The notes beneath the pieces are model-generated. The model was given only the letters and a program-made list of their open reading frames with translations. It was not told where the DNA came from and did not search any database. Position numbers and translations under genes: made by a program. From Candidatus Cloacimonadota bacterium (GTDB lineage: Bacteria; Cloacimonadota; Cloacimonadia; Cloacimonadales; Cloacimonadaceae): a stretch of DNA of 64,000 nucleotides. Positions 1 through 64,000 of this stretch are shown one piece after another. The number at the start of each line of letters is the position of its first letter. Positions within the stretch are counted from its first letter, which is position 1. The stretch covers positions 1-64,000 of the forward strand of contig JAKOXG010000001.1 of assembly GCA_029781115.1 (NCBI GenBank). Reading direction: 5' to 3'.

Positions 1-47
1 GCGGCACATCCGGCGTCTACAAAACCGAACCCATAAGAATTAAGTAA
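1..47 (+). CDS. 3' end of an upstream gene (partial)
   Basis: The third reading frame from the window edge stays open for 14 codons and ends with TAA at 45-47, encoding a tail that ends VYKTEPIRIK. The other two forward frames also close here, so the choice rests on the natural look of this tail and on the next gene starting nine bases later after an AAG-rich stretch. Too little is present to name a product. Confidence 0.4.
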   Translation, partial: GTSGVYKTEPIRIK

Positions 48-55
48 GATAAGAA

Positions 56-304
56 ATGATTACCGTCCAAGTTTATTCAAGATCGACGGGTAAACCCTTG
101 AGTGGCAAGAGGGTGTATGTTTATTTTTCCGGACTTCTGCGTGGCGGATTGGAAGGCTACACGGATCGCAACGGAGAAGTCCACCTCAATGCAGATCCCG
201 GCTACCTGGGGGTCGCTGTGGCAAGCGACCATACAAGTCAGTCGTCAGTCGCTGCGCCGGTTTTGGAGATGCGCGTGCTAGCTTCGTTGAGCGAGACCGT
301 GTGA
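56..304 (+). CDS. Small carboxypeptidase-regulatory-like protein with a repeat-derived tail
   Basis: An 82-residue ORF. The first 47 residues look like a small beta-sandwich of the carboxypeptidase-regulatory/transthyretin kind: a VYSRSTGKPLSGKRVYV strand pair, then YTDRNGEVHLNADPG, the usual 'TD.nG.a.f...pG' pattern. From codon 48 onward the coding sequence is a dispersed intergenic repeat. The 46 bases at 197-242 recur exactly at 599-644, where no gene is present. The native C-terminus therefore seems to have been overwritten by a repeat that happened to stay open to the stop at 302-304. The gene may be a pseudogene or may make a protein with a replaced tail. Function is unknown; such small domains often occur as secreted or surface add-ons, but no signal peptide is seen here. 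Confidence 0.5.
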   Translation: MITVQVYSRSTGKPLSGKRVYVYFSGLLRGGLEGYTDRNGEVHLNADPGYLGVAVASDHTSQSSVAAPVLEMRVLASLSETV

Positions 305-650
305 GGCAGCGGCGGTTCAGCGACCGCCCGTACGGGGCCGACAGGGTCGGCCAGGTGTTAGGTGTTAGGTGTTAGGTTTTAGGCTGCGCTGGTTTCAGGG
401 ATGCGCGTGCTCTTTGTTGGGATGCATATGGCTCTTTGAGAGAGCTGCAAGCTGCGCTTGCATGCGGCGCAGGGCCAGCAAGCTGGCAGGTTGTAGGTGT
501 TAGGTTTTAGGGGTTAGGCTGCGCTGGTTTTGGAGAATCGCGTTCTATCTGCGCGAAGCGAGACTGATGCTCAAGCCGGTTAAAGATGGAAAGCAGAGCC
601 CGGCTACCTGGGGGTCGCTGTGGCAAGCGACCATACAAGTCAGTAGTCAG
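197..650. repeat. Intergenic repeat mosaic (305-790 has no gene)
   Basis: This stretch is assembled from words that recur throughout the window: a GGTCGC...GCGACC palindrome (212-230), a GGCGGTTCAGCGACCGCC palindrome near 312, tandem GTGTTAG/GTTTTAG heptamers at 354-382 and again near 497-518, a CAAGCTGCGCTTG palindrome near 449, and phrases such as GCTGCGCTGGTTT. The ORF at 586-798 is an accident of this repeat sequence. No promoter or RNA gene is recognised. Confidence 0.8.
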
Positions 651-659
651 CCCCAAAAG

Positions 660-690
660 CAAAACCGGAACCCCTCAGGAGTTCCGGCTT
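660..690 (-). terminator. Rho-independent terminator of the RocB-like gene
   Basis: An inverted repeat at 665-687 (arms CCGGAAC and GTTCCGG) lies about 105 bases beyond the stop of the minus-strand gene at 791. On the minus strand it is followed by TTTTGCTTTT, which fits an intrinsic terminator. Confidence 0.6.
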
Positions 691-790
691 GTATCTTGTC
701 CAATCTATGGTAGTTTAGATTTCCAGACGGGCACAGCGGCCTGTTCGGGCAGCTCTTCCGATTTCCGCCTTTCAATTCTCACTTCTTATA

Positions 791-2470
791 TCATTTAAGA
801 AGGTTCATTATTGTTTTGTACACCAATATCGGAGCTACTTCAAATGAGTATCTCTTTTCGATTCTTTCGGTGAAACGGTGTGCATCTTTACCAAAGGCAC
901 CGATATCCAAAACGGGCAAATCCAGTTTTTGCATATCTTCCAATGGAAGGTCGTACTTCACGCCAAATCCGGGCATATTGTTTTTCAATGCTGCAATGAT
1001 CTTTGGATCTTTTGGTGCGGCGGCGTAGCTTAAGTCGGAAATATAGGGGAAGAACTTCTTATACACCAATTTATAGTCGGTTTTGGTGCTGTTCACTGCA
1101 TCCGCTACAGCTTCCAGTAAAGCTTTTTCCCTGGGCTCTTTACCTTCAACGTAGATATGTGGATAGTAAGGAGGTGTGAAAAACACGATAACCACAGGAT
1201 CACGGTCGCTCCACAAGTGGTGGGTCAATTCTACCAGCTTAAGTGAAAATTCGCGTTGATCAATGCTTTCGTCTTGCATCATGCGGTCGGAAAGCTCTTT
1301 CAATCTGGCATCCAGCTCGTCACCAAGCTCGGCTTTCACCTTGTTATAGAGTTGATCGTAGGTCAATACTCTGGTTTTCCAGGGCAGTTGTTTATAAGTT
1401 CTGTTTGCCAATTCGCAGAAGCGTTTGTATTGATGATTCAGGTCATCTATGGTGCTTCGGAACGCCTCTTCAGCCGCTTTCACCATTTTTGCCAATACTT
1501 CATCAGGAGTGCTGATGTGGGTTGCATAGTTGAAGAAAGAAGTGGCATATTGCACCGTTTGAACCGAGTATTCAGGCTTCAAATCTCTTTGTTTCAAGGT
1601 GATGGGAGGCAGTGATACTTCTCCTTCCGCCACATCACAGAAATCGGCATTGAGGTTGATACGATTGGTGATCGCAGCCAAGATTTGGTTTGCGTCGATT
1701 CCTTTGAAAGACTCACCAACGTGAGTTTCTTTTCCTACAACGTAGAAGGAAGGCATCAACTTTCCAACAGTTCCGATATAAACATACTTATTGGGATCAC
1801 CTTCATATTCGGCGGTCATGTAGTCGGTATCCAACAGCGCCAAATAATCATAGCCATGCTTTTCTCTCATTTTGACCAGCTCGGGCACTACCGACAACAT
1901 TCCGCCGGAATTTGCCTCTTCGTCACAAACGGCTGCAAAGATGAGATTTCCCTCGAAGTTCTCGATGTCTTTGGATATCTCTTCCATAATCGCCATAATG
2001 ATCGCATCTCCGGTTTTCATATCGAAAAGTCCTCTACCGAACAGGTAATCACCTGATTCCAAGTCTTTTCTGGCTTCTTCCGGCAACGATGAAGCGATCT
2101 CCTTGAACTTTTCAGTCAGCTCATAGGGCCTGTGTGCGTACTCTTTCAATGTGCCATAGTCGGAAATACCTACTGTATCGGTATGTCCAATCATAACGAC
2201 CGTCTTTTTTGAATTCCCCTTTCCACCCTTCATGGTAGCCATCACAGAACGGCGTCCCAATTTGTCATTCTTCATATCCACAAATCGCAGGTGATCAGGG
2301 TTTTTCTTATAGTAATCCATTTCAGAAAAGATATCATACACCTTCTGAACGGAGTTCAATTCTCCGGGAGTTTCAACCACACTCAGCTGGTTGGTTAAAG
2401 CAACTGCAATCTCCTCGATACGCGCAGCCATTTTAGCATTAAAGGTCTGATTCTGTTTGGATAGTCTCAT
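791..2470 (-). CDS. M20-family amidohydrolase, RocB-like
   Basis: 559 residues, the length of the arginine-utilisation protein RocB family, which are zinc peptidases/deacylases of the M20 group. Metal-site motifs are visible in order: GHTDTV at 95-100 (His96, Asp98), GRGLFDMKTG at 145-154 (Asp150), and DEEANSGG at 183-190 (catalytic Glu followed by metal Glu). The C-terminal part carries the second half of the bilobal enzyme. The start ATG at 2470 is preceded on the minus strand by AGGAG at good spacing. A hairpin terminator lies beyond the stop. It stands alone, with the efflux operon divergent to it. The likely role is hydrolysis of a peptide or acylated amino acid in the cytoplasm, in keeping with amino-acid fermentation. 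The exact substrate cannot be read from the sequence. Confidence 0.85.
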   Translation of the reverse strand: MRLSKQNQTFNAKMAARIEEIAVALTNQLSVVETPGELNSVQKVYDIFSEMDYYKKNPDHLRFVDMKNDKLGRRSVMATMKGGKGNSKKTVVMIGHTDTVGISDYGTLKEYAHRPYELTEKFKEIASSLPEEARKDLESGDYLFGRGLFDMKTGDAIIMAIMEEISKDIENFEGNLIFAAVCDEEANSGGMLSVVPELVKMREKHGYDYLALLDTDYMTAEYEGDPNKYVYIGTVGKLMPSFYVVGKETHVGESFKGIDANQILAAITNRINLNADFCDVAEGEVSLPPITLKQRDLKPEYSVQTVQYATSFFNYATHISTPDEVLAKMVKAAEEAFRSTIDDLNHQYKRFCELANRTYKQLPWKTRVLTYDQLYNKVKAELGDELDARLKELSDRMMQDESIDQREFSLKLVELTHHLWSDRDPVVIVFFTPPYYPHIYVEGKEPREKALLEAVADAVNSTKTDYKLVYKKFFPYISDLSYAAAPKDPKIIAALKNNMPGFGVKYDLPLEDMQKLDLPVLDIGAFGKDAHRFTERIEKRYSFEVAPILVYKTIMNLLK

Positions 2471-2827
2471 TTTAACTCCTTATATGTGTTTTCTTACTAA
2501 GAGTAACCGAATTATGGCCGGTTAAATTGTCAAGCGGAATAGATAGAGTATTTCCTCTGCTGAAAAGTCCATCAGCGTGAGGAAATGGCGGTTCCTGAAG
2601 TTTGAAGAAATATGTTGTTTCTTTCATTACTGGTCTCGGGTGCCATAAATAATAAAAGCGTTTAGAAGGCAAGTGTTTTCTATAGTCTTTTTACCGGCAT
2701 CAGAAAGAATCTGGTCTTGGACGGTATTTTTCTTGCAGGGTTGAGGGAGGTCGTGAGTATGATACTATACAGGACGTGTTTTTGCACGCACGGCCAGTAA
2801 AATCCTAAAGTACCTAAAGAGGGACTA
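2471..2827. other. Divergent intergenic region
   Basis: 357 bases separate the divergent RocB-like and tolC-like genes, so promoters for both must lie here. On the minus strand a TTGACA occurs near 2525-2530. No convincing paired -10 box could be fixed for either direction. An antisense ORF at 2472-2672 shows no protein-like features and is not counted. GAGGGA at 2819-2824 is the ribosome site for the gene at 2828. Confidence 0.5.
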
Positions 2828-4072
2828 ATGAAAAGACTTCTTATTCTCCTGATGGTGCTGCCCTTGATGCTTATGGCTCAAGAGTATAGCCTGGATGAGA
2901 TGATCCAGCATGGATTGGATAACAGTTGGTCGGCTCAAAAGAGCAAACTCAGCTACGAAAGCTCTGCATCCAATCTCAGCAGCGCCACTTGGAACCTTTT
3001 ACCGGATGCTGACTTGGGCTTCAGGCTCAATCAAGATCTGCACAATCAAGGCCAAGGTGCTGATCTGACCAGTGCCTTCAGTTTCAGCATCAGCAAGACG
3101 ATCAGCTTGAATGATCCCGCCTGGTTCAATTACCGCCAAGCCAAGGTCAACAAGCAAAAGGCCGATGTGAGCTACCAGAGTTCCGTCTCCGCCTATGCCT
3201 TTGAGGTGTTCAATGCCTATATCAAAGTGTTGAAGCAGCAAAAGCAGCTCCTCTCGTTGCAGGAAAACCTGGCCATCCAGACCCGTGTCTGGGAGCAGGC
3301 CAAAGTGTTGAAACAATTGGGCAAAAACACGGACTTTGACGTGAAGCAAAGCGAGATCGCCGTGATGAATTCGCAGATCAGCATCATCCAGCTGGAAAAC
3401 ACCATCCGAGAGGACAGGCAAGCACTCTTTGCCTTGGTGCAGATGGAAGATGATGGCTATGAACTGGCGGACTTGCAGCCGGAAGAAGACTACGAGATTC
3501 CGCAGCTTGAGCCTGAAAGCGTCAACGAAGTGCAGCTGCTCAAAGCAGAGACCGCCTCTGCCAAGCTGAACAAGACCCAGAGCACGCTGGACTACTTCCC
3601 CAGACTCACCCTGGGTTACGGCTTCAACCGCAATATCAGCGGCGATAACTTTGAATTTGACCGCTACAGCACCACGCACAACGTCTATCTGGGACTCAGC
3701 TACTCGCTTTGGAACCACTTTAAACAGGGCAACAATGCTGCTCGAACCAATATCGCTTATCGCATGGCAGAGCTGACTTTGGCGGATAAACTCGATGATC
3801 TGGACCGCCAATATGCCTCGCAAAGCCAACAGCTGCAATACCTCCTGCGCATGGATAAGCTGCTGGAAGAGAAAAAGCAGCAATCCGCCGCACAAATCCG
3901 CATCGCAGAAGAGCGTTACCGTCTGGGCTTGATCGACCTCTTGGAGCTGGACAAGACCCGCACCGACTACATAGACGCAGACATCTCCTACAATGCAAAC
4001 CGCTATCAGATCATCACCTTGCAGCAGGCGATCAACTTCCTGCTCTCGCATAAAATCCTTGGAAAATGGTAG
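2828..4072 (+). CDS. TolC-family outer membrane efflux protein
   Basis: 414 residues with a signal peptide (MKRLLILLMVLPLMLMAQ) followed by two halves of long amphipathic helices rich in Gln, Ala and Leu, typical of the outer membrane efflux protein family. Each half has the usual pattern of beta-strand entry (LPDADLGFRLNQ; YFPRLTLGYGFN) followed by coiled helices (for example ADKLDDLDRQYASQSQQLQYL). It would form the trimeric outer membrane and periplasmic channel of a tripartite exporter. It is the first gene of a four-gene operon. The next gene begins 16 bases after the stop with an AGGAG ribosome site, and supplies the periplasmic adaptor. The substrate is unknown. Confidence 0.9.
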   Translation: MKRLLILLMVLPLMLMAQEYSLDEMIQHGLDNSWSAQKSKLSYESSASNLSSATWNLLPDADLGFRLNQDLHNQGQGADLTSAFSFSISKTISLNDPAWFNYRQAKVNKQKADVSYQSSVSAYAFEVFNAYIKVLKQQKQLLSLQENLAIQTRVWEQAKVLKQLGKNTDFDVKQSEIAVMNSQISIIQLENTIREDRQALFALVQMEDDGYELADLQPEEDYEIPQLEPESVNEVQLLKAETASAKLNKTQSTLDYFPRLTLGYGFNRNISGDNFEFDRYSTTHNVYLGLSYSLWNHFKQGNNAARTNIAYRMAELTLADKLDDLDRQYASQSQQLQYLLRMDKLLEEKKQQSAAQIRIAEERYRLGLIDLLELDKTRTDYIDADISYNANRYQIITLQQAINFLLSHKILGKW

Positions 4073-4088
4073 GAGAACTCCACAACCC

Positions 4089-5504
4089 ATGAAAAAATAC
4101 ATCAAATACATCATCCTCGTAGTAGTGGTGATAGCCCTGATCGTGGGCTACAACATGTTTCGCAAAAACAAAAACCGCCCTGAATGGCGCACCGACTCAC
4201 TCAGCAATGGCAATATTCGCGAGGTTGTGACCGCCAGCGGCTCGATTAATCCCTACATATTGGTGGAAGTGGGCACGGAAGTCTCCGGCAAGATAGAGAA
4301 GCTCTACAAAGATTTCAACGATAAAGTGAAGAAGGGCGACCTTCTGGCCAAACTGGACACCGAGATCCTACGCACCAGCTTGGAAGCAAGTAAAGCCGAG
4401 CTGGCGAAAGCGCAGACCTCTGCTGCGGAAGCCAAGCTGGACTTGGACAACCTCCGCGAACTGGTCAGCAAGAATATGGCTGCGGAATATGACCTCCAAA
4501 AAGCCCAATTCCGCTATGAACAAGCTACTCATTCCCTCACCACCGCCAGATTGAACCAACAGCGGGCTCAGAAGAATCTGGACAACGCTTACATCACTTC
4601 ACCCATCAACGGTGTGATTGTGGCCAGAAGTGTGGATGAAGGTCAGACAGTGGCCGCCAGCCTCAGCTCGCCCACCCTCTTTACCATCGCCAACAACCTG
4701 GACAAGATGCAGATCACGGCAAATATAGACGAGGCAGACATCGGCCGCGTTAAGGTCGGCCTACCTGTGGAATTCAGCGTGGACGCCTATCCCGCCATCC
4801 CCTTTGCCGGAGAGGTGAAGCAGATCCGCCTCAATCCCACCAACGAGCAAAACGTGGTCAGCTACAGCGTGATCATCGACGCCGATAACCCCGGCCATCT
4901 CCTTCTTCCCGGCATGACCACTAACGTCACCATCATCATCCAATCCAAAGAAAACGTGCAACGCATCCCTGAAGCTGCCACCAGATTCCGCCCCAGCAAA
5001 GAAATCTGGACTCTCTTTGGCTTCAAATGGTCGGATGACTTGATCATGACTGCCCGAGAGAAGGCTATGGAAGAATTTACCAAGCAGATGGAAGCCCAGG
5101 CTCCACCCCAACCCCAAGTAGCAAAAGCTCCTGAAGGCAAGATTCCTGAAGGAAAAGCGCCAGCCGGCAAGGCTCCTGATGGCAAAGCCCCTGAAGGTCG
5201 ACGCCCCGGTGCCAGACGTGGTGGCATGGCAGGCGGAGCTCCCGCAGGTGCAGCTCCTGAAGGTATGCCCAACCCCGCTATGGGTGGTATGAGACGTGGT
5301 GGCATGTCCATGATTTGGGTGCTTCGTGATGGCAACCCTGTAGCCAAGATGGTACGTACCGGCATCTCAGACGGTGCCTTCATTGAAGTCATCGGCGGCG
5401 TAGATGAAAAGGATCAGCTCATCACCGGAGTCAACTTCAAAGACGCCAAGCAAGCTGCCGCAGCCAATCCCATGAGCGGCCCTCCCGGCATGAGAAGGTT
5501 TTAG
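4089..5504 (+). CDS. MacA-like periplasmic adaptor (membrane fusion protein)
   Basis: 471 residues from the ATG at 4089. That start was chosen because AGGAG sits just upstream and the protein then opens with an N-terminal membrane anchor (KKYIKYIILVVVVIALIVGY). The open frame extends further upstream but only through the end of the previous gene. A biotinyl-lipoyl half-domain (VEVGTEVSGKIEKLYKDF), a helical hairpin, the second lipoyl half and a beta-barrel follow, as in MacA/HlyD adaptors. Unusually, residues of about 340-430 form a low-complexity insert of repeated P-E-G-K-A and G-G-M-R units before the last strands. It bridges the inner membrane ABC transporter and the TolC-like channel encoded on either side. 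The stop is six bases before the ATPase gene. Confidence 0.85.
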   Translation: MKKYIKYIILVVVVIALIVGYNMFRKNKNRPEWRTDSLSNGNIREVVTASGSINPYILVEVGTEVSGKIEKLYKDFNDKVKKGDLLAKLDTEILRTSLEASKAELAKAQTSAAEAKLDLDNLRELVSKNMAAEYDLQKAQFRYEQATHSLTTARLNQQRAQKNLDNAYITSPINGVIVARSVDEGQTVAASLSSPTLFTIANNLDKMQITANIDEADIGRVKVGLPVEFSVDAYPAIPFAGEVKQIRLNPTNEQNVVSYSVIIDADNPGHLLLPGMTTNVTIIIQSKENVQRIPEAATRFRPSKEIWTLFGFKWSDDLIMTAREKAMEEFTKQMEAQAPPQPQVAKAPEGKIPEGKAPAGKAPDGKAPEGRRPGARRGGMAGGAPAGAAPEGMPNPAMGGMRRGGMSMIWVLRDGNPVAKMVRTGISDGAFIEVIGGVDEKDQLITGVNFKDAKQAAAANPMSGPPGMRRF

Positions 5505-5510
5505 CCAAAG

Positions 5511-6263
5511 ATGAGCTCCACCACCTTAATTCGCACCCAAGGGCTCACCAAAGTCTATCAGATGGGGGATTTTGAGGTTCATGCCCTTCGGGGTATTGAC
5601 CTTAGCATTGAGCAGGGTGAATTCATCGCCATCATGGGTGCCAGCGGCAGCGGTAAGACTACCTACATGAACCTTTTGGGTTGCCTGGACAGACCCACCG
5701 CCGGCAGCTATGAACTGGACGGCATCGCCGTGCACGAGATGAGCTCTGAAAAGCTCACCAAAGTGCGCAATGAAAAGATAGGCTATGTGTTTCAGTCCTT
5801 CTACCTCTTACCGCGCACCACCGCTCTGGAAAACGTGGAACTGCCTCTGCTTTACACCCGTAACATGGGCCACAAGGAGAGGATCAGCCAAGCTATGGAA
5901 GCTCTGGACGTGGTTGGCATCAAGGATAGAGCCCGCCACTTTCCCAATCAGCTTTCCGGCGGCCAACAGCAACGCGTTGCCATCGCCCGCGCCATCGTCA
6001 ACAATCCCGTTTTCCTCCTTGCCGACGAACCTACAGGCAACCTGGACACCCGCACCAGCGTGGAAGTGATGGCTCTCTTCCAAAAGCTGCACGCCCAGGG
6101 GATGACCGTAATCCTGGTGACGCACGAACACGACATCAGCCGCTATGCCAACCGTATCATCACCTTCCGTGACGGCTTGATCATCTCGGACAAGCCGAAC
6201 CCGCAACCACGCAATGCAGCTGAAGACCTGAAAACCATGCCCGAGCTGGATTTGGATCGATAG
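5511..6263 (+). CDS. MacB/LolD-type ABC transporter ATPase
   Basis: 250 residues. The Walker A motif GASGSGKT is at 43-50, the Q-loop is in [10 protein letters not shown], the signature is [14 protein letters not shown], Walker B with catalytic Glu is FLLADEPTG, and the switch is VTHEHD. These place it in the MacB/LolD/FtsE subfamily that powers mechanotransmission rather than substrate crossing. In classical MacB the ATPase and permease are one chain of about 650 residues. Here they are separate genes, nine bases apart. With the adaptor and TolC-like channel it forms a complete tripartite export pump. Confidence 0.9.
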
Positions 6264-6272
6264 GGAGCGATT

Positions 6273-7490
6273 ATGTCTATCATAGGAATCATCAAAATAG
6301 CCCTCAAATCCCTGGCACGCAACAAGACCCGCACCTTCCTCACCATGTTGGGCGTGATCATCGGCGTGGCAGCAGTGATCACCATGTTGGCCATCGGTGA
6401 AGGTGCCAAGAAAATCGTGGAAGACCAGATAAACAGCATGGGCACAAACGTGATCATGGTATCCTCAAACTTCATGAGCCAGCAGAGCAACGTGCGCCAG
6501 GCTCAGGGAAGTGGCAACCTCCTGGAGGTCGAAGATGTGGAAGCCGTGAAGGATGATATTGACGGTGTGCTCTATGCCTCACCGATTTTAAATACCTGGG
6601 GACGCCTCAAATATGAAAACCAAAACTGGCGTGGCGGTGTCATGGGCGTAGACGTAGACTACTTCAATATCCGCAACATGACCGCCGAGCAAGGCGAGCT
6701 CTTCTACCCCTCCGATGTAGAAAACAGCAGCAAAGTCTGCGTGATCGGCAAAACAATAGCTGACAACCTCTTTGGTGACGTCGACCCCGTGGGCAAGATC
6801 ATGCGCATCCGCAACATTCCCTTCATCGTCAAAGGTGTGCTCAAAGCCAAAGGTGAAAACGTGATGGGCATGGATCAGGATGACATCGTGTTAGTTCCGC
6901 ATACTACCGCACTCACCCGCCTCATAGGTCACCGCTGGAGATTTATGACTATTATCGTCTCCGCAGAATCCAAAGAACGCATCCAGATGGTGCAGCAGGA
7001 CATATTGGAACTACTGCAAAACCGCCACCGAGGCACCACCAGCGAGTCCTTCGTCGTCAATACTCAGACCGACATCGCCGATACAGCCAGCAGCGTCTCC
7101 AACACTATGACCATCCTCCTGGCCAGCATTGCCGGCATCTCACTTTTAGTGGGCGGTATCGGCATTATGAACATCATGCTGGTCTCCGTTACCGAACGTA
7201 TCAAAGAGATTGGCATCCGCATGGCTGTGGGTGCTCACAAGCGGGACGTGCTGCTCCAATTTGTCATCGAAGCCGTCACCATCAGCATTCTGGGCGGCTT
7301 GGTAGGCATCTTTTTGGGCTGGGCAGCCACCTCCGTGGTGGGCAAAACCATGCACTGGAACGTTGCCATCACGCCCTTCAGCATCCTGATTTCGGTGACT
7401 TTCTCCTGCGTAATCGGCATCTTCTTCGGTTGGTATCCCGCCAAAAAGGCAGCCAACCTCAACCTCATCGACGCCCTCAGATACGAATAA
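6273..7490 (+). CDS. MacB-type ABC transporter permease (FtsX domain)
   Basis: 405 residues. An N-terminal membrane helix (TFLTMLGVIIGVAAVITMLAI) is followed by a large periplasmic domain of the MacB kind (residues of about 45-270). Three C-terminal helices follow, with the conserved ISLLVGGIGIMNIMLVSVTERIKEIG and IGIRMAVGA segments of FtsX/MacB permeases. It partners the ATPase encoded immediately upstream. The family exports peptides, lipoproteins, macrolides or siderophores, and nothing here narrows the substrate. It is the last gene of the operon and converges with the next gene. Confidence 0.9.
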   Translation: MSIIGIIKIALKSLARNKTRTFLTMLGVIIGVAAVITMLAIGEGAKKIVEDQINSMGTNVIMVSSNFMSQQSNVRQAQGSGNLLEVEDVEAVKDDIDGVLYASPILNTWGRLKYENQNWRGGVMGVDVDYFNIRNMTAEQGELFYPSDVENSSKVCVIGKTIADNLFGDVDPVGKIMRIRNIPFIVKGVLKAKGENVMGMDQDDIVLVPHTTALTRLIGHRWRFMTIIVSAESKERIQMVQQDILELLQNRHRGTTSESFVVNTQTDIADTASSVSNTMTILLASIAGISLLVGGIGIMNIMLVSVTERIKEIGIRMAVGAHKRDVLLQFVIEAVTISILGGLVGIFLGWAATSVVGKTMHWNVAITPFSILISVTFSCVIGIFFGWYPAKKAANLNLIDALRYE

Positions 7491-7530
7491 ACACCTATAG
7501 GGGAGGCTGAACACACGGCCTCCCAAACTT

Positions 7531-8463
7531 TTATCTACTCTCTATGCCCTGAATCAAAAGCGGGATCATGATCTCATGATGCCCGATGAAGTAGTAGCCC
7601 TTGCCTCCGTTCAATACCGGCCTCATCACTACGTTTTCGTTGGCACGGTAGTGGAAGTTCATGTCAAAGACCGCGGTGTAAAAATCCTGCACCTTGCCCT
7701 TGATATTCCTGCTCACGGTGAGCGCTTTGAGGAAAACTTCGGGCAGGATCACCGCCGAACCCAGGTTCAGATACACGCCTCCACCATCCAGCAAACTCAC
7801 CTGATGGCAGAAGATGCGGAAGTCCCGATGTGAACAGTCCCCGATCGCCGCTCCATCGGTGTATCCGGATTGGTGAATGATGTCTGTTCCCACCGCCACG
7901 TGCACCGTGAAAGGCACCTCGTGTTTGTAGGCTGTGGCCAATAGAGAATTGGCGGCATAGGGTGCATTCTCACTCAGAAACTTACCCACCGCTTGCCCCA
8001 AGCCGATTCCTTCCCGGGCAGCTTGCTTGATCACTTCGCACAGGTCTCGATTGGTCTCCAAAGCCATGCCAAAACTGCCATCCGCAAGCCGCACTGCCAC
8101 ATCCTCCGAAGTTTTGCCAAACATTGCCAGTTCATACTCGTGAACGATCACCGAGCCGTTACTCGCCAAGCAGGTGATGTATCCCTTCTTGACCAGCTCG
8201 ATCAACAGCGGCGCCAGACCACATTTGATCACATGTCCACCCAAGCCCACGATCAGAGGCTTCTTATTCCGCACAGCATTTTGGATGTGCGAGATCAGCT
8301 CGTTCAGGTCCTGAGCTTTCAGCAGTTTGGGTAGCGAGTCAAAATAACCTTTCATGCTTCCATCACCCTGCGTAGCCATCAGCTCCTGATCCACTTTGCT
8401 GGGACGCTCCGCCACTCTGTTCAGTCTGACTTTGCTCAGATCCATCTCTTCATGTTTCTTCAT
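7531..8463 (-). CDS. Deoxyhypusine-synthase-like protein
   Basis: 310 residues resembling bacterial members of the deoxyhypusine synthase fold family. The stretch GGHVIKCGL (75-83), NGSVIVHEYE (102-111), SEDVAVRLADGSFGMA and a later GTDIIHQSG form a Rossmann-like NAD site pattern. The catalytic lysine segment of true deoxyhypusine synthases is not apparent near the C-terminus, which instead ends in a GHHEIMIPLL stretch. Bacteria lack eIF5A, so the classical reaction is unlikely, and homospermidine synthase or another NAD-dependent function is possible. The ATG overlaps the stop of queH by four bases, so the two are translationally coupled. The identification rests on motif recognition only. 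Confidence 0.5.
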   Translation of the reverse strand: MKKHEEMDLSKVRLNRVAERPSKVDQELMATQGDGSMKGYFDSLPKLLKAQDLNELISHIQNAVRNKKPLIVGLGGHVIKCGLAPLLIELVKKGYITCLASNGSVIVHEYELAMFGKTSEDVAVRLADGSFGMALETNRDLCEVIKQAAREGIGLGQAVGKFLSENAPYAANSLLATAYKHEVPFTVHVAVGTDIIHQSGYTDGAAIGDCSHRDFRIFCHQVSLLDGGGVYLNLGSAVILPEVFLKALTVSRNIKGKVQDFYTAVFDMNFHYRANENVVMRPVLNGGKGYYFIGHHEIMIPLLIQGIESR

Positions 8464-9014
8464 CTTGAATCCTTTTTCTTTAAGTACCGTTCCTCTTCGC
8501 TAAAGATGCAGCCGCAATACTTTTGCCGATACATCCCCGCCTCTTTGGAAAGCCTGATGCCCTCATCCCACAGGGGACGGAAATCCTCATAATAAAAGGC
8601 AATTCCGTATTGCTCGCTATACTTTTGGGCGATCTGTTTGATCAGCTCGTGCTTTTGATACCGGCTATAGAGCAAGGTGGTGGAAAAGGCATCAAAACCT
8701 CGTTCTGCTGCCAGCTTTGCCGTTGCTTCCAAGCGCGTCTCATAGCAGTATTTGCAGCGTCCGGCGATGTCATCAGCCACCGCTTTCACAAAGGGCTGCA
8801 AGCCATACTCATCCCGCATGATCAGCTCAAAGCGTTCCTCGCGGGCAAAAGCCTCCAAGGTCTCTTTGCGCTGCCGGTATTCCGTGTAGGGATGGATGTT
8901 GATATTATACCAAAAAGAGCTGAGCTCATAGCCCTCGCCCTTCAGCTTGTAGTAAGGCGCAATCAGGCAGGGAGCGCAACATGTGTGCAGCAGGATGCTT
9001 TTAACCACGGTCAT
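8460..9014 (-). CDS. queH: Epoxyqueuosine reductase QueH
   Basis: 184 residues when started at the ATG at 9014. An upstream start at 9074 would add 20 residues buried in the previous gene, and the family normally begins just before the first cysteine pair. QueH reduces epoxyqueuosine to queuosine in tRNA wobble positions using an iron-sulfur cluster and a second metal. Expected cysteines are present: HTCC (Cys12, Cys13), CKYC (Cys87, Cys90) and YCGC (Cys167, Cys169), with the conserved WYNINIHPYTEYRQR and TTLLYSRYQKHELI segments between. It overlaps the PAS gene upstream and the next gene downstream, so the three genes form one transcript. Confidence 0.9.
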   Translation of the reverse strand: MTVVKSILLHTCCAPCLIAPYYKLKGEGYELSSFWYNINIHPYTEYRQRKETLEAFAREERFELIMRDEYGLQPFVKAVADDIAGRCKYCYETRLEATAKLAAERGFDAFSTTLLYSRYQKHELIKQIAQKYSEQYGIAFYYEDFRPLWDEGIRLSKEAGMYRQKYCGCIFSEEERYLKKKDSR

Positions 9015-9333
9015 AATGAGGCATCTCAGCAGGGATTTTGAGCGATATTTCCACAATGCCCGCCACTTCTCCATCCACCAAGTAAGGCTGCTGCATGATC
9101 AGCTTCTTTTGGCCTGCCTTGCTGATGGTATAGACGTTGTTTTCGCCGGTGGCCAGCATGTGTTTGATCTTCTCGATGGACTGCGGTTTGTGATAGAGAT
9201 ACAAGCTGGTGCCGATCACCTTCTCACCGCCCTGAGCGGCAAAGGTCTCCTGCGCAGCTTTGTTCATCGCCACCACGATGCCGTCCCTGTCTGCTACCGT
9301 GATAGCGTGCGGAAAGTGGTGAATCCAATCCAT
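9001..9333 (-). CDS. Single PAS-domain protein
   Basis: 110 residues consisting of one PAS fold: an opening PHAITVADRDGIVVAMNKAA, a helical middle (GTSLYLYHKPQSIEKIKHML) and closing strands (LIMQQPYLVDGEVAGIVEISL). No output domain is attached. PAS domains bind small ligands or partner proteins. Stand-alone versions may act as adaptors, and no partner can be named. It heads the short operon with queH. Confidence 0.75.
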   Translation of the reverse strand: MDWIHHFPHAITVADRDGIVVAMNKAAQETFAAQGGEKVIGTSLYLYHKPQSIEKIKHMLATGENNVYTISKAGQKKLIMQQPYLVDGEVAGIVEISLKIPAEMPHYDRG

Positions 9334-9352
9334 AACTTTTCCTCTTTACAAG

Positions 9353-9379
9353 AAAGCCGGCTGTGTGGGCGCCGGCTTT
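9353..9379 (-). terminator. Terminator between acyl-CoA dehydrogenase and PAS genes
   Basis: A perfect nine-base inverted repeat (AAAGCCGGC and GCCGGCTTT) sits 20 bases after the stop of the dehydrogenase gene. It is followed by CTTGT on the minus strand. It should end the dehydrogenase transcript before the PAS-queH operon. Confidence 0.7.
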
Positions 9380-9399
9380 CACTTTAGATCAGTCTTACT

Positions 9400-10545
9400 T
9401 TAGAATTCTTTGAGTAATTGTGCTGCCACGATGCCACGTTGGATCTGGTTTGTTCCTTCGTAGATCTGCAAGATCTTGGCATCACGCATCATCTTTTCCA
9501 CGGGATATTCTTTCATGTAGCCATAACCACCCAGCACCTGCACGGCGTCGGTGGTCACTTTCATGGCCACGTCGGAGGCAAAGTATTTGCACATAGCGCT
9601 TTCTTTGGAGTAGTTCTTGGCTCCGGCATCCACCATGCGGGCAGTTTGATAGACAAGCGCACGGGCTGCTTCCACCTGTGTAGCCATATCGGCCAGCATG
9701 TATTGAACACCTTGGAAGCTGGAAATGGGCTTGCCAAACTGATGACGCTCTTTGGAATACTTCACAGCTACTTCCAGCGCACCACGGGCGATACCCACAG
9801 CTTGCGCACCCACCATGGGACGCGACTTGTCAAAGACCTTCATGGCAGTCAAAAAGCCGGTGCCTTCCCTGCCAATCATGTTCTCGGCGGGAACCACGCA
9901 ATCTTCAAAGATCAGCTCACGCGTTGCGGAAGCTCGGATACCCATCTTGTTTTCCTTTTTGCCAAAGCTGAAGCCGGGTGTTCCTTTTTCCACGATGAAG
10001 CAACTCGCTCCACGCGCACCTTTGGTCTTGTCCGTCATCGCAAAGACGGTGTAGATGCCGGCTTCGCCACCGTTGGTGATCCACTGCTTGGTGCCGTTGA
10101 GCACGTAGTTGTCGCCTTCTTTGCGGGCGGTGGTCTCGATGCCACCGGCGTCACTGCCGGCATTGGCTTCGGTGAGCGCAAAAGCGCAGAGTTGCTCGCC
10201 GGAAGCGATGATGGGCAGATACTTCTGCTTCTGCTCTTCGCTGCCGGAAATCAGGATGGGATACATCCCCAAACCCGTTGCACCAAAAGCCAGGGCTATG
10301 CCCGCATCAACCGCGCAAAGCTCCTCGGTCACCACGGCCAAGTCCATCACCTTGCCGCTGATTCCATCATACTCTTCCGGAATCAATATGGCAAAGAAAT
10401 CACTCTGTTTCATCACTTCTACGATGTCCCAAGGGAAAATCCCTTCTTCATCATACTTTTCACTAAGTGGCTGCATCTTCTCGATGGCGATGCGACGCGC
10501 CAGGTCACGCATCTCGATCTGATCTTCTGTCAAAAAGTAATCCAT
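9400..10545 (-). CDS. Acyl-CoA dehydrogenase, short-chain (butyryl-CoA type)
   Basis: 381 residues, full length for the flavin acyl-CoA dehydrogenases. Recognisable elements are ALTEANAGSDAGG (FAD and substrate contacts), KQWITNGG, the GYGYMKEYPVEKMMRDAKI signature and YEGTNQIQRG with the catalytic Glu at residue 363. It oxidises short acyl-CoA thioesters, or in fermenters reduces crotonyl-CoA to butyryl-CoA together with electron-transfer flavoprotein. No etf or other beta-oxidation gene adjoins it, so direction and chain length are inferred. An AGGAG precedes the start. A hairpin terminator follows. Confidence 0.88.
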   Translation of the reverse strand: MDYFLTEDQIEMRDLARRIAIEKMQPLSEKYDEEGIFPWDIVEVMKQSDFFAILIPEEYDGISGKVMDLAVVTEELCAVDAGIALAFGATGLGMYPILISGSEEQKQKYLPIIASGEQLCAFALTEANAGSDAGGIETTARKEGDNYVLNGTKQWITNGGEAGIYTVFAMTDKTKGARGASCFIVEKGTPGFSFGKKENKMGIRASATRELIFEDCVVPAENMIGREGTGFLTAMKVFDKSRPMVGAQAVGIARGALEVAVKYSKERHQFGKPISSFQGVQYMLADMATQVEAARALVYQTARMVDAGAKNYSKESAMCKYFASDVAMKVTTDAVQVLGGYGYMKEYPVEKMMRDAKILQIYEGTNQIQRGIVAAQLLKEF

Positions 10546-11016
10546 TATTTAAACTCCTTGATCTCATACTTATAGGGTCGTTGTTTTATTTTTAAAACCA
10601 AGCACTTTATGTCAACACATATTTCACACTCGGGGGAAAAATCCTTTCTTCAGGTGGTCTCAATCCACGCAACAGAACACGCGCATTCCCGAAACCAGCG
10701 CAGCGACTGACTACTGACGACTGGACGGCGTAGCCGGCCCCGCGCAGCTCCTAACACCTAAAACCTAACACCTAAAACCTGGCCGAAGGCCTCTATAATA
10801 TACACTGACGATCTCACTTCGACGCGAAAAAACCAAGAAAATAATCTCGTAACTTCATGCCGGTGTAGGCGATACGATTTGGTCAAATATTGATTCCTTC
10901 CGGTCGAAATTAAAATACCTGGAGAGTGGCTCCCGCCCCTTATTCTTGACCTCTCTACCCACCAGAAACGGCAATGCTGGCTACACAGGGTGGATAGATT
11001 ATTGACAACATCCAAA
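10546..11016. repeat. Intergenic region with repeat mosaic (core about 10655-10790)
   Basis: No gene is seen. The core carries the CCGAAACCAGCGCAGCGACTGACTACTGACGAC type of words, then CTAACACCTAAAACC heptamer tracts at 10751-10780. At 10657 a short GTCTCAATCCACGC resembles the edge of a CRISPR repeat but has no partner. The remainder (about 10800-11016) is unique AT-richer sequence. Confidence 0.65.
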
Positions 11017-11045
11017 AGCCGGAGACCTGAAAATAGGCTCCGGCT
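11017..11045 (-). terminator. Terminator at the end of the cas-linked operon
   Basis: An inverted repeat with arms AGCCGGAG and CTCCGGCT lies about 50 bases after the stop at 11094. On the minus strand it is followed by TTTTGG. It fits the end of the long leftward operon. Confidence 0.65.
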
Positions 11046-11093
11046 CATTGTTTGGAGTTGCAATCATGAGTTGGTCGCTACCGACAATCCTGA

Positions 11094-12851
11094 CTAATAC
11101 AAGCAATAGCTATCAATGAAGAGGGCTACTTCATGAGCGTCGTATTTGTTGTTGTTAATTTTTCTAACGGTCTCTGCCAAGCGGATTAGTTCAGGCTCTT
11201 CTTGATAATCCTGAGCATCGGGATTAAAGAAGTGGTAGTATTTGCTGTTGATTTCAGCGTGCTTTGCCACGTATTCTTCAAAGCGTGCATCAATATTATT
11301 GTTGATGATGATCCCCATGATCTTGTCCTGATATTCCTTGGGTGGATCGAAGGCAAAACCATACAGGGACACCATCCTCGCTTCCAGAATATACAAGTCG
11401 CTCATAAACAGGGAAATCGAATCCTCCAGATACGAGATCGCAGCATCAAAGCGTTTTTGCACAAAGGCGGCTCTGGCCATGAGAGCATTTGCCCAGCCCA
11501 AGACAAAGTGATCATATTTGGATTCAGCTTTGAATCTGCGCTCAAACAGCTCATCCATCTGATCGTAACTACTCTGTTGATAATACAGTAGCATTCTCAG
11601 GGATTGAGTAAAGCCCTTATGGTCTCCCGCCTCTTCGGCTTTATCCAGATATTCTTCTCCTCGGGCATAGTTTCCGGCGAGGATGTAGTTTTTGGCCATG
11701 AAGTTGTAGTGCCTGTTGGCGTCTATATCTGTGATCTGTATATCTTGGATCAACTCATCCGCCTTGTGATGCAGTTCCAAAGCCTGAGCATAGTTCTTTC
11801 TCTTGGTCTCAACTCCTGCCATACAGCTGACGGATTCATAGGTCTGGGGCAGGTCAAGAACCCGGCGCCATTCTTGCGCCTGTGAGGCTATCCAATGGGC
11901 GGATTCAAAAAACAGGTTGTCTGTAAAGCAGTTTACCGCGCTATTGAAGATGGCAGCTTTGCTTTTCAGATCACTTTTATCCACCCTGATCATAGCGATG
12001 CCAAAATGTTCCAGGGCAATCAGATATTCGCCTCTGTGATATTCTGCTCTACCTTTGAGACGGTGATAGATTACGGCTTCGTCATCATCCAAAATGCTGA
12101 GTGGATACCTTGCTTCAAATTCCTGGATCAACTCGCGAGGTTTTTCTGCATCGCGGATGTTTTCCAGAAACTCGATATAAGAAAAGTAGTATTTCTTGAT
12201 CAAAGAAGGCCGCTGGGAATACCTCTGACATACCTGATCAAACTGCTCTCGGAGGCCGGGTGAATCCTCTTTATCCTGCTTGGTGCGGATGACAAAGCTC
12301 AGCCACTCGCAGACGGAACGATCGTAATAGTTCAATTCATCCGGATTGATCTCTTTTATGATATCAGAGGCTTGGGCAAACCTTTTTTCTTGGTAGCTAT
12401 CCATCGCCTCTTGCAGTTTGGAGCTGGAGATGTTTTGCTCGGGTGAGCTCAGAAATCTGGCTATAAATCTGCTTTCATTTTGGCGAAGATAGACCTCCGG
12501 CTGCTTCACATCTTCCTGATAGCCAAAACCAATCTCCACAGCCAAATAGTTATAGATGGTGGCTATTATTGCTTCCTTGAGATCGCTTCCCTTTACCTTG
12601 AATTTTAAGCCGATGAGCTCCTCAAGCTCTCGTGAAATCAGCTTGAAGTTGATTATCTCAAGATGTTGCTGGGGATAGATCTGGCGCAGTTCCATCAGGA
12701 TCTGGTTCTGCAATTCCTGATAGACTTCCGCCGTGATGAGCTTATTCTTCAGCTCTCGCCGATAGTTGATGTTGAGCGTTTCTACATACAGTTCGATGTC
12801 GACTTGTGCGGCTTTCCCGTTTAAAGCAGTGGCATTAACCTTGAATTTCAT
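11094..12851 (-). CDS. TPR-like repeat protein coupled to DUF3800
   Basis: 585 residues. The N-terminal 120 residues are mixed alpha/beta. From about 150 to 520 the chain is a solenoid of helix pairs with TPR-like spacing (for example KGRAEYHRGEYLIALEHFGIAMI and AGVETKRKNYAQALELHHKADEL). No catalytic motif or membrane segment is seen. Its ATG overlaps the stop of the DUF3800 gene by four bases, so the two products are probably made together and may interact. Because both follow the type III-D genes in the same direction, they could be accessory to that system or a separate two-gene defence unit. I do not recognise a named family. Confidence 0.7.
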   Translation of the reverse strand: MKFKVNATALNGKAAQVDIELYVETLNINYRRELKNKLITAEVYQELQNQILMELRQIYPQQHLEIINFKLISRELEELIGLKFKVKGSDLKEAIIATIYNYLAVEIGFGYQEDVKQPEVYLRQNESRFIARFLSSPEQNISSSKLQEAMDSYQEKRFAQASDIIKEINPDELNYYDRSVCEWLSFVIRTKQDKEDSPGLREQFDQVCQRYSQRPSLIKKYYFSYIEFLENIRDAEKPRELIQEFEARYPLSILDDDEAVIYHRLKGRAEYHRGEYLIALEHFGIAMIRVDKSDLKSKAAIFNSAVNCFTDNLFFESAHWIASQAQEWRRVLDLPQTYESVSCMAGVETKRKNYAQALELHHKADELIQDIQITDIDANRHYNFMAKNYILAGNYARGEEYLDKAEEAGDHKGFTQSLRMLLYYQQSSYDQMDELFERRFKAESKYDHFVLGWANALMARAAFVQKRFDAAISYLEDSISLFMSDLYILEARMVSLYGFAFDPPKEYQDKIMGIIINNNIDARFEEYVAKHAEINSKYYHFFNPDAQDYQEEPELIRLAETVRKINNNKYDAHEVALFIDSYCLY

Positions 12852-13744
12852 CCTATCACCTCCACGTTGATATTATTGTAGATTTTTTGGACAAGCTCAG
12901 AGCTATCCGGCTTGGGTTTACCTCCAGTCTTATACACCAGGTTGCACAGGATATCGATCAATTCTATGCCCACGATGTTTGCTTCTTTGTAATAGTAAGT
13001 AATCTCAAGGTCTTTGGGTATTGCTATATCAGGAAACCTCGATTGACAGGCCCTGGCCTTATTCATGATTGAAATTCTAAACAGCTCACGCGCAGTATCC
13101 TTGCTCTGCACTTCCAACATCAATTCTGTCCAGAGATAGTGAAAGACCGTTTGATAAGGCCGGACTTGCATATTCTGCTCAAACCAAGCCAGACTTTCCC
13201 TCTCTTTGGCGGTCAAGCGGCCAAATCCCCTCATGATCCTTATCCTTTCTTCTTCATGGCTTTCCGGTTTCAACATATGAGCCTGGATCACTCTCTTAAA
13301 GTGCCTTGGATACTTTTCGAGGATATTGTTGATCACATTTTGGGGATAAGCATAACGGAACATCATATCATATGCGATATCTGGATTCTCATCCCCCAAA
13401 ATCATGGTGCTCACCAAATCTGAAGCCAGTTCTATATACATCTCATCCTTAGTTTTGAGGCTGGAGCGGCGCAAAGTATCAGCATCAAAGATGTGGATTA
13501 ATGCATAGGCTTGCTCTCTTTCCAGACTGTTGCCGATCACCTCATAACACTGCTCCAAAAGGTCCTGCGCCATATCACTGGCGTGCATATACTTGAGGCT
13601 GCGCTGGGTCTTGATTTCACCCAATTGAGCCTTCAGGTGAGCCAAAGACTCTTCCTTAGGAATGACCAGGCCACCCAAAACCAGCTTTGGGCTTGAGAGC
13701 CCTGACCAATCTCCAGATTCATCAAAGAAATAATTCATCTTCAT
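12848..13744 (-). CDS. DUF3800 protein
   Basis: 298 residues opening with NYFFDESGDWSGLSSPKLVLGG, the acidic DESG signature of DUF3800. That family has an RNase H-like fold and is widespread in defence islands and mobile elements. Further conserved features are MHASDM and an internal HIFDADTL. Its biochemical activity is generally unknown, and a nuclease role is only an inference from the fold. The start is 71 bases from the last cas gene and the stop overlaps the TPR gene, so it forms a pair with that gene. Confidence 0.75.
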   Translation of the reverse strand: MKMNYFFDESGDWSGLSSPKLVLGGLVIPKEESLAHLKAQLGEIKTQRSLKYMHASDMAQDLLEQCYEVIGNSLEREQAYALIHIFDADTLRRSSLKTKDEMYIELASDLVSTMILGDENPDIAYDMMFRYAYPQNVINNILEKYPRHFKRVIQAHMLKPESHEEERIRIMRGFGRLTAKERESLAWFEQNMQVRPYQTVFHYLWTELMLEVQSKDTARELFRISIMNKARACQSRFPDIAIPKDLEITYYYKEANIVGIELIDILCNLVYKTGGKPKPDSSELVQKIYNNINVEVIG

Positions 13745-13815
13745 TCTCCTTGTTGTTCACAGGATGGAGGGTGTGCCATGCGTAGGGAGACACATGGCAC
13801 ACCGGTTTATTATTC

Positions 13816-16068
13816 TTATGGATATTCACTGGGTTTCTTGAGGATCTTACGGTCCTTGTATTCGTTTACTGTTTTTGCTTGTCCCGGGATCTTGCGTTCG
13901 ATTTCCATGTATCTGGTTCTTTCGTGTGCAGGACGGTTGGCATAGTCAAGCATAGTCTTCAGCTCCTTGAGTTCCGGGGAATCCCAAGCACTTCCAGAGA
14001 ACCCTACCTGTGCACGCAGGTAATCCTCGAAGGCTGTCTTGTATTGATCGAGATCTTCTACCTGCTTTTCTGCCAAGTTTTTGAGCGAGCTATAGCGTTC
14101 TCTCCTATCGATAAGCGTAAGCGTCGGTGTGATCCGAATTGAACCCAAGCCCAGGGGCTTACCCATACCTATCTTGTGACAGCACTCTGGAGGCAAATCC
14201 AACACGAAGAGCAGGGCCCCCAATTCAACTTCGCTGAGGTTATCAAAGCGAATCCGGGCCTTGAACTTGGCACCTTCTTTGATAGGCTTGATCTTGGTGT
14301 ACTGAGTGGAATATTTTTTACGTTTCTCTGTATCTGTCTCTATCCAAGCATTATGATCCTTATGCCAATAGAACTTACGACCGACCAGTTGGGCACCATC
14401 ACTATCGTAGTTGTCAATACCGTTTCTGTTATTAAGGTGACCATCTGGAACTGTTACCTTGCCCCTGTCTTGTCTCAAATACAGTTGAAATGAGTTGGGT
14501 TTGGGTCCAGAGAGTATCTTTGGATAGACAGCTTCATTCCACTCTTGGACTGAGCTGCCGATAGCATCCTCAAAATACACCCTGCCTGGCTGAGCTTTAC
14601 CATCACCTTCTCCCACATTTCCAAATAAAGCCTCTGCCATATCCAAGAGATTTGATTTTCTGTGTTTCGGTGGCAGCAGGCTTTTAATGCCTTTTTTGTA
14701 GGCGACTCTAAATATGGGAGTATGACCAAAGGACAGCACCTCATCCTCATTATCGGGATCCACAATAAAGAAACAGGGGACACCAGAAGTACGAAGCAAC
14801 TTCATGGTTTTATCTCTGAACGATTCTTTATTGGTCGTGGAGGCTGCACCTTTAGAAGCCTTGTCATCCTTTTCTTCTTTCTCGGGGGGATTGATCAGGT
14901 TAACAGCACCTCGAGAAGCGTCATTGTTATAATCTCGGATCACTTCTTTGGGAACTTTATAGCCCTTTTGGCCACTGACTTCTGTGCCTATCACCCAATG
15001 CTTCTTTTTCTTGGGGACACGTCCTGATAGGATCAGATAGCCTTCTTGGTAGCCTTCTTTTTCATCTGGTCGATTGCTGTGGTGTTTGATTTGGGTAACA
15101 ACCTCTTGATCCTTGTCATCCAATCCTACTTTGAATAGTGCCTTTACATATGGTTTCTCCTTGATTTCTTCGGTGTATCCGTCATCCTTCATTTTGTTTC
15201 GTGCCATCTTGCTTTCGAATGCGAGTTGTTCTTTAACCCTGTAGCAACCATCCGCCTCGTATATCCAAAAGTATTCGCCTTTTCTCTTGATATAGCCGGG
15301 CTTTACTATAGATGGCGCACCCCATGCTGATTTTTCTACACCCAACATGTACTGGTTATAAAGCCCTCTAAACTCCAAAGAGCTATCCGCAAATGATCGG
15401 AAATACAGCTTTCTATCATATACCATGCTCATCTTGCTGTAGCTTACGATCTCATAAAGAGAGCGAACCATACCACGGATTGATGAACCTGGGAGTTTAA
15501 ACTGCAGACCAGCAGGCCGATAGTGTCCCTCTATCTTTTTGGAATCCACTTTTTCCTTAACCTGCTTTTCGGTGAGCGCCCCTCTGATGAATAGTGGGCT
15601 TTTAGCTGTAATATCCAGCTCTATATAGCCATTGTAGTAGGGTGTCTCCTTGGTACCATCTGCTTGATTGGGTGACTTATGATAGCCGGCAAATACATCA
15701 AATCTTGGTGGCTTTTCGGCATCAAGCACCTCATCTTTTAGAGGCACAAAGTTGTAAGGAGCAACAGCTCCAGCCAGTCTAAGGATGACTATCAGTTTGG
15801 TTACATTATCTCCTCTAAGCTCATATTTCACCTCCCATTCTCCTTCAGGAATCTTTCGCATTTGTTCCATGTTTACAATGGGGAAATACCAAATATCATC
15901 TCTACGAGATCCGGAGTCTGAGCCTTTGAAATCGTAGTAGGACACCTTAACTTCTTTCCCACTGCTTGATAGCAGCTTGAACTTGCTTATTTTCTTTTTG
16001 GTTTTCTTGCCTCTCCTGTCTTCTTTCATTACTTCAATCCGATCTACTTTCAATATTCCCTTTTCCAC
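13816..16068 (-). CDS. Type III-D RAMP protein, TIGR03986 family (Cas7-like)
   Basis: 750 residues. The diagnostic pattern of this family is present: APYNFVPL at 103-110, a His-containing stretch (FDVFAGYH) and LPGSSIRGMVRSLYEIVSYSKM from 192, which is the RAMP loop that binds the crRNA backbone. A glycine-rich loop IGMGKPLGLGSIRI occurs near 645. The first 100 residues form a basic, beta-rich extra domain (DRRGKKTKKKISKFKLL). Such proteins form part of the Cas7 filament in type III-D complexes. It is the last of the core cas genes, two bases after csx19. Confidence 0.85.
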   Translation of the reverse strand: MEKGILKVDRIEVMKEDRRGKKTKKKISKFKLLSSSGKEVKVSYYDFKGSDSGSRRDDIWYFPIVNMEQMRKIPEGEWEVKYELRGDNVTKLIVILRLAGAVAPYNFVPLKDEVLDAEKPPRFDVFAGYHKSPNQADGTKETPYYNGYIELDITAKSPLFIRGALTEKQVKEKVDSKKIEGHYRPAGLQFKLPGSSIRGMVRSLYEIVSYSKMSMVYDRKLYFRSFADSSLEFRGLYNQYMLGVEKSAWGAPSIVKPGYIKRKGEYFWIYEADGCYRVKEQLAFESKMARNKMKDDGYTEEIKEKPYVKALFKVGLDDKDQEVVTQIKHHSNRPDEKEGYQEGYLILSGRVPKKKKHWVIGTEVSGQKGYKVPKEVIRDYNNDASRGAVNLINPPEKEEKDDKASKGAASTTNKESFRDKTMKLLRTSGVPCFFIVDPDNEDEVLSFGHTPIFRVAYKKGIKSLLPPKHRKSNLLDMAEALFGNVGEGDGKAQPGRVYFEDAIGSSVQEWNEAVYPKILSGPKPNSFQLYLRQDRGKVTVPDGHLNNRNGIDNYDSDGAQLVGRKFYWHKDHNAWIETDTEKRKKYSTQYTKIKPIKEGAKFKARIRFDNLSEVELGALLFVLDLPPECCHKIGMGKPLGLGSIRITPTLTLIDRRERYSSLKNLAEKQVEDLDQYKTAFEDYLRAQVGFSGSAWDSPELKELKTMLDYANRPAHERTRYMEIERKIPGQAKTVNEYKDRKILKKPSEYP

Positions 16069-16069
16069 T

Positions 16070-16627
16070 CTATACCTCCTTTTGTTCTATGCTCACAAAT
16101 CTGTGATCACAGTAGCTGAGTTGTCCATTATCCCACTCTTGCAGGTAGTTTCTGCTCCTCAGTATCAAGCGGGATCTGTCTGAAATTTCCCTGGGACACC
16201 ATGCTTTGGGGACTTTCAGTTCAAAGCCACGGTCTTCCTTGATAACCATATAATCATCTGTAGCACCTTCTCCTTTCTTGGAGCCAATCAATATCTGCTC
16301 TGCTTCCACCACCGGGCAATCTTCACCCGGCTCATCTTTCCTGATGCGTCCCGTCAGGTAGTCTGCCTGGCCAAAGCCATCGTCAGCAGCAGCACGCCAG
16401 AGGTAGAGCTCCATCTCAGCGTTGAATAACCTCATGCTTTGGATGGTGTTAAAGGCTGGCAAAGCTTCCAGCTTGAAGCTTCCATCTGCATATTCACCCA
16501 AGCAGATCTTGTCGAAGCAGGTGATCATTACCTGATACTTGCCTTCAAGATACTGGTTCAACTGACCATAATCTATGATGTTATCTATGGGTGTTGTGTT
16601 TGATTTTATCTTACTGATTTCGTACAT
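16070..16627 (-). CDS. csx19: Csx19 (TIGR03984-like) type III-D protein
   Basis: 185 residues. The central part reads MRLFNAEMELYLWRAAADD..., then LTGRIRKDE, EQILIGSKKGEG and RGFELKVP. This matches my memory of the small Csx19/TIGR03984 proteins that accompany type III-D effector genes: a barrel with LFn...ElllWR and a gR motif. The role is not established. A structural subunit of the complex is the usual assumption. It overlaps the double-Cas7 gene by 17 bases and precedes the TIGR03986 gene by two, so the three are cotranslated. Confidence 0.65.
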   Translation of the reverse strand: MYEISKIKSNTTPIDNIIDYGQLNQYLEGKYQVMITCFDKICLGEYADGSFKLEALPAFNTIQSMRLFNAEMELYLWRAAADDGFGQADYLTGRIRKDEPGEDCPVVEAEQILIGSKKGEGATDDYMVIKEDRGFELKVPKAWCPREISDRSRLILRSRNYLQEWDNGQLSYCDHRFVSIEQKEV

Positions 16628-18002
16628 CTTTTCCTCCTTTTGCGGACAAGTATTTCTGGAAGCGTACTTCGACCTCAGCTCTGTCGCTGTTGTTCACCAG
16701 AGCCTGGATGTAGGCATCCCACCTTGTCACGTCGTCTTGGTTGAAGACATCCGTATACTCCACTCCCTGGTCCCAGACGCTGTTTTTCTTTCCGGAAAGG
16801 CAGCCACGTCCCACGTTTTTCTCGCCTCCTATCGCCAAGTCTCGATAGTAGAGGTCTTTAAGCAGGAGCAGCAGCAGGCCTTTTTGAGAAGGAAGAGCGT
16901 CTTTGATAGACAATCTCAAATCTTTGATCTGAGCTTTGTCATTGCGTGGAAACAGGGGCATGGAGTCAAAGAGGGCAGCCTCGATCGTGCCACCGGTAAA
17001 GCGGTCTATCTTGACTCTGTTTTGCAGTTCGGTTGCCACATTGTCGATCTCCACCTCATTTACCATTAGGGATGAGGGAATGGTGTATTCTCCCTCTTTG
17101 GCCATGCCGAAAAGCAGGTGGATAAACTTATCTGCATCTGTTATTTCTTTTGAGTCTGGCTCTTTATCTGGATCCACATCCCAGAGCAGGTTGACAATCC
17201 TTTGGGCTCTGGCTCGGAGTGCACCACGCAGCGAGCTTCCCGGCAAGACGAATTTGCCACTTGAGGTAAGATGAACAGCATCCGAATCTGCAGGGTTTTT
17301 AGGGTATGATCTCACGATTAAGGAACTGGGGATGCTAAAATCTGCCATGATAATGAAATCTTTATCACCTAAGGCAGCGGTTTCAGTCAATTCTATGCCA
17401 TTTTCCGGCTTCTCTTGCAGGAGATAGTCGATCACACCAGCTTCAGTATCAAAAGGATAGCACATCACCTTGAGCTCTGTGGCCTTCAACTCTCCACTTC
17501 CGGATGAGCTGCGCGCTCCCACGAAAAAGGAGCTCTTGAGCAAAGCGTTGATCTTGTTTATCCAGCCTTTGATCTGCTCGTATCGGTCTTCAGATCTGAC
17601 ATCAAACTCCATATTGAGATCAAAGAGTAGCCCCGGCTCCACCACTTGGTAATCAAACTTGGCACCCTCTTCAACGATACCGTCCTTATTGTCTATGCGG
17701 ATGCCGTCGCGGATGCTGATTTTAGGCTTCTTGGATTTTTCGTTCAAGAGCAAATCATCGACAATCAGGCGGGATTGTGAAACATCTTTATCCTGAACGT
17801 TGTAGATTCCTATATACTTGGAAAATTCTCTGTCATTCATCTCGGCGTTGAGCTTGCCGACGAAAGATGAGCCGGGGATATAGGGTTTGCCTTCAGCATC
17901 CAAAAGGACGTCTTTATCGCTGCTGTCACTGCGCCCACTGCCGACCTGCAGAGGACTGAGCAGCTCCAGCGTTGCTTCGAGTATGATCTTACCTTTGGTC
18001 AT
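16611..18002 (-). CDS. Fused double Cas7 (Csm3-like) RAMP protein
   Basis: 463 residues containing two Cas7/RAMP units in one chain. The first has LLSPLQVGSGRSDSSDKD, YIPGSSFVGK at 41-50 and a glycine-rich loop GARSSSGSGEL near 162. The second has LPGSSLRGALRARAQRI from 253, NRVKIDRFTGGTIEAALF at 328-345 and GGEKNVGRGCLSG near 392. Asp residues in the first thumb loop (SDKDVLLDAEGK) could be the RNA-cutting site, and the second unit has a serine-rich equivalent. Fusions of this kind are typical of type III-D. It would occupy two consecutive positions in the backbone that holds the crRNA. Confidence 0.8.
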   Translation of the reverse strand: MTKGKIILEATLELLSPLQVGSGRSDSSDKDVLLDAEGKPYIPGSSFVGKLNAEMNDREFSKYIGIYNVQDKDVSQSRLIVDDLLLNEKSKKPKISIRDGIRIDNKDGIVEEGAKFDYQVVEPGLLFDLNMEFDVRSEDRYEQIKGWINKINALLKSSFFVGARSSSGSGELKATELKVMCYPFDTEAGVIDYLLQEKPENGIELTETAALGDKDFIIMADFSIPSSLIVRSYPKNPADSDAVHLTSSGKFVLPGSSLRGALRARAQRIVNLLWDVDPDKEPDSKEITDADKFIHLLFGMAKEGEYTIPSSLMVNEVEIDNVATELQNRVKIDRFTGGTIEAALFDSMPLFPRNDKAQIKDLRLSIKDALPSQKGLLLLLLKDLYYRDLAIGGEKNVGRGCLSGKKNSVWDQGVEYTDVFNQDDVTRWDAYIQALVNNSDRAEVEVRFQKYLSAKGGKDVRNQ

Positions 18003-19506
18003 TGTTTGCCTCCTGCTTTTTGTCTTGTTTTATCATGCGTCTGAGAGTCAGGAAGAAGGTATGCAAGTAATTTTCCAAAGCATCTTGTTCATTGATGCCA
18101 GTCAGTTTAAACTCTTCTTTCAGGTCGCTCAGCTTTTTGTTGTCACCCAGTTTGTCACTTTCACACCCTTCCAAGATGTCTTTGACTTCGTCTTTAATAC
18201 CATTTAAGAAGTCCAAAAGGCTCTTATCGTGTTGTCCTCGTGCACAGACATCTCCGAGTTTGTCTCTGGCTGTCTTTTTAAGCGACTCCAAAGACACTTT
18301 GAAGTCCCCTGTGTCTACAAAGGAATCCAAGCGAGACACCAAGCTATTGGAAAGAGAGTTGGTGGAATACTTGGCCGCCGCATAGTAAGCTGTGCGTTTC
18401 AATTCCGCTATCTGGAGTCTGCGCAGAGTGGCAGCACAAATGTTGCTGACGATGTCTGGCCTGACCACTGAGGGCTCTTTCACCCTCTGCTTACGTTCTT
18501 CAATGATGGAATAGGGCTCTTCAGAAACATTCACAAACATCAATTCGCCAAAGCCTTCCCATCTGCGCTCGCCTATGCCATAAAGTTGAAGCTCCTGATG
18601 GTTTTCAGGCAGTTTTTCCAGCTTGAAGATGGAACCCGCTTTGAGGGTGTATTCTGAAGGTCTTTTGGCTTTGAGGATGCTCACTGCAGTCTCATATCTG
18701 CCGCTTTCCATGAAGGCGTCTTCAATATTCACGCCCAAAAGCTCGGCAAGCCTGTCTTTACCCACGCAGGAAGTGCCAGCCTCGTTGTAGAGTATGGTAT
18801 CCGAGCACAAAAGCAGGTATTTGTCTTCAGCTTTCACTTGACTCTTGGGCAGCTCTTCAATCGCACTTTCCACGAGTTCACACTTACCATATTGGGCGGT
18901 TTTGCTCCTGCCCAAGCGCAGACGATCTCCCTGCGCTTCAAGCAAATCCTGCATCAGCCTCAAATCCTCTTCTTTACCCACGATATAACCACAAAACTCA
19001 TTGCCCGCAGCCAAGGCTTCATAGGTAAACACCACGCCACTCTTGGAGATGCCCTTACCATAGTCACGCCTGTGGTGGAAGGCGAGCTGTTTTGGGGGTT
19101 CGAACACGCTTGTTTTCCTGGTCTCAAATACATCGCGGTAGACGAAGCCGCCACCTTTTTTCAGCCCCAAGATGCTGTTATCTTTATCGTCCTCACGGTC
19201 AAACATATTCTGGAACTTATTGTTGGTGCCCTGCTTGACTCTCTTCTCGCTCCACAGGTTTTGCGGGCAGGGCATGTATTCCTTGCCATTTGCATAAGGG
19301 TAGAGGTTTAAAAATCTCAGACTACCCATCATAAACAGCCGATTGAAACCATCCAAACCGTGCTTACGGATATAGAGATTGGCCAATAGCCCCAACACAG
19401 TGGAACCCGGGATGTAGGAAAGCGTCTGAGTCATGGTGGAATCCCCGGAGGCCGAGGATATGATCACTGGTGCAACCAGCTTTATTCTTACTCTTAGTCT
19501 CTTCAT
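17989..19506 (-). CDS. csx10: Csx10-like Cas5-group protein with helical C-terminal domain
   Basis: 505 residues. YIPGSTVLGLLANLYI at 31-46, FHHRRDYGKGIS near 143-153 and two glycine-rich loops (LRLGRSKTAQYGK near 196; GERRWEGFGELMFV near 312) match Csx10, the Cas5-like subunit that caps the crRNA 5' tag in type III-D. Residues of about 350-505 are a separate helical domain. No free small subunit (Cas11) gene exists in the operon, so this tail may supply that role, but that is inference from position and helical content. It overlaps genes on both sides. Confidence 0.78.
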   Translation of the reverse strand: MKRLRVRIKLVAPVIISSASGDSTMTQTLSYIPGSTVLGLLANLYIRKHGLDGFNRLFMMGSLRFLNLYPYANGKEYMPCPQNLWSEKRVKQGTNNKFQNMFDREDDKDNSILGLKKGGGFVYRDVFETRKTSVFEPPKQLAFHHRRDYGKGISKSGVVFTYEALAAGNEFCGYIVGKEEDLRLMQDLLEAQGDRLRLGRSKTAQYGKCELVESAIEELPKSQVKAEDKYLLLCSDTILYNEAGTSCVGKDRLAELLGVNIEDAFMESGRYETAVSILKAKRPSEYTLKAGSIFKLEKLPENHQELQLYGIGERRWEGFGELMFVNVSEEPYSIIEERKQRVKEPSVVRPDIVSNICAATLRRLQIAELKRTAYYAAAKYSTNSLSNSLVSRLDSFVDTGDFKVSLESLKKTARDKLGDVCARGQHDKSLLDFLNGIKDEVKDILEGCESDKLGDNKKLSDLKEEFKLTGINEQDALENYLHTFFLTLRRMIKQDKKQEANNDQR

Positions 19507-20213
19507 TTCTTTGCCTCCTTTAGTTCTTCTTTCAGTTTATCTGTCAGTGATTCGTCTCCCTTAAAGAGCTCTACCTTCACCTTACCAAAGCCCCGGTTTC
19601 TCTGGCTGCCGATCCTGCGCAACAACAAGGTAGCCATGCTCAAGGCATTCAAAAAGGCATCCTTATCCTTGTCTTCTTTATCAATGCGAAGATGGATCTT
19701 GCCGCAAAAGGTGAGCTTCTTGTTCAGTACTCTAATGGTGCGCAGGGAGTGGTCTTGAGCGGTTTTAGTCTCTTTGTCTATGGCTGTTTGGCTACGCAGG
19801 GTTGTGAAATGTTCCTGGATAATATGTGGGTTGAAGGCATTTCCAAAGCTGTCAAACAGGTAATTGAGCCAAGGATGGATATTCTCGTGCTCTTCTATCA
19901 TCAGGTTGTCAAAACTGATGGGAGCCCCGGTCAGGTTGTCAAAACTTGTGGGAGTCTCAGTGTCTTTGTCATCAACTCTTTTGCCAAATAGCTTCTTTAT
20001 ATGGTTTCCATCAAATTTACGCAGGTCTTTGATGGTATCCAGCTCGCTTAAGTCTTCTACCGCATTGCGGAAAAGGCCTTTGATCCTTTTGGCAGGGATA
20101 TAGGGAAGACCATATTGGTCAAACTCAATATCGCTGTCAATGGTCGCACCAAAGCTGCGGCCGGAGCCAATCTGCGTATCAGACAGTGTGGTTATTTTAA
20201 GTATCAGTTCCAT
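19503..20213 (-). CDS. Csm3-like Cas7 RAMP protein
   Basis: 236 residues, the size of a single Cas7 unit. The opening TTLSDTQIGSGRSFGATIDSD and GLPYIPAKRIKGLFRNAV give the first RAMP segment. Asp26 in the ATIDSD loop is placed like the catalytic Asp of Csm3, which cuts target RNA at six-base steps. RRIGSQRNRGFGKV near 199-212 is the glycine-rich loop. The acidic insert at about 80-110 contains SFDNL twice, ten residues apart, from a short internal duplication (about 19905-19955). It shares a base with cas10 and overlaps csx10 by four bases. Confidence 0.8.
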   Translation of the reverse strand: MELILKITTLSDTQIGSGRSFGATIDSDIEFDQYGLPYIPAKRIKGLFRNAVEDLSELDTIKDLRKFDGNHIKKLFGKRVDDKDTETPTSFDNLTGAPISFDNLMIEEHENIHPWLNYLFDSFGNAFNPHIIQEHFTTLRSQTAIDKETKTAQDHSLRTIRVLNKKLTFCGKIHLRIDKEDKDKDAFLNALSMATLLLRRIGSQRNRGFGKVKVELFKGDESLTDKLKEELKEAKK

Positions 20214-21673
20214 TATTCTCCTCCTGTGGGAATCAGATCCATCAATTCAATCATATCTGCATATATATTTTCTTGAGAGTCGATAGCACTGTCGTCATCT
20301 TCAAAGCCTTCCCTTGGCGGCTTCAAATCTCCTCTCGCTTCGATCTGCTTTATATATGCCTGTATTCCTGCTTCCGATCCAAAGAGTGCATCCCGCATTT
20401 CCTTTACTTTTGATCTGGGCCATAATTCCGGATCACTCAATTTCTTCGCGTTATTCATTTGGGCTTGCATATGATCGGCACTGTAAGGCTTCATATAAAG
20501 AACTCGTCCACCGGGCAAATGATACTGGCTCCTGATCATCTCCAAGGGATCGGTAGTGGAAGAATCCAAGAGCTGATAATCCAAGTATGGCGCATCGCTG
20601 CGTTTGTCCTTTCTCTTGTTTTTGGCACTGCGGCAGAGAGCCTGCGCCATCTGTTGGCTCTGGTAGAAGGGATAGCTTTCTTTGGCAATGGCAACTCCAG
20701 CGCAACAGCTATATTCTCCATTGGACAGCTCCTTGACCTTGTTTACATACTCCAAAGCCAGCGTGATTCCCAGCCTCGCCTCGCAGACGAAGGTCACGTC
20801 GTCACCACCGATGAAGATGGGCCTGATGGGGAAGAACTTCTTGTTCTCACCTTCTTTCACCCTTTTCAACCTGCCTTGGTAGTGTTGCCACTCTCCGTAA
20901 TTGATTTGATCTACCGTATACTGCACCAGATGGCTAAAGGCACGGCCAAATACGGCATCCACCTGCCCAGAAAGCTCTTTATATGCCTCAAAACTAGAGC
21001 ACTCGGCAAACTTCTTGCCCATATCATTGCCGTCGATATGAACAATGGCCAAGTAGGACTCCTCGCCCTTGAGCGTGCCCAGGCATTCAAAGTTGTCGGT
21101 AAAAGCAAAGTCGTTACCCAGTATACCTTGATACTCCTTCGCTATCTGACGGTTTGCCGCTTCGGAAGCATCACGCTTGGCTTTCACCACACTGGAGATC
21201 AGCTTGACTTTATTCTCCTCATCAGCATCAGCATCAATCTCCACATACTCGGCAGCATAGATGGAGGAGCTGCATTGAGCATTGATCCCGTGTGAGGGGA
21301 GCACGGTTTGTTGCCAGCGTGACTGTTTTTCTTTCTGTAACTTGTCCCAGAGTTGCTTGACCAGCTCTTGCTCTGTTTCGCCTTCTTGCCTCTCTGCATA
21401 GACGGCACCGAAGCTCAGACCGGGGCATTTCTCGATCGCCTTCCGGCTCAAATCCCGGATAATCTGCTCTGCCTCTTCTCTGCTTTTGCAACGGCAAAAC
21501 ATATTCCCGCCACCGATTACTACATCTTCGGGGCTTACATCCTCACTTCCGGCTTTTATCCCTTTAAAAAACGAGGAAACCAAAAATGAGGCACCAACGT
21601 TATCCTTCAAGCGGTTTGAGGAAAAAATATACCCCTGTATGGCTCGAAGGTCGACTAATAACAGGTAACTCAT
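20213..21673 (-). CDS. cas10: Cas10 with GGDD cyclase motif and no HD domain
   Basis: 486 residues, short for Cas10. It opens directly with MSYLLLVDLRAIQGYIF, the start of the first palm region, so the usual N-terminal HD nuclease is absent. The first palm shows AIVHIDGNDMGKKF (209-222). The second shows IRPIFIGGDDVTFV, with GGDD at 289-292, the site that makes cyclic oligoadenylate from ATP. A zinc-like Cys pair (FCRC) lies at 59-62. The C-terminal 100 residues are helical. The protein is therefore predicted to signal but not to cut DNA. The neighbouring CARF and SAVED proteins are candidate receivers of the signal. Confidence 0.85.
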   Translation of the reverse strand: MSYLLLVDLRAIQGYIFSSNRLKDNVGASFLVSSFFKGIKAGSEDVSPEDVVIGGGNMFCRCKSREEAEQIIRDLSRKAIEKCPGLSFGAVYAERQEGETEQELVKQLWDKLQKEKQSRWQQTVLPSHGINAQCSSSIYAAEYVEIDADADEENKVKLISSVVKAKRDASEAANRQIAKEYQGILGNDFAFTDNFECLGTLKGEESYLAIVHIDGNDMGKKFAECSSFEAYKELSGQVDAVFGRAFSHLVQYTVDQINYGEWQHYQGRLKRVKEGENKKFFPIRPIFIGGDDVTFVCEARLGITLALEYVNKVKELSNGEYSCCAGVAIAKESYPFYQSQQMAQALCRSAKNKRKDKRSDAPYLDYQLLDSSTTDPLEMIRSQYHLPGGRVLYMKPYSADHMQAQMNNAKKLSDPELWPRSKVKEMRDALFGSEAGIQAYIKQIEARGDLKPPREGFEDDDSAIDSQENIYADMIELMDLIPTGGE

Positions 21674-21685
21674 AACTACTCCTTC

Positions 21686-22963
21686 TTATTTCTTTATGAA
21701 TTTGATAATGTCTTTATAGATGTCTTTGTCTTTGAGGTCTTTTTCACCGTAAATCCTGTAGTAGGGGAAGGTGCTGCCCTTATACAGCTCCAACTCCTCG
21801 TCCAAATTTTCCCTGTTATCATTGTTCAAAAAGCTCATGATCACCATCTTGGTCTCATCGCCACCCATCTGACGTGCCCGATGAATGGCCTCAAAAGCCT
21901 TCTGCTTCACAACTCCTTTATCGTGTGAGGTTGTGACGGATATCACCGAAAGCTGATAGCCATAGATGATCACTATATCCAGTTGAAACCTGGCATCATC
22001 TCCCCAACTCACATCAAAATAGATGTCAATCTTGTCCTCTTGGGAACAGGCCGCCCGCAACTTCTCAACCACATAGTGCTCAAACCATTTTCCGTCCAGG
22101 AACTCAAAGATTTTTCTCCTCTTGTCCTTCCCGACCTCTTTTTCCAAGATGGCGGGATCTTTCATCGCCTTGATGGCCTCGTAAAGGCCCAAATCCCGCG
22201 CAGATTGTATCGCAGCTTCATGGCTGACGTCACTATCACTCTTCGGATTCAGGTACTTGCCAAAAGGGGTGTCGCGGAAGTCAGCCTTAGCCCGATCTCG
22301 CTCCTTCCCTGAGTCGCATGCACCACATCTGATAAACAGCTCAAAAAAGGGATGCTGACAACCGCCCAAGTGCTTATCAAACAGCTCATTCATTATTTTC
22401 GCAGCAGCATCAAAATCACTTTTCACATTTGCCCTGATATCTTCAATGCCATGCAAGCGAGCCAGATCATTGATCGATAGCCCATACCTGAGTCTCAGAT
22501 CTTTCTTGCATGGTGAGCCCATGTCTGTCTCCATCCGGTGTATCCTGGAATCCAGATAAGAGCTCTTGAGCGTGCAACCCAGCTCACATTGCATATGATA
22601 ATAGGTCAAGGTAGCCATAGCCTTGGTACCGCCCGTATAGTTTAAATGTGTGTCGCCTTCAAGCCTCAGCTCCTCTACAAAATCGCTAATAGCATCACCG
22701 TTGTTGATGTCTGACATCATTCTGAGCTTCACCGCCACACCATCCCTTTCCTTTTCCAGCGCATCTTTAATCCTGTCTGCGACGTCAGTCGTCTTGCTCT
22801 GTCTCTTGCCTATATTTTCTTTCGAGCACACCAGAAACACGGGATGTTTCTGGTATTCCTGCTCCAAATCTGGGCTGTCCTGATCCACATAGTGATCCAA
22901 CAGATACAGCGCACTGAGGTAGCAGGGCAGCGGGTTGGTGCCCACCAAAACGTAAATATTCAT
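21686..22963 (-). CDS. Card1/Can2-like CARF nuclease
   Basis: 425 residues. An N-terminal CARF domain starts LVGTNPLPCYLSALYLL and has HLNYTGGTKAM at 106-116, the ligand loop of the Card1/Can2 (DUF1887) group activated by cyclic tetra-adenylate. A C-terminal restriction-type domain shows GKWFEHYV (Glu295) and QLDIVII (Asp329). The third position reads ISVTTS (341-346), lacking the usual lysine of E/D-x-K. Related proteins with threonines at this place exist to my recollection, but the change could alter activity. It lies between cas6 and cas10, so it is made with the effector complex. It would cut RNA and/or DNA when Cas10 signals. Confidence 0.8.
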   Translation of the reverse strand: MNIYVLVGTNPLPCYLSALYLLDHYVDQDSPDLEQEYQKHPVFLVCSKENIGKRQSKTTDVADRIKDALEKERDGVAVKLRMMSDINNGDAISDFVEELRLEGDTHLNYTGGTKAMATLTYYHMQCELGCTLKSSYLDSRIHRMETDMGSPCKKDLRLRYGLSINDLARLHGIEDIRANVKSDFDAAAKIMNELFDKHLGGCQHPFFELFIRCGACDSGKERDRAKADFRDTPFGKYLNPKSDSDVSHEAAIQSARDLGLYEAIKAMKDPAILEKEVGKDKRRKIFEFLDGKWFEHYVVEKLRAACSQEDKIDIYFDVSWGDDARFQLDIVIIYGYQLSVISVTTSHDKGVVKQKAFEAIHRARQMGGDETKMVIMSFLNNDNRENLDEELELYKGSTFPYYRIYGEKDLKDKDIYKDIIKFIKK

Positions 22964-22991
22964 ATTGCATGCTCCTTTTTAGGTTCTTTAC

Positions 22992-23885
22992 CTATTTATA
23001 TGTGCTAATTGCCAGAGCATCTGACATTTTTCTTACCCGATATTCGCCATTACCAAAAGAGCATTGCTTCCCGGCGTGTAAGTATTGTCCCAATTTGAGG
23101 ATGGCAGCCATCTCAGGGCTCACCCCTTCCAGCGTGACTGTCCCCAAAAGACCGCCTAAGCTCATCTTGCTGTTTTGCCGCAGTGACTTCCTGATCTTTT
23201 CGCTCCAAAAGGTGCGGCTTTGTTTCACACTTACACCCTCGATATCTATCCTCTGAGGGATGCTCAAGCGGCGTTGGTTGTAATGCTCATTTACATATCT
23301 CACTCTGCCAATCAGGCTCTTGGCAAAGGGCTCCCACTGGAAGCTGCTGCTCAATTTGCCCCCGGATTTCTGCCGCAGGGGCGTGATTAACTCCAAGGTA
23401 AGTTCTGACAGCTCTTCCGGTTTAAATACCAGACGTTTCATCCTGGGCGCACTGAACTGGGAATCTCCCCGCTCGTAGATCCGGCTTTTCCTCACGTCTG
23501 TGATGTGCATCAAACTCAAGGTGCAAGCCCCGCCATCGAGGAAAAGTTTCTCGCCATCCAAGCGGATGATGGACTGGATCAATACTTGGTAGTGATCGCT
23601 CACCCAACCAAAAAACTTGAATCTTGCATAGACGTGTGCCGGTGGCATAAACTTGGCCTGAATCACGTAAGGACGATATTGCTCCGAACTGGACTCCTTG
23701 CTTTCAAACAGCACCGCATAACCGCAATTCTCCACCTCGCAACCTTCACAACTATCTGTGCCAGTAACGCAAAACAATGATTTCAAAGCCCTGCCCCAAA
23801 TTCCCCTTATACTTGAAGATAGGTCCTTATCTTCATCAAGGACCCTGTCCACATTAAAAAGAATATCAAGTCTTAAATATTGCAT
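22992..23885 (-). CDS. cas6: Cas6 endoribonuclease
   Basis: 297 residues. The C-terminal half carries GGLLGTVTLEG, ILKLGQYLHAGKQCSFGNGEYRV, the glycine-rich ending of Cas6 that binds the crRNA repeat. Two Cys pairs (CEGCEVENC) occur near 43-51. Cas6 cuts the CRISPR transcript inside each repeat to leave an eight-base 5' tag. The repeat of the local array, read on the minus strand, ends ATTGAGAC, which fits such a tag. It is the first gene of the leftward cas operon. A TTGACA lies upstream near 23925 on the minus strand. Confidence 0.82.
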   Translation of the reverse strand: MQYLRLDILFNVDRVLDEDKDLSSSIRGIWGRALKSLFCVTGTDSCEGCEVENCGYAVLFESKESSSEQYRPYVIQAKFMPPAHVYARFKFFGWVSDHYQVLIQSIIRLDGEKLFLDGGACTLSLMHITDVRKSRIYERGDSQFSAPRMKRLVFKPEELSELTLELITPLRQKSGGKLSSSFQWEPFAKSLIGRVRYVNEHYNQRRLSIPQRIDIEGVSVKQSRTFWSEKIRKSLRQNSKMSLGGLLGTVTLEGVSPEMAAILKLGQYLHAGKQCSFGNGEYRVRKMSDALAISTYK

Positions 23886-24019
23886 CTTTTATCCTTGAGA
23901 CAAGAAAACGAAAAGTGCCTCAGGGTGTCAACAACTAAAAACAATCTCTTTCACCATTTGGCATCTAACATCTACTGTCACAACTTGTTAACAGCTATAA
24001 GAATTATTTCCGCCCGCCT

Positions 24020-24145
24020 GATTCCAGCCGTTTTAGCTATCTCGTACGGGCGGTCGCCAAACCGCCGTTTGCATAGAATGCGAAGCTGAAATTGAGCATA
24101 TTCAGCGACCGTCAAGTGACTGACAACTGAAAACTCGCAGCAAAG
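24020..24145. repeat. Intergenic repeat words between cas6 and the duplicated cassette
   Basis: Contains the ACGGGCGGTCGCCAAACCGCCG palindrome (about 24045-24066) followed by AGCGACCGTCAAGTGACTGACAACTGAAAACT. The rest of 23886-24154 is unique AT-rich sequence holding the cas6 promoter region. Confidence 0.6.
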
Positions 24146-24154
24146 CCCCTACCC

Positions 24155-24976
24155 CTAACCAAATATCGCATCCCAGCCTTTTTTTGCCAGGTAACCAACC
24201 CCAACTGCGATAACCACCGGAGCACCCACGGTCAGAGCCGTAGCCGCTGCACCTGTTATCCCAACGGCAGCAACAGCAGAAGCCACCACCGCACCACCGG
24301 CAGTAGCGGCAGCCCCGGCGCCTGCTGCAGATAGTCCGCTTCCCACCGCTTCTTTTCCAACATCCAGAGCCACTTCACCCAAGTCTTTTTCGCCCTTGGA
24401 AAGGTCACGGATCCCTTTGACCACAGCGAAACCGGTTCCCACCACTGCTCCGGTCACGGCACCTCCTTTCGCCGCTGCACCGCAGGCTTTGGACAAGCCT
24501 TTGAACCCGGTAACACCTGCTTTGACTGCCATGGCCTGGGTTGTATTGGAGCTTATTCCCGAAGATTTGACCGTTTTTGAAATACCTTCCTTGGCAAACC
24601 TTGCACTCAGCTTGGCGGCAGTCTCCTTGGTTCCCACTATCGTTGCTGAATTGTACTGCCCGTTTTTAACCTGCCCGACTACCTTGCCGATCGAGTTGAC
24701 CGTATCTTTGGCCTGGATTCTGCCCACGATCTTGCCACCCTGTTTTACTACCACGTCCACCGTTTTGGCAGTGCTGCTCTTGGTGAGAGCAGCGTTTACA
24801 CCTTTGACCATGTTCACGGGGTTGTAGTTGATGCCATCCTTGATCATCACCTCGTGGATTACACCCTTGAGCTGTGGGTTGTTGCCCGCTCTTTTCAGGG
24901 ATTCGCTGATCACCTTGGCCTCGTAGCCGTGTTTGACCGCATTGTGAACGTGGACGTTTTTGGAACCTTTTTTCAT
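24155..24976 (-). CDS. Predicted PD-(D/E)XK-like protein with glycine/alanine membrane tail (copy 2)
   Basis: 273-274 residues from the ATG at 24976, chosen because an AGGAGG lies just upstream and the paralogue at 25637-26461 begins the same way. The N-terminal domain has IHEV with Glu42, TVDVVV with Asp74 and GRIQAKD with Gln88-x-Lys90. That spacing resembles the active site of small restriction-fold nucleases found in phage and mobile-element proteins. Residues of about 185-270 are Gly/Ala/Val-rich (SGLSAAGAGAAATAGGAVVA) and end in YLAKKGWDAIFG, a likely membrane-inserting glycine zipper. The fold reading is inference. The gene is about 80 percent identical by eye to its partner and is preceded by a matching small ORF. 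Confidence 0.7.
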   Translation of the reverse strand: MKKGSKNVHVHNAVKHGYEAKVISESLKRAGNNPQLKGVIHEVMIKDGINYNPVNMVKGVNAALTKSSTAKTVDVVVKQGGKIVGRIQAKDTVNSIGKVVGQVKNGQYNSATIVGTKETAAKLSARFAKEGISKTVKSSGISSNTTQAMAVKAGVTGFKGLSKACGAAAKGGAVTGAVVGTGFAVVKGIRDLSKGEKDLGEVALDVGKEAVGSGLSAAGAGAAATAGGAVVASAVAAVGITGAAATALTVGAPVVIAVGVGYLAKKGWDAIFG

Positions 24977-24977
24977 T

Positions 24978-25130
24978 TTAAGCCTCCTTTTTTTGCTTGG
25001 ATCGGAATTCCCTGAAGCTGATAGCCAGGATAAGACCTGCCAGCCCCCATGCATTTACAAAAGTGAAACCACCGCATTTGACACTGCTTTGCAGCGCATC
25101 GGAAACCTTTTTAAGTATGCCCTTAATCAT
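24978..25130 (-). CDS. Small membrane protein upstream of the copy 2 nuclease-like gene
   Basis: 50 residues from the ATG at 25130, which has AGGAGG at ideal spacing. A longer frame upstream lacks such a site. The sequence opens MIKGILKKVSDALQSSV and has one hydrophobic stretch (FTFVNAWGLAGLILAISF). The first 17 residues resemble those of the 68-residue ORF at 26458-26664 (ILKKVSAKVQSAV), so it belongs to the duplicated cassette. Its stop is one base from the next ATG. It could be an immunity or partner peptide; no family is known to me. Confidence 0.6.
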   Translation of the reverse strand: MIKGILKKVSDALQSSVKCGGFTFVNAWGLAGLILAISFREFRSKQKKEA

Positions 25131-25159
25131 GATAATGCCTCCTCTTAGCATTGTTTTTA

Positions 25160-25262
25160 TGTTTTTTATTGACCCCCTGCCCAGCTTCAGCATTCGCTCC
25201 ATCTATCCACTACCATCAGGCTGCTACTCATTCTCACAACTACCGAGGCAGTTGATCTCATC
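25160..25262. repeat. Duplicated upstream region, copy 2
   Basis: About 100 bases here match 26705-26800 closely (shared words GCTTCAGCATTCGCTCC, ATCTATCCACTACCATCAG, CACAACTACC). Both copies lie directly upstream of the small ORF of each cassette on the minus strand. They mark the duplication boundary and probably include the promoter or leader. Confidence 0.7.
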
Positions 25263-25403
25263 TACTCCTATCTGTAGCCGGAGGTTGCCAAACCGCCGCA
25301 ATCAAACAAAAGCAGTTTGATATTATTATCCACGCCTAAGATCACCGGTACTTTCTCTTGGTTGCTATGATAATTGACAAGACATCCGGCGTTTTGCTGA
25401 CGT

Positions 25404-25625
25404 TCAATAACAAGTAATTCCATTATCAAAGAACTCCATAATGTTGTAGAGAAATTCCAGTACTTCCATCGTCTCATCATCAAAGGGCACATCTTCACGT
25501 CGGCTTCTGCTGAAGCTTGACCGGTAACTCTCTCTGTAATCCCAATCGGAAGTTCCAATGTGTCTGTTATGTTGCCGTTTTTCTGTGCGTTTACATTTTC
25601 GCGTTTTACGTCTTCTATTGCTCAT
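25404..25625 (-). CDS. Small basic protein between the two cassettes
   Basis: 73 residues with a strong AGGAGG ahead of the ATG at 25625. The first 25 residues are Arg/Lys-rich (SNRRRKTRKCKRTEKRQ), followed by an aromatic and acidic part (DDETMEVLEFLYNIMEFF). It begins 12 bases after the first 274-residue gene ends and so is the third gene of that cassette. The second cassette has no counterpart. No family is recognised. The basic head suggests nucleic acid or membrane-surface contact. Confidence 0.55.
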   Translation of the reverse strand: MSNRRRKTRKCKRTEKRQHNRHIGTSDWDYRESYRSSFSRSRREDVPFDDETMEVLEFLYNIMEFFDNGITCY

Positions 25626-25636
25626 GATGCCTCCTT

Positions 25637-26461
25637 CTAATCAAAGATCGAATCCCAGAACGATTTTATCAGGCAACCAACTCCCACCCCTATGGCAACT
25701 GGAGCTGCAACTATTAAAGCCGTAGCGGCAACGCCTGTCACTCCAGCCGCAGTTACGGCAGTTGCAACGGCTGCACCGCCGGCAGTAGCGGCAGCACCTG
25801 CGCCCGCTGCAGAAAGACCGCTTCCCGCCGCTTCTTTGACAACGTCTTTAACCACTTCTGTCCCGGCTTTGCTTCCATCTGCGAGCTCACTGATCCCCTT
25901 TACCACGGCGAAACCTGTTCCCACCACTGCTCCGGTCACTGCACTTCCTTTAGCCGCCGCACTGCAGGCCTTGGATAATCCGTTGAACCCGTTAACGCCC
26001 GCTTTGACTGCCATGGCCTGGGTTGTTTGCGAGCTTATCCCTGAGGATTTGACGGTCTTTGAAATACCATCCTTTGCGAATCTCGCGCTCAGCTTGGCGG
26101 CGGTCTCCTTGGTTCCCACCAGCGTTGCCGAGTTGTACTGCCCACTTTTCACCTGCTTGACTACCTTGTTGATCGAGTTTGCAGCATCTTTCGCCTGAAT
26201 TCGCCCAACTATTTTACCACCCTGTTTCACCACAATATCTACCGTTTGGGCTTTTGTACTCTCGGTAAGCGCGGCATTTACGCCTTTGACCATGTTCACG
26301 GGGTTGTAGTTGATCCCGTCCTTGATCATCACTTCGTGCACTATCCCCTTGAGCTGTGGGTTGTTGCCCGCTCTTTTCAGGGATTCACCGATCACCTTGG
26401 CCTCGTAGCCTTGTCTGAGGGTGTTATGGACGTGAATGTTCCTTGATCTTTTTCTTTTCAT
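25637..26461 (-). CDS. Predicted PD-(D/E)XK-like protein with glycine/alanine membrane tail (copy 1)
   Basis: 274 residues, paralogue of the product of 24155-24976. The same candidate active-site pattern is present (IHEV Glu, TVDIVV Asp, GRIQAKD Gln-x-Lys), followed by the Ala/Gly-rich hydrophobic tail (SAAGAGAAATAGGAAVATAVTAAG) and a C-terminal CLIKSFWDSIFD. Conservation is highest in the N-terminal 180 residues, while the segment around 195-215 differs (ELADGSKAGTEVV against DLSKGEKDLGEVA). The ATG overlaps the stop of the small ORF upstream by four bases. Function is unknown. A membrane-directed nuclease or pore-type toxin are both possible. Confidence 0.7.
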   Translation of the reverse strand: MKRKRSRNIHVHNTLRQGYEAKVIGESLKRAGNNPQLKGIVHEVMIKDGINYNPVNMVKGVNAALTESTKAQTVDIVVKQGGKIVGRIQAKDAANSINKVVKQVKSGQYNSATLVGTKETAAKLSARFAKDGISKTVKSSGISSQTTQAMAVKAGVNGFNGLSKACSAAAKGSAVTGAVVGTGFAVVKGISELADGSKAGTEVVKDVVKEAAGSGLSAAGAGAAATAGGAAVATAVTAAGVTGVAATALIVAAPVAIGVGVGCLIKSFWDSIFD

Positions 26462-26664
26462 CTTGAGTCTCCTTTTCTTTTTTTGGTGAATAGTCTAAGA
26501 AAGTTATCCGGTCTGGTTTTGATCATACCACCTTGGCATCCCCGGAATCTGAATCCAAAGGGGTCATCATGCATCTCCAATACCAATGCCACGGCATCAT
26601 TGCAAAAATCGACAGCACTTTGCACCTTGGCAGAAACCTTTTTAAGTATGTTGTGTAAAGTCAT
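26458..26664 (-). CDS. Small protein upstream of the copy 1 nuclease-like gene
   Basis: 68 residues, MTLHNILKKVSAKVQSAVDFCNDAV at the start. It is related to the 50-residue ORF of the second cassette over its first 17 residues but lacks that protein's hydrophobic segment, having a basic tail (FLRLFTKKRKGDSR). AGGAGG precedes the ATG. The ATGA overlap with the downstream gene indicates translational coupling. No family is recognised. Confidence 0.55.
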   Translation of the reverse strand: MTLHNILKKVSAKVQSAVDFCNDAVALVLEMHDDPFGFRFRGCQGGMIKTRPDNFLRLFTKKRKGDSR

Positions 26665-26873
26665 TTTCGCCTCCTAAGCTTTTTGTTTTTTTGTAATGCT
26701 TTACTTGATGACCTCCTGCCAGCTTCAGCATTCGCTCCATCTATCCACTACCATCAGACCGCTACTCACTCTCACAACTACCAAGGCAGTTGGCCTCATC
26801 CCCTCGAACGGGTCACCTGCATCCCATACTGTCCCTTTGTCAAAGGCAGCGATGAACTTCGCTCTTACTTGTG

Positions 26874-26904
26874 TATATGCACAGGCGAAACTGGAAACTG
26901 ACAA
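26874..26904 (-). promoter_or_regulatory. TTGTCA-N19-CATATA promoter-like motif, copy A
   Basis: On the minus strand TTGTCA (26904-26899) is followed after exactly 19 bases by CATATA (26879-26874). It lies about 210 bases ahead of the small ORF at 26664, in the right direction to drive the first duplicated cassette. Confidence 0.5.
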
Positions 26905-27366
26905 ATAAATTCAATCTTTTCCCCTTTTCAGTGATTCCAGACCACTCTGCCTTAGATCCATCTACACACCATCACCAGGTCATTTACCTTCTTTACTTAT
27001 GATTTACTATCCAATTACCCAAACATCTCATCTATCCACCAATGAAACAGACCAATCCATTAAACATCATCCAAGAACCCGCAAAGCCAGCGCAACTGAC
27101 CAAGCCAGCTTAGCCGGCCCTGCGGGTCATTGGGTTTTGAAAAATTAGAATTCGTAAGGCATTTTGCACCTCCTATATGTTTTATTCCCCCAAGGGGGTT
27201 GCTCTACTTTCCTTGTGATTACTACCCATTTACCCAAACATCTCATCTTTCTGTCACCGTCAGGTGACTCACAACTAACAAACCCTTCGGCGATTCAGCG
27301 ACCGCCACTACCAAAGTGTTCAATTCTCATCCAACAGGACAGCACCGAATGCTGCACTCACAAGTG

Positions 27367-27397
27367 TATATGTAAAAGCCCAGTCACAAACTGACAA
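27367..27397 (-). promoter_or_regulatory. TTGTCA-N19-CATATA promoter-like motif, copy B
   Basis: Same arrangement on the minus strand: TTGTCA at 27397-27392 and CATATA at 27372-27367, with 19 bases between. The flanks (TTATTTGTCAGTTT upstream, CACTTGTGAG downstream) match copy A. No gene starts within 600 bases. Confidence 0.45.
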
Positions 27398-27649
27398 ATA
27401 AGTTCAATTTTCTTGCGTTTGATTTAGTGACCCATGCCCGCTCAACTCTCAATCTATCTCTCCGCCATCGTCAGGTAGCTCATAACTCTCTAATTCACAC
27501 CTGCTAACGCAGTCAACCTTACGAATTGTGAGGCACAGTAAAAATATGCGCCAATCTGTCAAGCACAATCTCACATCTGCCTTTCCAACTCCACCCAAAG
27601 TCTCACTACTCATCCAACAGGGTGGCGGTGTATGCGTCACTCATCAGGA

Positions 27650-27680
27650 TATATTCACTCCCCGAGATTGAAGTTGACAA
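27650..27680 (-). promoter_or_regulatory. TTGTCA-N19-AATATA promoter-like motif, copy C
   Basis: TTGTCA at 27680-27675 and AATATA at 27655-27650 on the minus strand, again 19 bases apart. It points away from the sigma factor gene that starts at 27762. Copies B and C also share a CTCATCCAACAGG word about 35 bases beyond the -10-like box. Confidence 0.45.
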
Positions 27681-27761
27681 AAAAGTGAAAGTATTTTCCT
27701 TTGGTCTAATGAAAGATTGCCCGCAGAGAATGGCAAAATAAGCTTTTAAAGAGGATTACAG

Positions 27762-28571
27762 ATGGCAAAGAAGTCTACCACGTTCGAAGCACGCTACAAA
27801 AGCTGGGTAAACAGTATTCCCAAGGAGGAGAGATCGCCCTTTGCCTTGGTAAACAAGATCAAGGAAAGGTACTTCGATCAACAGCCGAGCGATAATGAAG
27901 AAGATTACTTCCTGCTCATGTATTTTTTGCAATACAGGGCCAAGACAAAGTATACTGCTGCCGTAAAAGAAGGTTACCGGGCTCTGCTTATGGATCGGGT
28001 GGAAGTATATACAGAGATCACGAGCTGCGTTTTTGAGAGGTTTAAAAAAGCCTATCAGAAGCTTAAGGAGAACATGGTAGATGTGAAAGAGGATGGCAAG
28101 CCCGGATATCTCCATCGAGTATTGAAAAGAATGCTGACCCGGTGTGAGGGAACCTGGCTCAAAGATTACGTCTACTATTACAACGACAAGACGGAGCTTC
28201 CATCCTATGAGGGTGATATGTATGTGCCGCCTGAGCTTACTGAAGACGCCTCCTTTGCTCACCTGGATCTCCAATATACTGAGGAGCAAAACAAAGCCAA
28301 AGCCTTGGCGCAGTATATTCAGCAGGAGTGGGATTTTGAATGGCGCAATGTGCTCTGTGAATATCTGGATTGTTTGTATGACAAAAAGAGTCCAAGGCTT
28401 TCCGAGGAAAGTGAGGCCAATCTGCATAAGCTACACAGTAGAGTGAAAAAAGGTTGCGGGATCTGGTCGACAGAAACATTTGCACCAAAGAGGTGTTGTG
28501 CAAGATTGGATGGCACTATGAAAAAGAAATATGTCAGAAAACACCCATCTCGACCACATATAAACCGGTAA
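27762..28571 (+). CDS. ECF-like sigma factor, candidate CalpS (possible frameshift near the end)
   Basis: 269 residues as read. Residues of about 75-140 look like sigma region 2 (EVYTEITSCVFERFKKAYQKL, then GYLHRVLKRMLTR). About 165-232 look like region 4, ending LSEESEANLHKLHSRVKK, the recognition helix pattern of ECF factors. After this, at a run of six A (28446-28451), the frame turns into an unlikely Cys/Arg-rich tail. In the -1 frame the text continues naturally as RLRDLVDRNICTKEVLCKIG and stops at 28591, just before the next gene. The true product may thus end at 28591. AGAGGA precedes the ATG. It heads an operon with a putative inhibitor and a SAVED-Lon protease, which is the main reason for the CalpS reading. 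Confidence 0.65.
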   Translation: MAKKSTTFEARYKSWVNSIPKEERSPFALVNKIKERYFDQQPSDNEEDYFLLMYFLQYRAKTKYTAAVKEGYRALLMDRVEVYTEITSCVFERFKKAYQKLKENMVDVKEDGKPGYLHRVLKRMLTRCEGTWLKDYVYYYNDKTELPSYEGDMYVPPELTEDASFAHLDLQYTEEQNKAKALAQYIQQEWDFEWRNVLCEYLDCLYDKKSPRLSEESEANLHKLHSRVKKGCGIWSTETFAPKRCCARLDGTMKKKYVRKHPSRPHINR

Positions 28572-28601
28572 AGCAAAAAACCACTGAGTAACGAGGTGAA
28601 C

Positions 28602-29450
28602 ATGAAAAAGACAATTGACTACAAAGAAGCACTATTGGAGCTATACTTGGATTCCATCGAGGTAGAAAAAGATGACATCTTTGCAGATGGGTCCCATTAT
28701 GAAAGCCAAGGCCAAGTCTTGGGAAGCTTCCGTGAATTGGAGCACCAAGGCAAGATCGTTCTTTATCTGATAGCAGCAAAAGCTGAAGCTGGCTATCTCT
28801 GTTATAAGGCATCCATGTTTGAAGATTTCGCCGTGCCCACGGATATCATTGTCCCCGGGCTGGATGGCAACTATTTGGTGGATCCCTTCAACAAGTTTAC
28901 CCTAACTGAGGAAGAATTGGCTTCCAGCATGATGCTTTTCAGCTTGGATTTGCTGGACTTCATGGACTTCGAGGATGCTTTGGAGGCATTACCTGCGCAG
29001 CCGGAAGACGTTTTTCAAGACCTGAGCCTGGACAGTCCCGCAGCCCGCTTCCGCATCCAGGAATATGAGCTCAGCCTGGAATTCAGATCCAGGACGGCAT
29101 CACCTCAGCTCTGGATCCCGCAATTGGTATTTGATTTCCCTCTGCTCAAGGAGAAGCAATACAGCTTTGCAGCCGAGGAGCAAGACCTGTTGCAAGCCTT
29201 CAAGATGCTGAAGCAAGATAAATATGCCAAGAAGTTTTACACGCCCACGCACACCCTGGCGGTCACGGAGAAGGGCATGCTGGTCTTGATCCCCGACAAA
29301 CAATTTCACAACAAGGTCTGCAACATCTATTGCGGCGCATTCAAGGTATTTACCGGCCTTCCCAAAAAGGAGTTTTATGTGGGCAAGAGGATGCCCTACC
29401 CCTTGGCGGAAATACAGGAAATCTTAAACATCAGGATTGAGCCAATATGA
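28602..29450 (+). CDS. Candidate CalpT: protease-sensitive sigma inhibitor
   Basis: 282 residues from the ATG at 28602 (a GTG six bases earlier is possible; GAGG spacing favours the ATG). The predicted mass near 32 kDa equals that of CalpT as I recall it, which is cut by CalpL into pieces of about 23 and 10 kDa. The N-terminal 110 residues are strand-rich (GQVLGSFRELEHQGKIVLYLIAA, then a second set) and could be the MazF-like fold reported for CalpT. A strongly acidic linker follows (DFMDFEDALEALPAQPEDVF), then a second globular part. It lies between the sigma gene and the SAVED-Lon gene and overlaps the latter by four bases. Sequence alone would not name it; the call rests on context. Confidence 0.55.
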   Translation: MKKTIDYKEALLELYLDSIEVEKDDIFADGSHYESQGQVLGSFRELEHQGKIVLYLIAAKAEAGYLCYKASMFEDFAVPTDIIVPGLDGNYLVDPFNKFTLTEEELASSMMLFSLDLLDFMDFEDALEALPAQPEDVFQDLSLDSPAARFRIQEYELSLEFRSRTASPQLWIPQLVFDFPLLKEKQYSFAAEEQDLLQAFKMLKQDKYAKKFYTPTHTLAVTEKGMLVLIPDKQFHNKVCNIYCGAFKVFTGLPKKEFYVGKRMPYPLAEIQEILNIRIEPI

Positions 29451-30973
29451 AAGCCTTTTTGTTAGCAGTTGAGGCATATTTCCAAGACCCAGTAGAGGAG
29501 AAGTGCCAGAGCTTGGCCGGAGTTATCAGTAGGCTTACTGTTGGCAATGAAGACCTCCCCGCTCTGCTGAAACTGATACGGAGGGCAGCGCATGCACGCC
29601 TCCGACTGCTGGCCTTTTTGACCCTTAGACAAGCCGGCAAAATGCCTGCTGAGCTGCAACAGCTCTGGAATCTGGATGATATCCAACTGCAAAGCCTGCT
29701 TGAGGGCGAGTATAAACAAGCCAGATTTCCCATCGTGAACCCGCAGGGTGAAGCCCTGATGGCCGAGCTGTTTATCTTCACTTTTGAGGCCGAGCAGCCA
29801 AGGGCGATCTGCCTCAATCCTGCAGCTGCCGACGCCGCACAGGAACTGGCTGACATGTGTGGTTGCAGCTTCCTGATCGGCTTTGACGAAGACTTTGAAG
29901 GCAAATCCTGGCTCTGCGCCGCCTTGGCTGCTTTGAGGTGCAAAGATCAGGCAAAGCTGGATCTCCTTGCCTTCACTGGTGTGCTGGACGCCAACGGCAG
30001 GCTGATCCAGGCAGAAAACCTCGAGGCCAAACGCAGGATAGCCGAACAGTATGGCCTGCGCCTGATCAGCAGCCTGAAATCCCTACAGGAACTGGACTTT
30101 TTGTTGGGTGAAGAGCATTTGCCCCTACCCCTGATCCAATCAGCTACAGACAAAGCCGTTGCCTTAGACAGGCTGGCACACATGGAAACTGCCATCCGCA
30201 GCGCAAATCCTCATTTCAACCTGGCTGCCACGCTGGAAATGGGCGGCTTGCAAGCTGAAGACCTGCTCATCTTCCACGAGGGGCAGATCCCCTTTGAACC
30301 CGAGTACTGGCAAGAGTATTTGCAGACAAATGTAAAGCATAAGTTCGACTGGCTGCAATCCCGCTTCCCCGCACCCTGCCTCATCTGGTGTGCGGGCATG
30401 ATCACCAGCATGCAATTTGCCATCGGAGCCTACTTTGGCTTCAAAAGACCCATCTGCATCTGCCACTGGGATCCCACCCAGCAAAAATACCTCCCCCTGA
30501 TCCAACTCTATGGCGAAACCTCCACCCGCATCCTGAAAAATGTGCAGCTCCAGCCCGCAGATTTTCGCTATATCAACTACGAAACCGAAGCTCTGGAGGG
30601 TGAACCATCCACCGTGGCCTTGATCATCTACTTAGCCAGCCACAACCCCATTGGAGAAGCAAGACACCACGCCAAAACAGTACGTAATACCGAGGCTACC
30701 GTCATCATCACCCTCAAAAGTGGACAGGGACAGCTGCAAAACGACGATGATTGGCTCCTGGTAGCCCGCGAGATCTACTCCCTCATCAACCACCTCAAAA
30801 AAGACCACCTTTTGCAAAAGATGCTGATCTACCAAAGTGCACCCGCCGCGGTGTGTATGGCTCTGGGCATTGCTCTGGGACATTTTCTCGATATAGAAAT
30901 CATGCACTACGACGCCAGCAGCGATCCCAAATATCAAGCCATGTACAACCTGATGGATTTCCCACCCGCGTGA
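29447..30973 (+). CDS. SAVED-domain Lon-type protease, candidate CalpL
   Basis: 508 residues. The N-terminal 90 residues are helical. Residues of about 120-215 form a Lon-type (S16) protease core: EGKSWLCAALAAL with Ser154, AFTGVLDANGRLIQAENLEAKRRIA with Lys195. The 41-residue gap between them fits the Ser-Lys dyad. From about 300 to the end is a SAVED domain (LIWCAGMITSMQFAIGAYFG, VALIIYLASHNPIGEA, YQSAPAAVCMALGIALGH), which senses cyclic oligonucleotides. This architecture is that of CalpL, a type III CRISPR-linked protease activated by cyclic tetra-adenylate that cleaves an anti-sigma partner. There is no ATPase domain, as expected. Repeat sequence starts within 35 bases of the stop. Confidence 0.85.
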   Translation: MKAFLLAVEAYFQDPVEEKCQSLAGVISRLTVGNEDLPALLKLIRRAAHARLRLLAFLTLRQAGKMPAELQQLWNLDDIQLQSLLEGEYKQARFPIVNPQGEALMAELFIFTFEAEQPRAICLNPAAADAAQELADMCGCSFLIGFDEDFEGKSWLCAALAALRCKDQAKLDLLAFTGVLDANGRLIQAENLEAKRRIAEQYGLRLISSLKSLQELDFLLGEEHLPLPLIQSATDKAVALDRLAHMETAIRSANPHFNLAATLEMGGLQAEDLLIFHEGQIPFEPEYWQEYLQTNVKHKFDWLQSRFPAPCLIWCAGMITSMQFAIGAYFGFKRPICICHWDPTQQKYLPLIQLYGETSTRILKNVQLQPADFRYINYETEALEGEPSTVALIIYLASHNPIGEARHHAKTVRNTEATVIITLKSGQGQLQNDDDWLLVAREIYSLINHLKKDHLLQKMLIYQSAPAAVCMALGIALGHFLDIEIMHYDASSDPKYQAMYNLMDFPPA

Positions 30974-31318
30974 GTCGCTTCGCTCATCATTTTTCCACGA
31001 ATTACACGAATAATCACGAATGGGCCTTCGGCCAGGTTTTAGGTGTTAGGTTTTAGGGCTGCGCTCTTTTCGAGGATACGTGTGATCGTTTCTGAGATAC
31101 GTGTAGCTCTGTAGCCCTTTGTTTTTTCCACGAATTACACGAATTATGGGATGTAGGGTCGGTCGCCGGACCGACCATGTAAGGGCGGTCGCTAAACCGC
31201 CGTTTTCCAGATATATCTCTTTCCCACGAATGACAGCGAAGCTGCCGCACCATCTCCATCTGGCCAAATGCCCCAAAAGGCAAGCCTGGCCCCATCAAGA
31301 TGGAGAATGCTTTTTCTT
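30974..31318. repeat. Intergenic repeat mosaic after the SAVED-Lon gene
   Basis: Contains CACGAATTACACGAAT words (31002, 31124), GTTTTAGGTGTTAGG heptamers (31035-31060), a GGTCGGTCGCCGGACCGACC palindrome (about 31157) and a GGGCGGTCGCTAAACCGCCG palindrome (about 31182). No gene is seen. The two genes on either side converge here, but no separate terminator hairpin was found. Confidence 0.7.
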
Positions 31319-32857
31319 TTAAGTCAGTTTGTCTCTAAGCTTCTGCTCTACTTCGTTAAAAAACCACAAGTTGTTGCGTGTATACTTCTGGATTGAGCTC
31401 AACTGAGCTTTCAGACTAAAAGGAAACAACAGTTTTGCTCTATCTTCCACATCAAAATGCTTCTTCTGCACGTGGGTAACAAGCATGGCTTCACTCCAGG
31501 CACCACCATGTGAGAAGGTAGACCAGTTTTTGGATTTTACCACGTCACCCTCCAAGCCAAAGGTTTTGCACTCAAACACCAAGAGGGTTCCATGTGCTGT
31601 GACAAGCACCAGATCAAATTCCGCAAAGCTTTCCCGTTGCTTCACACCTGAGCTGTCATCTTCAGATTCTTCGGTGTCCAAACGATAGATCTCTACATTG
31701 CTGTAAAGGTGGTTTAAAAGGTCTTTATCAATGCTCTCAATGGTATCCCAGACCAGTACGGAAAACATATCTTCAAACAAGAAGCCTTTTCTCACATTCT
31801 CCAGACCCAGAAGCTTTTCCACGTCTGAATGCCGGATTTTGCCGTCAAGTTGGTGCTCGCGATCACGCCACTCATTGCACATTTCGAGGATCTCTTCTAT
31901 CTCAGCTTTGTTATCTATCAGGATTGGATCATCCCTTTCCAGATTGTCCATAAACAGACCCACCACTTTTTCTCTAAATGCACCCCAATATCTGCTGTAA
32001 GTGTCTTTGACATTAGGGATTATCTTTAGCTTGCCCCAAAGTGTTTTCAGATCACTTTTAGTGGGTTGACTTCCCGTGCCCAATGCTTCCTTCAGGTCCT
32101 CGATGGCCTCACTCGCTTTTTCAAATTGTTCGCTACTCACTGGATCTAGGGCATCTCTGCAGTCTTCCAAGTCGGGTCTGTTGGCTTTAACCAAGTCGCG
32201 TATCCGATCTGCGTCACTTTGCTTCTCATCCACCTTTACCTCCATGCGGCTAAAGTAGCTATACATGAGCTTGGCAAAGAGAGGTTTATTCAAAAACAGC
32301 TCGTTGATTTTGCGAAGATGCTCTTGGGGAAGGCTCAACTTATCTATATCTAACTTTTTGCAACGATTTTCACCTTCGTATTGTTGACAGGTATAGCCCT
32401 TTAGATTGAGTATATTCTCCATACTTACAGCATACCTTGGTTTGTAGGGATCCTCAGGCTCCAGACCCCTGAACTGCAACAAACGAAAAGGGTTACTGTC
32501 AGAGTAGATCAGTCTGTCTTCATCTCTATTGCGCTGTTGGTAGATCCTCAGCACCAAGAGGATTTGGCTTTTTTTGCCGCCGCTGATATTGAAATACACC
32601 TTGTCAAAGCAGCTCAACTCATTGCATATGTCTTCCGAAAGAGCTGCCAGGTCTGGTAGTTCATCCGGTATGTTCCAGATTCTCACCTGCTTCCCTTCTT
32701 TTTTCAGCACACGCTCCAGATTGGCACTCCAGCGTCTGTCACTGGCAAGGGCTGAAGATATAATCACCGCGGTGCACTCGCCAAATTCATGCATCAGCAT
32801 GGGCATTAGGTTCACCACGTTGTCACCTGTAGAGATCATCACCTGAGCTTGTTTCAT
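31319..32857 (-). CDS. Stand-alone CARF-PD-(D/E)XK nuclease (Card1/Can2-like)
   Basis: 512 residues from the ATG at 32857, preferred because GAGGATA precedes it and the CARF domain starts at once (VMISTGDNVVNLMPMLMHEF). The ligand loop FNISGGKKS is at 89-97. The C-terminal nuclease has all classical residues: GFLFEDMF with Glu362, EFDLVLV with Asp415, and FECKTF with Glu429-x-Lys431. The long helical middle is unlike the cas-operon CARF protein, so this is a distinct effector rather than a duplicate. Cyclic tetra-adenylate is the ligand usual for this group. It is transcribed alone, convergent with the Calp operon. Confidence 0.82.
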   Translation of the reverse strand: MKQAQVMISTGDNVVNLMPMLMHEFGECTAVIISSALASDRRWSANLERVLKKEGKQVRIWNIPDELPDLAALSEDICNELSCFDKVYFNISGGKKSQILLVLRIYQQRNRDEDRLIYSDSNPFRLLQFRGLEPEDPYKPRYAVSMENILNLKGYTCQQYEGENRCKKLDIDKLSLPQEHLRKINELFLNKPLFAKLMYSYFSRMEVKVDEKQSDADRIRDLVKANRPDLEDCRDALDPVSSEQFEKASEAIEDLKEALGTGSQPTKSDLKTLWGKLKIIPNVKDTYSRYWGAFREKVVGLFMDNLERDDPILIDNKAEIEEILEMCNEWRDREHQLDGKIRHSDVEKLLGLENVRKGFLFEDMFSVLVWDTIESIDKDLLNHLYSNVEIYRLDTEESEDDSSGVKQRESFAEFDLVLVTAHGTLLVFECKTFGLEGDVVKSKNWSTFSHGGAWSEAMLVTHVQKKHFDVEDRAKLLFPFSLKAQLSSIQKYTRNNLWFFNEVEQKLRDKLT

Positions 32858-33340
32858 AATAGTATCCTCTCTTGTTGTTTCTGTGACCTTGCGCTGAATC
32901 CCCACCCACTCTTGGTGGTGAAGCCCCAGTTTTGGGTCATCAACAGATAAAAAAGTTCTGACCGCACCCTCTACCTATTCCTTTTGAGGAAGTTTCCTCA
33001 AGGGCATGGAAGCTAAATCAAAACCCCTTTTTACGCGACTCCGTCCCACGCTAAAAACAAAGACCAAGCTGTCAATCAAAATCTCCCATCCATTGACCGC
33101 CGAAGGTAACTGGCATCTCTTTCGGCGGTTCAGCGACCGCCCGTACACTCCCGTCCGTAAATTCGTGTAATTCGTGGACTTTTATTCTTTATCCGTGAAA
33201 ATCCGTGCTCATCTGTGGACTCTTATCCTCTATTCGTGATTATTCGTGTGCATTCGTGGAAAAGAGAAACCCCCGAAACCAGCGCAGCGACTGACTACTG
33301 ACAACTGGCTACTGACGACTTGCCAGCGCAGCTGGCCAGC
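32858..33340. repeat. Intergenic region with repeat mosaic (33095-33340)
   Basis: 32858-33090 is unique and gene-free and must hold the promoter for the CARF nuclease gene. From 33095 the repeat words begin: TTTCGGCGGTTCAGCGACCGCCCG, AATTCGTGTAATTCGTGG (33160), several ATCCGTG and ATTCGTG phrases (33190-33260), then CCGAAACCAGCGCAGCGACTGACTACTGACAACTGGCTACTGACGAC leading into a half CRISPR repeat. Confidence 0.65.
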
Positions 33341-33418
33341 GTGTCACAGGCTTTCAGACTCAGACGCAGCCACCATCATGGGAGTTAATAAATAGTCTCA
33401 ATCCCCTCGAACGGGTCA
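33341..33418 (-). CRISPR. Relic CRISPR unit: one spacer between two half repeats
   Basis: The right half of the local CRISPR repeat (33343-33359, ending CTTTCAGAC), then a 35-base spacer-like stretch (33360-33394), then the left half (33395-33418, GTCTCAATCCCC...GGGTCA). Both halves break off at the GGGTCA in the middle of the repeat and continue into intergenic repeat sequence. It is separated from the main array by the RhuM gene. Confidence 0.65.
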
Positions 33419-33570
33419 AGTGCATTCTCTTGTATGGTCGCTTGCCATAGCGACCTGTACGGGCGGTCGCCGAACCGCCGCTCTAATAACTGCTTCGCTT
33501 TACAAAGACAGCATGTACATCCCCGAAACCTGCGCAGCGACTGACTACTGACAACTCACAACTTGCCGAA
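33419..33570. repeat. Composite repeat unit next to the relic CRISPR unit
   Basis: Follows the half repeat directly: AGTGCATTCTCTTG, the GGTCGCTTGCCATAGCGACC palindrome, the GGGCGGTCGCCGAACCGCCG palindrome, GCTTCGCTTTACAAAGACAGC, CCCCGAAACCTGCGCAGCGACTG and ACTGACAACTCACAACT. The order is the same as in the tandem units at 41059-41326. The following 33571-33845 is unique sequence without a gene. Confidence 0.7.
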
Positions 33571-33845
33571 AGTAAAATACCGGAAGGGCCGACGCTGTTG
33601 GACAGTTGTGGGCGACGGCAACTCCTATTAAACCAATCGGTTACAGATATAGTTTGACAGTCAGATACCAAACTATGAACTATTCGAAATTATCTAATAG
33701 TTGCCCGTAACTGATTGTTGTTGCTTCCATTACAGCACAAATTGTCCAATGCGTTCTGCCAAATTTCAATCCATTACTCGCGAAAACGATTAATTACCGG
33801 CAAAATTGATGCTCCAAGTGATGGGTCACGAGTTAGGAAGCAACT

Positions 33846-34898
33846 CTACTTCTTTTTTCTTTTGCTCTCCACCAGTCTAACACTATTCTTCAAGTCATCC
33901 AAGTACTTTGATTCTGCCTCTTTTTCTTTTGCAATTCGGCGTCTTTGTGCAAATAAATTATACTCTGTTTCTGCCATTTTTTTGGCCTCACTGTGTGATA
34001 CGGTGCCTGCTCCTTCCAGTACGGGCAGCTCATTATTTGTGAGAAAGTCATCCAAATAGATTTCCCATTCTTTTGTGTAGATCAAATTATGCCGTAGTAA
34101 CTTGAACTCTGCCTGGTCCAGAAACATAACAACAATCCGGTTCAGGATATCTATTTCATGTATATCAAGGTAATTTTTGGCGATGGTAACATCTGATTTT
34201 CTTACTACTTCACCCTTCCAAGTAGTGAGTCCCATATTGGGTTGATCAGCATTGGCGCGCTCGGCAACGATTTGAGCTGCAGTTTTACCCGTTGCTGCAA
34301 AGTGCATCTTATTTTGGATGGTGGCAAAAAAGATTTTTACATCATGATCGTCCGGTTTATAATCCACCGCCAGAGAAAAGATGTCCTTAATGCGCAAATA
34401 TACTCGTTGTTCACTCGCACGGATATCCCTTACTCTTGCTAACAATTCATCAAAGTAATCCACCAGAGAATTGTTTCCTTTAAGACGCTCATCATCAAGT
34501 GTAAAACCTTTTACGATGTATTCTTGGAGACGTTCAGTTGCCCATTGCCTAAACTCAACTCCTCTGGATGAACGTACTCGATAACCTATAGCAAGGATCA
34601 TCTCCAGATTGTAAAACTCAATTGGACGTTCAACTTCCCTATTTGATTCCTTCTGAACTATTCGATAATTTTGGATAGTTTTCTTTCGATCCAATTCTCT
34701 ATCCCTGTAGATCTGGTTGATATGATAGTTTATGGTACTCACTGCTACCTGATACAATTCGGCCATCTGTTTCTGACTGAGCCATGCAGTGCCATCGTTA
34801 AGCACGACTTCAAGTTGGTGACGCTGATCCCTTGTAGTATATAGTATGACTGTACTACTCCCCGCTGCGGTTGTATCTTCCCTCTCTATCTTATTCAT
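33846..34898 (-). CDS. RhuM-family protein
   Basis: 350 residues. The N-terminal region has WLSQKQMAELYQVAVSTINYHINQIY, a winged-helix-like DNA-binding segment, followed by the conserved RRKTIQ/NYRIVQKE-like part, EFYNLEMILAIGYRVRSSRG and FRQWATERLQEYIVKGF, the hallmarks of the RhuM (virulence RhuM/KilA-N-like) group. These proteins are frequent in mobile elements and defence islands; their role is unclear. The C-terminus is a charged helix ending KSRKKK-like. The gene and its AT-rich flanks (33571-35235) sit inside the CRISPR array region, which suggests it was inserted there. Confidence 0.85.
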   Translation of the reverse strand: MNKIEREDTTAAGSSTVILYTTRDQRHQLEVVLNDGTAWLSQKQMAELYQVAVSTINYHINQIYRDRELDRKKTIQNYRIVQKESNREVERPIEFYNLEMILAIGYRVRSSRGVEFRQWATERLQEYIVKGFTLDDERLKGNNSLVDYFDELLARVRDIRASEQRVYLRIKDIFSLAVDYKPDDHDVKIFFATIQNKMHFAATGKTAAQIVAERANADQPNMGLTTWKGEVVRKSDVTIAKNYLDIHEIDILNRIVVMFLDQAEFKLLRHNLIYTKEWEIYLDDFLTNNELPVLEGAGTVSHSEAKKMAETEYNLFAQRRRIAKEKEAESKYLDDLKNSVRLVESKRKKK

Positions 34899-35235
34899 GA
34901 TCTTTTAAACCTCCTATGATGTGTTAATCTTGATCTTGCATAGTGTGCAGACCTTGGACTTGGTTTCTTTTGGGTGATTATTAAACGCACCATATCAGTG
35001 TACCACTCAACTACATGTCACTTATTTGTCAACCAATAAAACAAGAAATATAGAGCGTCACAGACTAAAGAACTTAAGTGTATGTGAACATGTGCTCATA
35101 ACTCAAAAAGCATCCTAAATGGTAGCTTGATGCCCTTTCTGGGAATAGGTAGAACTGATAAGCCTACATCTCTCTAAAATGAGATACCTCCTAAAGAGAC
35201 ATCCAATTATTCCTAGGACAACTAATTGTCTATAT
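34899..35235. other. AT-rich region upstream of the RhuM gene
   Basis: No gene and none of the common repeat words. It is clearly more AT-rich than the surrounding island. ATGATTT-CCTCC-like text next to 34910 gives the RhuM ribosome site on the minus strand. It belongs with RhuM as one insert. Confidence 0.5.
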
Positions 35236-35297
35236 ACTTTGACAACTGACTACTGACAACTGCCAGCGCAGCTGGCCCCATCCCCTCGAACGGGTCA

Positions 35298-35466
35298 GGT
35301 GCACTCTCTTGTATGGTCGCTTGCCATAGCGACCTGTACGGGCGGTCGCCGAACCGCCGCTCTATCAACTGCCTCGCTTTACGAAGATAGCATGCGCATC
35401 CCCGAAACCAGCGCAGCGACTGACGACTGACTACTGGCTACTGACGACTTGCAGCTAAGCTGCACC
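35298..35466. mobile_element. Repeat insert 1 within a CRISPR repeat
   Basis: 169 bases of intergenic repeat text (GGTCGC and GGGCGGTCGCC palindromes, TTTACGAAGATAGC, CCGAAACCAGCGCAGCGACTG, GCAGCTAAGCTGC) between the two halves of one CRISPR repeat. GGTCA is present on both sides (35293-35297 and 35467-35471), like a target-site duplication. Confidence 0.6.
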
Positions 35467-35541
35467 GGTCACAGGCTTTCAGACATTGCCTGCTTTGGCA
35501 GTCCGGATCAGAGATCTGTCTCAATCCCCTCTAACGGGTCA

Positions 35542-35660
35542 GAAACCACCTTAGAGACTCACACCAAGCTGTCAACCAAAATCTCCCATCTATCCATTAC
35601 CGTCAGGTCGCTCACAACTCACAACTCACTGACTCACAACTGCCAGCGCAGCTGGCCTGC
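35542..35660. mobile_element. Repeat insert 2 within a CRISPR repeat
   Basis: 119 bases flanked by GGGTCA on both sides (35536-35541 and 35661-35666). Its content differs from insert 1: GCTGTCAACCAAAATCTCCCATC, CATTACCGTCAGGTCGCTCACAACTCACAAC and GCCAGCGCAGCTGGC. The first words also occur at 33069 and the second in the gene-free region near 26740. Confidence 0.6.
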
Positions 35661-35744
35661 GGGTCACATGCTTTCAGACTCAACTTCCAAATCGCCAAGG
35701 GATGCCCACTAACTTCGTCTCAATCCCCTCGAACGGGTCACATG

Positions 35745-35874
35745 TACGGGCGGTCGCCGAACCGCCGTTTCAACAACTGTCTCGCCTTACGAAGACAGCA
35801 TGCGTATCTCTGAAACCGGCGCAGCGACTGACTACTGACAACTGGCTACTGACGACTTGCAGCTAAGCTGCACC
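35745..35874. mobile_element. Repeat insert 3 within a CRISPR repeat
   Basis: 130 bases flanked by a perfect nine-base direct repeat GGTCACATG (35736-35744 and 35875-35883). It begins with the ACGGGCGGTCGCCGAACCGCCG palindrome and ends CTACTGACGACTTGCAGCTAAGCTGCACC. Removing it with one copy of GGTCACATG restores a perfect 37-base CRISPR repeat. Confidence 0.7.
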
Positions 35875-36038
35875 GGTCACATGCTTTCAGACGGACTGGA
35901 TATTTTTATTGCCCCTGGTCCAACTAAAGTCTCAATCCCCTCGAACGGGTCACATGCTTTCAGACTGGTTAAGAGTGCTAGTGCGGAAAGGGAGGATTTA
36001 AGTCTCAATCCCCTCGAACGGGTCACATGCTTTCAGAC

Positions 36039-36327
36039 AGCAGCCATTTTAATCCCTTTATTTCCAGTAAGCTACGGAGGCGTTTCGGACGACGACGCCC
36101 TTCGCCGGTGTTGGGGGTGGGGGTATGTCAAAACGGATTTCACAAGGCACTGCAAAGCCAGCAGTTACAGCTTTCCCGATGATTTCGCTCTCGAAATCTG
36201 TAACTGGCCTGTTTACCAAGCTTTTAGCCGTTTCGGCTTTTTTTACACAAATCATCGTCCTTTCCCATATTCATATTTGCATTATTACCACAAGCTTAGC
36301 ATGACATTATGTCCGCTCAACCTTGTT
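36039..36327 (-). promoter_or_regulatory. Probable CRISPR leader between cas2 and the array
   Basis: 289 bases between the first intact repeat and the cas2 stop, gene-free and unlike the repeat mosaic. It contains an inverted repeat CAGTTACAG/CTGTAACTG (36162-36170 and 36198-36206), and AT-rich sequence at 36240-36310. It should carry the promoter for leftward transcription of the array and the sites for spacer insertion. Confidence 0.6.
36226..36245 (+). terminator. Terminator-like hairpin in the leader, plus strand
   Basis: AGCCG-TTT-CGGCT followed by six or seven T on the plus strand. It faces away from array transcription, so it might stop antisense transcripts leaving the array, or be a chance leader hairpin. 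On the minus strand there is no T run, so it does not serve cas2. Confidence 0.4.
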
Positions 36328-36618
36328 TCAGATGATAATCAGCTCTTCGCGTTCTGTGAAGGTGCCAAGTCCGGTGACGCTGACGGCCTTTTCACAGTTT
36401 GCACAGAGTTGATAGTATCGAATACTATCTTTTGTGAGGTCAACCAATTTGTCAAGCGAATTCTTCATTTGCAGGTAGTCTGCGTCGTTCAACATACATT
36501 CAAAGACGCTTTTTTGCACCCTTTGCCCGTATTTCAGCAGCACTTTCACCACTCGGTAGCGGATTTTATCGTCCACGATGTCAAAGCAGACCAGAAAGAG
36601 GTGTTTATTTACAGCCAT
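36328..36618 (-). CDS. cas2: Cas2
   Basis: 96 residues, normal length. LFLVCFDIVDDKIRYRVVKVLLKYGQRVQKSVFEC is the classical ferredoxin-fold opening of Cas2 with the metal Asp in FDI. It forms the bridge between two Cas1 dimers in the spacer integrase. Its ATG overlaps the cas1 stop by ten bases, and it is the last gene of the adaptation operon, next to the leader. Confidence 0.93.
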   Translation of the reverse strand: MAVNKHLFLVCFDIVDDKIRYRVVKVLLKYGQRVQKSVFECMLNDADYLQMKNSLDKLVDLTKDSIRYYQLCANCEKAVSVTGLGTFTEREELIII

Positions 36619-37655
36619 TGGAATGAGGTGTAGGGTTTTTGTTGCTCAAATTGGTGGCTCAGTTTTCTGGCTTGCAGCAGGAAGATATCTTTCAGAGTCC
36701 AGAGTCCTTGTGGCTCGGTGAGCTGGAACTTGCTGTTCACCATTTTGGCAAAGGCGGTGATGAGGATTTTCATGCCGTCGTGGCTCATGCAGACGGGCAG
36801 GCGTTTGGTCTCCTGGTCGATGTCATCGTCCTCGCTTTCTTCATCTGGCAAGAGGTTGTATTTGAAGTGTTCTGCTCTGATCTCACGCCTGTTGATGAGC
36901 CGGAGCACGAGGTTATCCACCAGGGGGCGGAATTCTTCCATCAGGTCAAGAACCAGTGACTGTCTGCCATAAGCGGCTTCATGCAGGGCTCCGTAGTAGG
37001 GGTCGAGGCCGCAGATGTAGGTGGCAGTCATGATCTGGTTCATGAGAAATGTGTAACCTAAGGAGAGAAGCGCGTTTATCTCGTCTTTTGGCGGTCTGCG
37101 GTTTCTGCCGTTGAAGCTAAATCCCGTGCCTTTGATCAGGTCGCCGAAGGTGGCGAAGTAGTTCTTTGATGCAATTCCTTCCAGCCCTCTGAGGCTGCTG
37201 CGGGGTATGTATTCGTCAGTCAGTTTCTCCAGGATGGCGGAGTTTTTGATCAGAGCCTGGTTGATTTTCTCGCTTTTGCAGCGTTTCTTTCGTTTTTGCA
37301 GGTGAGCCTGCATGTTTATCACTTTGCCGATGATATATTGGCGTGCCAGATCGTCGAGGTTTTCCTCTTTGCTCAGAAAGCTGAATTGGTTCACTCTCAG
37401 GTTTACGTTTTTGCCAAATTCGCCCACCAGCCGGCCCTTGTATTTGCCGTAATAGGAGAGGAATACGGTATCTATGCGGTATTTTAGCAGGTGGGTAAAG
37501 ACGGATGCGGTGAGGGCGACGTTTCCCACGATGATCAGTTGTTGGATGTCCAGGGTGTGGAACCAGCGGATTAGGTTTGGGCCTTTATAGACGTAGAGAC
37601 GGTCGCCTTTTTTACTCAGGGCTGCGCCCTGATCTGCGACGTAGACCACGGGCAT
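36609..37655 (-). CDS. cas1: Cas1 integrase
   Basis: 348 residues. The catalytic triad is visible: Glu159 in SLRGLEGIASKNYF, His225 in PYYGALHEAAYGR and Glu240 in LDLMEEFRPLVD. The N-terminal beta domain opens MPVVYVADQGAALSKKGDRL. There is no reverse transcriptase fusion, though this is common in type III loci. The ATG shares one base with the stop of the TPR/cold-shock gene (TGATG), so the operon is translationally coupled. It inserts new spacers at the leader end of the array. Confidence 0.95.
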   Translation of the reverse strand: MPVVYVADQGAALSKKGDRLYVYKGPNLIRWFHTLDIQQLIIVGNVALTASVFTHLLKYRIDTVFLSYYGKYKGRLVGEFGKNVNLRVNQFSFLSKEENLDDLARQYIIGKVINMQAHLQKRKKRCKSEKINQALIKNSAILEKLTDEYIPRSSLRGLEGIASKNYFATFGDLIKGTGFSFNGRNRRPPKDEINALLSLGYTFLMNQIMTATYICGLDPYYGALHEAAYGRQSLVLDLMEEFRPLVDNLVLRLINRREIRAEHFKYNLLPDEESEDDDIDQETKRLPVCMSHDGMKILITAFAKMVNSKFQLTEPQGLWTLKDIFLLQARKLSHQFEQQKPYTSFQWL

Positions 37656-38974
37656 CAGTCCGCACCTCTGATCTTGACTGCCTTCACGGATTCTCTTTGT
37701 TTTTTGTGATCAAAGCTCTTCTTGAGCTGGAAGACCACCTTGGTTCCGGGCACGATTTGGTTTGCAGGCAACAGGCAATCCTTGCAGTTGAAGTAGTAGT
37801 TGTTGTCTTCTGATGCGATGAAGCCAGCCATATTGTGACCGAGTAGCGACAGAATCGTGCCATTATACAGTTTGTTATCATCAGTCTGTGAACCTCTGCT
37901 CGCTTGCTTGATTTTGCCGGTTTTAAAGCCGGGATTCTTTTGCCAAAACTCGCTCAGCAGCTCGTTTTCACTGGGTAAACCCTCAAGGCGGATATTGTAG
38001 CTGTCCAGGTCTCGCTTCAGCTCGATCGGTATTTTCCAACCCTGATTTTGACGGATTGAAGCGCATAGTTTCAGCATCAGGACGGCGTTTTCATACTGCT
38101 GGGTGGTAAAGAAGATCTTTGCCAATAGCTCCCATACCTTGATCTTGAGTTGGTTTGGGCCTCTGTCGTTGGCGGCTTGCAAACAATAGCTTTGCGCCTT
38201 GCTGTATTCAAAGAGTGCAAAGTAGCTTTGAGCCATTTCATATTTGATAAACCAGTCCTGTTTCTCCTGCAATACCTGATCATAGAGCTGCAGTGCCAGC
38301 TCATGTTTCTTCATGTTGGCAGCAGACAAGGCTTGGCGACGCAGTATCCATACCTTATTTACCAGCTCCATATTGCGGTCAAATAGTTCCTGGCAGAGCT
38401 CGAAGCAATTTTGGTATTCACCCTGGTCAAACAGGGCTTTGGCCTTGAAGGACATATATTTCTCATAATCTGAGGGGAAGTATCGGTCTGACTTTAGTCC
38501 TTTATCGGGATTTACATCCAAATACTCCGGTTTGATAAACTCACACAAGCTCAGGACAAACTGGGAATCCAGCTCTTTGTGTTGTGCCAGATAGCTAAAG
38601 AGTGAGAACACGATTGGGTGCAGTCCGGGTGCATGTGGACAGATCTTGTCTATGGTTTGCAGCCAATTCAGGGCGGCTTCCTGGCTCAAGGCGTAGCTGT
38701 TTTTGAAGTGTTCAAAGTAGATGCACCAGGCGGTGTTTTGATTGATCAAAGGCCAGACTTCGGGGCTTTGGGCCAAATTCAAGCCGATCTCTATCCCTTT
38801 TTGATGCTTTCCCAATTTCTTGAGGCAATGCACCAGTTGGAAGCCAAGTTCCATATCTTCGGAGTAGTTTTCATCCTGATACAGAGATAGAAGTAGCGGT
38901 AAAGCGGCGTCAAAATGGAGGCTTTCCATCAGTTGCCTGGCTTTCTGGAAGTTGGGGTTTTGTGATGCTTTCAT
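37655..38974 (-). CDS. TPR protein with C-terminal cold-shock-like domain, adaptation operon
   Basis: 439 residues. Residues 1-350 are helical repeats of TPR type (for example KALFDQGEYQNCFELCQELFDR, LALQLYDQVLQEKQDW, YFALFEYSKAQSYCLQAAND). The last 70 residues read YNGTILSLLGHNMAGFIASEDNNYYFNCKD...GTKVVFQLKKS, the strand pattern of a cold-shock/OB nucleic acid domain. It is coupled to cas1 by a TGATG overlap and follows the primase-polymerase gene by 12 bases. It may bind single-stranded nucleic acid and link the polymerase to Cas1-Cas2; that is inference from position. I know no named Cas family with this layout. Confidence 0.7.
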   Translation of the reverse strand: MKASQNPNFQKARQLMESLHFDAALPLLLSLYQDENYSEDMELGFQLVHCLKKLGKHQKGIEIGLNLAQSPEVWPLINQNTAWCIYFEHFKNSYALSQEAALNWLQTIDKICPHAPGLHPIVFSLFSYLAQHKELDSQFVLSLCEFIKPEYLDVNPDKGLKSDRYFPSDYEKYMSFKAKALFDQGEYQNCFELCQELFDRNMELVNKVWILRRQALSAANMKKHELALQLYDQVLQEKQDWFIKYEMAQSYFALFEYSKAQSYCLQAANDRGPNQLKIKVWELLAKIFFTTQQYENAVLMLKLCASIRQNQGWKIPIELKRDLDSYNIRLEGLPSENELLSEFWQKNPGFKTGKIKQASRGSQTDDNKLYNGTILSLLGHNMAGFIASEDNNYYFNCKDCLLPANQIVPGTKVVFQLKKSFDHKKQRESVKAVKIRGAD

Positions 38975-38986
38975 GGTTTTTTCTCC

Positions 38987-40918
38987 TTATGATTTGTCGT
39001 TCAATAGCTCCAAGGTGAGGCTGGTTTGATCGTTTTCAGATGAGATCTTCATCCTGCCAAAAGCCGTATCAAAGTGGTCCACGCCGCTCTCCTCAAAAGC
39101 TTTGATGATCTGCGCTTCTCTTTGCTTCAATTGTGCGGATATTTCGCTAAACTGCTTTTTCAGCTCCAAAAATCCGCTGATCAGTTCCTTGAGTTTGGCC
39201 TCATTGAGCCTTGCTGCGGAGCTGCTGGCATTTCCCAAGGTGTTGATGTGCAGGATAGGCGTTTTGTAAGTGGCGGGCATGGAGGAAAAGTCGCAATCGC
39301 AGGGTTCGGAACTACCCTCCAGGCTTTTTCTCAGCTTGGCACAAGAGATGGCGTTGCCCTTGAGCGGTGATTGCAAAAACTCGCCGGGATCGATGTCTGC
39401 GCACTGCCTGAAGAGATGGTTCACGATCTTGACTCCACTTGTGAGGTGCCCTACGCTGTGTTTGATGCCAATGATCTGCGCTGGAGTCAGCCGGCCTTCG
39501 CTCTTGATCTGCTCGTCTATCTTGCGCAAAACATGGCAGTTCTGCTTCAACCACAACCACTCCAGATCGTTCTCGGGGTCGGGTTCCAAAGCGGGCACGG
39601 GCTCGGTCATCTCTTTGAAGCCAGGCTGCAAGTAGCTATCGCTTTGATATGGTTCGGGCTGGCTCTTGGGCTCTGCTTGCAGCAGGTGCGTAGAATCCAG
39701 GGTAAAGCCGGGATCCAGCGAGGCCAAAGCATTGGCAAAAGTATCCAGTGAGGTAAGGGCAGGATTTTTGATAAAGTCCTCAAAAGCGATGGGATTGAAG
39801 TTTTCATCCACCATAAAACTCAGGTTGCCGCTAACTCTGTGGATGCCGTAGGGAAGCTTCACCAGATTGCCCAGTCCCTTGCTGCCCAAGCGGCTCTGCT
39901 TGGGGAAAAGCTCCATTTTGATGGGGAGATCGCTGAGCTTGATGTGACTCGCGATGTGTTGAGCAAAGATTCTGGCCATATTGGCTGTAATTTTACTCTC
40001 CAAAAACACCCAGACGTGATAGCCCTTATAGCCGCTGTATTCCACATTTACCGGAATGTGGAAGGTGGAAAGCACCTGCCGCAGCTCCTGCACTATCTTC
40101 TGTTGAGCCGCATCTATCCACTTTTTAAAGGCGGGATCGTGCAGGTTGTCCAGGTGTGACTTGGCAATATCGAGGTCAAAAAGGATCCACTTCACTTTGG
40201 AAGCCAGATCCAACTGATAGACGCCCAAGGTGAGATTGCCCGCCAAGTGATTGGAGACAATATTGGGCGTAAGAGGCTCATTCACAGGAGTATAGCCGTG
40301 TCGGCCACCATCGGTCACCCATTGGCGGGCATAGGTGTTTTCCCTGCCGGAAAAGAGGTTTAACATGCTGGCAATATCGGTCTCATTGTAGCTGCTTGAG
40401 CTCTTGTCAAAGCCGAAAGAACTTGCCTCAGATCCGTCTTCTTCTGCCAGGACATCGCCCAAGTCCAAATCGTGCCGACCGGCATCGATGATCAACTGCT
40501 GCAAAGCATCCGCTTCACCTCTGCTCTTCAGATACTGAGCATAATCCAGATAATACTGCTTTTGCTGCGGATACTCCGCAATGCGGTCTTTGATGAAAGC
40601 CTCATATTCTGTCCAACTATCTGAACTGCGCAGGAGAGTGGCTTTCTTTAGTGCTGCCTTATGGTTGGCAGGTGATACCTCCAAAACCAGGCTGAGGCAA
40701 TGCAAAGCTTGAGCCACATTGCCCAACAGGGTGTGAAAACGGGAAAGCTCTTCCAAGAGCACATCGTTCCCTCGGCAAAGAGGAACGGCATCGGCGCATA
40801 GCTCCGCTGCCTTGGCATAATCCTCATTGAGGAAAGCTTTGTTGAAGCTCAAGCGTAGCTCATGAAAATCGCTCAAGCTCTGGCTGCTTTGTTTTTCGAG
40901 ATCGATAATGGGGCACAT
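38987..40918 (-). CDS. CRISPR-associated primase-polymerase (archaeo-eukaryotic primase fold)
   Basis: 643 residues. N-terminal TPR-like helices (15-145) are followed by a primase core: WILFDLDIAKSH with Asp248 and Asp250, SGYKGYHVWVF with His301, and IKMELFPKQ with Glu336, then GLGNLVKLPYGIHRVSGN. A C-terminal helical domain has Cys461, Cys506, Cys526 and the pair Cys540/Cys542, which may hold a metal or iron-sulfur cluster as in primase large subunits. The end is a coiled coil. Such enzymes are found next to cas1-cas2 (CAPP proteins) and copy DNA or RNA, probably to prepare or fill spacers. It is the first gene of the operon, with motif copy D about 60 bases upstream. Confidence 0.85.
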   Translation of the reverse strand: MCPIIDLEKQSSQSLSDFHELRLSFNKAFLNEDYAKAAELCADAVPLCRGNDVLLEELSRFHTLLGNVAQALHCLSLVLEVSPANHKAALKKATLLRSSDSWTEYEAFIKDRIAEYPQQKQYYLDYAQYLKSRGEADALQQLIIDAGRHDLDLGDVLAEEDGSEASSFGFDKSSSSYNETDIASMLNLFSGRENTYARQWVTDGGRHGYTPVNEPLTPNIVSNHLAGNLTLGVYQLDLASKVKWILFDLDIAKSHLDNLHDPAFKKWIDAAQQKIVQELRQVLSTFHIPVNVEYSGYKGYHVWVFLESKITANMARIFAQHIASHIKLSDLPIKMELFPKQSRLGSKGLGNLVKLPYGIHRVSGNLSFMVDENFNPIAFEDFIKNPALTSLDTFANALASLDPGFTLDSTHLLQAEPKSQPEPYQSDSYLQPGFKEMTEPVPALEPDPENDLEWLWLKQNCHVLRKIDEQIKSEGRLTPAQIIGIKHSVGHLTSGVKIVNHLFRQCADIDPGEFLQSPLKGNAISCAKLRKSLEGSSEPCDCDFSSMPATYKTPILHINTLGNASSSAARLNEAKLKELISGFLELKKQFSEISAQLKQREAQIIKAFEESGVDHFDTAFGRMKISSENDQTSLTLELLNDKS

Positions 40919-41058
40919 AGTTTAGCTCCTCGCTTTGGTATTTTTGAGCAATCGGTAAAAAGAGTGTTGCTCATAAGGGTATATGTGCTCCGGGAGCTTG
41001 AAGCTGACAAAAAAAGGTGAGTCTTTGGAAAGGAGTAAAAACTGCGCAGCTGGACAGC
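40919..41058. other. Upstream region of the adaptation operon
   Basis: Contains promoter-like motif copy D and the start of the repeat block. AGGAGC next to 40925 on the minus strand is the ribosome site of the primase-polymerase gene. Confidence 0.5.
40980..41010 (-). promoter_or_regulatory. TTGTCA-N19-CATATA promoter-like motif, copy D, adaptation operon
   Basis: On the minus strand TTGTCA (41010-41005) and CATATA (40985-40980) are 19 bases apart, exactly as in copies A to C. Transcription would begin near 40970, leaving about 50 bases of leader before the primase-polymerase ATG at 40918. This is the copy with the clearest target gene. Confidence 0.55.
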
Positions 41059-41326
41059 GGGTCAAGTGCATCCTCTTGTATGGTCGCTTGCCATAGCGAC
41101 CTGTACGGGCGGTCGCCGAACCGCCGTTCCAATAACTGCCTCGCTTTACGAAGTTAGCATGCGCATCCCCGAAACCAGCGCAGCTGGCCAGCGGGTCAAG
41201 TGCATTCTCTTGTATGGTCGCTTGCCATAGCGATCTGTACGGGCGGTCGCCGAACCGCCGCTCTATCAACTGCCTCGCTTTACGAAGTTAGCATGCGCAT
41301 CCCCGAAACCAGCGCAGCGACTAACA
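41059..41326. repeat. Two tandem copies of a 134-base composite repeat
   Basis: Units 41059-41192 and 41193-41326 are nearly identical. Each starts GGGTCAAGTGCAT, then has the GGTCGC...GCGA(C/T)C palindrome, the GGGCGGTCGCCGAACCGCCG palindrome, AACTGCCTCGCTTTACGAAGTTAGCATGC and CCCCGAAACCAGCGCAGC. The opening GGGTCA is the same hexamer at which the elements break CRISPR repeats. The next gene's stop lies in the tail of this block. Confidence 0.8.
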
Positions 41327-41328
41327 AC

Positions 41329-42693
41329 TCACAACTGCGACGGCTCAGCCGCCTTGCTATACATCCGAACATACTCCCGCAGATTCCCAATCAAAGCCAG
41401 CGGGATATTGAGCAGTGTAAAGGGGTTACCCGTTTTCCTTTCTACGGTTTGCACCCTGAATTCACCGTCATAAAACCTGATCGCCAAGTCCTGCGGGCTC
41501 TTCTCCATGAAAAGGTGCAAGGATTTCAGCGTGCCGCAAGTGCCGGCTTTTACCTCAATTGGAATCAACTTGCCTCCATGCCTGTAGACATAGTCGATCT
41601 CTGCGGTGGAACCCCTTTTATCTCTTTGCCAATAGCTCAGTGGCAATATCTCCTCGCCACCTTGAGAGATCAGCGATTGCCCGATCAGGTGCTCCATTGC
41701 TGCACCCTTGTAGATGCTATTCAGGCTTTGAGTGCCGAAATACTCCGCCTGCACACCCGCCAGATAGTTCAAGAGACCGGTATCCAACATCAATAGCTTT
41801 ACTTTTTTGGAATAATCCGGTAAAGCTGGAAGTTCATATGTGGTATAAGGGGAAACCATGTAGATCAGGCCACATAGCTCTAAAATCCGCATTGCTGATC
41901 GAACAGACTCCGTCCTCAGCTCGGATTTTCCAAAGCCGCCAAAGCTGACCTGCTTACACACTTCCAGAGGCAAGCGTTTCCAAATAAACCGGATGGCATC
42001 AGCCTGATCCCTGGTTTGGGCATATTTGATCATGTCATCATCATAAGCCGCCAAAAGATCAGCCTGCAGCCGGCGCACCACGCTGAGGTCATTGGTCTTC
42101 AGAAAAGCACTCACAACCTCTGGCATGCCTCCGATGAGGGCATATTGCCTGAACCATCTATTGATCACGGGTAACAGATAGTCTTTATGAGGCAATTCCT
42201 TCAGTTCTGAGAGCAATTGATGCTGCTCTGCAGCCTCCAAAAACTCTTCAAAGTCCAGCGGATACATCCAGATGCTGGAAACTCTGCCCACCGGCAAGCC
42301 AATCCTTTTTCTATCCAAAAACGCTTCCAAAAGTGAGCCCGCAGCAATCACATATAGATCAGGCCGCTGCTCATGAAAATACCTCAAAGATGCGATGGCT
42401 CTTTCGGAATGCTGGATCTCGTCGATGAAGATCAAAACCCGTCCCCTTGAGTTAGCTACACCCTTGACGAGAAAGATCAGGTTACAGAGACGGTTGATAT
42501 CCGATTCCCTTTCAAAAAGTTCACTATCATCGTCCAGCTCCATATTGAGCTCGATAAAGACGTCAAATTTTCGGGCAAACATGCGCACGGCGGTGGTTTT
42601 GCCCACCTGTCTGGCACCTCTGATCAAAAGAGGCTTGCGAAAACTGGACTCCGACCAGTCTTTCAAATAGCGGTTTAGCTTCCTTGAAAACAT
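41329..42693 (-). CDS. AAA ATPase with DUF4143 C-terminal domain
   Basis: 454 residues. Walker A GARQVGKT is at 26-33 and Walker B is VLIFIDEIQHSE. The C-terminal part (EIDYVYRHGGKLIPIEVKAG) is the DUF4143 restriction-fold-like domain of this common prokaryotic ATPase family. The ID-E-VK residues are the usual remnants of a nuclease site. The biological role is unknown; the family is abundant in genomes rich in mobile elements. The last residues (AEPSQL and stop) are encoded by repeat sequence of the ACAACTCACAACTGCG type, so the original C-terminus may have been altered. TTGACA at 42739-42734 (minus strand) is a possible -35 box. Confidence 0.82.
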   Translation of the reverse strand: MFSRKLNRYLKDWSESSFRKPLLIRGARQVGKTTAVRMFARKFDVFIELNMELDDDSELFERESDINRLCNLIFLVKGVANSRGRVLIFIDEIQHSERAIASLRYFHEQRPDLYVIAAGSLLEAFLDRKRIGLPVGRVSSIWMYPLDFEEFLEAAEQHQLLSELKELPHKDYLLPVINRWFRQYALIGGMPEVVSAFLKTNDLSVVRRLQADLLAAYDDDMIKYAQTRDQADAIRFIWKRLPLEVCKQVSFGGFGKSELRTESVRSAMRILELCGLIYMVSPYTTYELPALPDYSKKVKLLMLDTGLLNYLAGVQAEYFGTQSLNSIYKGAAMEHLIGQSLISQGGEEILPLSYWQRDKRGSTAEIDYVYRHGGKLIPIEVKAGTCGTLKSLHLFMEKSPQDLAIRFYDGEFRVQTVERKTGNPFTLLNIPLALIGNLREYVRMYSKAAEPSQL

Positions 42694-42755
42694 AGCAACT
42701 CCTTTCTGAGTGCAATCTTATGGTAGAGCGTAAGTTGTCAAGCTTTAAATTGGCA

Positions 42756-42855
42756 AAGTTGTAAATAATCAAGGTTGTTTTGAGAGCGAAGTCGTAAATA
42801 ATCAAGGTTGCTTTGAGGACAAAGTCGTAAATAATCAGGGTTGTTTTTGAGGTCA
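42756..42855. repeat. Three tandem 33-base repeats upstream of the ATPase gene
   Basis: Units at 42756-42788, 42789-42821 and 42822-42855 share AAG(T/C)GTAAATAATCA(A/G)GGTTG. They lie just upstream of a TTGACA box of the ATPase gene and are unrelated to the window-wide repeat words. On the minus strand they read open as an 11-residue repeat, but no start site supports a protein. Confidence 0.7.
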
Positions 42856-43215
42856 TGCGGGTCACCTGTACGGGCGGTCGCCGAACCGCCGCTGCTCAAA
42901 GATAACACGCACATCTCCAAAGCCAGCGTCAGCTCTAACACCTAACACCTGCGGCGAAGCCGCTCCGTTCATGTTCATCCGTGGGAAAACCCTTTCTGTA
43001 GCGGGTCTTGCTGTTGTTCAGCACGCATATCTCCAAACAAAGCGCAGCTCCTAACACCTAAAACCAAACACCTAACACCTGCGGCGCAGCCGCCGCGACT
43101 GACGACTGACGACTGACGACTGACGACTGCGGCGAAGCCCCCTCCCCAAAACCTGCACCAGCCCTAATCTCTGACACCGAAAACCTAACAGCTAACACTC
43201 AATGCTTGACACCAA
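42856..43215. repeat. Intergenic repeat mosaic before valS
   Basis: GCGGGTCACCTGTACGGGCGGTCGCCGAACCGCCG (42850-42892), CTAACACCTAACACC tracts, GTTCATCCGTGGGAAAACCC, AAACCTAACACC tracts (43060-43080), and five tandem GACTGAC heptamers at about 43098-43130. No gene is present between the ATPase and valS. Confidence 0.75.
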
Positions 43216-43262
43216 ATGCCTCCCAATAAAATGGCTACTACATACTCGAAAAGGATACAATA

Positions 43263-45908
43263 ATGCAGATCAATAAAACCTACGAAGCCAAACAGATCGA
43301 AGCCAAGTGGTACCGCCACTGGGAAGAAAACAACTATTTTGCGCCCATTGAGGACAATGGCCAGCCGCCCTTTACCATCCTCATCCCGCCCCCAAATGTG
43401 ACCGGCATCCTGCACATGGGTCACGTGCTCAACAACACCATCCAGGATGTAGCGATCCGCTTTCACCGCATGTTGGGGCGTCCCACGCTCTGGCTGCCCG
43501 GTGTGGATCATGCCGGCATCGCCACCCAAAACATGGTGGAAAAGAGCATCGCCAAGGACGGTTTGACGCGTCACGACGTTGGCCGCGAAAAGCTGGTAGA
43601 GCTGATCTGGCAGTGGAAAGAGGAAAAAGGCAACATCATCATCGATCAACTCAAGCTTTTGGGTGCATCCTGCGACTGGAAGCGTCAGCGTTTCACCATG
43701 GACGAGATGCTCTCCCGCGCCGTGAAGGAAGTATTTGTGCGCCTTTACAATGAGGGCTTGATCTACAAAGGAAAATACATCATCAACTGGTGCCCGCGTT
43801 GCGTGACCGCCCTGGCCAATGACGAGGTGGAACACGAGGATTCCCAAGGCAAGCTCTGGCACATCCGCTATCCCTTCAGCGACGGCAGCGGGCACATCAC
43901 CGTAGCCACCACCCGCCCGGAAACCATGTTGGGCGACACCGCGGTGGCCATCAACCCCAAAGATGAACGCTTTACGCACCTGGTGGGCAAAATGCTCAAA
44001 CTCCCGCTCACAGACAGAGAAATCCCCATCATTGCAGACGAGTATGTGGACATGGAATTTGGCAGCGGCTTTGTGAAAGTGACGCCCGCCCACGATCCCA
44101 ACGACTTTGAGATCGGCCTGCGTCATGACTTGGAAAAGCTTTTGGTGATCGACGAACACGGCGTGATGAACGAAGCTGCCGGAGCGGACTTTGCCGGTTT
44201 GGACAGATATGCCGCCCGCAAGAAAGCGCTCCAAATGCTGGAAGAACAAGGCCTGCTGGAAAGAATCGAAGACCACGAACACGCCGTGGGACACTGCTAC
44301 CGCTGCGACACCGTGGTGGAGCCATATCTCTCGGATCAATGGTTTGTGAAGATGAAGCCCTTGGCAGAAGAGGCGATCCAGGTGGTGGAAGAGGGCAAAA
44401 TCCGCTTTCAGCCCGAACGCTGGACCAAGGTCTACATGCACTGGATGAACAATATCCGCGATTGGTGCATCTCACGTCAGATCTGGTGGGGACACCGCAT
44501 CCCGGCTTATTATTGCAACGATTGCTCTCACATGATCGTCGCCGCCGAAGCACCTCAAACCTGCCCCCAATGCGGCAGCCACTCTCTGCGTCAGGATGAG
44601 GACGTATTGGACACCTGGTTCAGCAGCTGGCTCTGGCCTTTCTCCACCATGGGTTGGCCGGATGAAACCGAAGACCAGCAGCGCTTTTTACCCACCAACG
44701 TCCTGGTCACCGCCCCGGAAATCATCTACCTCTGGGTGGCGCGCATGATCATGAGCACCTTGCACTTCAAGAAGATGATCCCCTTTGATACCGTGCTTTT
44801 ACACGGCGTAGTGCGCGATGATCTGGGTCGCAAAATGAGCAAATCCTTGGGCAATTCACCCGATCCCATCGACATCATCGACCACGTGGGCGCCGATGCA
44901 CTGCGCTTTTCCATGGTTTTCAACACACCCAAGGGCGCAGACGTGGTCTACAGCGACACCATATTAGAGACCGGACGCAACTTCGCCAACAAGATCTGGA
45001 ACGCCTATCGCTACATCATGATGAACATGGACGAGGAGCAAAAGCTGCCCAAGAAAGACGAATTGCAGCTGGAACTGGCCGACCGATGGATCTACTCCCG
45101 CCTGCAGGAAGTGACTCTGAAAGCCAGAAAGAACTATGAAGAACTGGACTTCAACGAAGCCGCCCAGTGCATCTTCAGCTTTTTGTGGGATGAATACTGC
45201 TCCTGGTATATCGAACTCAGCAAAGACCGTTTGGCAGAGCCGGACAGCGCCTCCGCCCTCACCGCCAAATATATCCTTTTAGACGTGATGCAGCAAGGGA
45301 TGCGCCTCTTGCACCCCATCATGCCCTTTATCACGGAAGAAATCTGGCAGGGCATCAAGACCATCTTCCCGATCGACGAAGAAGCCTTGATCATCGCTGC
45401 CTTCCCAGCCGCCGATGAAAGCCTGATCGATCCCGACATCGCCGACGATATGAGCTTCATCCAAGAAAGCATCAGCGCCATCCGCAACCTGCGCAAACAG
45501 GTCAACCTGACTCCTTCCCAAAGCGTGCAAATCCACGTGCGGGTGGCAGAAGCAAGACAGGCGCAGCTCTTTGAGGAATACCAGACCTATCTACAAAGAC
45601 TGGCCAAGGTGGAAGAACTCTTCACCGGCACAGACATCCAAAAGCCGCGTGCCTGCCTGGCTGCCGTGGTGCGCAACATCGAGATCTTCATGCCGCTCAG
45701 CGGGTTGATCGATATCGAAGCAGAAAAGCAACGCCTGGGCAAACAGGTGGAAAAGATAGAAAAAGAGCTGGCCTCAATCGATGCCAAACTCAACAATCCC
45801 AACTTTGTAAACAACGCCAAACCCGAGGTGGTGGAAGACCACAGAAGGCGCCGCGAGGACGTGAATACAAAACTATCATTGACAAAAGAGCTGCTTGCAG
45901 ATTTATAG
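43263..45908 (+). CDS. valS: Valyl-tRNA synthetase
   Basis: 881 residues. The class I signatures are PPPNVTGILHMGHVLNN (HIGH region) and KMSKSLGNSPDP (KMSKS). The editing domain lies between, with TTRPETMLGDTAVA, and zinc-type cysteines occur in CNDC...CPQCGS and WCPRC. A C-terminal coiled coil (EAEKQRLGKQVEKIEKELASI) completes the bacterial form. It charges tRNA-Val in translation. The gene is alone. Repeat text ends about 60 bases upstream, and tRNA-Ala follows 65 bases downstream. Confidence 0.96.
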   Translation: MQINKTYEAKQIEAKWYRHWEENNYFAPIEDNGQPPFTILIPPPNVTGILHMGHVLNNTIQDVAIRFHRMLGRPTLWLPGVDHAGIATQNMVEKSIAKDGLTRHDVGREKLVELIWQWKEEKGNIIIDQLKLLGASCDWKRQRFTMDEMLSRAVKEVFVRLYNEGLIYKGKYIINWCPRCVTALANDEVEHEDSQGKLWHIRYPFSDGSGHITVATTRPETMLGDTAVAINPKDERFTHLVGKMLKLPLTDREIPIIADEYVDMEFGSGFVKVTPAHDPNDFEIGLRHDLEKLLVIDEHGVMNEAAGADFAGLDRYAARKKALQMLEEQGLLERIEDHEHAVGHCYRCDTVVEPYLSDQWFVKMKPLAEEAIQVVEEGKIRFQPERWTKVYMHWMNNIRDWCISRQIWWGHRIPAYYCNDCSHMIVAAEAPQTCPQCGSHSLRQDEDVLDTWFSSWLWPFSTMGWPDETEDQQRFLPTNVLVTAPEIIYLWVARMIMSTLHFKKMIPFDTVLLHGVVRDDLGRKMSKSLGNSPDPIDIIDHVGADALRFSMVFNTPKGADVVYSDTILETGRNFANKIWNAYRYIMMNMDEEQKLPKKDELQLELADRWIYSRLQEVTLKARKNYEELDFNEAAQCIFSFLWDEYCSWYIELSKDRLAEPDSASALTAKYILLDVMQQGMRLLHPIMPFITEEIWQGIKTIFPIDEEALIIAAFPAADESLIDPDIADDMSFIQESISAIRNLRKQVNLTPSQSVQIHVRVAEARQAQLFEEYQTYLQRLAKVEELFTGTDIQKPRACLAAVVRNIEIFMPLSGLIDIEAEKQRLGKQVEKIEKELASIDAKLNNPNFVNNAKPEVVEDHRRRREDVNTKLSLTKELLADL

Positions 45909-45973
45909 ACACCAGAACACTTGAATTGGAAGCGCAGGGCTTGGATTTCCTGCGTCATTCCACACAAAATAGT

Positions 45974-46049
45974 GGGGCTATAGCTCAGCTGGGAGAGCGG
46001 TTGGTTCGCAATCAACAGGTCAGGGGTTCGATCCCCCTTAGCTCCACCA
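45974..46049 (+). tRNA. tRNA-Ala (anticodon CGC)
   Basis: 76 bases with encoded CCA. The acceptor stem is GGGGCTA/TAGCTCC with one G-T pair, the D stem GCTC/GAGC, the anticodon stem GTTGG/TCAAC with loop TTCGCAA (anticodon CGC), and the T stem AGGGG/CCCCT with loop TTCGATC. All arms have normal lengths. A run of seven T right after CCA (46051-46057) can end transcription. Confidence 0.95.
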
Positions 46050-46057
46050 TTTTTTTA

Positions 46058-46958
46058 AGTTGTAAGTTGTGAGTTGTGAGTAGCTGACGCCTTCGACGAG
46101 GTGTTAGGTATTAGGTGTTAGGGGTTAGTCGCTGCGCTTTGTTTAGAGATGCGTGTGCTCTGAGCAAAAGCGAGACCAGCTACAGAAAGAGTTTTTCCAC
46201 GAATTACACGAATTACACGGATTATGAGATGTATGGTCGCTAAGCCGCAGCGACCCTGTACGGGCGGTCGCCGCACCGCCCAGTATGGTCGCTTGCCATA
46301 GCGACCTATTGACTGCTGAATACTGCTTTGTAGAAACATCAAGCTGCGCTTGATTGCGGCGGTATGGCAACCGCCGGCTACCTTTTGGGCGGTATGGCGA
46401 CTGCCGGCTACAGGGTGTGCATTTTGAGTCATATTTTGTTTGCACAAAACAGACACTTGCGCAAATATTGACTTTTGACCCCTGCTGACCACCTTCCGAG
46501 AGGCCATTTGAGTTCCCCTTGGCTCTTCCTCCTAACTGCCTGCTTTTCTACTCGTTGCTTACTCGAGGAGCAGGAGAGCAGTAGGAGCGGAGTTGGCAAG
46601 CCGCATGGAATGGGCATTTGAGAGGGGTCGAAAAAGGCGGTTTTGGGTGATAATATTATATATAGGAGGCAAATATTGATTTTGAGCCGGCATTTTCCGG
46701 TGGTGGAGTAGGGTCGCTCACTGTGGCAATCAAATGACAGCAGAATATAGGAAACATCAAGCTGCGCTCGATGGCGGCGGTTCAGCGACCGCCGGCTACC
46801 TTTTGGTCGCTATGGCAAGCGACCATACAAACGGTGGCCTGGCGAGTGACCATGCAGTGGCTAACCATAAGATAATGTTCACTTTGGCTCATTTCTTGCT
46901 TCCTATGCGTAATGTGTTGCAAAACACAAAGTAAAAAAAGCGAATAAACAGGATTTTT
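46058..46958. repeat. Intergenic region with repeat mosaic
   Basis: From 46059 come AGTTGTAAGTTGTGAGTTGTGAG heptamers, GTGTTAGGTATTAGG, CACGAATTACACGAATTACACG (46198), GTATGGTCGC palindromes (46225, 46285), GGGCGGTCGCCGCACCGCCC, CAAGCTGCGCTTGATTGCGGCGG (46340) and the GGCGGTTCAGCGACCGCCGG palindrome near 46776. 46440-46730 is unique and gene-free. The AATAAAC and AGGAT ahead of 46959 belong to the next gene. Confidence 0.7.
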
Positions 46959-47624
46959 ATGATTATAGATAAAACCGGCTGCGGCAGGAGCCTGCGTTGC
47001 AAGTTTCTGCTCAGCATGATACTATTGCTCTTTATGTGGGCGGGGCTTTTGGCCACAGAGCCTACAGAGCCCACAGAGGCCGCGGAACCTTCAGAGACCG
47101 AGGAGCTTAGCGAAGCAATAGAGTTGGAAAAGGACGATATCGATGTATTGATCGAATCCATCATCGTACAAAAGTATCCTCTGTTGATCAAAGAGACTTT
47201 GGTGGATCATATGCTGGAGTTTGGGCGTCAATATCTGGGGCGTCCTTATAAATTCCGCAATCCCCGGGGTGAGATCATGGATTGCAGCAACTTTGTGAGG
47301 TATCTCTATTCCATGGAAGGGCTCACCATTCCGCGCACGGCGAGTCAGCAGGCGGCTTTCACCACCAAAATACCGTTATCCGAGGTGCAAAAGGGGGATT
47401 TGCTCTTTTTCAAAGGCAGGTCGTTGGCATCAAGCAGAGTGGGGCACGTGGGTATGGTGATAGAAGTCAATGGTGATCAGGTGAAGATGATACACAGCTC
47501 CAACCGGGGCGTGGTGATCGACGACATCTCCATGGCCTATTACAAAAAGCGTTTTATCCAGGCGGGCAGAGTGGCGGAATTGCAGGATAGCTATGCGTCG
47601 ATTCGGTTGATACATGCTTATTAG
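46959..47624 (+). CDS. NlpC/P60 cell-wall peptidase
   Basis: 221 residues. An N-terminal hydrophobic segment (FLLSMILLLFMWAGLLA) acts as a signal peptide or anchor. A low-complexity T-E-P linker (33-52) and then an NlpC/P60 domain with MDCSNFVRYLY (Cys109), VGHVGMVIE (His163) and MIHSS (His179) follow. Such enzymes cut gamma-D-glutamyl links in peptidoglycan stem peptides. Its stop codon TAG is the first TAG of a GTGTTAG heptamer tract that follows without a gap. Confidence 0.88.
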   Translation: MIIDKTGCGRSLRCKFLLSMILLLFMWAGLLATEPTEPTEAAEPSETEELSEAIELEKDDIDVLIESIIVQKYPLLIKETLVDHMLEFGRQYLGRPYKFRNPRGEIMDCSNFVRYLYSMEGLTIPRTASQQAAFTTKIPLSEVQKGDLLFFKGRSLASSRVGHVGMVIEVNGDQVKMIHSSNRGVVIDDISMAYYKKRFIQAGRVAELQDSYASIRLIHAY

Positions 47625-48110
47625 GTGTTAGGTGTTAGGTTTTAGGTGTTAGGAGCTGACGCTAGTTTCGGGGAGAGGGCTTCGCCGCAGTCGTCAGTAG
47701 TCAGTCGTCAGTAGTCAGTCGCTGACGCTGGTTTCGGAGATGCGTGTGCTCTTGAAGGCAATCCGGATGGTTCTGAAAGAGAGCTGCAAGCTGCGCTTGC
47801 ATGCGGTGCGGGGCCAGCGGGGCTGGCCAGGTGTTAGGTGTTAGGTGTTAGGTGTTAGGTGTTAGGTGTTAGGGCTGCGCTGGTTTCGGGGGTTGGTGCA
47901 CTTTCGTGAGTACGGTCGCTCGCCAAAAAGCATACTGAGCCTATCATGCCCGCTCTACAAGCACATTATTCGTGTTAATTCGTGTAATTCGTGGAAAAAC
48001 CCTTTCTGTGGCTGGTCTTGCTTTTACTCAGAGCATGCGCATCTCTAAACAAAGCGCAGCGCTAACACCTAACACCTAAAACCTAAAACCTAACACCTGC
48101 GGCACAGCCG
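47622..48110. repeat. Intergenic repeat mosaic
   Basis: TTAGGTGTTAGG tracts at 47622-47652, GTCAGTAGTCAGTCGTCAGTAGTCAG at 47690-47722, the CAAGCTGCGCTTGCATGCGG palindrome near 47790, six tandem GTGTTAG units at 47831-47872, TTAATTCGTGTAATTCGTGG at 47974, and AACACCTAAAACC tracts at 48063-48098. It ends inside the last codons of the gene on the minus strand. Confidence 0.8.
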
Positions 48111-48788
48111 CCTCACTATACAAAACGGCGTCAGTTCGTCTCCTTGTCCTTGTGGGTTATCCTTCATGGCAGCTTCCATAAATTCTTTGTTTACGCCTTC
48201 ATTGGCGCCGATCATCCAGCTGCCGCCGATGTCGTTGATATCCATCACGGCAAAGTCGAAGCCAAATTCCCGGTGCAGTTCTTCGCAGACGCCTTTGGGG
48301 TTGAGTGGGCCTTTGATCACGGTTTCGTTGTAGGGCGGGATGGGGGTGGTGGTGGCAGCATCGATGAGGGCAGCCTGCATGCCCGCCACGCGGTAAAAAT
48401 CTCCTTTGCGGCCAAACAGTTTGCCGATTGCGCTCACCATGGCGGCGAAGAGGATGCGGGGCAGGCCGGTTTCCTCGATGGCGCATTGCATGCTGGTGGG
48501 AGCGCCCAAGCCGATGCCGTAGGGCACCTTGGCTACAAAGCGGCTGAGCAGCTTGGCCCAAAAGCCCACCTTGATCTCGCTCACGGGGATGGCGCGGCCT
48601 TGGGTGATGGCCAGAGGACTTTCGCTGATGGTGAGCACATCACCTTCCTGCAGATAGGGAAGGGCATATTCACGCACCAAGTCTTGGATGTCGTCGGTGT
48701 CTACGATGATCTTGGTTTTGATGGGAATGCGCTCTACATCTACGCCAAAAACCTTGATAATGCTTTGGATATCCTTGCTTTTATTCAT
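48090..48788 (-). CDS. F420-0:gamma-glutamyl ligase family protein
   Basis: 232 residues resembling the F420 ligase (CofE-like) family: VERIPIKTKIIVDTDDIQDLV, GDVLTISESPLAITQGRA, PYGIGLGAP and FDFAVMDINDIGGS with the Asp-rich metal site. True F420 is unlikely in a fermentative bacterium of this type, so another glutamyl-ligase reaction is probable. The last residues (RRLCRRC and stop) fall in repeat sequence CTGCGGCACAGCCGCC, so the native end may have been displaced by the repeat. It is divergent from the large surface protein. Confidence 0.65.
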   Translation of the reverse strand: MNKSKDIQSIIKVFGVDVERIPIKTKIIVDTDDIQDLVREYALPYLQEGDVLTISESPLAITQGRAIPVSEIKVGFWAKLLSRFVAKVPYGIGLGAPTSMQCAIEETGLPRILFAAMVSAIGKLFGRKGDFYRVAGMQAALIDAATTTPIPPYNETVIKGPLNPKGVCEELHREFGFDFAVMDINDIGGSWMIGANEGVNKEFMEAAMKDNPQGQGDELTPFCIVRRLCRRC

Positions 48789-49085
48789 GATTACCTTCTA
48801 TTTCATATTTATCAATGCTACAGTCTTTAAGGGCGCAAATATGTCAATGGCAAAAATAAATAAAATCCTGGATACATCTATTAGAGCATAATTGAGCTTG
48901 ACATTTAGGTGGCATTTCAGAATAGTGGTTCGTGATAGATTGGATTTATTTCTACCCATTTGGGGGATCTATAGTATGAACACTTGTATAGAATCTTTCA
49001 GTTTCTTTAGGCGGCCTGAGCTTGATACAGCTAAGGCGGGGCACCCGTGTGCAAAACACTTTTTTACATTCTTAGGAGAATAAAA
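48789..49085. other. Divergent intergenic region before the giant gene
   Basis: Gene-free. TTGACA at 48898-48903 may be the -35 box of the giant gene, though the bases 17 downstream (AATAGT) are a weak -10. AGGAG at 49075-49079 is its ribosome site. Confidence 0.45.
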
Positions 49086-52000
49086 ATGAAAAAGATCGGA
49101 GTACTATTACTTTTTATCCTGTTAACCTGCTCTATGTGGGCTGCGATTAACCAATATTCGGTTGCAGATGGTACCAGTGATGGCAACTATTTGAACACCA
49201 GTCAAGCCACTATGCTGTTACCTCCCAATAGCTACCTTGATATGGGCAATGCCGTGGACATTGGTTTCCCCTTTGTCTATGATGGCATGGTTTTTACAAA
49301 GTTCAAAGCCAGTAGCGGTGGCTACATCAGCCTTGACCCGACTGCCGTCTACCAAAGTGACAGAGATCTCACACTATACCCCAAAATACTGGCCCCTTTG
49401 TGGGATAACATGCATGCGGAAAATGGTGCCGTGTATTACCAATTGCAGGGCACGGCTCCCAACAGGGTAATGGTGGTGGAATTTAGTGACGTCAAGTGGA
49501 TAATAGGTGCCGAAACCGATATCACTTTCCAGATCAAACTCTATGAAGGGACAAACAAGATCGTATTTGACTATCTCAACATCAGCACACCTGCATATCT
49601 TGCCTGCATCGGTATCTCCGGGTTGACTGCGGGAGATTGTCTGAGCATTGAGCCCACTGCTGCAGGTTTTACGGTGCACACCAATACCAGTTATGCAAGT
49701 GTGGGCGATGATCATGTAAATTACATCAACGGTAGAAAGTATATCCTCACCCCGCCTACACCGCCTGCCAATGACTTGGCGATGGCAGGCATATCCGGCC
49801 CGGGAGCGGTGGGAATCGGCATAGCCGCACCTGTCACGGTTACCGTGCTGAATGCGGGCTCGGCCACGCAAAGCAATTTTACCGTCCAACTACTCAGCAA
49901 CTGGCAGGGCGATCCCATTGACGAACAAACCAATACCACTCCCCTTGCCCCGGGGCATACCCGAGATTTCACCTTCAATTGGGTTCCTTCAAGACACATT
50001 GGCGACGTGGACATCTCTGGATATGTGATCCTCAATGGTGATGAGAATCCGGACAACAACTACACTGAAATGCTGTCCGTGGCGATGTTTTCTGATTATA
50101 CGGAACTCAGCACCATCGGCGAACACGATTTACAATATACGTTTCCTCTGATCTTCAGCTCCAATAGCAGCGTGTGTCAGACTATCTACACCCTGGAAGA
50201 GATCGGAAGCGTTGGAACCATCAAATCAATACGGCTGCACACCGATCTTGATTCAAGTCCAGGCTATAAACCCGTGCAAATCTGGATGGGAACCATAACT
50301 GACGACTGCTTTGAGATCAGTGGAGGTGGGCCTGCCGGTAAGTCACAAAGAGCTCAACAGGGCTGGGTGCCTGTCTCCGACATGACACTCGTGTATAATG
50401 GAAGTGTCTACTTCAACGCCGGGCAAAGCGATGTCCATTTCGCTCTGACTACACCTTATCAGTATCTGGGTGACAATCTGGTGATCATGTACAAGCGTCC
50501 TCATGATCCCGATACTTACGGTTATGGCAACAAATTCTGGCATTACACAACCCCAAATGCCCGCACCATGATCGTCGATTCCATGGACGATATAGATGTA
50601 AGCAACTTGCCGGGAGGCAATTCATTTAACACCAATCCGGTGTTGGATATTTTCTTTACTCCCTATTCGGGACCTTTTTGCTATGTCAGCCCGACAAGCG
50701 TAAACTTCCCGCAGCGTCAAATCCTTACCCTCAGCCAAGAAACCATCACGGTGAAAAACTATGGTGTTCAGGATCTGGAAGTGTATAGCATCGATATAAA
50801 CGAAAGCAATCCCTTTACCTTGAGCGGTGTGCCCGGTCTGCCGAAAACCCTGGCCCGCAACGAGAGCTTGCAATTCCAGATTAATTATTACCCCACCACA
50901 CCAAGCAGTGTGGCTGCAGATTATGCTACCATCTCCATCGTCACATCTACCGACACTCCCGGAGAACTCCAGGCAACTCATGAAGTTTCCGCACACGGCT
51001 CTGCTGTGGATCATACCATCTATACCCTGCCTTTGGTGGAGAGTTTTGAGAATTTCATATTCGGCGGATTACCTGAGGGGTGGCACACTTATCTGGGAGA
51101 TCCTGATAGCAACTCCTCGGTGGAGGTCGAGATGATCGACGTGAGTTATGATGGTTCCTTTGCGTTGGCGTTGTATCAATCACCTGACACGCCCGAGGGA
51201 GTGTATCTGATCTCTCCGCCTCTGAGCCCCAATATCGATTTGGATGATGTAAGGGTCTCCTTTGCCGGAATCCTGAGCGGTTGGGAGACAGGGCTTGCCG
51301 TACAGCTGGGTATGATAGATGACCCATATGACATCGGCACTTTCGAGCTGTTGGACAGCTTTGTTCTGAGCCATTCCTGGCAGCTTTGCAGCTATGATCT
51401 TGCGGCTTACTCCGGCACTTCAAAGCGCATTGCCTTCCGCAATTGCAACCCACAGTCGCAGTATTCCTCTATGATGCTGGATAAGATCAAAATAGACTAT
51501 ATCCCGGAGGATGACATGACGTTGGTCGCCATCGAGGCGCCCGATGTGGTCATCGAGGGAGAGACTGTCGCCGTGAAAGTGGATGTCAAAAACAATGGCT
51601 CTGAAACTCAATCCAACTATACCGTGACCCTGTATGGCTCGAATGCGCCTGCTTCCCTGGGCAGCATTGTCGGGCCTTCGCTGGCTGCCGGACAGACTCA
51701 GCAGGTGACGATCAACTGGGTTCCCGCACAAACCGGGTATCAGGATATCTACGCTGTGGTCGATTTGACAGATGACGAAGATGCAGAGAACGACAGCACT
51801 TTCCACAAAACCGTCTATGTAGCCGGCTCCAACACCACCTACAAGGAAGTGGGACTCGGCACTGCGGAAGACTACTGGCCCATCAACATGTTGTACAATA
51901 ACACCGTAAGCCAAAACCTCTATCTGGCTTCTGAGATCGGAAAGTATGGAGCCATCGAATCCATCTTCCTGTTCAACAACTTCGGCAGCGATATCAACTA

Positions 52001-55000
52001 CAGGCCGATCAAGATTTATATGGCCACCACTTGGCTGACAAGCTTGGAAAACAACGTCATTCCCTTTGACGACTTTACGCTGGTATTTGATGGACAGCTG
52101 GACTTCCCTGCGGGCGAGAACGCATTCTTCATCGACCTTGATGTCAATTATCAATACAACGCGGGCAACCTCGTGATCATGTATCACCGGGAAGATTACA
52201 CCTGGTATGGCGACCATCCCTTCAAAGGTGATATTGCCAACAATACACGCTGTATCTACTGGTACGGAGATAACACCATTTACCTCCCCAACTTTGATTT
52301 GAACAACCTCTCCATGAAGACCAACTTCCTGGCCAAAACAGGCTTCCTCTTCCAGGGAAGCTCGCAACCACCCACGGGTAATATTACCGTTACGCCTGCC
52401 GCAATCGACTTTGGCACCGTCAATCCCGGTCAATGGGCGGAAAGTCGCGTGATCATCGAGAATATCGGAAACGTGGATGTGACCGTCCAAAGCATCGCCA
52501 TCAACGAGAATCCAAATATCTTTACATATAGCCACAACGTGACCCTGTCCCATGTGCTTACGCCGGGAGATACTCTGGGAGTGGCAGTCACCTGTGATGG
52601 ACAGGCAAGCGGCACCTGGAACAGCAACCTGATCATCGATACAGATGCGGGGCAAGAGCTGGTCAGCCTCACGGCTTACGTGCCATCTTACGTCATCGAG
52701 CTGTCACCTGAGTCGTTGGATTATGGCAATGTGATTGTCGATCGCTTCCACACCAAGACGGTGAAAGTCACCAACAGCGGCAACGATCCTTTCAGCGTCA
52801 CAGCTGTGAACTTCAATGTCGGTCCCCCCTTCAGCTTTAGCTATCCCGATCTGCCTGTAACCTTGGCGCCGGGAGCAGAGGTGAACCTGAGTGTGGTCTT
52901 CAACCCCACTGCGGTTGGCTTCTACGAAGACCAGATGAACATCACCACCAGCTATGGAGTGTCAGAAGTTATGGTCTTTGGCTACGCTTGGGACGAGCCC
53001 CTGGTGGCCAATCCCTCATCTGTCAGCTTTGGCAGTGCTTGTCCCATTGGCCAAACCTCTACCATCACTTTGACTCTGACCCACAGCCAAAACTCTGGCT
53101 TGAACTCCGTCACGATAAGCAACGTCTCATTGAGCGGAGCTCCAGAGTTTAGCCTCGGAAGCGTCAGCTATCAAGGACAACCAGTCTCGCTGCCTTACCC
53201 TCTGCCAGCGGGAGCAAGCTTGCAGGTGCCGGTAAACTTCCTGCCTCTGGAGCCATCCCAAAGAACTGCTACGATCAACGTTTCCTCCAGCGAAGGTACG
53301 CTGCGCATTCCCGTTGCCGGTTTTGATGTGGCTTTGCCGCAGATTGAAGTCAGCCCCGGGGTCATCTTCCACCTGGTCAGTCCAGTTGCAGGTGTGCAGA
53401 GTTCCTTTACCATCTACAACCGTGGTGCAGGAGAGCTGAACTACAGCATCAATGCAGGCGCCTTTGGCAATTACGTGGGCTTTGGAAGCTCCTCCGGCAC
53501 AGTGGCAGCCAATAGCTCGGCAAACGTGGGATATTGGATCACTGATCCTGCTACGACGCCGGGATTGTATACTTATGAGCTGCAGATCAGCAGCAACGAT
53601 ACCAGCAACCCCACGGTGAAGATCCCCTTTGCCTATATGGTTGTGTCCGATCTTCCTCAAGGCTTTGCCGCCTATCCCACCCAGGGCGATCTGCCGCTCA
53701 CCGTGCAATTCAGGATACCTCAAAATATCCAAGGCATACGCTACAACTGGGACTTTGACAACAACAACACCTTCGACAGCTCTGAGCGTGAACCCATCCA
53801 CACCTACACCACGCCCGGTCTCTACAGTGTGAGGCTGGTCATGATGCTTCCCACCGGTGCGACCAGGCAGTATGTGATGCAAAACTATATCAACGTTGGA
53901 TATGAAGTCCCTGCTTTAGTGTCCAACCCCTTGAGTTCCGTGGAGTTTAACCAAGGTGAGACCGGTGGCCCTTATCCCATGGCGGAGATATTCACCGCAC
54001 CCGATGGAGCCGTGATGCAATACAGCGTGCAGGGTAGCGATCACATCAGCGTAACCGTGAACGAGTGGGACGTGATGTTCCTCAACGCTGCTCCCAATTG
54101 GTGGGGAAGCGAAGTGATCACCGTCACCGCTACCGATCAATACAACAACTCCGTCTCGCATCAGATCACAGTGAACGTAATCCACGTGAACGCAGCTCCC
54201 ACCGTGAGTTTGCCGCCTGATTTCCACTTTATCCACAGAAGCACCTACATGGTGGACTTCTCCGAATATATATCCGACGTTGACAATGCTACCGATGATC
54301 TGGGTATCACCCTGAGCAGAGTCTCCGGGGATGAGAGCATCCAGTTTGTCTACCATCCCGTCAACCAACCCAACATCCCGGGACAGCACACGGTGATCTT
54401 CTCCTCCAACTTGGAAACCGTGCAAAACACCCGCTTCAACCTCGTTGTGAACGACTTCCAGCGCCGTGCGGTCAGCAGTGCGGAATTCAACATGCACGTG
54501 CTGGATCACTTTGATGCCACTATGTCCACGGCGGAGACCTATCAATTCACCGGTCAAAGTGTGCAGTTTTTGGATACCACTTTAGGTAATCCCAACCACT
54601 GGACTTGGGATTTTGGCGATAACAGCCCCCTCTCCCACGAGCAAAACCCTGTCCATATCTATCAATACGCCGGCACATATGATGTGACCCTCACCGTTAA
54701 ACACCTGTATGCGGATAATACGGTAAACGAGCAGGATACGGTTGAAAACGAAGATTACATCACCATGCAAGGCACCTCTGTGACTCAGGATGATATGCCC
54801 GATGAATGGGATATTGGTGGCTCGCCTTACAACCTCTTTGGCGGTGTCAGCTTTGATGATGACGACGCCCCCGAGATTGATGATGGCGTGGAATTAAACA
54901 TCTTTGGCGAAGAGCCTTTGCGCATCAGTGGAGGATTCAACGCCAACAACGTCAAATTTGCCGGTCCTCAAGAAGGCGGTTGGGCAGGTCTCTCCTTTGT

Positions 55001-57557
55001 AGGAGGCAGCCGCAACGCCAGCAGCTTGACCAACTGCACCATCACCGACGCAGCCTTGCCCGTGAGTATCGTTGGTGCCAGCCCCGTCTTGAGCGGCATC
55101 ACCATCAATACCACGGAATCAAGAAACATCAGAAATGCCCAGCGCGGCATCTATATCGGCCAAGATTCCGCTGCCCAAATCGACAGCGTGCAGATTGATG
55201 GCTATCCTGAAGGCATTGTGATCGACAACCAGAGCACCCTGAGCACCACCTCGCCTACGCCTACCTTGGTCAATATCCGGGTGCGCAACAGCACGCAGAC
55301 CAGCCGCGATGGAGGCCTCGTCGGCACCGGCCTCACCCTGAGTGGAGCTGCAAGCGTGAGCTCCGTGGATGTGGATGGCTTTGACACCGGTGTCAATGCT
55401 TATAACTCCAGCACAACGGTCACGCCTACCTTAGTCAATATCCGGGTGCGCAACAGCACTCAGACCAGCCGCGAGGACGCAGTCAGAGGCACTACCGGTG
55501 TTTTGGTGGGCGGTAATGTGAGTATCGATAGCTTGCAGGTCGATGGCTACAACACAGGTGTTCAGGTGGATGGAACTCAATACAGCACCGCTACGCCTAC
55601 CTTGGTCAATATCCGCGTGCGCAACAGCACTCAGACCAGCCGTGAGGACAGCGATGCCTTGGGCTTGCTGATCGGCGAATATGCAGCACCGGAGATCGAG
55701 GATGTGGAAATCCTGGATATGCCGCATGGTATCAAGATCGAAGCCGGTGACAATGGAGGCCGTGCTACGCCCACCTTGGTCAACATCCGCGTGCGCAACA
55801 GCACTCAGACCAGCCGCGCCGGCAGCGTGGGTCTCGCCATCAACAACACGCAAAACGTGAGCATCAACGATGCCGAGGTGGAAGGCTATGACCAGGGCGT
55901 GCAGATCAATAGCACCTCCGTGGCTCCTTCCACGCCTACCTTGGTCAACATCCGCGTGCGCAACAGCACACAGACCAGCCGCGCTGACGGAGTGGGCGTT
56001 GACCTCTCCGGCAATGTGGAAGCCCGTCTCACAGACTTTGAGATCGAAGACTACCCCCATGGCCTCAGATATCAAGCCAATCCTGAAATCAGAGCCGTAG
56101 CCACGCCCACGCTGGTCAACATCCGTGTGCGCAACAGCACCCAGACCAGTCGCAGCGAAACCTATGGCATGCAGCTGATTGACCTGGATAGAGTAGACCT
56201 GAACGACATCGAGATCGAGGGCTACCAGTATGGCTTGGAGCTCAACAATACCCAATCCTATAGAGCGGTATCCACACCCACCTTGGTCAATATCCGCGTG
56301 CGCAACAGCACCCAAACCAGCCGCTTTGACAACTACGGCGTGCTGCTGGGTAACAACGTGAGCGGCTTTATAAAAGATAGCACGATCGAAAGTGCCAAGA
56401 TCGGTCTCCTGCTTGCAGATGGCAACAGCACCACGCTCCAGCCGCTGAAGATCATCAACTGCGGCACGGGCATCAAAGCAATCTCGCTCAACAGGGCAAA
56501 GACGATCAAAGGCCATTACATAATCAACCAACCGAACTTCATGGGCTTGCACTCAGACTGGGATTTCATCGGCTTTGACCTCGTGGGAGCCGGTCCTTGG
56601 AAGATCAAAAACAACACCCTGTTGGATGCGAAACACTATCTGAAGGCGGAAGACGCTCAGGGTGAATTTGTGAACAATATCGCCCTCACAAACCCCGCTC
56701 CGGCTCAGCCTTTCATCCTCAGCAACAGCACCATTGGCTCGACCTTCAACTGCATCGCCGTCCCCGGTCAGAATACCGGAGAGGGCAACTTCTACACACA
56801 AGACCCAATGTTTGCCGATCCCGCTCAGGGAGACTACTCACTCACACCCGATAGCCCCTGTATCGATGCCGGCTCACCCAATGAGTCCAAGGATGCAGAC
56901 GGCACCGTGTCTGATGTCGGTGCTTACACCTATCTCCATAAGGTTGTCATCCAACCCAGCCACAGATTCATCTCCCCCGGAACGCAGGTGCAATTTGCCA
57001 TCGATTCCATGGGTCATAATTACCCCGGTTACGAGACCACTATTCAGTGGGATCTGGGCAACGACGGCCAGGTAGACGCCACCAGCGAGACCTGGACTCA
57101 CACGTTCAACCAGGTTGGAGTCTATGACCTCAAGCTCACCGTGCAAACGGGTGACTTAGTCGACGAGATGCTGCAAACCGCATTCATCATCGTGCAGGAT
57201 CACCAGTTGCCTGCTCCCACGGGAGTGCAAATCAGCAGAGTGTCGGGCAACTTCCAGCTCACCTGGCAACCTGTGACCTCCGACGTGAACAATGCACCCG
57301 TAGATGTGCAGCACTACATGGTCTATGCTGCGGATGATCCTCGGGGATTGTTCAGCTATGTGGGGCACACCAGCGATGGTGAGACCACCTTCACGCATGT
57401 GCAGGTAGCTGATACTGACCGTTGTTTCTACATCGTGGTCGGTTTCTCCGGCACCTACCGTGAGCTGCTGGATTACATCAACGCAAATCCCACCATCAGA
57501 CCCGCCCAGGTGACTGCACCCAGTCAGGAAATCACACCCACCATAAGGAAACAGTAA
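49086..57557 (+). CDS. Giant secreted multidomain protein (CARDB, anchor-D, PKD, beta-helix)
   Basis: 2823 residues from the ATG at 49086. That start gives an AGGAG site and a signal peptide (KKIGVLLLFILLTCSMWA); the frame is open 13 codons further up. Order: an N-terminal beta-sandwich (to about 230); CARDB repeats (ANDLAMAGISGPGAVGIG; later DDMTLVAIEAPDVV); anchor-D/ASPM-type repeats (FGTVNPGQWAESRVIIENIG; YGNVIVDRFHTKTVKVTNSG); PKD domains (YNWDFDNNNTFDSSE; WTWDFGDNSPLSHEQNP); a cadherin-like part (1720-1800); a right-handed beta-helix (about 1950-2500) with seven invariant 17-residue repeats; a further PKD; and a C-terminal fibronectin III domain. It is probably a cell-surface or secreted adhesin. 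No C-terminal secretion signal of type IX kind is seen. Confidence 0.88.
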   Translation: MKKIGVLLLFILLTCSMWAAINQYSVADGTSDGNYLNTSQATMLLPPNSYLDMGNAVDIGFPFVYDGMVFTKFKASSGGYISLDPTAVYQSDRDLTLYPKILAPLWDNMHAENGAVYYQLQGTAPNRVMVVEFSDVKWIIGAETDITFQIKLYEGTNKIVFDYLNISTPAYLACIGISGLTAGDCLSIEPTAAGFTVHTNTSYASVGDDHVNYINGRKYILTPPTPPANDLAMAGISGPGAVGIGIAAPVTVTVLNAGSATQSNFTVQLLSNWQGDPIDEQTNTTPLAPGHTRDFTFNWVPSRHIGDVDISGYVILNGDENPDNNYTEMLSVAMFSDYTELSTIGEHDLQYTFPLIFSSNSSVCQTIYTLEEIGSVGTIKSIRLHTDLDSSPGYKPVQIWMGTITDDCFEISGGGPAGKSQRAQQGWVPVSDMTLVYNGSVYFNAGQSDVHFALTTPYQYLGDNLVIMYKRPHDPDTYGYGNKFWHYTTPNARTMIVDSMDDIDVSNLPGGNSFNTNPVLDIFFTPYSGPFCYVSPTSVNFPQRQILTLSQETITVKNYGVQDLEVYSIDINESNPFTLSGVPGLPKTLARNESLQFQINYYPTTPSSVAADYATISIVTSTDTPGELQATHEVSAHGSAVDHTIYTLPLVESFENFIFGGLPEGWHTYLGDPDSNSSVEVEMIDVSYDGSFALALYQSPDTPEGVYLISPPLSPNIDLDDVRVSFAGILSGWETGLAVQLGMIDDPYDIGTFELLDSFVLSHSWQLCSYDLAAYSGTSKRIAFRNCNPQSQYSSMMLDKIKIDYIPEDDMTLVAIEAPDVVIEGETVAVKVDVKNNGSETQSNYTVTLYGSNAPASLGSIVGPSLAAGQTQQVTINWVPAQTGYQDIYAVVDLTDDEDAENDSTFHKTVYVAGSNTTYKEVGLGTAEDYWPINMLYNNTVSQNLYLASEIGKYGAIESIFLFNNFGSDINYRPIKIYMATTWLTSLENNVIPFDDFTLVFDGQLDFPAGENAFFIDLDVNYQYNAGNLVIMYHREDYTWYGDHPFKGDIANNTRCIYWYGDNTIYLPNFDLNNLSMKTNFLAKTGFLFQGSSQPPTGNITVTPAAIDFGTVNPGQWAESRVIIENIGNVDVTVQSIAINENPNIFTYSHNVTLSHVLTPGDTLGVAVTCDGQASGTWNSNLIIDTDAGQELVSLTAYVPSYVIELSPESLDYGNVIVDRFHTKTVKVTNSGNDPFSVTAVNFNVGPPFSFSYPDLPVTLAPGAEVNLSVVFNPTAVGFYEDQMNITTSYGVSEVMVFGYAWDEPLVANPSSVSFGSACPIGQTSTITLTLTHSQNSGLNSVTISNVSLSGAPEFSLGSVSYQGQPVSLPYPLPAGASLQVPVNFLPLEPSQRTATINVSSSEGTLRIPVAGFDVALPQIEVSPGVIFHLVSPVAGVQSSFTIYNRGAGELNYSINAGAFGNYVGFGSSSGTVAANSSANVGYWITDPATTPGLYTYELQISSNDTSNPTVKIPFAYMVVSDLPQGFAAYPTQGDLPLTVQFRIPQNIQGIRYNWDFDNNNTFDSSEREPIHTYTTPGLYSVRLVMMLPTGATRQYVMQNYINVGYEVPALVSNPLSSVEFNQGETGGPYPMAEIFTAPDGAVMQYSVQGSDHISVTVNEWDVMFLNAAPNWWGSEVITVTATDQYNNSVSHQITVNVIHVNAAPTVSLPPDFHFIHRSTYMVDFSEYISDVDNATDDLGITLSRVSGDESIQFVYHPVNQPNIPGQHTVIFSSNLETVQNTRFNLVVNDFQRRAVSSAEFNMHVLDHFDATMSTAETYQFTGQSVQFLDTTLGNPNHWTWDFGDNSPLSHEQNPVHIYQYAGTYDVTLTVKHLYADNTVNEQDTVENEDYITMQGTSVTQDDMPDEWDIGGSPYNLFGGVSFDDDDAPEIDDGVELNIFGEEPLRISGGFNANNVKFAGPQEGGWAGLSFVGGSRNASSLTNCTITDAALPVSIVGASPVLSGITINTTESRNIRNAQRGIYIGQDSAAQIDSVQIDGYPEGIVIDNQSTLSTTSPTPTLVNIRVRNSTQTSRDGGLVGTGLTLSGAASVSSVDVDGFDTGVNAYNSSTTVTPTLVNIRVRNSTQTSREDAVRGTTGVLVGGNVSIDSLQVDGYNTGVQVDGTQYSTATPTLVNIRVRNSTQTSREDSDALGLLIGEYAAPEIEDVEILDMPHGIKIEAGDNGGRATPTLVNIRVRNSTQTSRAGSVGLAINNTQNVSINDAEVEGYDQGVQINSTSVAPSTPTLVNIRVRNSTQTSRADGVGVDLSGNVEARLTDFEIEDYPHGLRYQANPEIRAVATPTLVNIRVRNSTQTSRSETYGMQLIDLDRVDLNDIEIEGYQYGLELNNTQSYRAVSTPTLVNIRVRNSTQTSRFDNYGVLLGNNVSGFIKDSTIESAKIGLLLADGNSTTLQPLKIINCGTGIKAISLNRAKTIKGHYIINQPNFMGLHSDWDFIGFDLVGAGPWKIKNNTLLDAKHYLKAEDAQGEFVNNIALTNPAPAQPFILSNSTIGSTFNCIAVPGQNTGEGNFYTQDPMFADPAQGDYSLTPDSPCIDAGSPNESKDADGTVSDVGAYTYLHKVVIQPSHRFISPGTQVQFAIDSMGHNYPGYETTIQWDLGNDGQVDATSETWTHTFNQVGVYDLKLTVQTGDLVDEMLQTAFIIVQDHQLPAPTGVQISRVSGNFQLTWQPVTSDVNNAPVDVQHYMVYAADDPRGLFSYVGHTSDGETTFTHVQVADTDRCFYIVVGFSGTYRELLDYINANPTIRPAQVTAPSQEITPTIRKQ
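55257..56324 (+). repeat. Seven copies of an invariant 17-codon repeat in the beta-helix
   Basis: Copies start at 55257, 55422, 55593, 55767, 55932, 56103 and 56274, each 51 bases and encoding the same 17 residues (TPTLVN at the start, STQTSR at the end). Spacing is 165-174 bases (55-58 codons). The DNA of the copies differs only at a few third positions, while the 38-41 residues between them differ strongly from unit to unit. Confidence 0.9.
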
Positions 57558-57579
57558 TAATAAAACAGCATATATCAAA

Positions 57580-57619
57580 GGCTCTGATCCCCTCCAACCT
57601 TTTGGGCGGGATCAGAGCC
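57580..57619 (+). terminator. Hairpin after the giant gene
   Basis: A perfect 12-base inverted repeat: arms 57580-57591 and 57608-57619 (GGCTCTGATCCC and its complement). It lies 22 bases after the stop. The following text (AATTCTTCATT) is only moderately T-rich. The hairpin overlaps the first in-frame TTG of the next gene. Confidence 0.6.
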
Positions 57620-60600
57620 AATTCTTCATTACCCTTCACGCGTGATTTTTACGCCGGCATCATGTTTCTGGATGTGTCCGGCTTTACCAAGATCACGGAG
57701 GCCGCCACCTCGGGTGGTCACTACGGCGTTGAGCTGATTACCAACGTGTTGAACCGCTATTTTGGCGATGTGGACGAGATCATCAAGCCGCATGGTGGCG
57801 AGATAGTCAAGTATGGCGGCGATGCCTGCCTCATCATCTTTCCCATCAATGAGGGTCGGCTCCCGGATATGGAACAGCTTTGCTCTGAAATCCTGGCTCA
57901 AACGGTGGTCTTGGATGCGCTCTACAAAAAGGAATATGGCTTTGGCTTTCACATCCATGGAGCCTGGGGGATAGGCCCCGTCAAGCTTTGCGTGGTGGGT
58001 GAACCCAAGTGGCATCTGGATTATTACCTTTCTTCGCCGGCGCTGAAGGCGGTGTATGAGCTGGCGGATCAGGCTAAGAGCGATGAAATCTTGGGCCCTG
58101 CCTGCCAGATTGAACCCACGCCGGAGCTGCTTGAGCCCAAGCGGATTCCCACCTCGAGGTCGGCTCATCTTTTTATGCCGCAGGATATCATCCGCAAGCT
58201 GAGCCTGCAGAGCAACCCCGCCGAGCTGAGAAACGCCACCGTCCTCTTTATCAAACTGATGCCACCCCAAGGCGAGGATATAGACCCCAAGGACTATCAA
58301 AGGGTGTATAGACGCGTGCAATCCACGGTGATCAAAAACCTGGGCGTAATCAACAAGATAGACTACACAGACAAGGGCTACATCATCCTGGCCACCTTCG
58401 GCGTGCCCTTTGTGTATGGAAACGACATCTTCCGCGCCTTCACCGCCGCTTATCGCATCTCCCGCATCAAGATAGCGGGCATAGAGATGTCTGTGGGTAT
58501 CACCTACAGCAACGCCTTTTTCGGAGTGTTAGGAGCACCAAAACGCTATGAATATGGCATCATCGGCAATGCGGTGAATATCGCCGCCAGGCTGATGAGC
58601 TTTGCCAAAGCGGGCGAGGTCTGCCTCTCCAAAGAGCTGCTTCCCTATCTCGTGGGACGCTTTGAAACAGAATACATCCGCAGCACGCCCCTCAAGGGCA
58701 TCAAAGAACCCTTGGATATCCACAAGCTCGTGCGTGAGCTGCCTCTCAGATGGGGCAACCTGATCAAGGAATATGAATCCGATCCCCTGGTATTTGATGA
58801 GGCCGCCTTTGCCCGGTTGCAACAGGGAATGAGCTCGGACAAGGGCTTTTTGTGCGTGATTCATGGCGAAGCGGGCACGGGCAAGAGCCACATGGCTTAC
58901 AAACTCTGCAAACCCTATTGGGATTGCGAGCCCGGCTTTCAGATGCTCACCGCCGAACCGCACTTCTCCTCGCAGAGGCTGGAAATCTTCTTCTACAGCA
59001 TGCGCCAGGAGCTGGGCATCACCCACTTTAGAGAAGAATTTGAAAACATTATCGCCTGGGCAAAATCAAAGGGGATGGTCTTTGATGAAAAGATGCTCAG
59101 AGAGCTGGTCTTCGGTTTGCCCAGCTCGGCCGGACGCCAGGAAATAGCCCTGCAGACCGTGCTGGAAATGCTCACCCACCTCTACCCGGAAAACCGGATT
59201 CTGGTGGTCGAAAACTATCATAACTTCGATCTTCAGAGCCGCAAACTCATCCTGCAACTCATCCGCCACAAGCTCTATCAAAACGATAAAGTCATCCTCA
59301 CCTCACTGGATATGATAGAGGATAATGCCTTGGAAGGCTTTGAGATCCAAAATGTAAAGCTGAGCAATTGGCCTCTGGAAACAGCGCAGAAATACATCAA
59401 ACACTTTGTGCCCAATATCACCTCGCAAGCAACGCAGCGGCTCTTCAATATCAGCCGCGGCAATCCCCGCTTCCTGCGCGACCTGCTTTCACACATCCAA
59501 GAGCATTGGGCGGCTTCCAGCGACCTGATCACGCATCAGATCATCGACAACATGAGAACGAAGGGTCTGCTGCCCGATGACCTGGAAAACCACCTGCAAG
59601 GCCAATATGAGAGGCTGCCACGTGACGAACAGCTCTTCATCCGCCTGGCATCCATCTACAGTAAACCCGTGCATTTGAGCGAATTTGAAGCCCTCTTCCC
59701 TCAGCATGACTTTGCCAAGCTCATCAATGCCGCCGAGAGCCTCATGGCGCAAGGTATCCTCAAACATGAGGAAACGGACGTGCAGCTCATCGGCTTTGCG
59801 AACCCGCTCTTTTCAGAGACTGTCTACCGCAGCATCCTCTTGGGTGAAAAGCAGGATATACACAGGCGCATCGCCTCATTTTATGCCAAAAAAGAAAGCA
59901 ACAACGAACAGGTTTGGGATCTCATCGCCCTGCATTGCGTCAGAGCTCAGGATAGAGCCAAAATCGCCAAGTGGTGCGGTAAACTGGCCAAACACTACCA
60001 CTATAGCGGCGCACTGGAGCTCAGCCTGAGAATGTGGCAGCAAATCGCCCAATTCCCCGTGGATGAAACCGCCGCCATCGACGCTGAACTCACCTGCGCT
60101 GAACTGCATCTGCTCTTGGCGGATAACGATAAGGCCGAAGCCATCCTCAAGCAGCACGAAGAGCTTTTGCACTCTGATAAACCTCAAAAAGACCAGTGGA
60201 TTTACCTCAAATCCCGCCTGCTCATCAACCGCGCCCAATTTCCTGAATTGACCGAGTTTCTAAATGAGTACAGCTCGCAGATCAAAGACCCAGCGATCAA
60301 GGATAAAGTGGATACAGACCATTGTGAGGCCATCCTCTTCACCATGGATCCGGAGGCGATCGAAAACAAGGCACTGCCGCTCTGGAACCGCCTCAAAGAT
60401 GAAGGTAAGCGCTTGGCGCAAAATACCTTGGCCGGCATCATCGGCAGCTATTACGCAAACAAAGGTGACTACCCCAAGGCCAAAGAGTTTTACACCGAAA
60501 AGCTGAAGATTGGCACAGAAATCAAAGACCCGGTCTCCATGCGCATCGGGCACGCCGGACTGGGCATCGTCAATTCCCGCATGGGAAACAAAGCGCAAGC

Positions 60601-61321
60601 ACTCAAACGCTACCACAAAGCGCTGGACCTCGCCTCCAAAAGCGGAGACCGCAACGGCTACAGCAAGGTGTTGCTTGACCTCGGCGTCTATCACCGCAAT
60701 CTGGGCGAAAATGCCAAAGCCCTGGAGCTCTACGAGCAAAGCCTCAAACTCGCCGAATATATCGGCAACAAGATCCAAATCTCCATCGTTCTCTACGACA
60801 TTGGGGAAATGTATTATTATGATGGACGGATAGATAAGACAGAAGAATACGTGAGCCGCTCGCTGGAACTGGCCAAAGAAATCAACGACAAAGTGGGCAT
60901 GAGCTTCTGCTACGACGCCTTGGGCGACATCAATTTTACCCACGAGAGATACGACGAAGCCATGGAGATTTACCGCGCCAACCTGCGCATCCAGCATCAA
61001 TTGCAGGACAACGAAGCCAAGGCGCACTCTCTGGGCAATATCGGCAACGTCTACAAAAAAAGGAAGGACTACCCCAAAGCGGAAAGACTCTATCAGGAAC
61101 AATTGAGCGTTGCCACCATGGTGAACGATGTGGACGATATGGGGCGCAGTTGGTTCAATATGGCGATGGTGGATGTGGAGCGGGGCTACAACGACGCTGC
61201 TCTGCAAAAGCTGGAGACCGCACTGGAGATCTTCCAAAGCTGCAATGCACAGTATTTTATCGACATCACGCTGCAGCAGATGGAGCTCCTCAAATCACCC
61301 CAACCTGAAGACCTTGGCTAA
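57602..61321 (+). CDS. Soluble-adenylyl-cyclase-like protein: two cyclase domains, ATPase, TPR
   Basis: Up to 1239 residues. The first class III cyclase domain (about 18-160) has IMFLDVSGFTKITEA and KYGGDACLIIFPI with both metal Asp positions. The second (about 215-370) has LFIKLMPP in place of the first Asp motif but keeps YEYGIIGNAVNIAARL, so one shared active site is likely. A P-loop GEAGTGKS at about 422-429 starts an AAA/STAND-type ATPase, and from about 830 TPR repeats run to the end (KALDLASKSGDRNGYSKVLLDLG and similar). Mammalian soluble adenylyl cyclase has the same order. The start is unclear: TTG 57602 lies in a terminator-like hairpin, and the next candidate is ATG 57662, right at the first catalytic strand. 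Confidence 0.85.
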   Translation: MGGIRANSSLPFTRDFYAGIMFLDVSGFTKITEAATSGGHYGVELITNVLNRYFGDVDEIIKPHGGEIVKYGGDACLIIFPINEGRLPDMEQLCSEILAQTVVLDALYKKEYGFGFHIHGAWGIGPVKLCVVGEPKWHLDYYLSSPALKAVYELADQAKSDEILGPACQIEPTPELLEPKRIPTSRSAHLFMPQDIIRKLSLQSNPAELRNATVLFIKLMPPQGEDIDPKDYQRVYRRVQSTVIKNLGVINKIDYTDKGYIILATFGVPFVYGNDIFRAFTAAYRISRIKIAGIEMSVGITYSNAFFGVLGAPKRYEYGIIGNAVNIAARLMSFAKAGEVCLSKELLPYLVGRFETEYIRSTPLKGIKEPLDIHKLVRELPLRWGNLIKEYESDPLVFDEAAFARLQQGMSSDKGFLCVIHGEAGTGKSHMAYKLCKPYWDCEPGFQMLTAEPHFSSQRLEIFFYSMRQELGITHFREEFENIIAWAKSKGMVFDEKMLRELVFGLPSSAGRQEIALQTVLEMLTHLYPENRILVVENYHNFDLQSRKLILQLIRHKLYQNDKVILTSLDMIEDNALEGFEIQNVKLSNWPLETAQKYIKHFVPNITSQATQRLFNISRGNPRFLRDLLSHIQEHWAASSDLITHQIIDNMRTKGLLPDDLENHLQGQYERLPRDEQLFIRLASIYSKPVHLSEFEALFPQHDFAKLINAAESLMAQGILKHEETDVQLIGFANPLFSETVYRSILLGEKQDIHRRIASFYAKKESNNEQVWDLIALHCVRAQDRAKIAKWCGKLAKHYHYSGALELSLRMWQQIAQFPVDETAAIDAELTCAELHLLLADNDKAEAILKQHEELLHSDKPQKDQWIYLKSRLLINRAQFPELTEFLNEYSSQIKDPAIKDKVDTDHCEAILFTMDPEAIENKALPLWNRLKDEGKRLAQNTLAGIIGSYYANKGDYPKAKEFYTEKLKIGTEIKDPVSMRIGHAGLGIVNSRMGNKAQALKRYHKALDLASKSGDRNGYSKVLLDLGVYHRNLGENAKALELYEQSLKLAEYIGNKIQISIVLYDIGEMYYYDGRIDKTEEYVSRSLELAKEINDKVGMSFCYDALGDINFTHERYDEAMEIYRANLRIQHQLQDNEAKAHSLGNIGNVYKKRKDYPKAERLYQEQLSVATMVNDVDDMGRSWFNMAMVDVERGYNDAALQKLETALEIFQSCNAQYFIDITLQQMELLKSPQPEDLG

Positions 61322-61565
61322 AATCTTAGACGTCCAGTGCAAATGCGGCTACCTGCTCTTCCGCTACTACAAAGCCGGCAAGGGCAGGCTGATCAAGTGC
61401 ATGATCGACAGGCTCACAGACGACTTTGTGGGCATCTCAGGAGCAGCGACACACTCGCGCCCGCTTTGCCCCGCCTGCCAAAAAGAGCTGGGCATCGTGA
61501 TGATGATCCATGGCAGACCTGCCCTCAAGCTGAACCAGGGCACGATCAAGCCCATCAGGCTCTAA
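61314..61565 (+). CDS. Small zinc-ribbon protein
   Basis: 83 residues from a TTG at 61314 that overlaps the stop of the cyclase gene. No ATG or GTG suits, and the frame upstream is the shadow of the cyclase gene. CKCGYLLFRYYKAGKGRLIKC with CPAC later gives two Cys pairs, as in a zinc ribbon. The ending MIHGRPALKLNQGTIKPIRL resembles small conserved bacterial proteins whose function is unknown. Translation coupling with the cyclase gene is likely. Confidence 0.7.
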   Translation: MAKILDVQCKCGYLLFRYYKAGKGRLIKCMIDRLTDDFVGISGAATHSRPLCPACQKELGIVMMIHGRPALKLNQGTIKPIRL

Positions 61566-61621
61566 ATGCGCTGCAGCAAGCCGGCTGCTCCAAAGGGATG
61601 GGAGTGTTTACAAGATATTAC

Positions 61622-61649
61622 TTGACATAAAGATAGCTATAGCTACACT
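61622..61649 (+). promoter_or_regulatory. Sigma-70-like promoter of the GyrI-like gene
   Basis: TTGACA (61622-61627), 16 bases, then TACACT (61644-61649), ending 38 bases before the ATG at 61688. An AAGGAG at 61674-61679 is the ribosome site. Confidence 0.55.
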
Positions 61650-61687
61650 CGCACCTGATTAAATTTTCGACACAAGGAGCTATTATT

Positions 61688-62299
61688 ATGCGCTGGATTA
61701 TCACTCTGATCGTGCTATCATTGTTGCTCGTCCCCTTGGCAGCCCAAGAGGCGAAAATGCCGGAGTCCAAGGAGCCAATGAAAGTCAGGTTTGAAGACCG
61801 CAAACCCTTCCTCGTGGCAGGGCTGGAAGCCAAAAACTTCATGGATGGTAAAGCCATGGCAGACATCTGGGACAAATTTGCCTCCCTCGTGGACAAGATT
61901 CCGGGCTCAATTGCTGATTGCAGCTATGGGGTTTATTTTACCGAGAATGAGCAAAATGCCATGAGCATGCAAGACTACAGGTATTTTGCCGGAGTGGAGA
62001 TCGAGGAGAAGGTGGAATTGCCGGAAGGATTGTTGCTTCACGAAGTTCCGGGCGGCTATTATGCCGTTTTTGAGTATGTTGGCAACATCGAAGGCATCGG
62101 CGCCGCCTATGGCTATATCTTTGGCGAATGGCTGGTAACCTCAAACTATACCCCCGCCGGAGGTGAGATGTTTGAGGTCTATGACGAACGTTTCGCCGGG
62201 GATTCCGACGAATCCGTGGTTGAAATCTGGGTACCCATCCAAAAAGAAAAGGGCAATCCGGAAGATTTGAAAACCAAGGAGCCCCAACCCCAGCAGTAA
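61688..62299 (+). CDS. Secreted GyrI-like ligand-binding protein
   Basis: 203 residues. A signal peptide (MRWIITLIVLSLLLVPLAA) is followed by a GyrI/SOUL-type small-molecule-binding domain: RKPFLVAGLEAKN near the start, CSYGVYF, DYRYFAGVEI, GLLLHEVPGGYYAVFEYVG and a late EIWVPIQ. The domain usually binds hydrophobic or cationic compounds when fused to regulators. Here it is exported and stands alone. Its own sigma-70-like promoter lies upstream. The C-terminus is Pro/Gln-rich and short. Confidence 0.75.
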   Translation: MRWIITLIVLSLLLVPLAAQEAKMPESKEPMKVRFEDRKPFLVAGLEAKNFMDGKAMADIWDKFASLVDKIPGSIADCSYGVYFTENEQNAMSMQDYRYFAGVEIEEKVELPEGLLLHEVPGGYYAVFEYVGNIEGIGAAYGYIFGEWLVTSNYTPAGGEMFEVYDERFAGDSDESVVEIWVPIQKEKGNPEDLKTKEPQPQQ

Positions 62300-62773
62300 A
62301 GCTCTGACAGATCCAAATAAAGCAGGTCTGAGTCATCTGCCGTCCGTCTGTCTTTATAGCTTTCTCACCTGCTTGGCCCTTACTCACCCGCAGGGAGATG
62401 CCGTGGAGATACTCGGGTTTTTCCCGAGAGGCTCCGGGGAATCACCGGGAGGCTCGGTAAGGAAGAGGTTGGCGAGGTTTTAGGTTTTAGGTGTTAGGTG
62501 TTAGGAGCTGTGCTGGTTTCGGGGGTTAGTGTGCTTTCGTGAGTACGGTCGCTCGCCGTAGCGCCGCCAGCAGGTACAGCCTGCTACTCTACTCATTCTT
62601 TCTCGAATCTTCTGCCCGCTAAAATGTCGCATAAAGCAGCCTCATAGCAGTTGCAAGCATCAAGCTGCGCTTGATTGCGGCGGTTTGGCAACCTCCGGCT
62701 ACAGGGCCGACTGTGTCGTCAAGTTGTTAGTTGTCAGTTGTGAGTGGCTGACGCCTCCGGCGAGCGATCCTAC
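62300..62773. repeat. Intergenic region with hairpins and repeat mosaic
   Basis: 62400-62460 has a CTCGGG-TTTTT-CCCGAG hairpin (62412-62428) and a GGCTCCGGGGAATCACCGGGAGGCTC-like arrangement. From 62476 come GTTTTAGGTTTTAGGTGTTAGGTG heptamers, GCTGGTTTCGGGGG, CAAGCTGCGCTTGATTGCGGCGG (62663), GTTGTTAGTTGTCAGTTGTGAG (62720) and GCTGACGCCTCCGGCGAGC. The convergent genes end on both sides. Confidence 0.7.
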
Positions 62774-63973
62774 CTAACAACCTCCAGACACCAGCTCATG
62801 CGTATCCATCGCAATCTGCAGTTCCTCATTGGTGGGAATGACCAAGATCGTGACGGGTGAATAGGCTTTGGAGATGACTCCGGGTTGTGAGCCCACTTCC
62901 CGGTTGAGTTCGGGATGGATGTGGATGCCGATGTTTTCCAGTCTGTTACAGATTCTGTGTCGCATTTTGACGCCGTTTTCGCCGATGCCGCCGGTGAAGA
63001 CGAGGAGATCTACTTTGATCATACATGCGGCATAGGCGCCGATGTATTTTTTGACGCGGTGGGCGAAGGCATCCAAGGTTTGGATGGCGTTTTGGTTTCC
63101 CTCTTCTGCAGCGGCTTCGAGGTCACGCAGATCGCTGGAAATCCCGGACAAGCCCAGCATGCCGCTCTTTTTGTTGAGCATGACGTTGAGCTCTTTCATG
63201 CTGTAGCCTCGTTCTTCCAGGTAGAAGAGGATGGAAGGGTCAAGGTCTCCGCAGCGGGTGCCCATCATCAGGCCTTCCAGGGGTGTGAATCCCATCGAGG
63301 TATCGATGGATACGCCATCTTGGATGGCGGTGATGGAGGCTCCGTTGCCCAGGTGGCAGGTGATCAGATTGGTGTTTTCCAGGGAGCGTTTCGTAAGTTG
63401 CAGAGCCACGTTTGTTACATAGCGGTGCGAGGTGCCGTGGAAACCGTATCTGCGGATGCGGTATTTGTCGTAAAGTTCGCGTGGGAGGCCATACAGATAA
63501 GCGCTGGGCGGCATGGTTTGATGGAAGGAGGTATCAAAGACGGCCACTTGCGGGATGCCTTTGAATATTTCCCTGCTCTGTCTGATGCCGATGAGGTTGG
63601 GCGGATTGTGCAGGGGAGCGAGCTCGATGTTGTCCTCAATGGCTTTGACCACCTTGTCATCGATGATCACAGATGAGGCGTAGTCTTCGCCGCCGTGCAC
63701 CACGCGGTGTCCGATTCCGGATATTTCCTCCGGTGAATCGATGATCTTGCACGGGGAATTGAGCAGTGCGTCGATCATCATCTCAAAAGCTTCTTTGTGT
63801 GTGGGAGCAGCTTTGTCCTGATGGAAAGTTATGTCTCCACATTCCTGGTTCAGGAAGCTGTTTTCCTGGCCGATGCGCTCTACTTGTCCTTTGCCAAGGC
63901 TAATCTGTTCCGGCATTTGGTAGACCTCATACTTGAGCGAGGAGCTACCGCAGTTGATCACGAGAATCTTCAT
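62774..63973 (-). CDS. ackA: Acetate kinase
   Basis: 399 residues, full length. VINCGSSSLKYEVYQ at the N-terminus, GIGHRVVHGGEDY, VAVFDTSFHQTMP, RYGFHGTSHRYV, HLGNGASITAIQDG, DTSMGFTPLEGLMMGTRCGDLDP and FTGGIGENG are the acetate and ATP site motifs. It converts acetyl phosphate and ADP to acetate and ATP, the main energy step of acetate-forming fermenters. No pta gene is in the window. The stop TAG at the 3' end is in a TTGTTAGG phrase, part of the repeat text. Confidence 0.96.
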   Translation of the reverse strand: MKILVINCGSSSLKYEVYQMPEQISLGKGQVERIGQENSFLNQECGDITFHQDKAAPTHKEAFEMMIDALLNSPCKIIDSPEEISGIGHRVVHGGEDYASSVIIDDKVVKAIEDNIELAPLHNPPNLIGIRQSREIFKGIPQVAVFDTSFHQTMPPSAYLYGLPRELYDKYRIRRYGFHGTSHRYVTNVALQLTKRSLENTNLITCHLGNGASITAIQDGVSIDTSMGFTPLEGLMMGTRCGDLDPSILFYLEERGYSMKELNVMLNKKSGMLGLSGISSDLRDLEAAAEEGNQNAIQTLDAFAHRVKKYIGAYAACMIKVDLLVFTGGIGENGVKMRHRICNRLENIGIHIHPELNREVGSQPGVISKAYSPVTILVIPTNEELQIAMDTHELVSGGC

Positions 63974-64000
63974 GTCTTCACATCCTTATTGATTGTATTT

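Follow-up and report, generated by a model that had tools for sequence, protein, structure and literature searches.

Gene content of the locus

The window analysed in this work, a stretch of 64,000 nucleotides from a contig of a Candidatus Cloacimonadota bacterium, contains three consecutive genes on the forward strand, encoding products of 269, 282 (counted from the ATG) and 508 amino acids. The second and third are joined by an ATGA overlap, and the order and coupling of the genes are those described in the first-pass annotation, which was made from the DNA sequence without database searches. The features of this operon are:

27762-28571, forward: calpS-like gene in its assembled form, with a zero-frame product of 269 aa that is out of frame with its relatives after approximately 28451 (phmmer, alignment, frame-resolved profile)
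28446-28451, forward: A6 run, GTGAAAAAAGG, the site of the CalpS frame break, where one base is missing relative to the frame that all relatives share (alignment, profile)
28442-28591, forward: continuation of the CalpS C-terminus (RLRDLVD...CQKTPISTTYK) in the other frame, up to a stop at 28589-28591 (profile)
28602-29450, forward: calpT-like gene, encoding a MazF-like barrel (residues ~42-114), helices, a disordered linker and a CalpT10 domain (~207-282) (profile, AlphaFold2, Foldseek, PADLOC, hhalign)
29166-29177, forward: FAAE motif (CalpT residues 189-192), a candidate CalpL cleavage site and exposed C-degron (alignment, masses, model)
29447-30973, forward: calpL, encoding an N-terminal Lon-like protease and a C-terminal SAVED domain (~295-498) (PDB, Pfam, NCBIfam, PADLOC)

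A type III-D operon on the reverse strand lies upstream of these genes, which are convergent with the gene for the second of two CARF effectors:

16070-16627, reverse: Csx19 (TIGR03984, E 2.2e-22)
20213-21673, reverse: Cas10d, 486 aa, with GGDD at residue 289 (E 4e-108)
21686-22963, reverse: CARF-PDDEXK effector homologue (PADLOC CARF_PDDEXK, E 4e-70)
31319-32905, reverse: second CARF-PDDEXK effector homologue, with the motif FECK (PADLOC CARF_PDDEXK, E 9e-35)

The neighbouring operon, which also encodes Cas6, is marked as type III-D by Csx19, and no HD domain was detected in the 486 aa Cas10d, in agreement with the HD-less Cas10 and type III-D operon originally noted beside the Calp genes. 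Judged by the GGDD motif of Cas10d and by Csx19, the type III locus to which the Calp operon is linked has a putatively cyclase-competent Cas10, which would be the expected source of cyclic oligoadenylate.

Other features of the neighbourhood were also recorded. The CARF-PDDEXK homologue at 21686-22963 has SVT (ISVTTS) in place of the E-x-K usual for the nuclease motif, and may thus represent a variant or have lost nuclease activity. Between the III-D and Calp operons are two tandem paralogues on the reverse strand (24155-25054, 299 aa; 25637-26461, 274 aa), with DNA that is 72% identical over 300 nt, and hydrophobic, Ala/Gly-rich C-termini; neither had a Pfam match. Cas1, Cas2 and a CRISPR-associated primase-polymerase are encoded at 36.3-40.9 kb. 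Near cas1 and cas2, the repeat TCTCAATCCCCTCGAACGGGTCA occurs as two copies 73 nt apart (35930-36025), resembling a minimal CRISPR array, while isolated single copies further upstream (33396, 35519 and 35718) look like array remnants.

CalpL and its distribution

The 29447 product is, by sequence comparison, CalpL. In a PDB search, with matches spanning almost the entire protein, it matched the Cloacimonas CalpL structure 9EYI (E 2e-82), to which it is 33% identical, and it aligned with the Sulfurihydrogenibium CalpL (7QDA/8B0U) over residues 70-490 (E 2e-32), as well as matching PADLOC CRISPR-Lon (E 7e-78). The C-terminus carries a SAVED domain (Pfam PF18145, E 6.6e-14), while S154 and K195 align to S152 and K193 of the 7QDA chain, which we take to be the published catalytic residues, and are invariant in eight relatives. 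The initial description of a Lon-type protease, with a Ser154/Lys195 dyad, fused to SAVED was borne out by these comparisons. In addition, R361 and H399 align to the ring-nuclease residues R361 and H392 of Sulfurihydrogenibium CalpL, mutation of which strongly impairs ring-nuclease activity (PMC11417357). The window CalpL has 71 of the 100 residues that are invariant in other CalpLs, and no other proteins of the set are as divergent as those of the window.

A GTDB-wide pattern scan, which used two short motifs and so was not exhaustive, found CalpL only in Cloacimonadota and Persephonella, and a scan of viral contigs with CalpL found no relative. Within the phylum, CalpL was matched in nine of 125 genomes, in one case as a fragment; Cas10 was present in seven of the eight genomes with full CalpL, and the eighth is 72% complete. 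The S-T-L gene order is conserved in seven relatives, including a genome (G001) that we take to be Candidatus Cloacimonas acidaminovorans, the CalpL of which is identical to 9EYI. In three related genomes, the S-T-L operon follows rpoD, away from cas genes, and hence linkage to a type III operon is not obligatory. The operon lies directly after rpoD in the Syntrophosphaera-like genomes (L022 6344-11609; L024 6460-11723).

CalpT and a candidate cleavage site

Single-sequence searches returned no match for the 28602 product. A profile constructed from 13 relatives matched just one PDB sequence, CalpT10 (8b0u_D, E 3.4e-4), and PADLOC CRISPR-T was also matched (E 1.8e-4); alignment with a pair of Persephonella CalpT proteins by hhalign spanned the N-terminal 190 residues (E 8e-14). 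The AlphaFold2 model (pLDDT 82, pTM 0.79) consists of a beta-barrel at residues 42-114, followed by a helical stretch and a small C-terminal domain, with pLDDT below 50 in the linker at residues 181-194 and 200-205. Foldseek returned CalpT10 as the best match to this model (8b0u_C, E 4.6e-4, target TM 0.81), with MazF toxins next. By profile and predicted structure, the protein is CalpT, with the MazF-like domain, flexible linker and CalpT10 domain all present. CalpT is reportedly called a MazF homologue in its original description. With a mass of 32.5 kDa, a pI of 4.7 and a linker disordered in the model, it also fits the initial portrayal as a protein of about 32 kDa with an acidic linker.

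In other genomes, orphan open reading frames of approximately 100 aa match the CalpT10 domain only (L174 6855-7160 in G046; L175 346-663 in G048; L176 6264-6620 in G047), and sit in housekeeping gene neighbourhoods. A longer CalpT-like open reading frame of 437 aa (G019, L173 5836-9392) overlaps an upstream 307-aa frame without family assignment, and is followed by proteins of unknown family; the two overlapping frames are possibly another variant of the CalpS-CalpT pair.

At one aligned position in the linker, [FYLMK]-A-A-[AE] is found in all eight CalpL-linked CalpT proteins of the phylum, but is absent from the five encoded at CalpL-less loci, two of which have AA elsewhere in the linker (MFAAIP in L031, FRAAEA in L033). 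As the CalpL-less sequences group together in the S tree, these cases are not independent. Hence the sequences are suggestive of the motif being tied to the presence of CalpL, as a correlation among relatives that does not itself locate the cut site. In the window, the corresponding F189-A-A-E192 falls in the low-confidence linker of the model, and a cut after A191 would yield fragments with computed masses of 21.8 and 10.7 kDa, which agree with the 23 and 10 kDa pieces reported for CalpT (PMC12751052). The predicted N-terminal fragment would end in -FAA, resembling an ssrA-type degron and fitting the proposal that CalpT is degraded after being cut (PMC11417357).

CalpS identity

Searches with phmmer linked the first product to 11 relatives (E 1e-14 to 8e-5), and its homologues include the correspondingly placed gene of each of the seven CalpL operons found in relatives, as well as five CalpL-less CalpS-like genes. 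The sigma-2/sigma-4 match anticipated by the first-pass annotation was not found by Pfam, NCBIfam, PDB phmmer, PDB profile search or Foldseek, and an hhalign comparison of the CalpS family with 22 local ordinary ECF factors was not significant (P 0.06). The sole PDB phmmer match, to a hydrogenase subunit (E 0.005), was rejected as chance. A weak match of the family to Persephonella CalpS (hhalign P 6e-4, probability 29%) spans the C-terminal half, including a helix-turn-helix-like region. As the CalpS-position proteins of Persephonella have no sigma match in Pfam either, the family appears to be beyond the reach of the Pfam sigma models, making such searches a weak test. CalpS is assigned putatively, by family membership and operon position; of the proposed CalpS-CalpT-CalpL identity, it is the remaining two proteins that were recognised directly, CalpL through PDB and PADLOC, and CalpT through profile, PADLOC and Foldseek matches.

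That the first gene instead encodes some other helical protein, held by CalpT and able to bind DNA or protein, would explain why Pfam, PDB profile and Foldseek searches all lacked a sigma match, but is unlikely, given its homology to the CalpS-position gene in the Ca. C. acidaminovorans operon, the alignment of its C-terminal half with Persephonella CalpS, and the model of an intact relative, which has two helical domains with a flexible linker between them, as in ECF factors.

A frameshift in calpS as assembled

Rather than an intact ECF-like sigma gene, the first position of the operon holds a homologue that is frameshifted as assembled. A profile of the CalpS C-terminus matched the zero frame over positions 2-26 (E 1.4e-8), and the next frame over positions 27-70 (E 2.6e-9), with the switch at GTGAAAAAAGG leaving the last ~47 codons out of frame relative to every homologue. 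All 11 relatives in the alignment are intact, with one frame throughout. As assembled, the protein is without the last conserved helix and the CQxTPxSxTY tail, ending in an unrelated 40-residue tail instead of these ~47 residues. The stop of the other frame lies 10 nt upstream of the calpT ATG, and hence this is the ancestral calpS frame. The operon therefore cannot be described as complete, as had been claimed at first.

An assembly with widespread homopolymer errors was rejected as an explanation, because comparison of 105 other orthologous genes of the genome (107 kb) with relatives revealed no clear frameshift; the sole candidate was an overlap of N-terminal alignments, and was not convincing. 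Hence the assembly is not generally prone to frameshifts, although a single homopolymer error may account for the break.

The chances are about even that the frameshift is real and recent, such that the cascade no longer yields a working sigma factor in this genome. Transcriptional output would then be lost or altered, while CalpL may still temper other effectors as a cA4 ring nuclease. The frame break is seen in both alignment and profile, frameshifts are very rare elsewhere in the assembly, and no branch in the CalpS tree is longer than the window's terminal one (3.35, versus 0.99 for CalpT); that both flanks still match the family profile suggests decay is not far advanced. However, the difference is a single homopolymer base in one assembly, and conserved positions have mostly been retained (14 of 17 invariant positions). 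Long-term decay of CalpS, as might be read from the long branch, found no support in the loss of conserved residues, since the window CalpL is equally divergent.

Somewhat less probable is a sequencing or assembly error in an intact gene, which would make this an ordinary, complete Calp operon. The homopolymer site, the conserved CQKTP-STTY residues, which persist in the other frame, and the position of the other-frame stop (28589-28591), as expected just before the next gene of a tightly packed operon, all accord with such an error, but the 107 kb lacking a clear frameshift bounds the rate at approximately 3 per 107 kb, and a hit in a 0.8 kb gene is unlikely a priori. Bypass of a genuine frameshift by slippage, either transcriptional or through a one-base backward shift of the P-site tRNA-Lys on AAAAAA, would provide low, regulated levels of full-length CalpS, and after the second AAA the tRNA could indeed re-pair one base back on the A6 and go on at AGG in the conserved frame, but this is very unlikely, as an A6 run is short for slipping, and the frame is unbroken at this site in all 11 relatives.

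CalpS-CalpT pairs without CalpL

Five genomes encode CalpS and CalpT alone:

L029 7804-9539; L030 1374-3153; L031 10568-12449; L032 11553-13400; L033 3028-4870: CalpL-less CalpS-CalpT pairs

In these pairs, both proteins are homologous to those of the window, and their genes are adjacent and in the same order; unlike the window locus, they are without CalpL, mostly without a Cas10 in the genome (absent from four of the five), and without [FYLMK]AA[AE] at the aligned linker position. Four are divergent from a gene encoding ARPP (PF20208), and the other is upstream of one encoding an ADP-ribosylglycohydrolase. ARPP is present in all five of these genomes, 11 of the 125 in the phylum, and none of the eight with full CalpL. 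As CalpS-CalpT does not adjoin ARPP in the six other genomes with ARPP, the link is one-way. ARPP has been proposed to be part of ARG-centred antiviral ADP-ribose systems (PMC9503650). We tentatively suggest, with slightly less than even confidence, that CalpS-CalpT is a general sigma/anti-sigma module predating, or independent of, the CRISPR protease, which in Cloacimonadaceae also serves a predicted defence or stress module that processes ADP-ribose (ARPP, ADP-ribosylglycohydrolase), without CalpL, with the CRISPR version having gained a CalpL-cleavable [FYLMK]-A-A-[AE] linker.

Discussion

It is likely that the locus encodes a divergent Calp system, with a frameshifted sigma gene, operating as follows. 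On recognising foreign RNA, the type III-D Cas10 would make cA4, the probable ligand of the CalpL SAVED domain, binding of which would be accompanied by CalpL oligomerisation. The Ser/Lys Lon domain would cut CalpT in its disordered linker, most likely at F189-A-A-E192, generating pieces of ~22 and ~11 kDa, with a possible recognition signal for cellular proteases in the -FAA tail of the N-terminal piece. By analogy with the studied homologues, the sigma factor CalpS would be released. Degradation of cA4 by the SAVED domain is also probable. In this genome, the final release of a sigma factor would be compromised by the base missing from the A-run in calpS. That transcriptional reprogramming is a main output, as first envisaged, did not find support: genes for two homologues of CARF-PDDEXK effectors are present at the locus as well.

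A locus in which the sigma gene is frame-broken, with the protease and inhibitor intact, bears on whether CalpL is of use, perhaps as a ring nuclease, in the absence of its sigma factor. The relatives, meanwhile, make it possible to test both what the CalpL-less CalpS-CalpT pairs respond to, and whether the Ala-Ala linker motif places CalpT under CRISPR control. These pairs, found outside the window, are the less expected result, and a lead worth following.

The Calp system of Sulfurihydrogenibium sp. YO3AOP1 (7QDA, 8B0R, 8B0U; PMC11417357) shares with the window the CalpL architecture, the catalytic residues and the CalpT10 domain, whereas its CalpS is too divergent for significant pairwise similarity, and its linker motif differs. 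In the Persephonella relatives, the motif reads FVAG. The Ca. C. acidaminovorans operon is closer, having the same gene order in the same bacterial family, a CalpL with the S/K dyad and SAVED domain, and a CalpT with MazF-like and T10 domains as in the window, with the motif LAAA in its linker. The window differs in its frameshifted calpS and in its type III-D locus. In Ca. C. acidaminovorans, a gene for a CARF-adenosine deaminase comes after the operon (L026). The CalpL-CalpT-CalpS system of that species, including structures 9EYI, 9EYJ and 9EYK, is reportedly the subject of Smalakyte et al. 2024 (Mol Cell 84:4239). That paper is cited in PMC12751052. The window locus is a Calp member in a bacterial family for which the mechanism has already been published, adding a divergent operon to the group in which that mechanism was solved.
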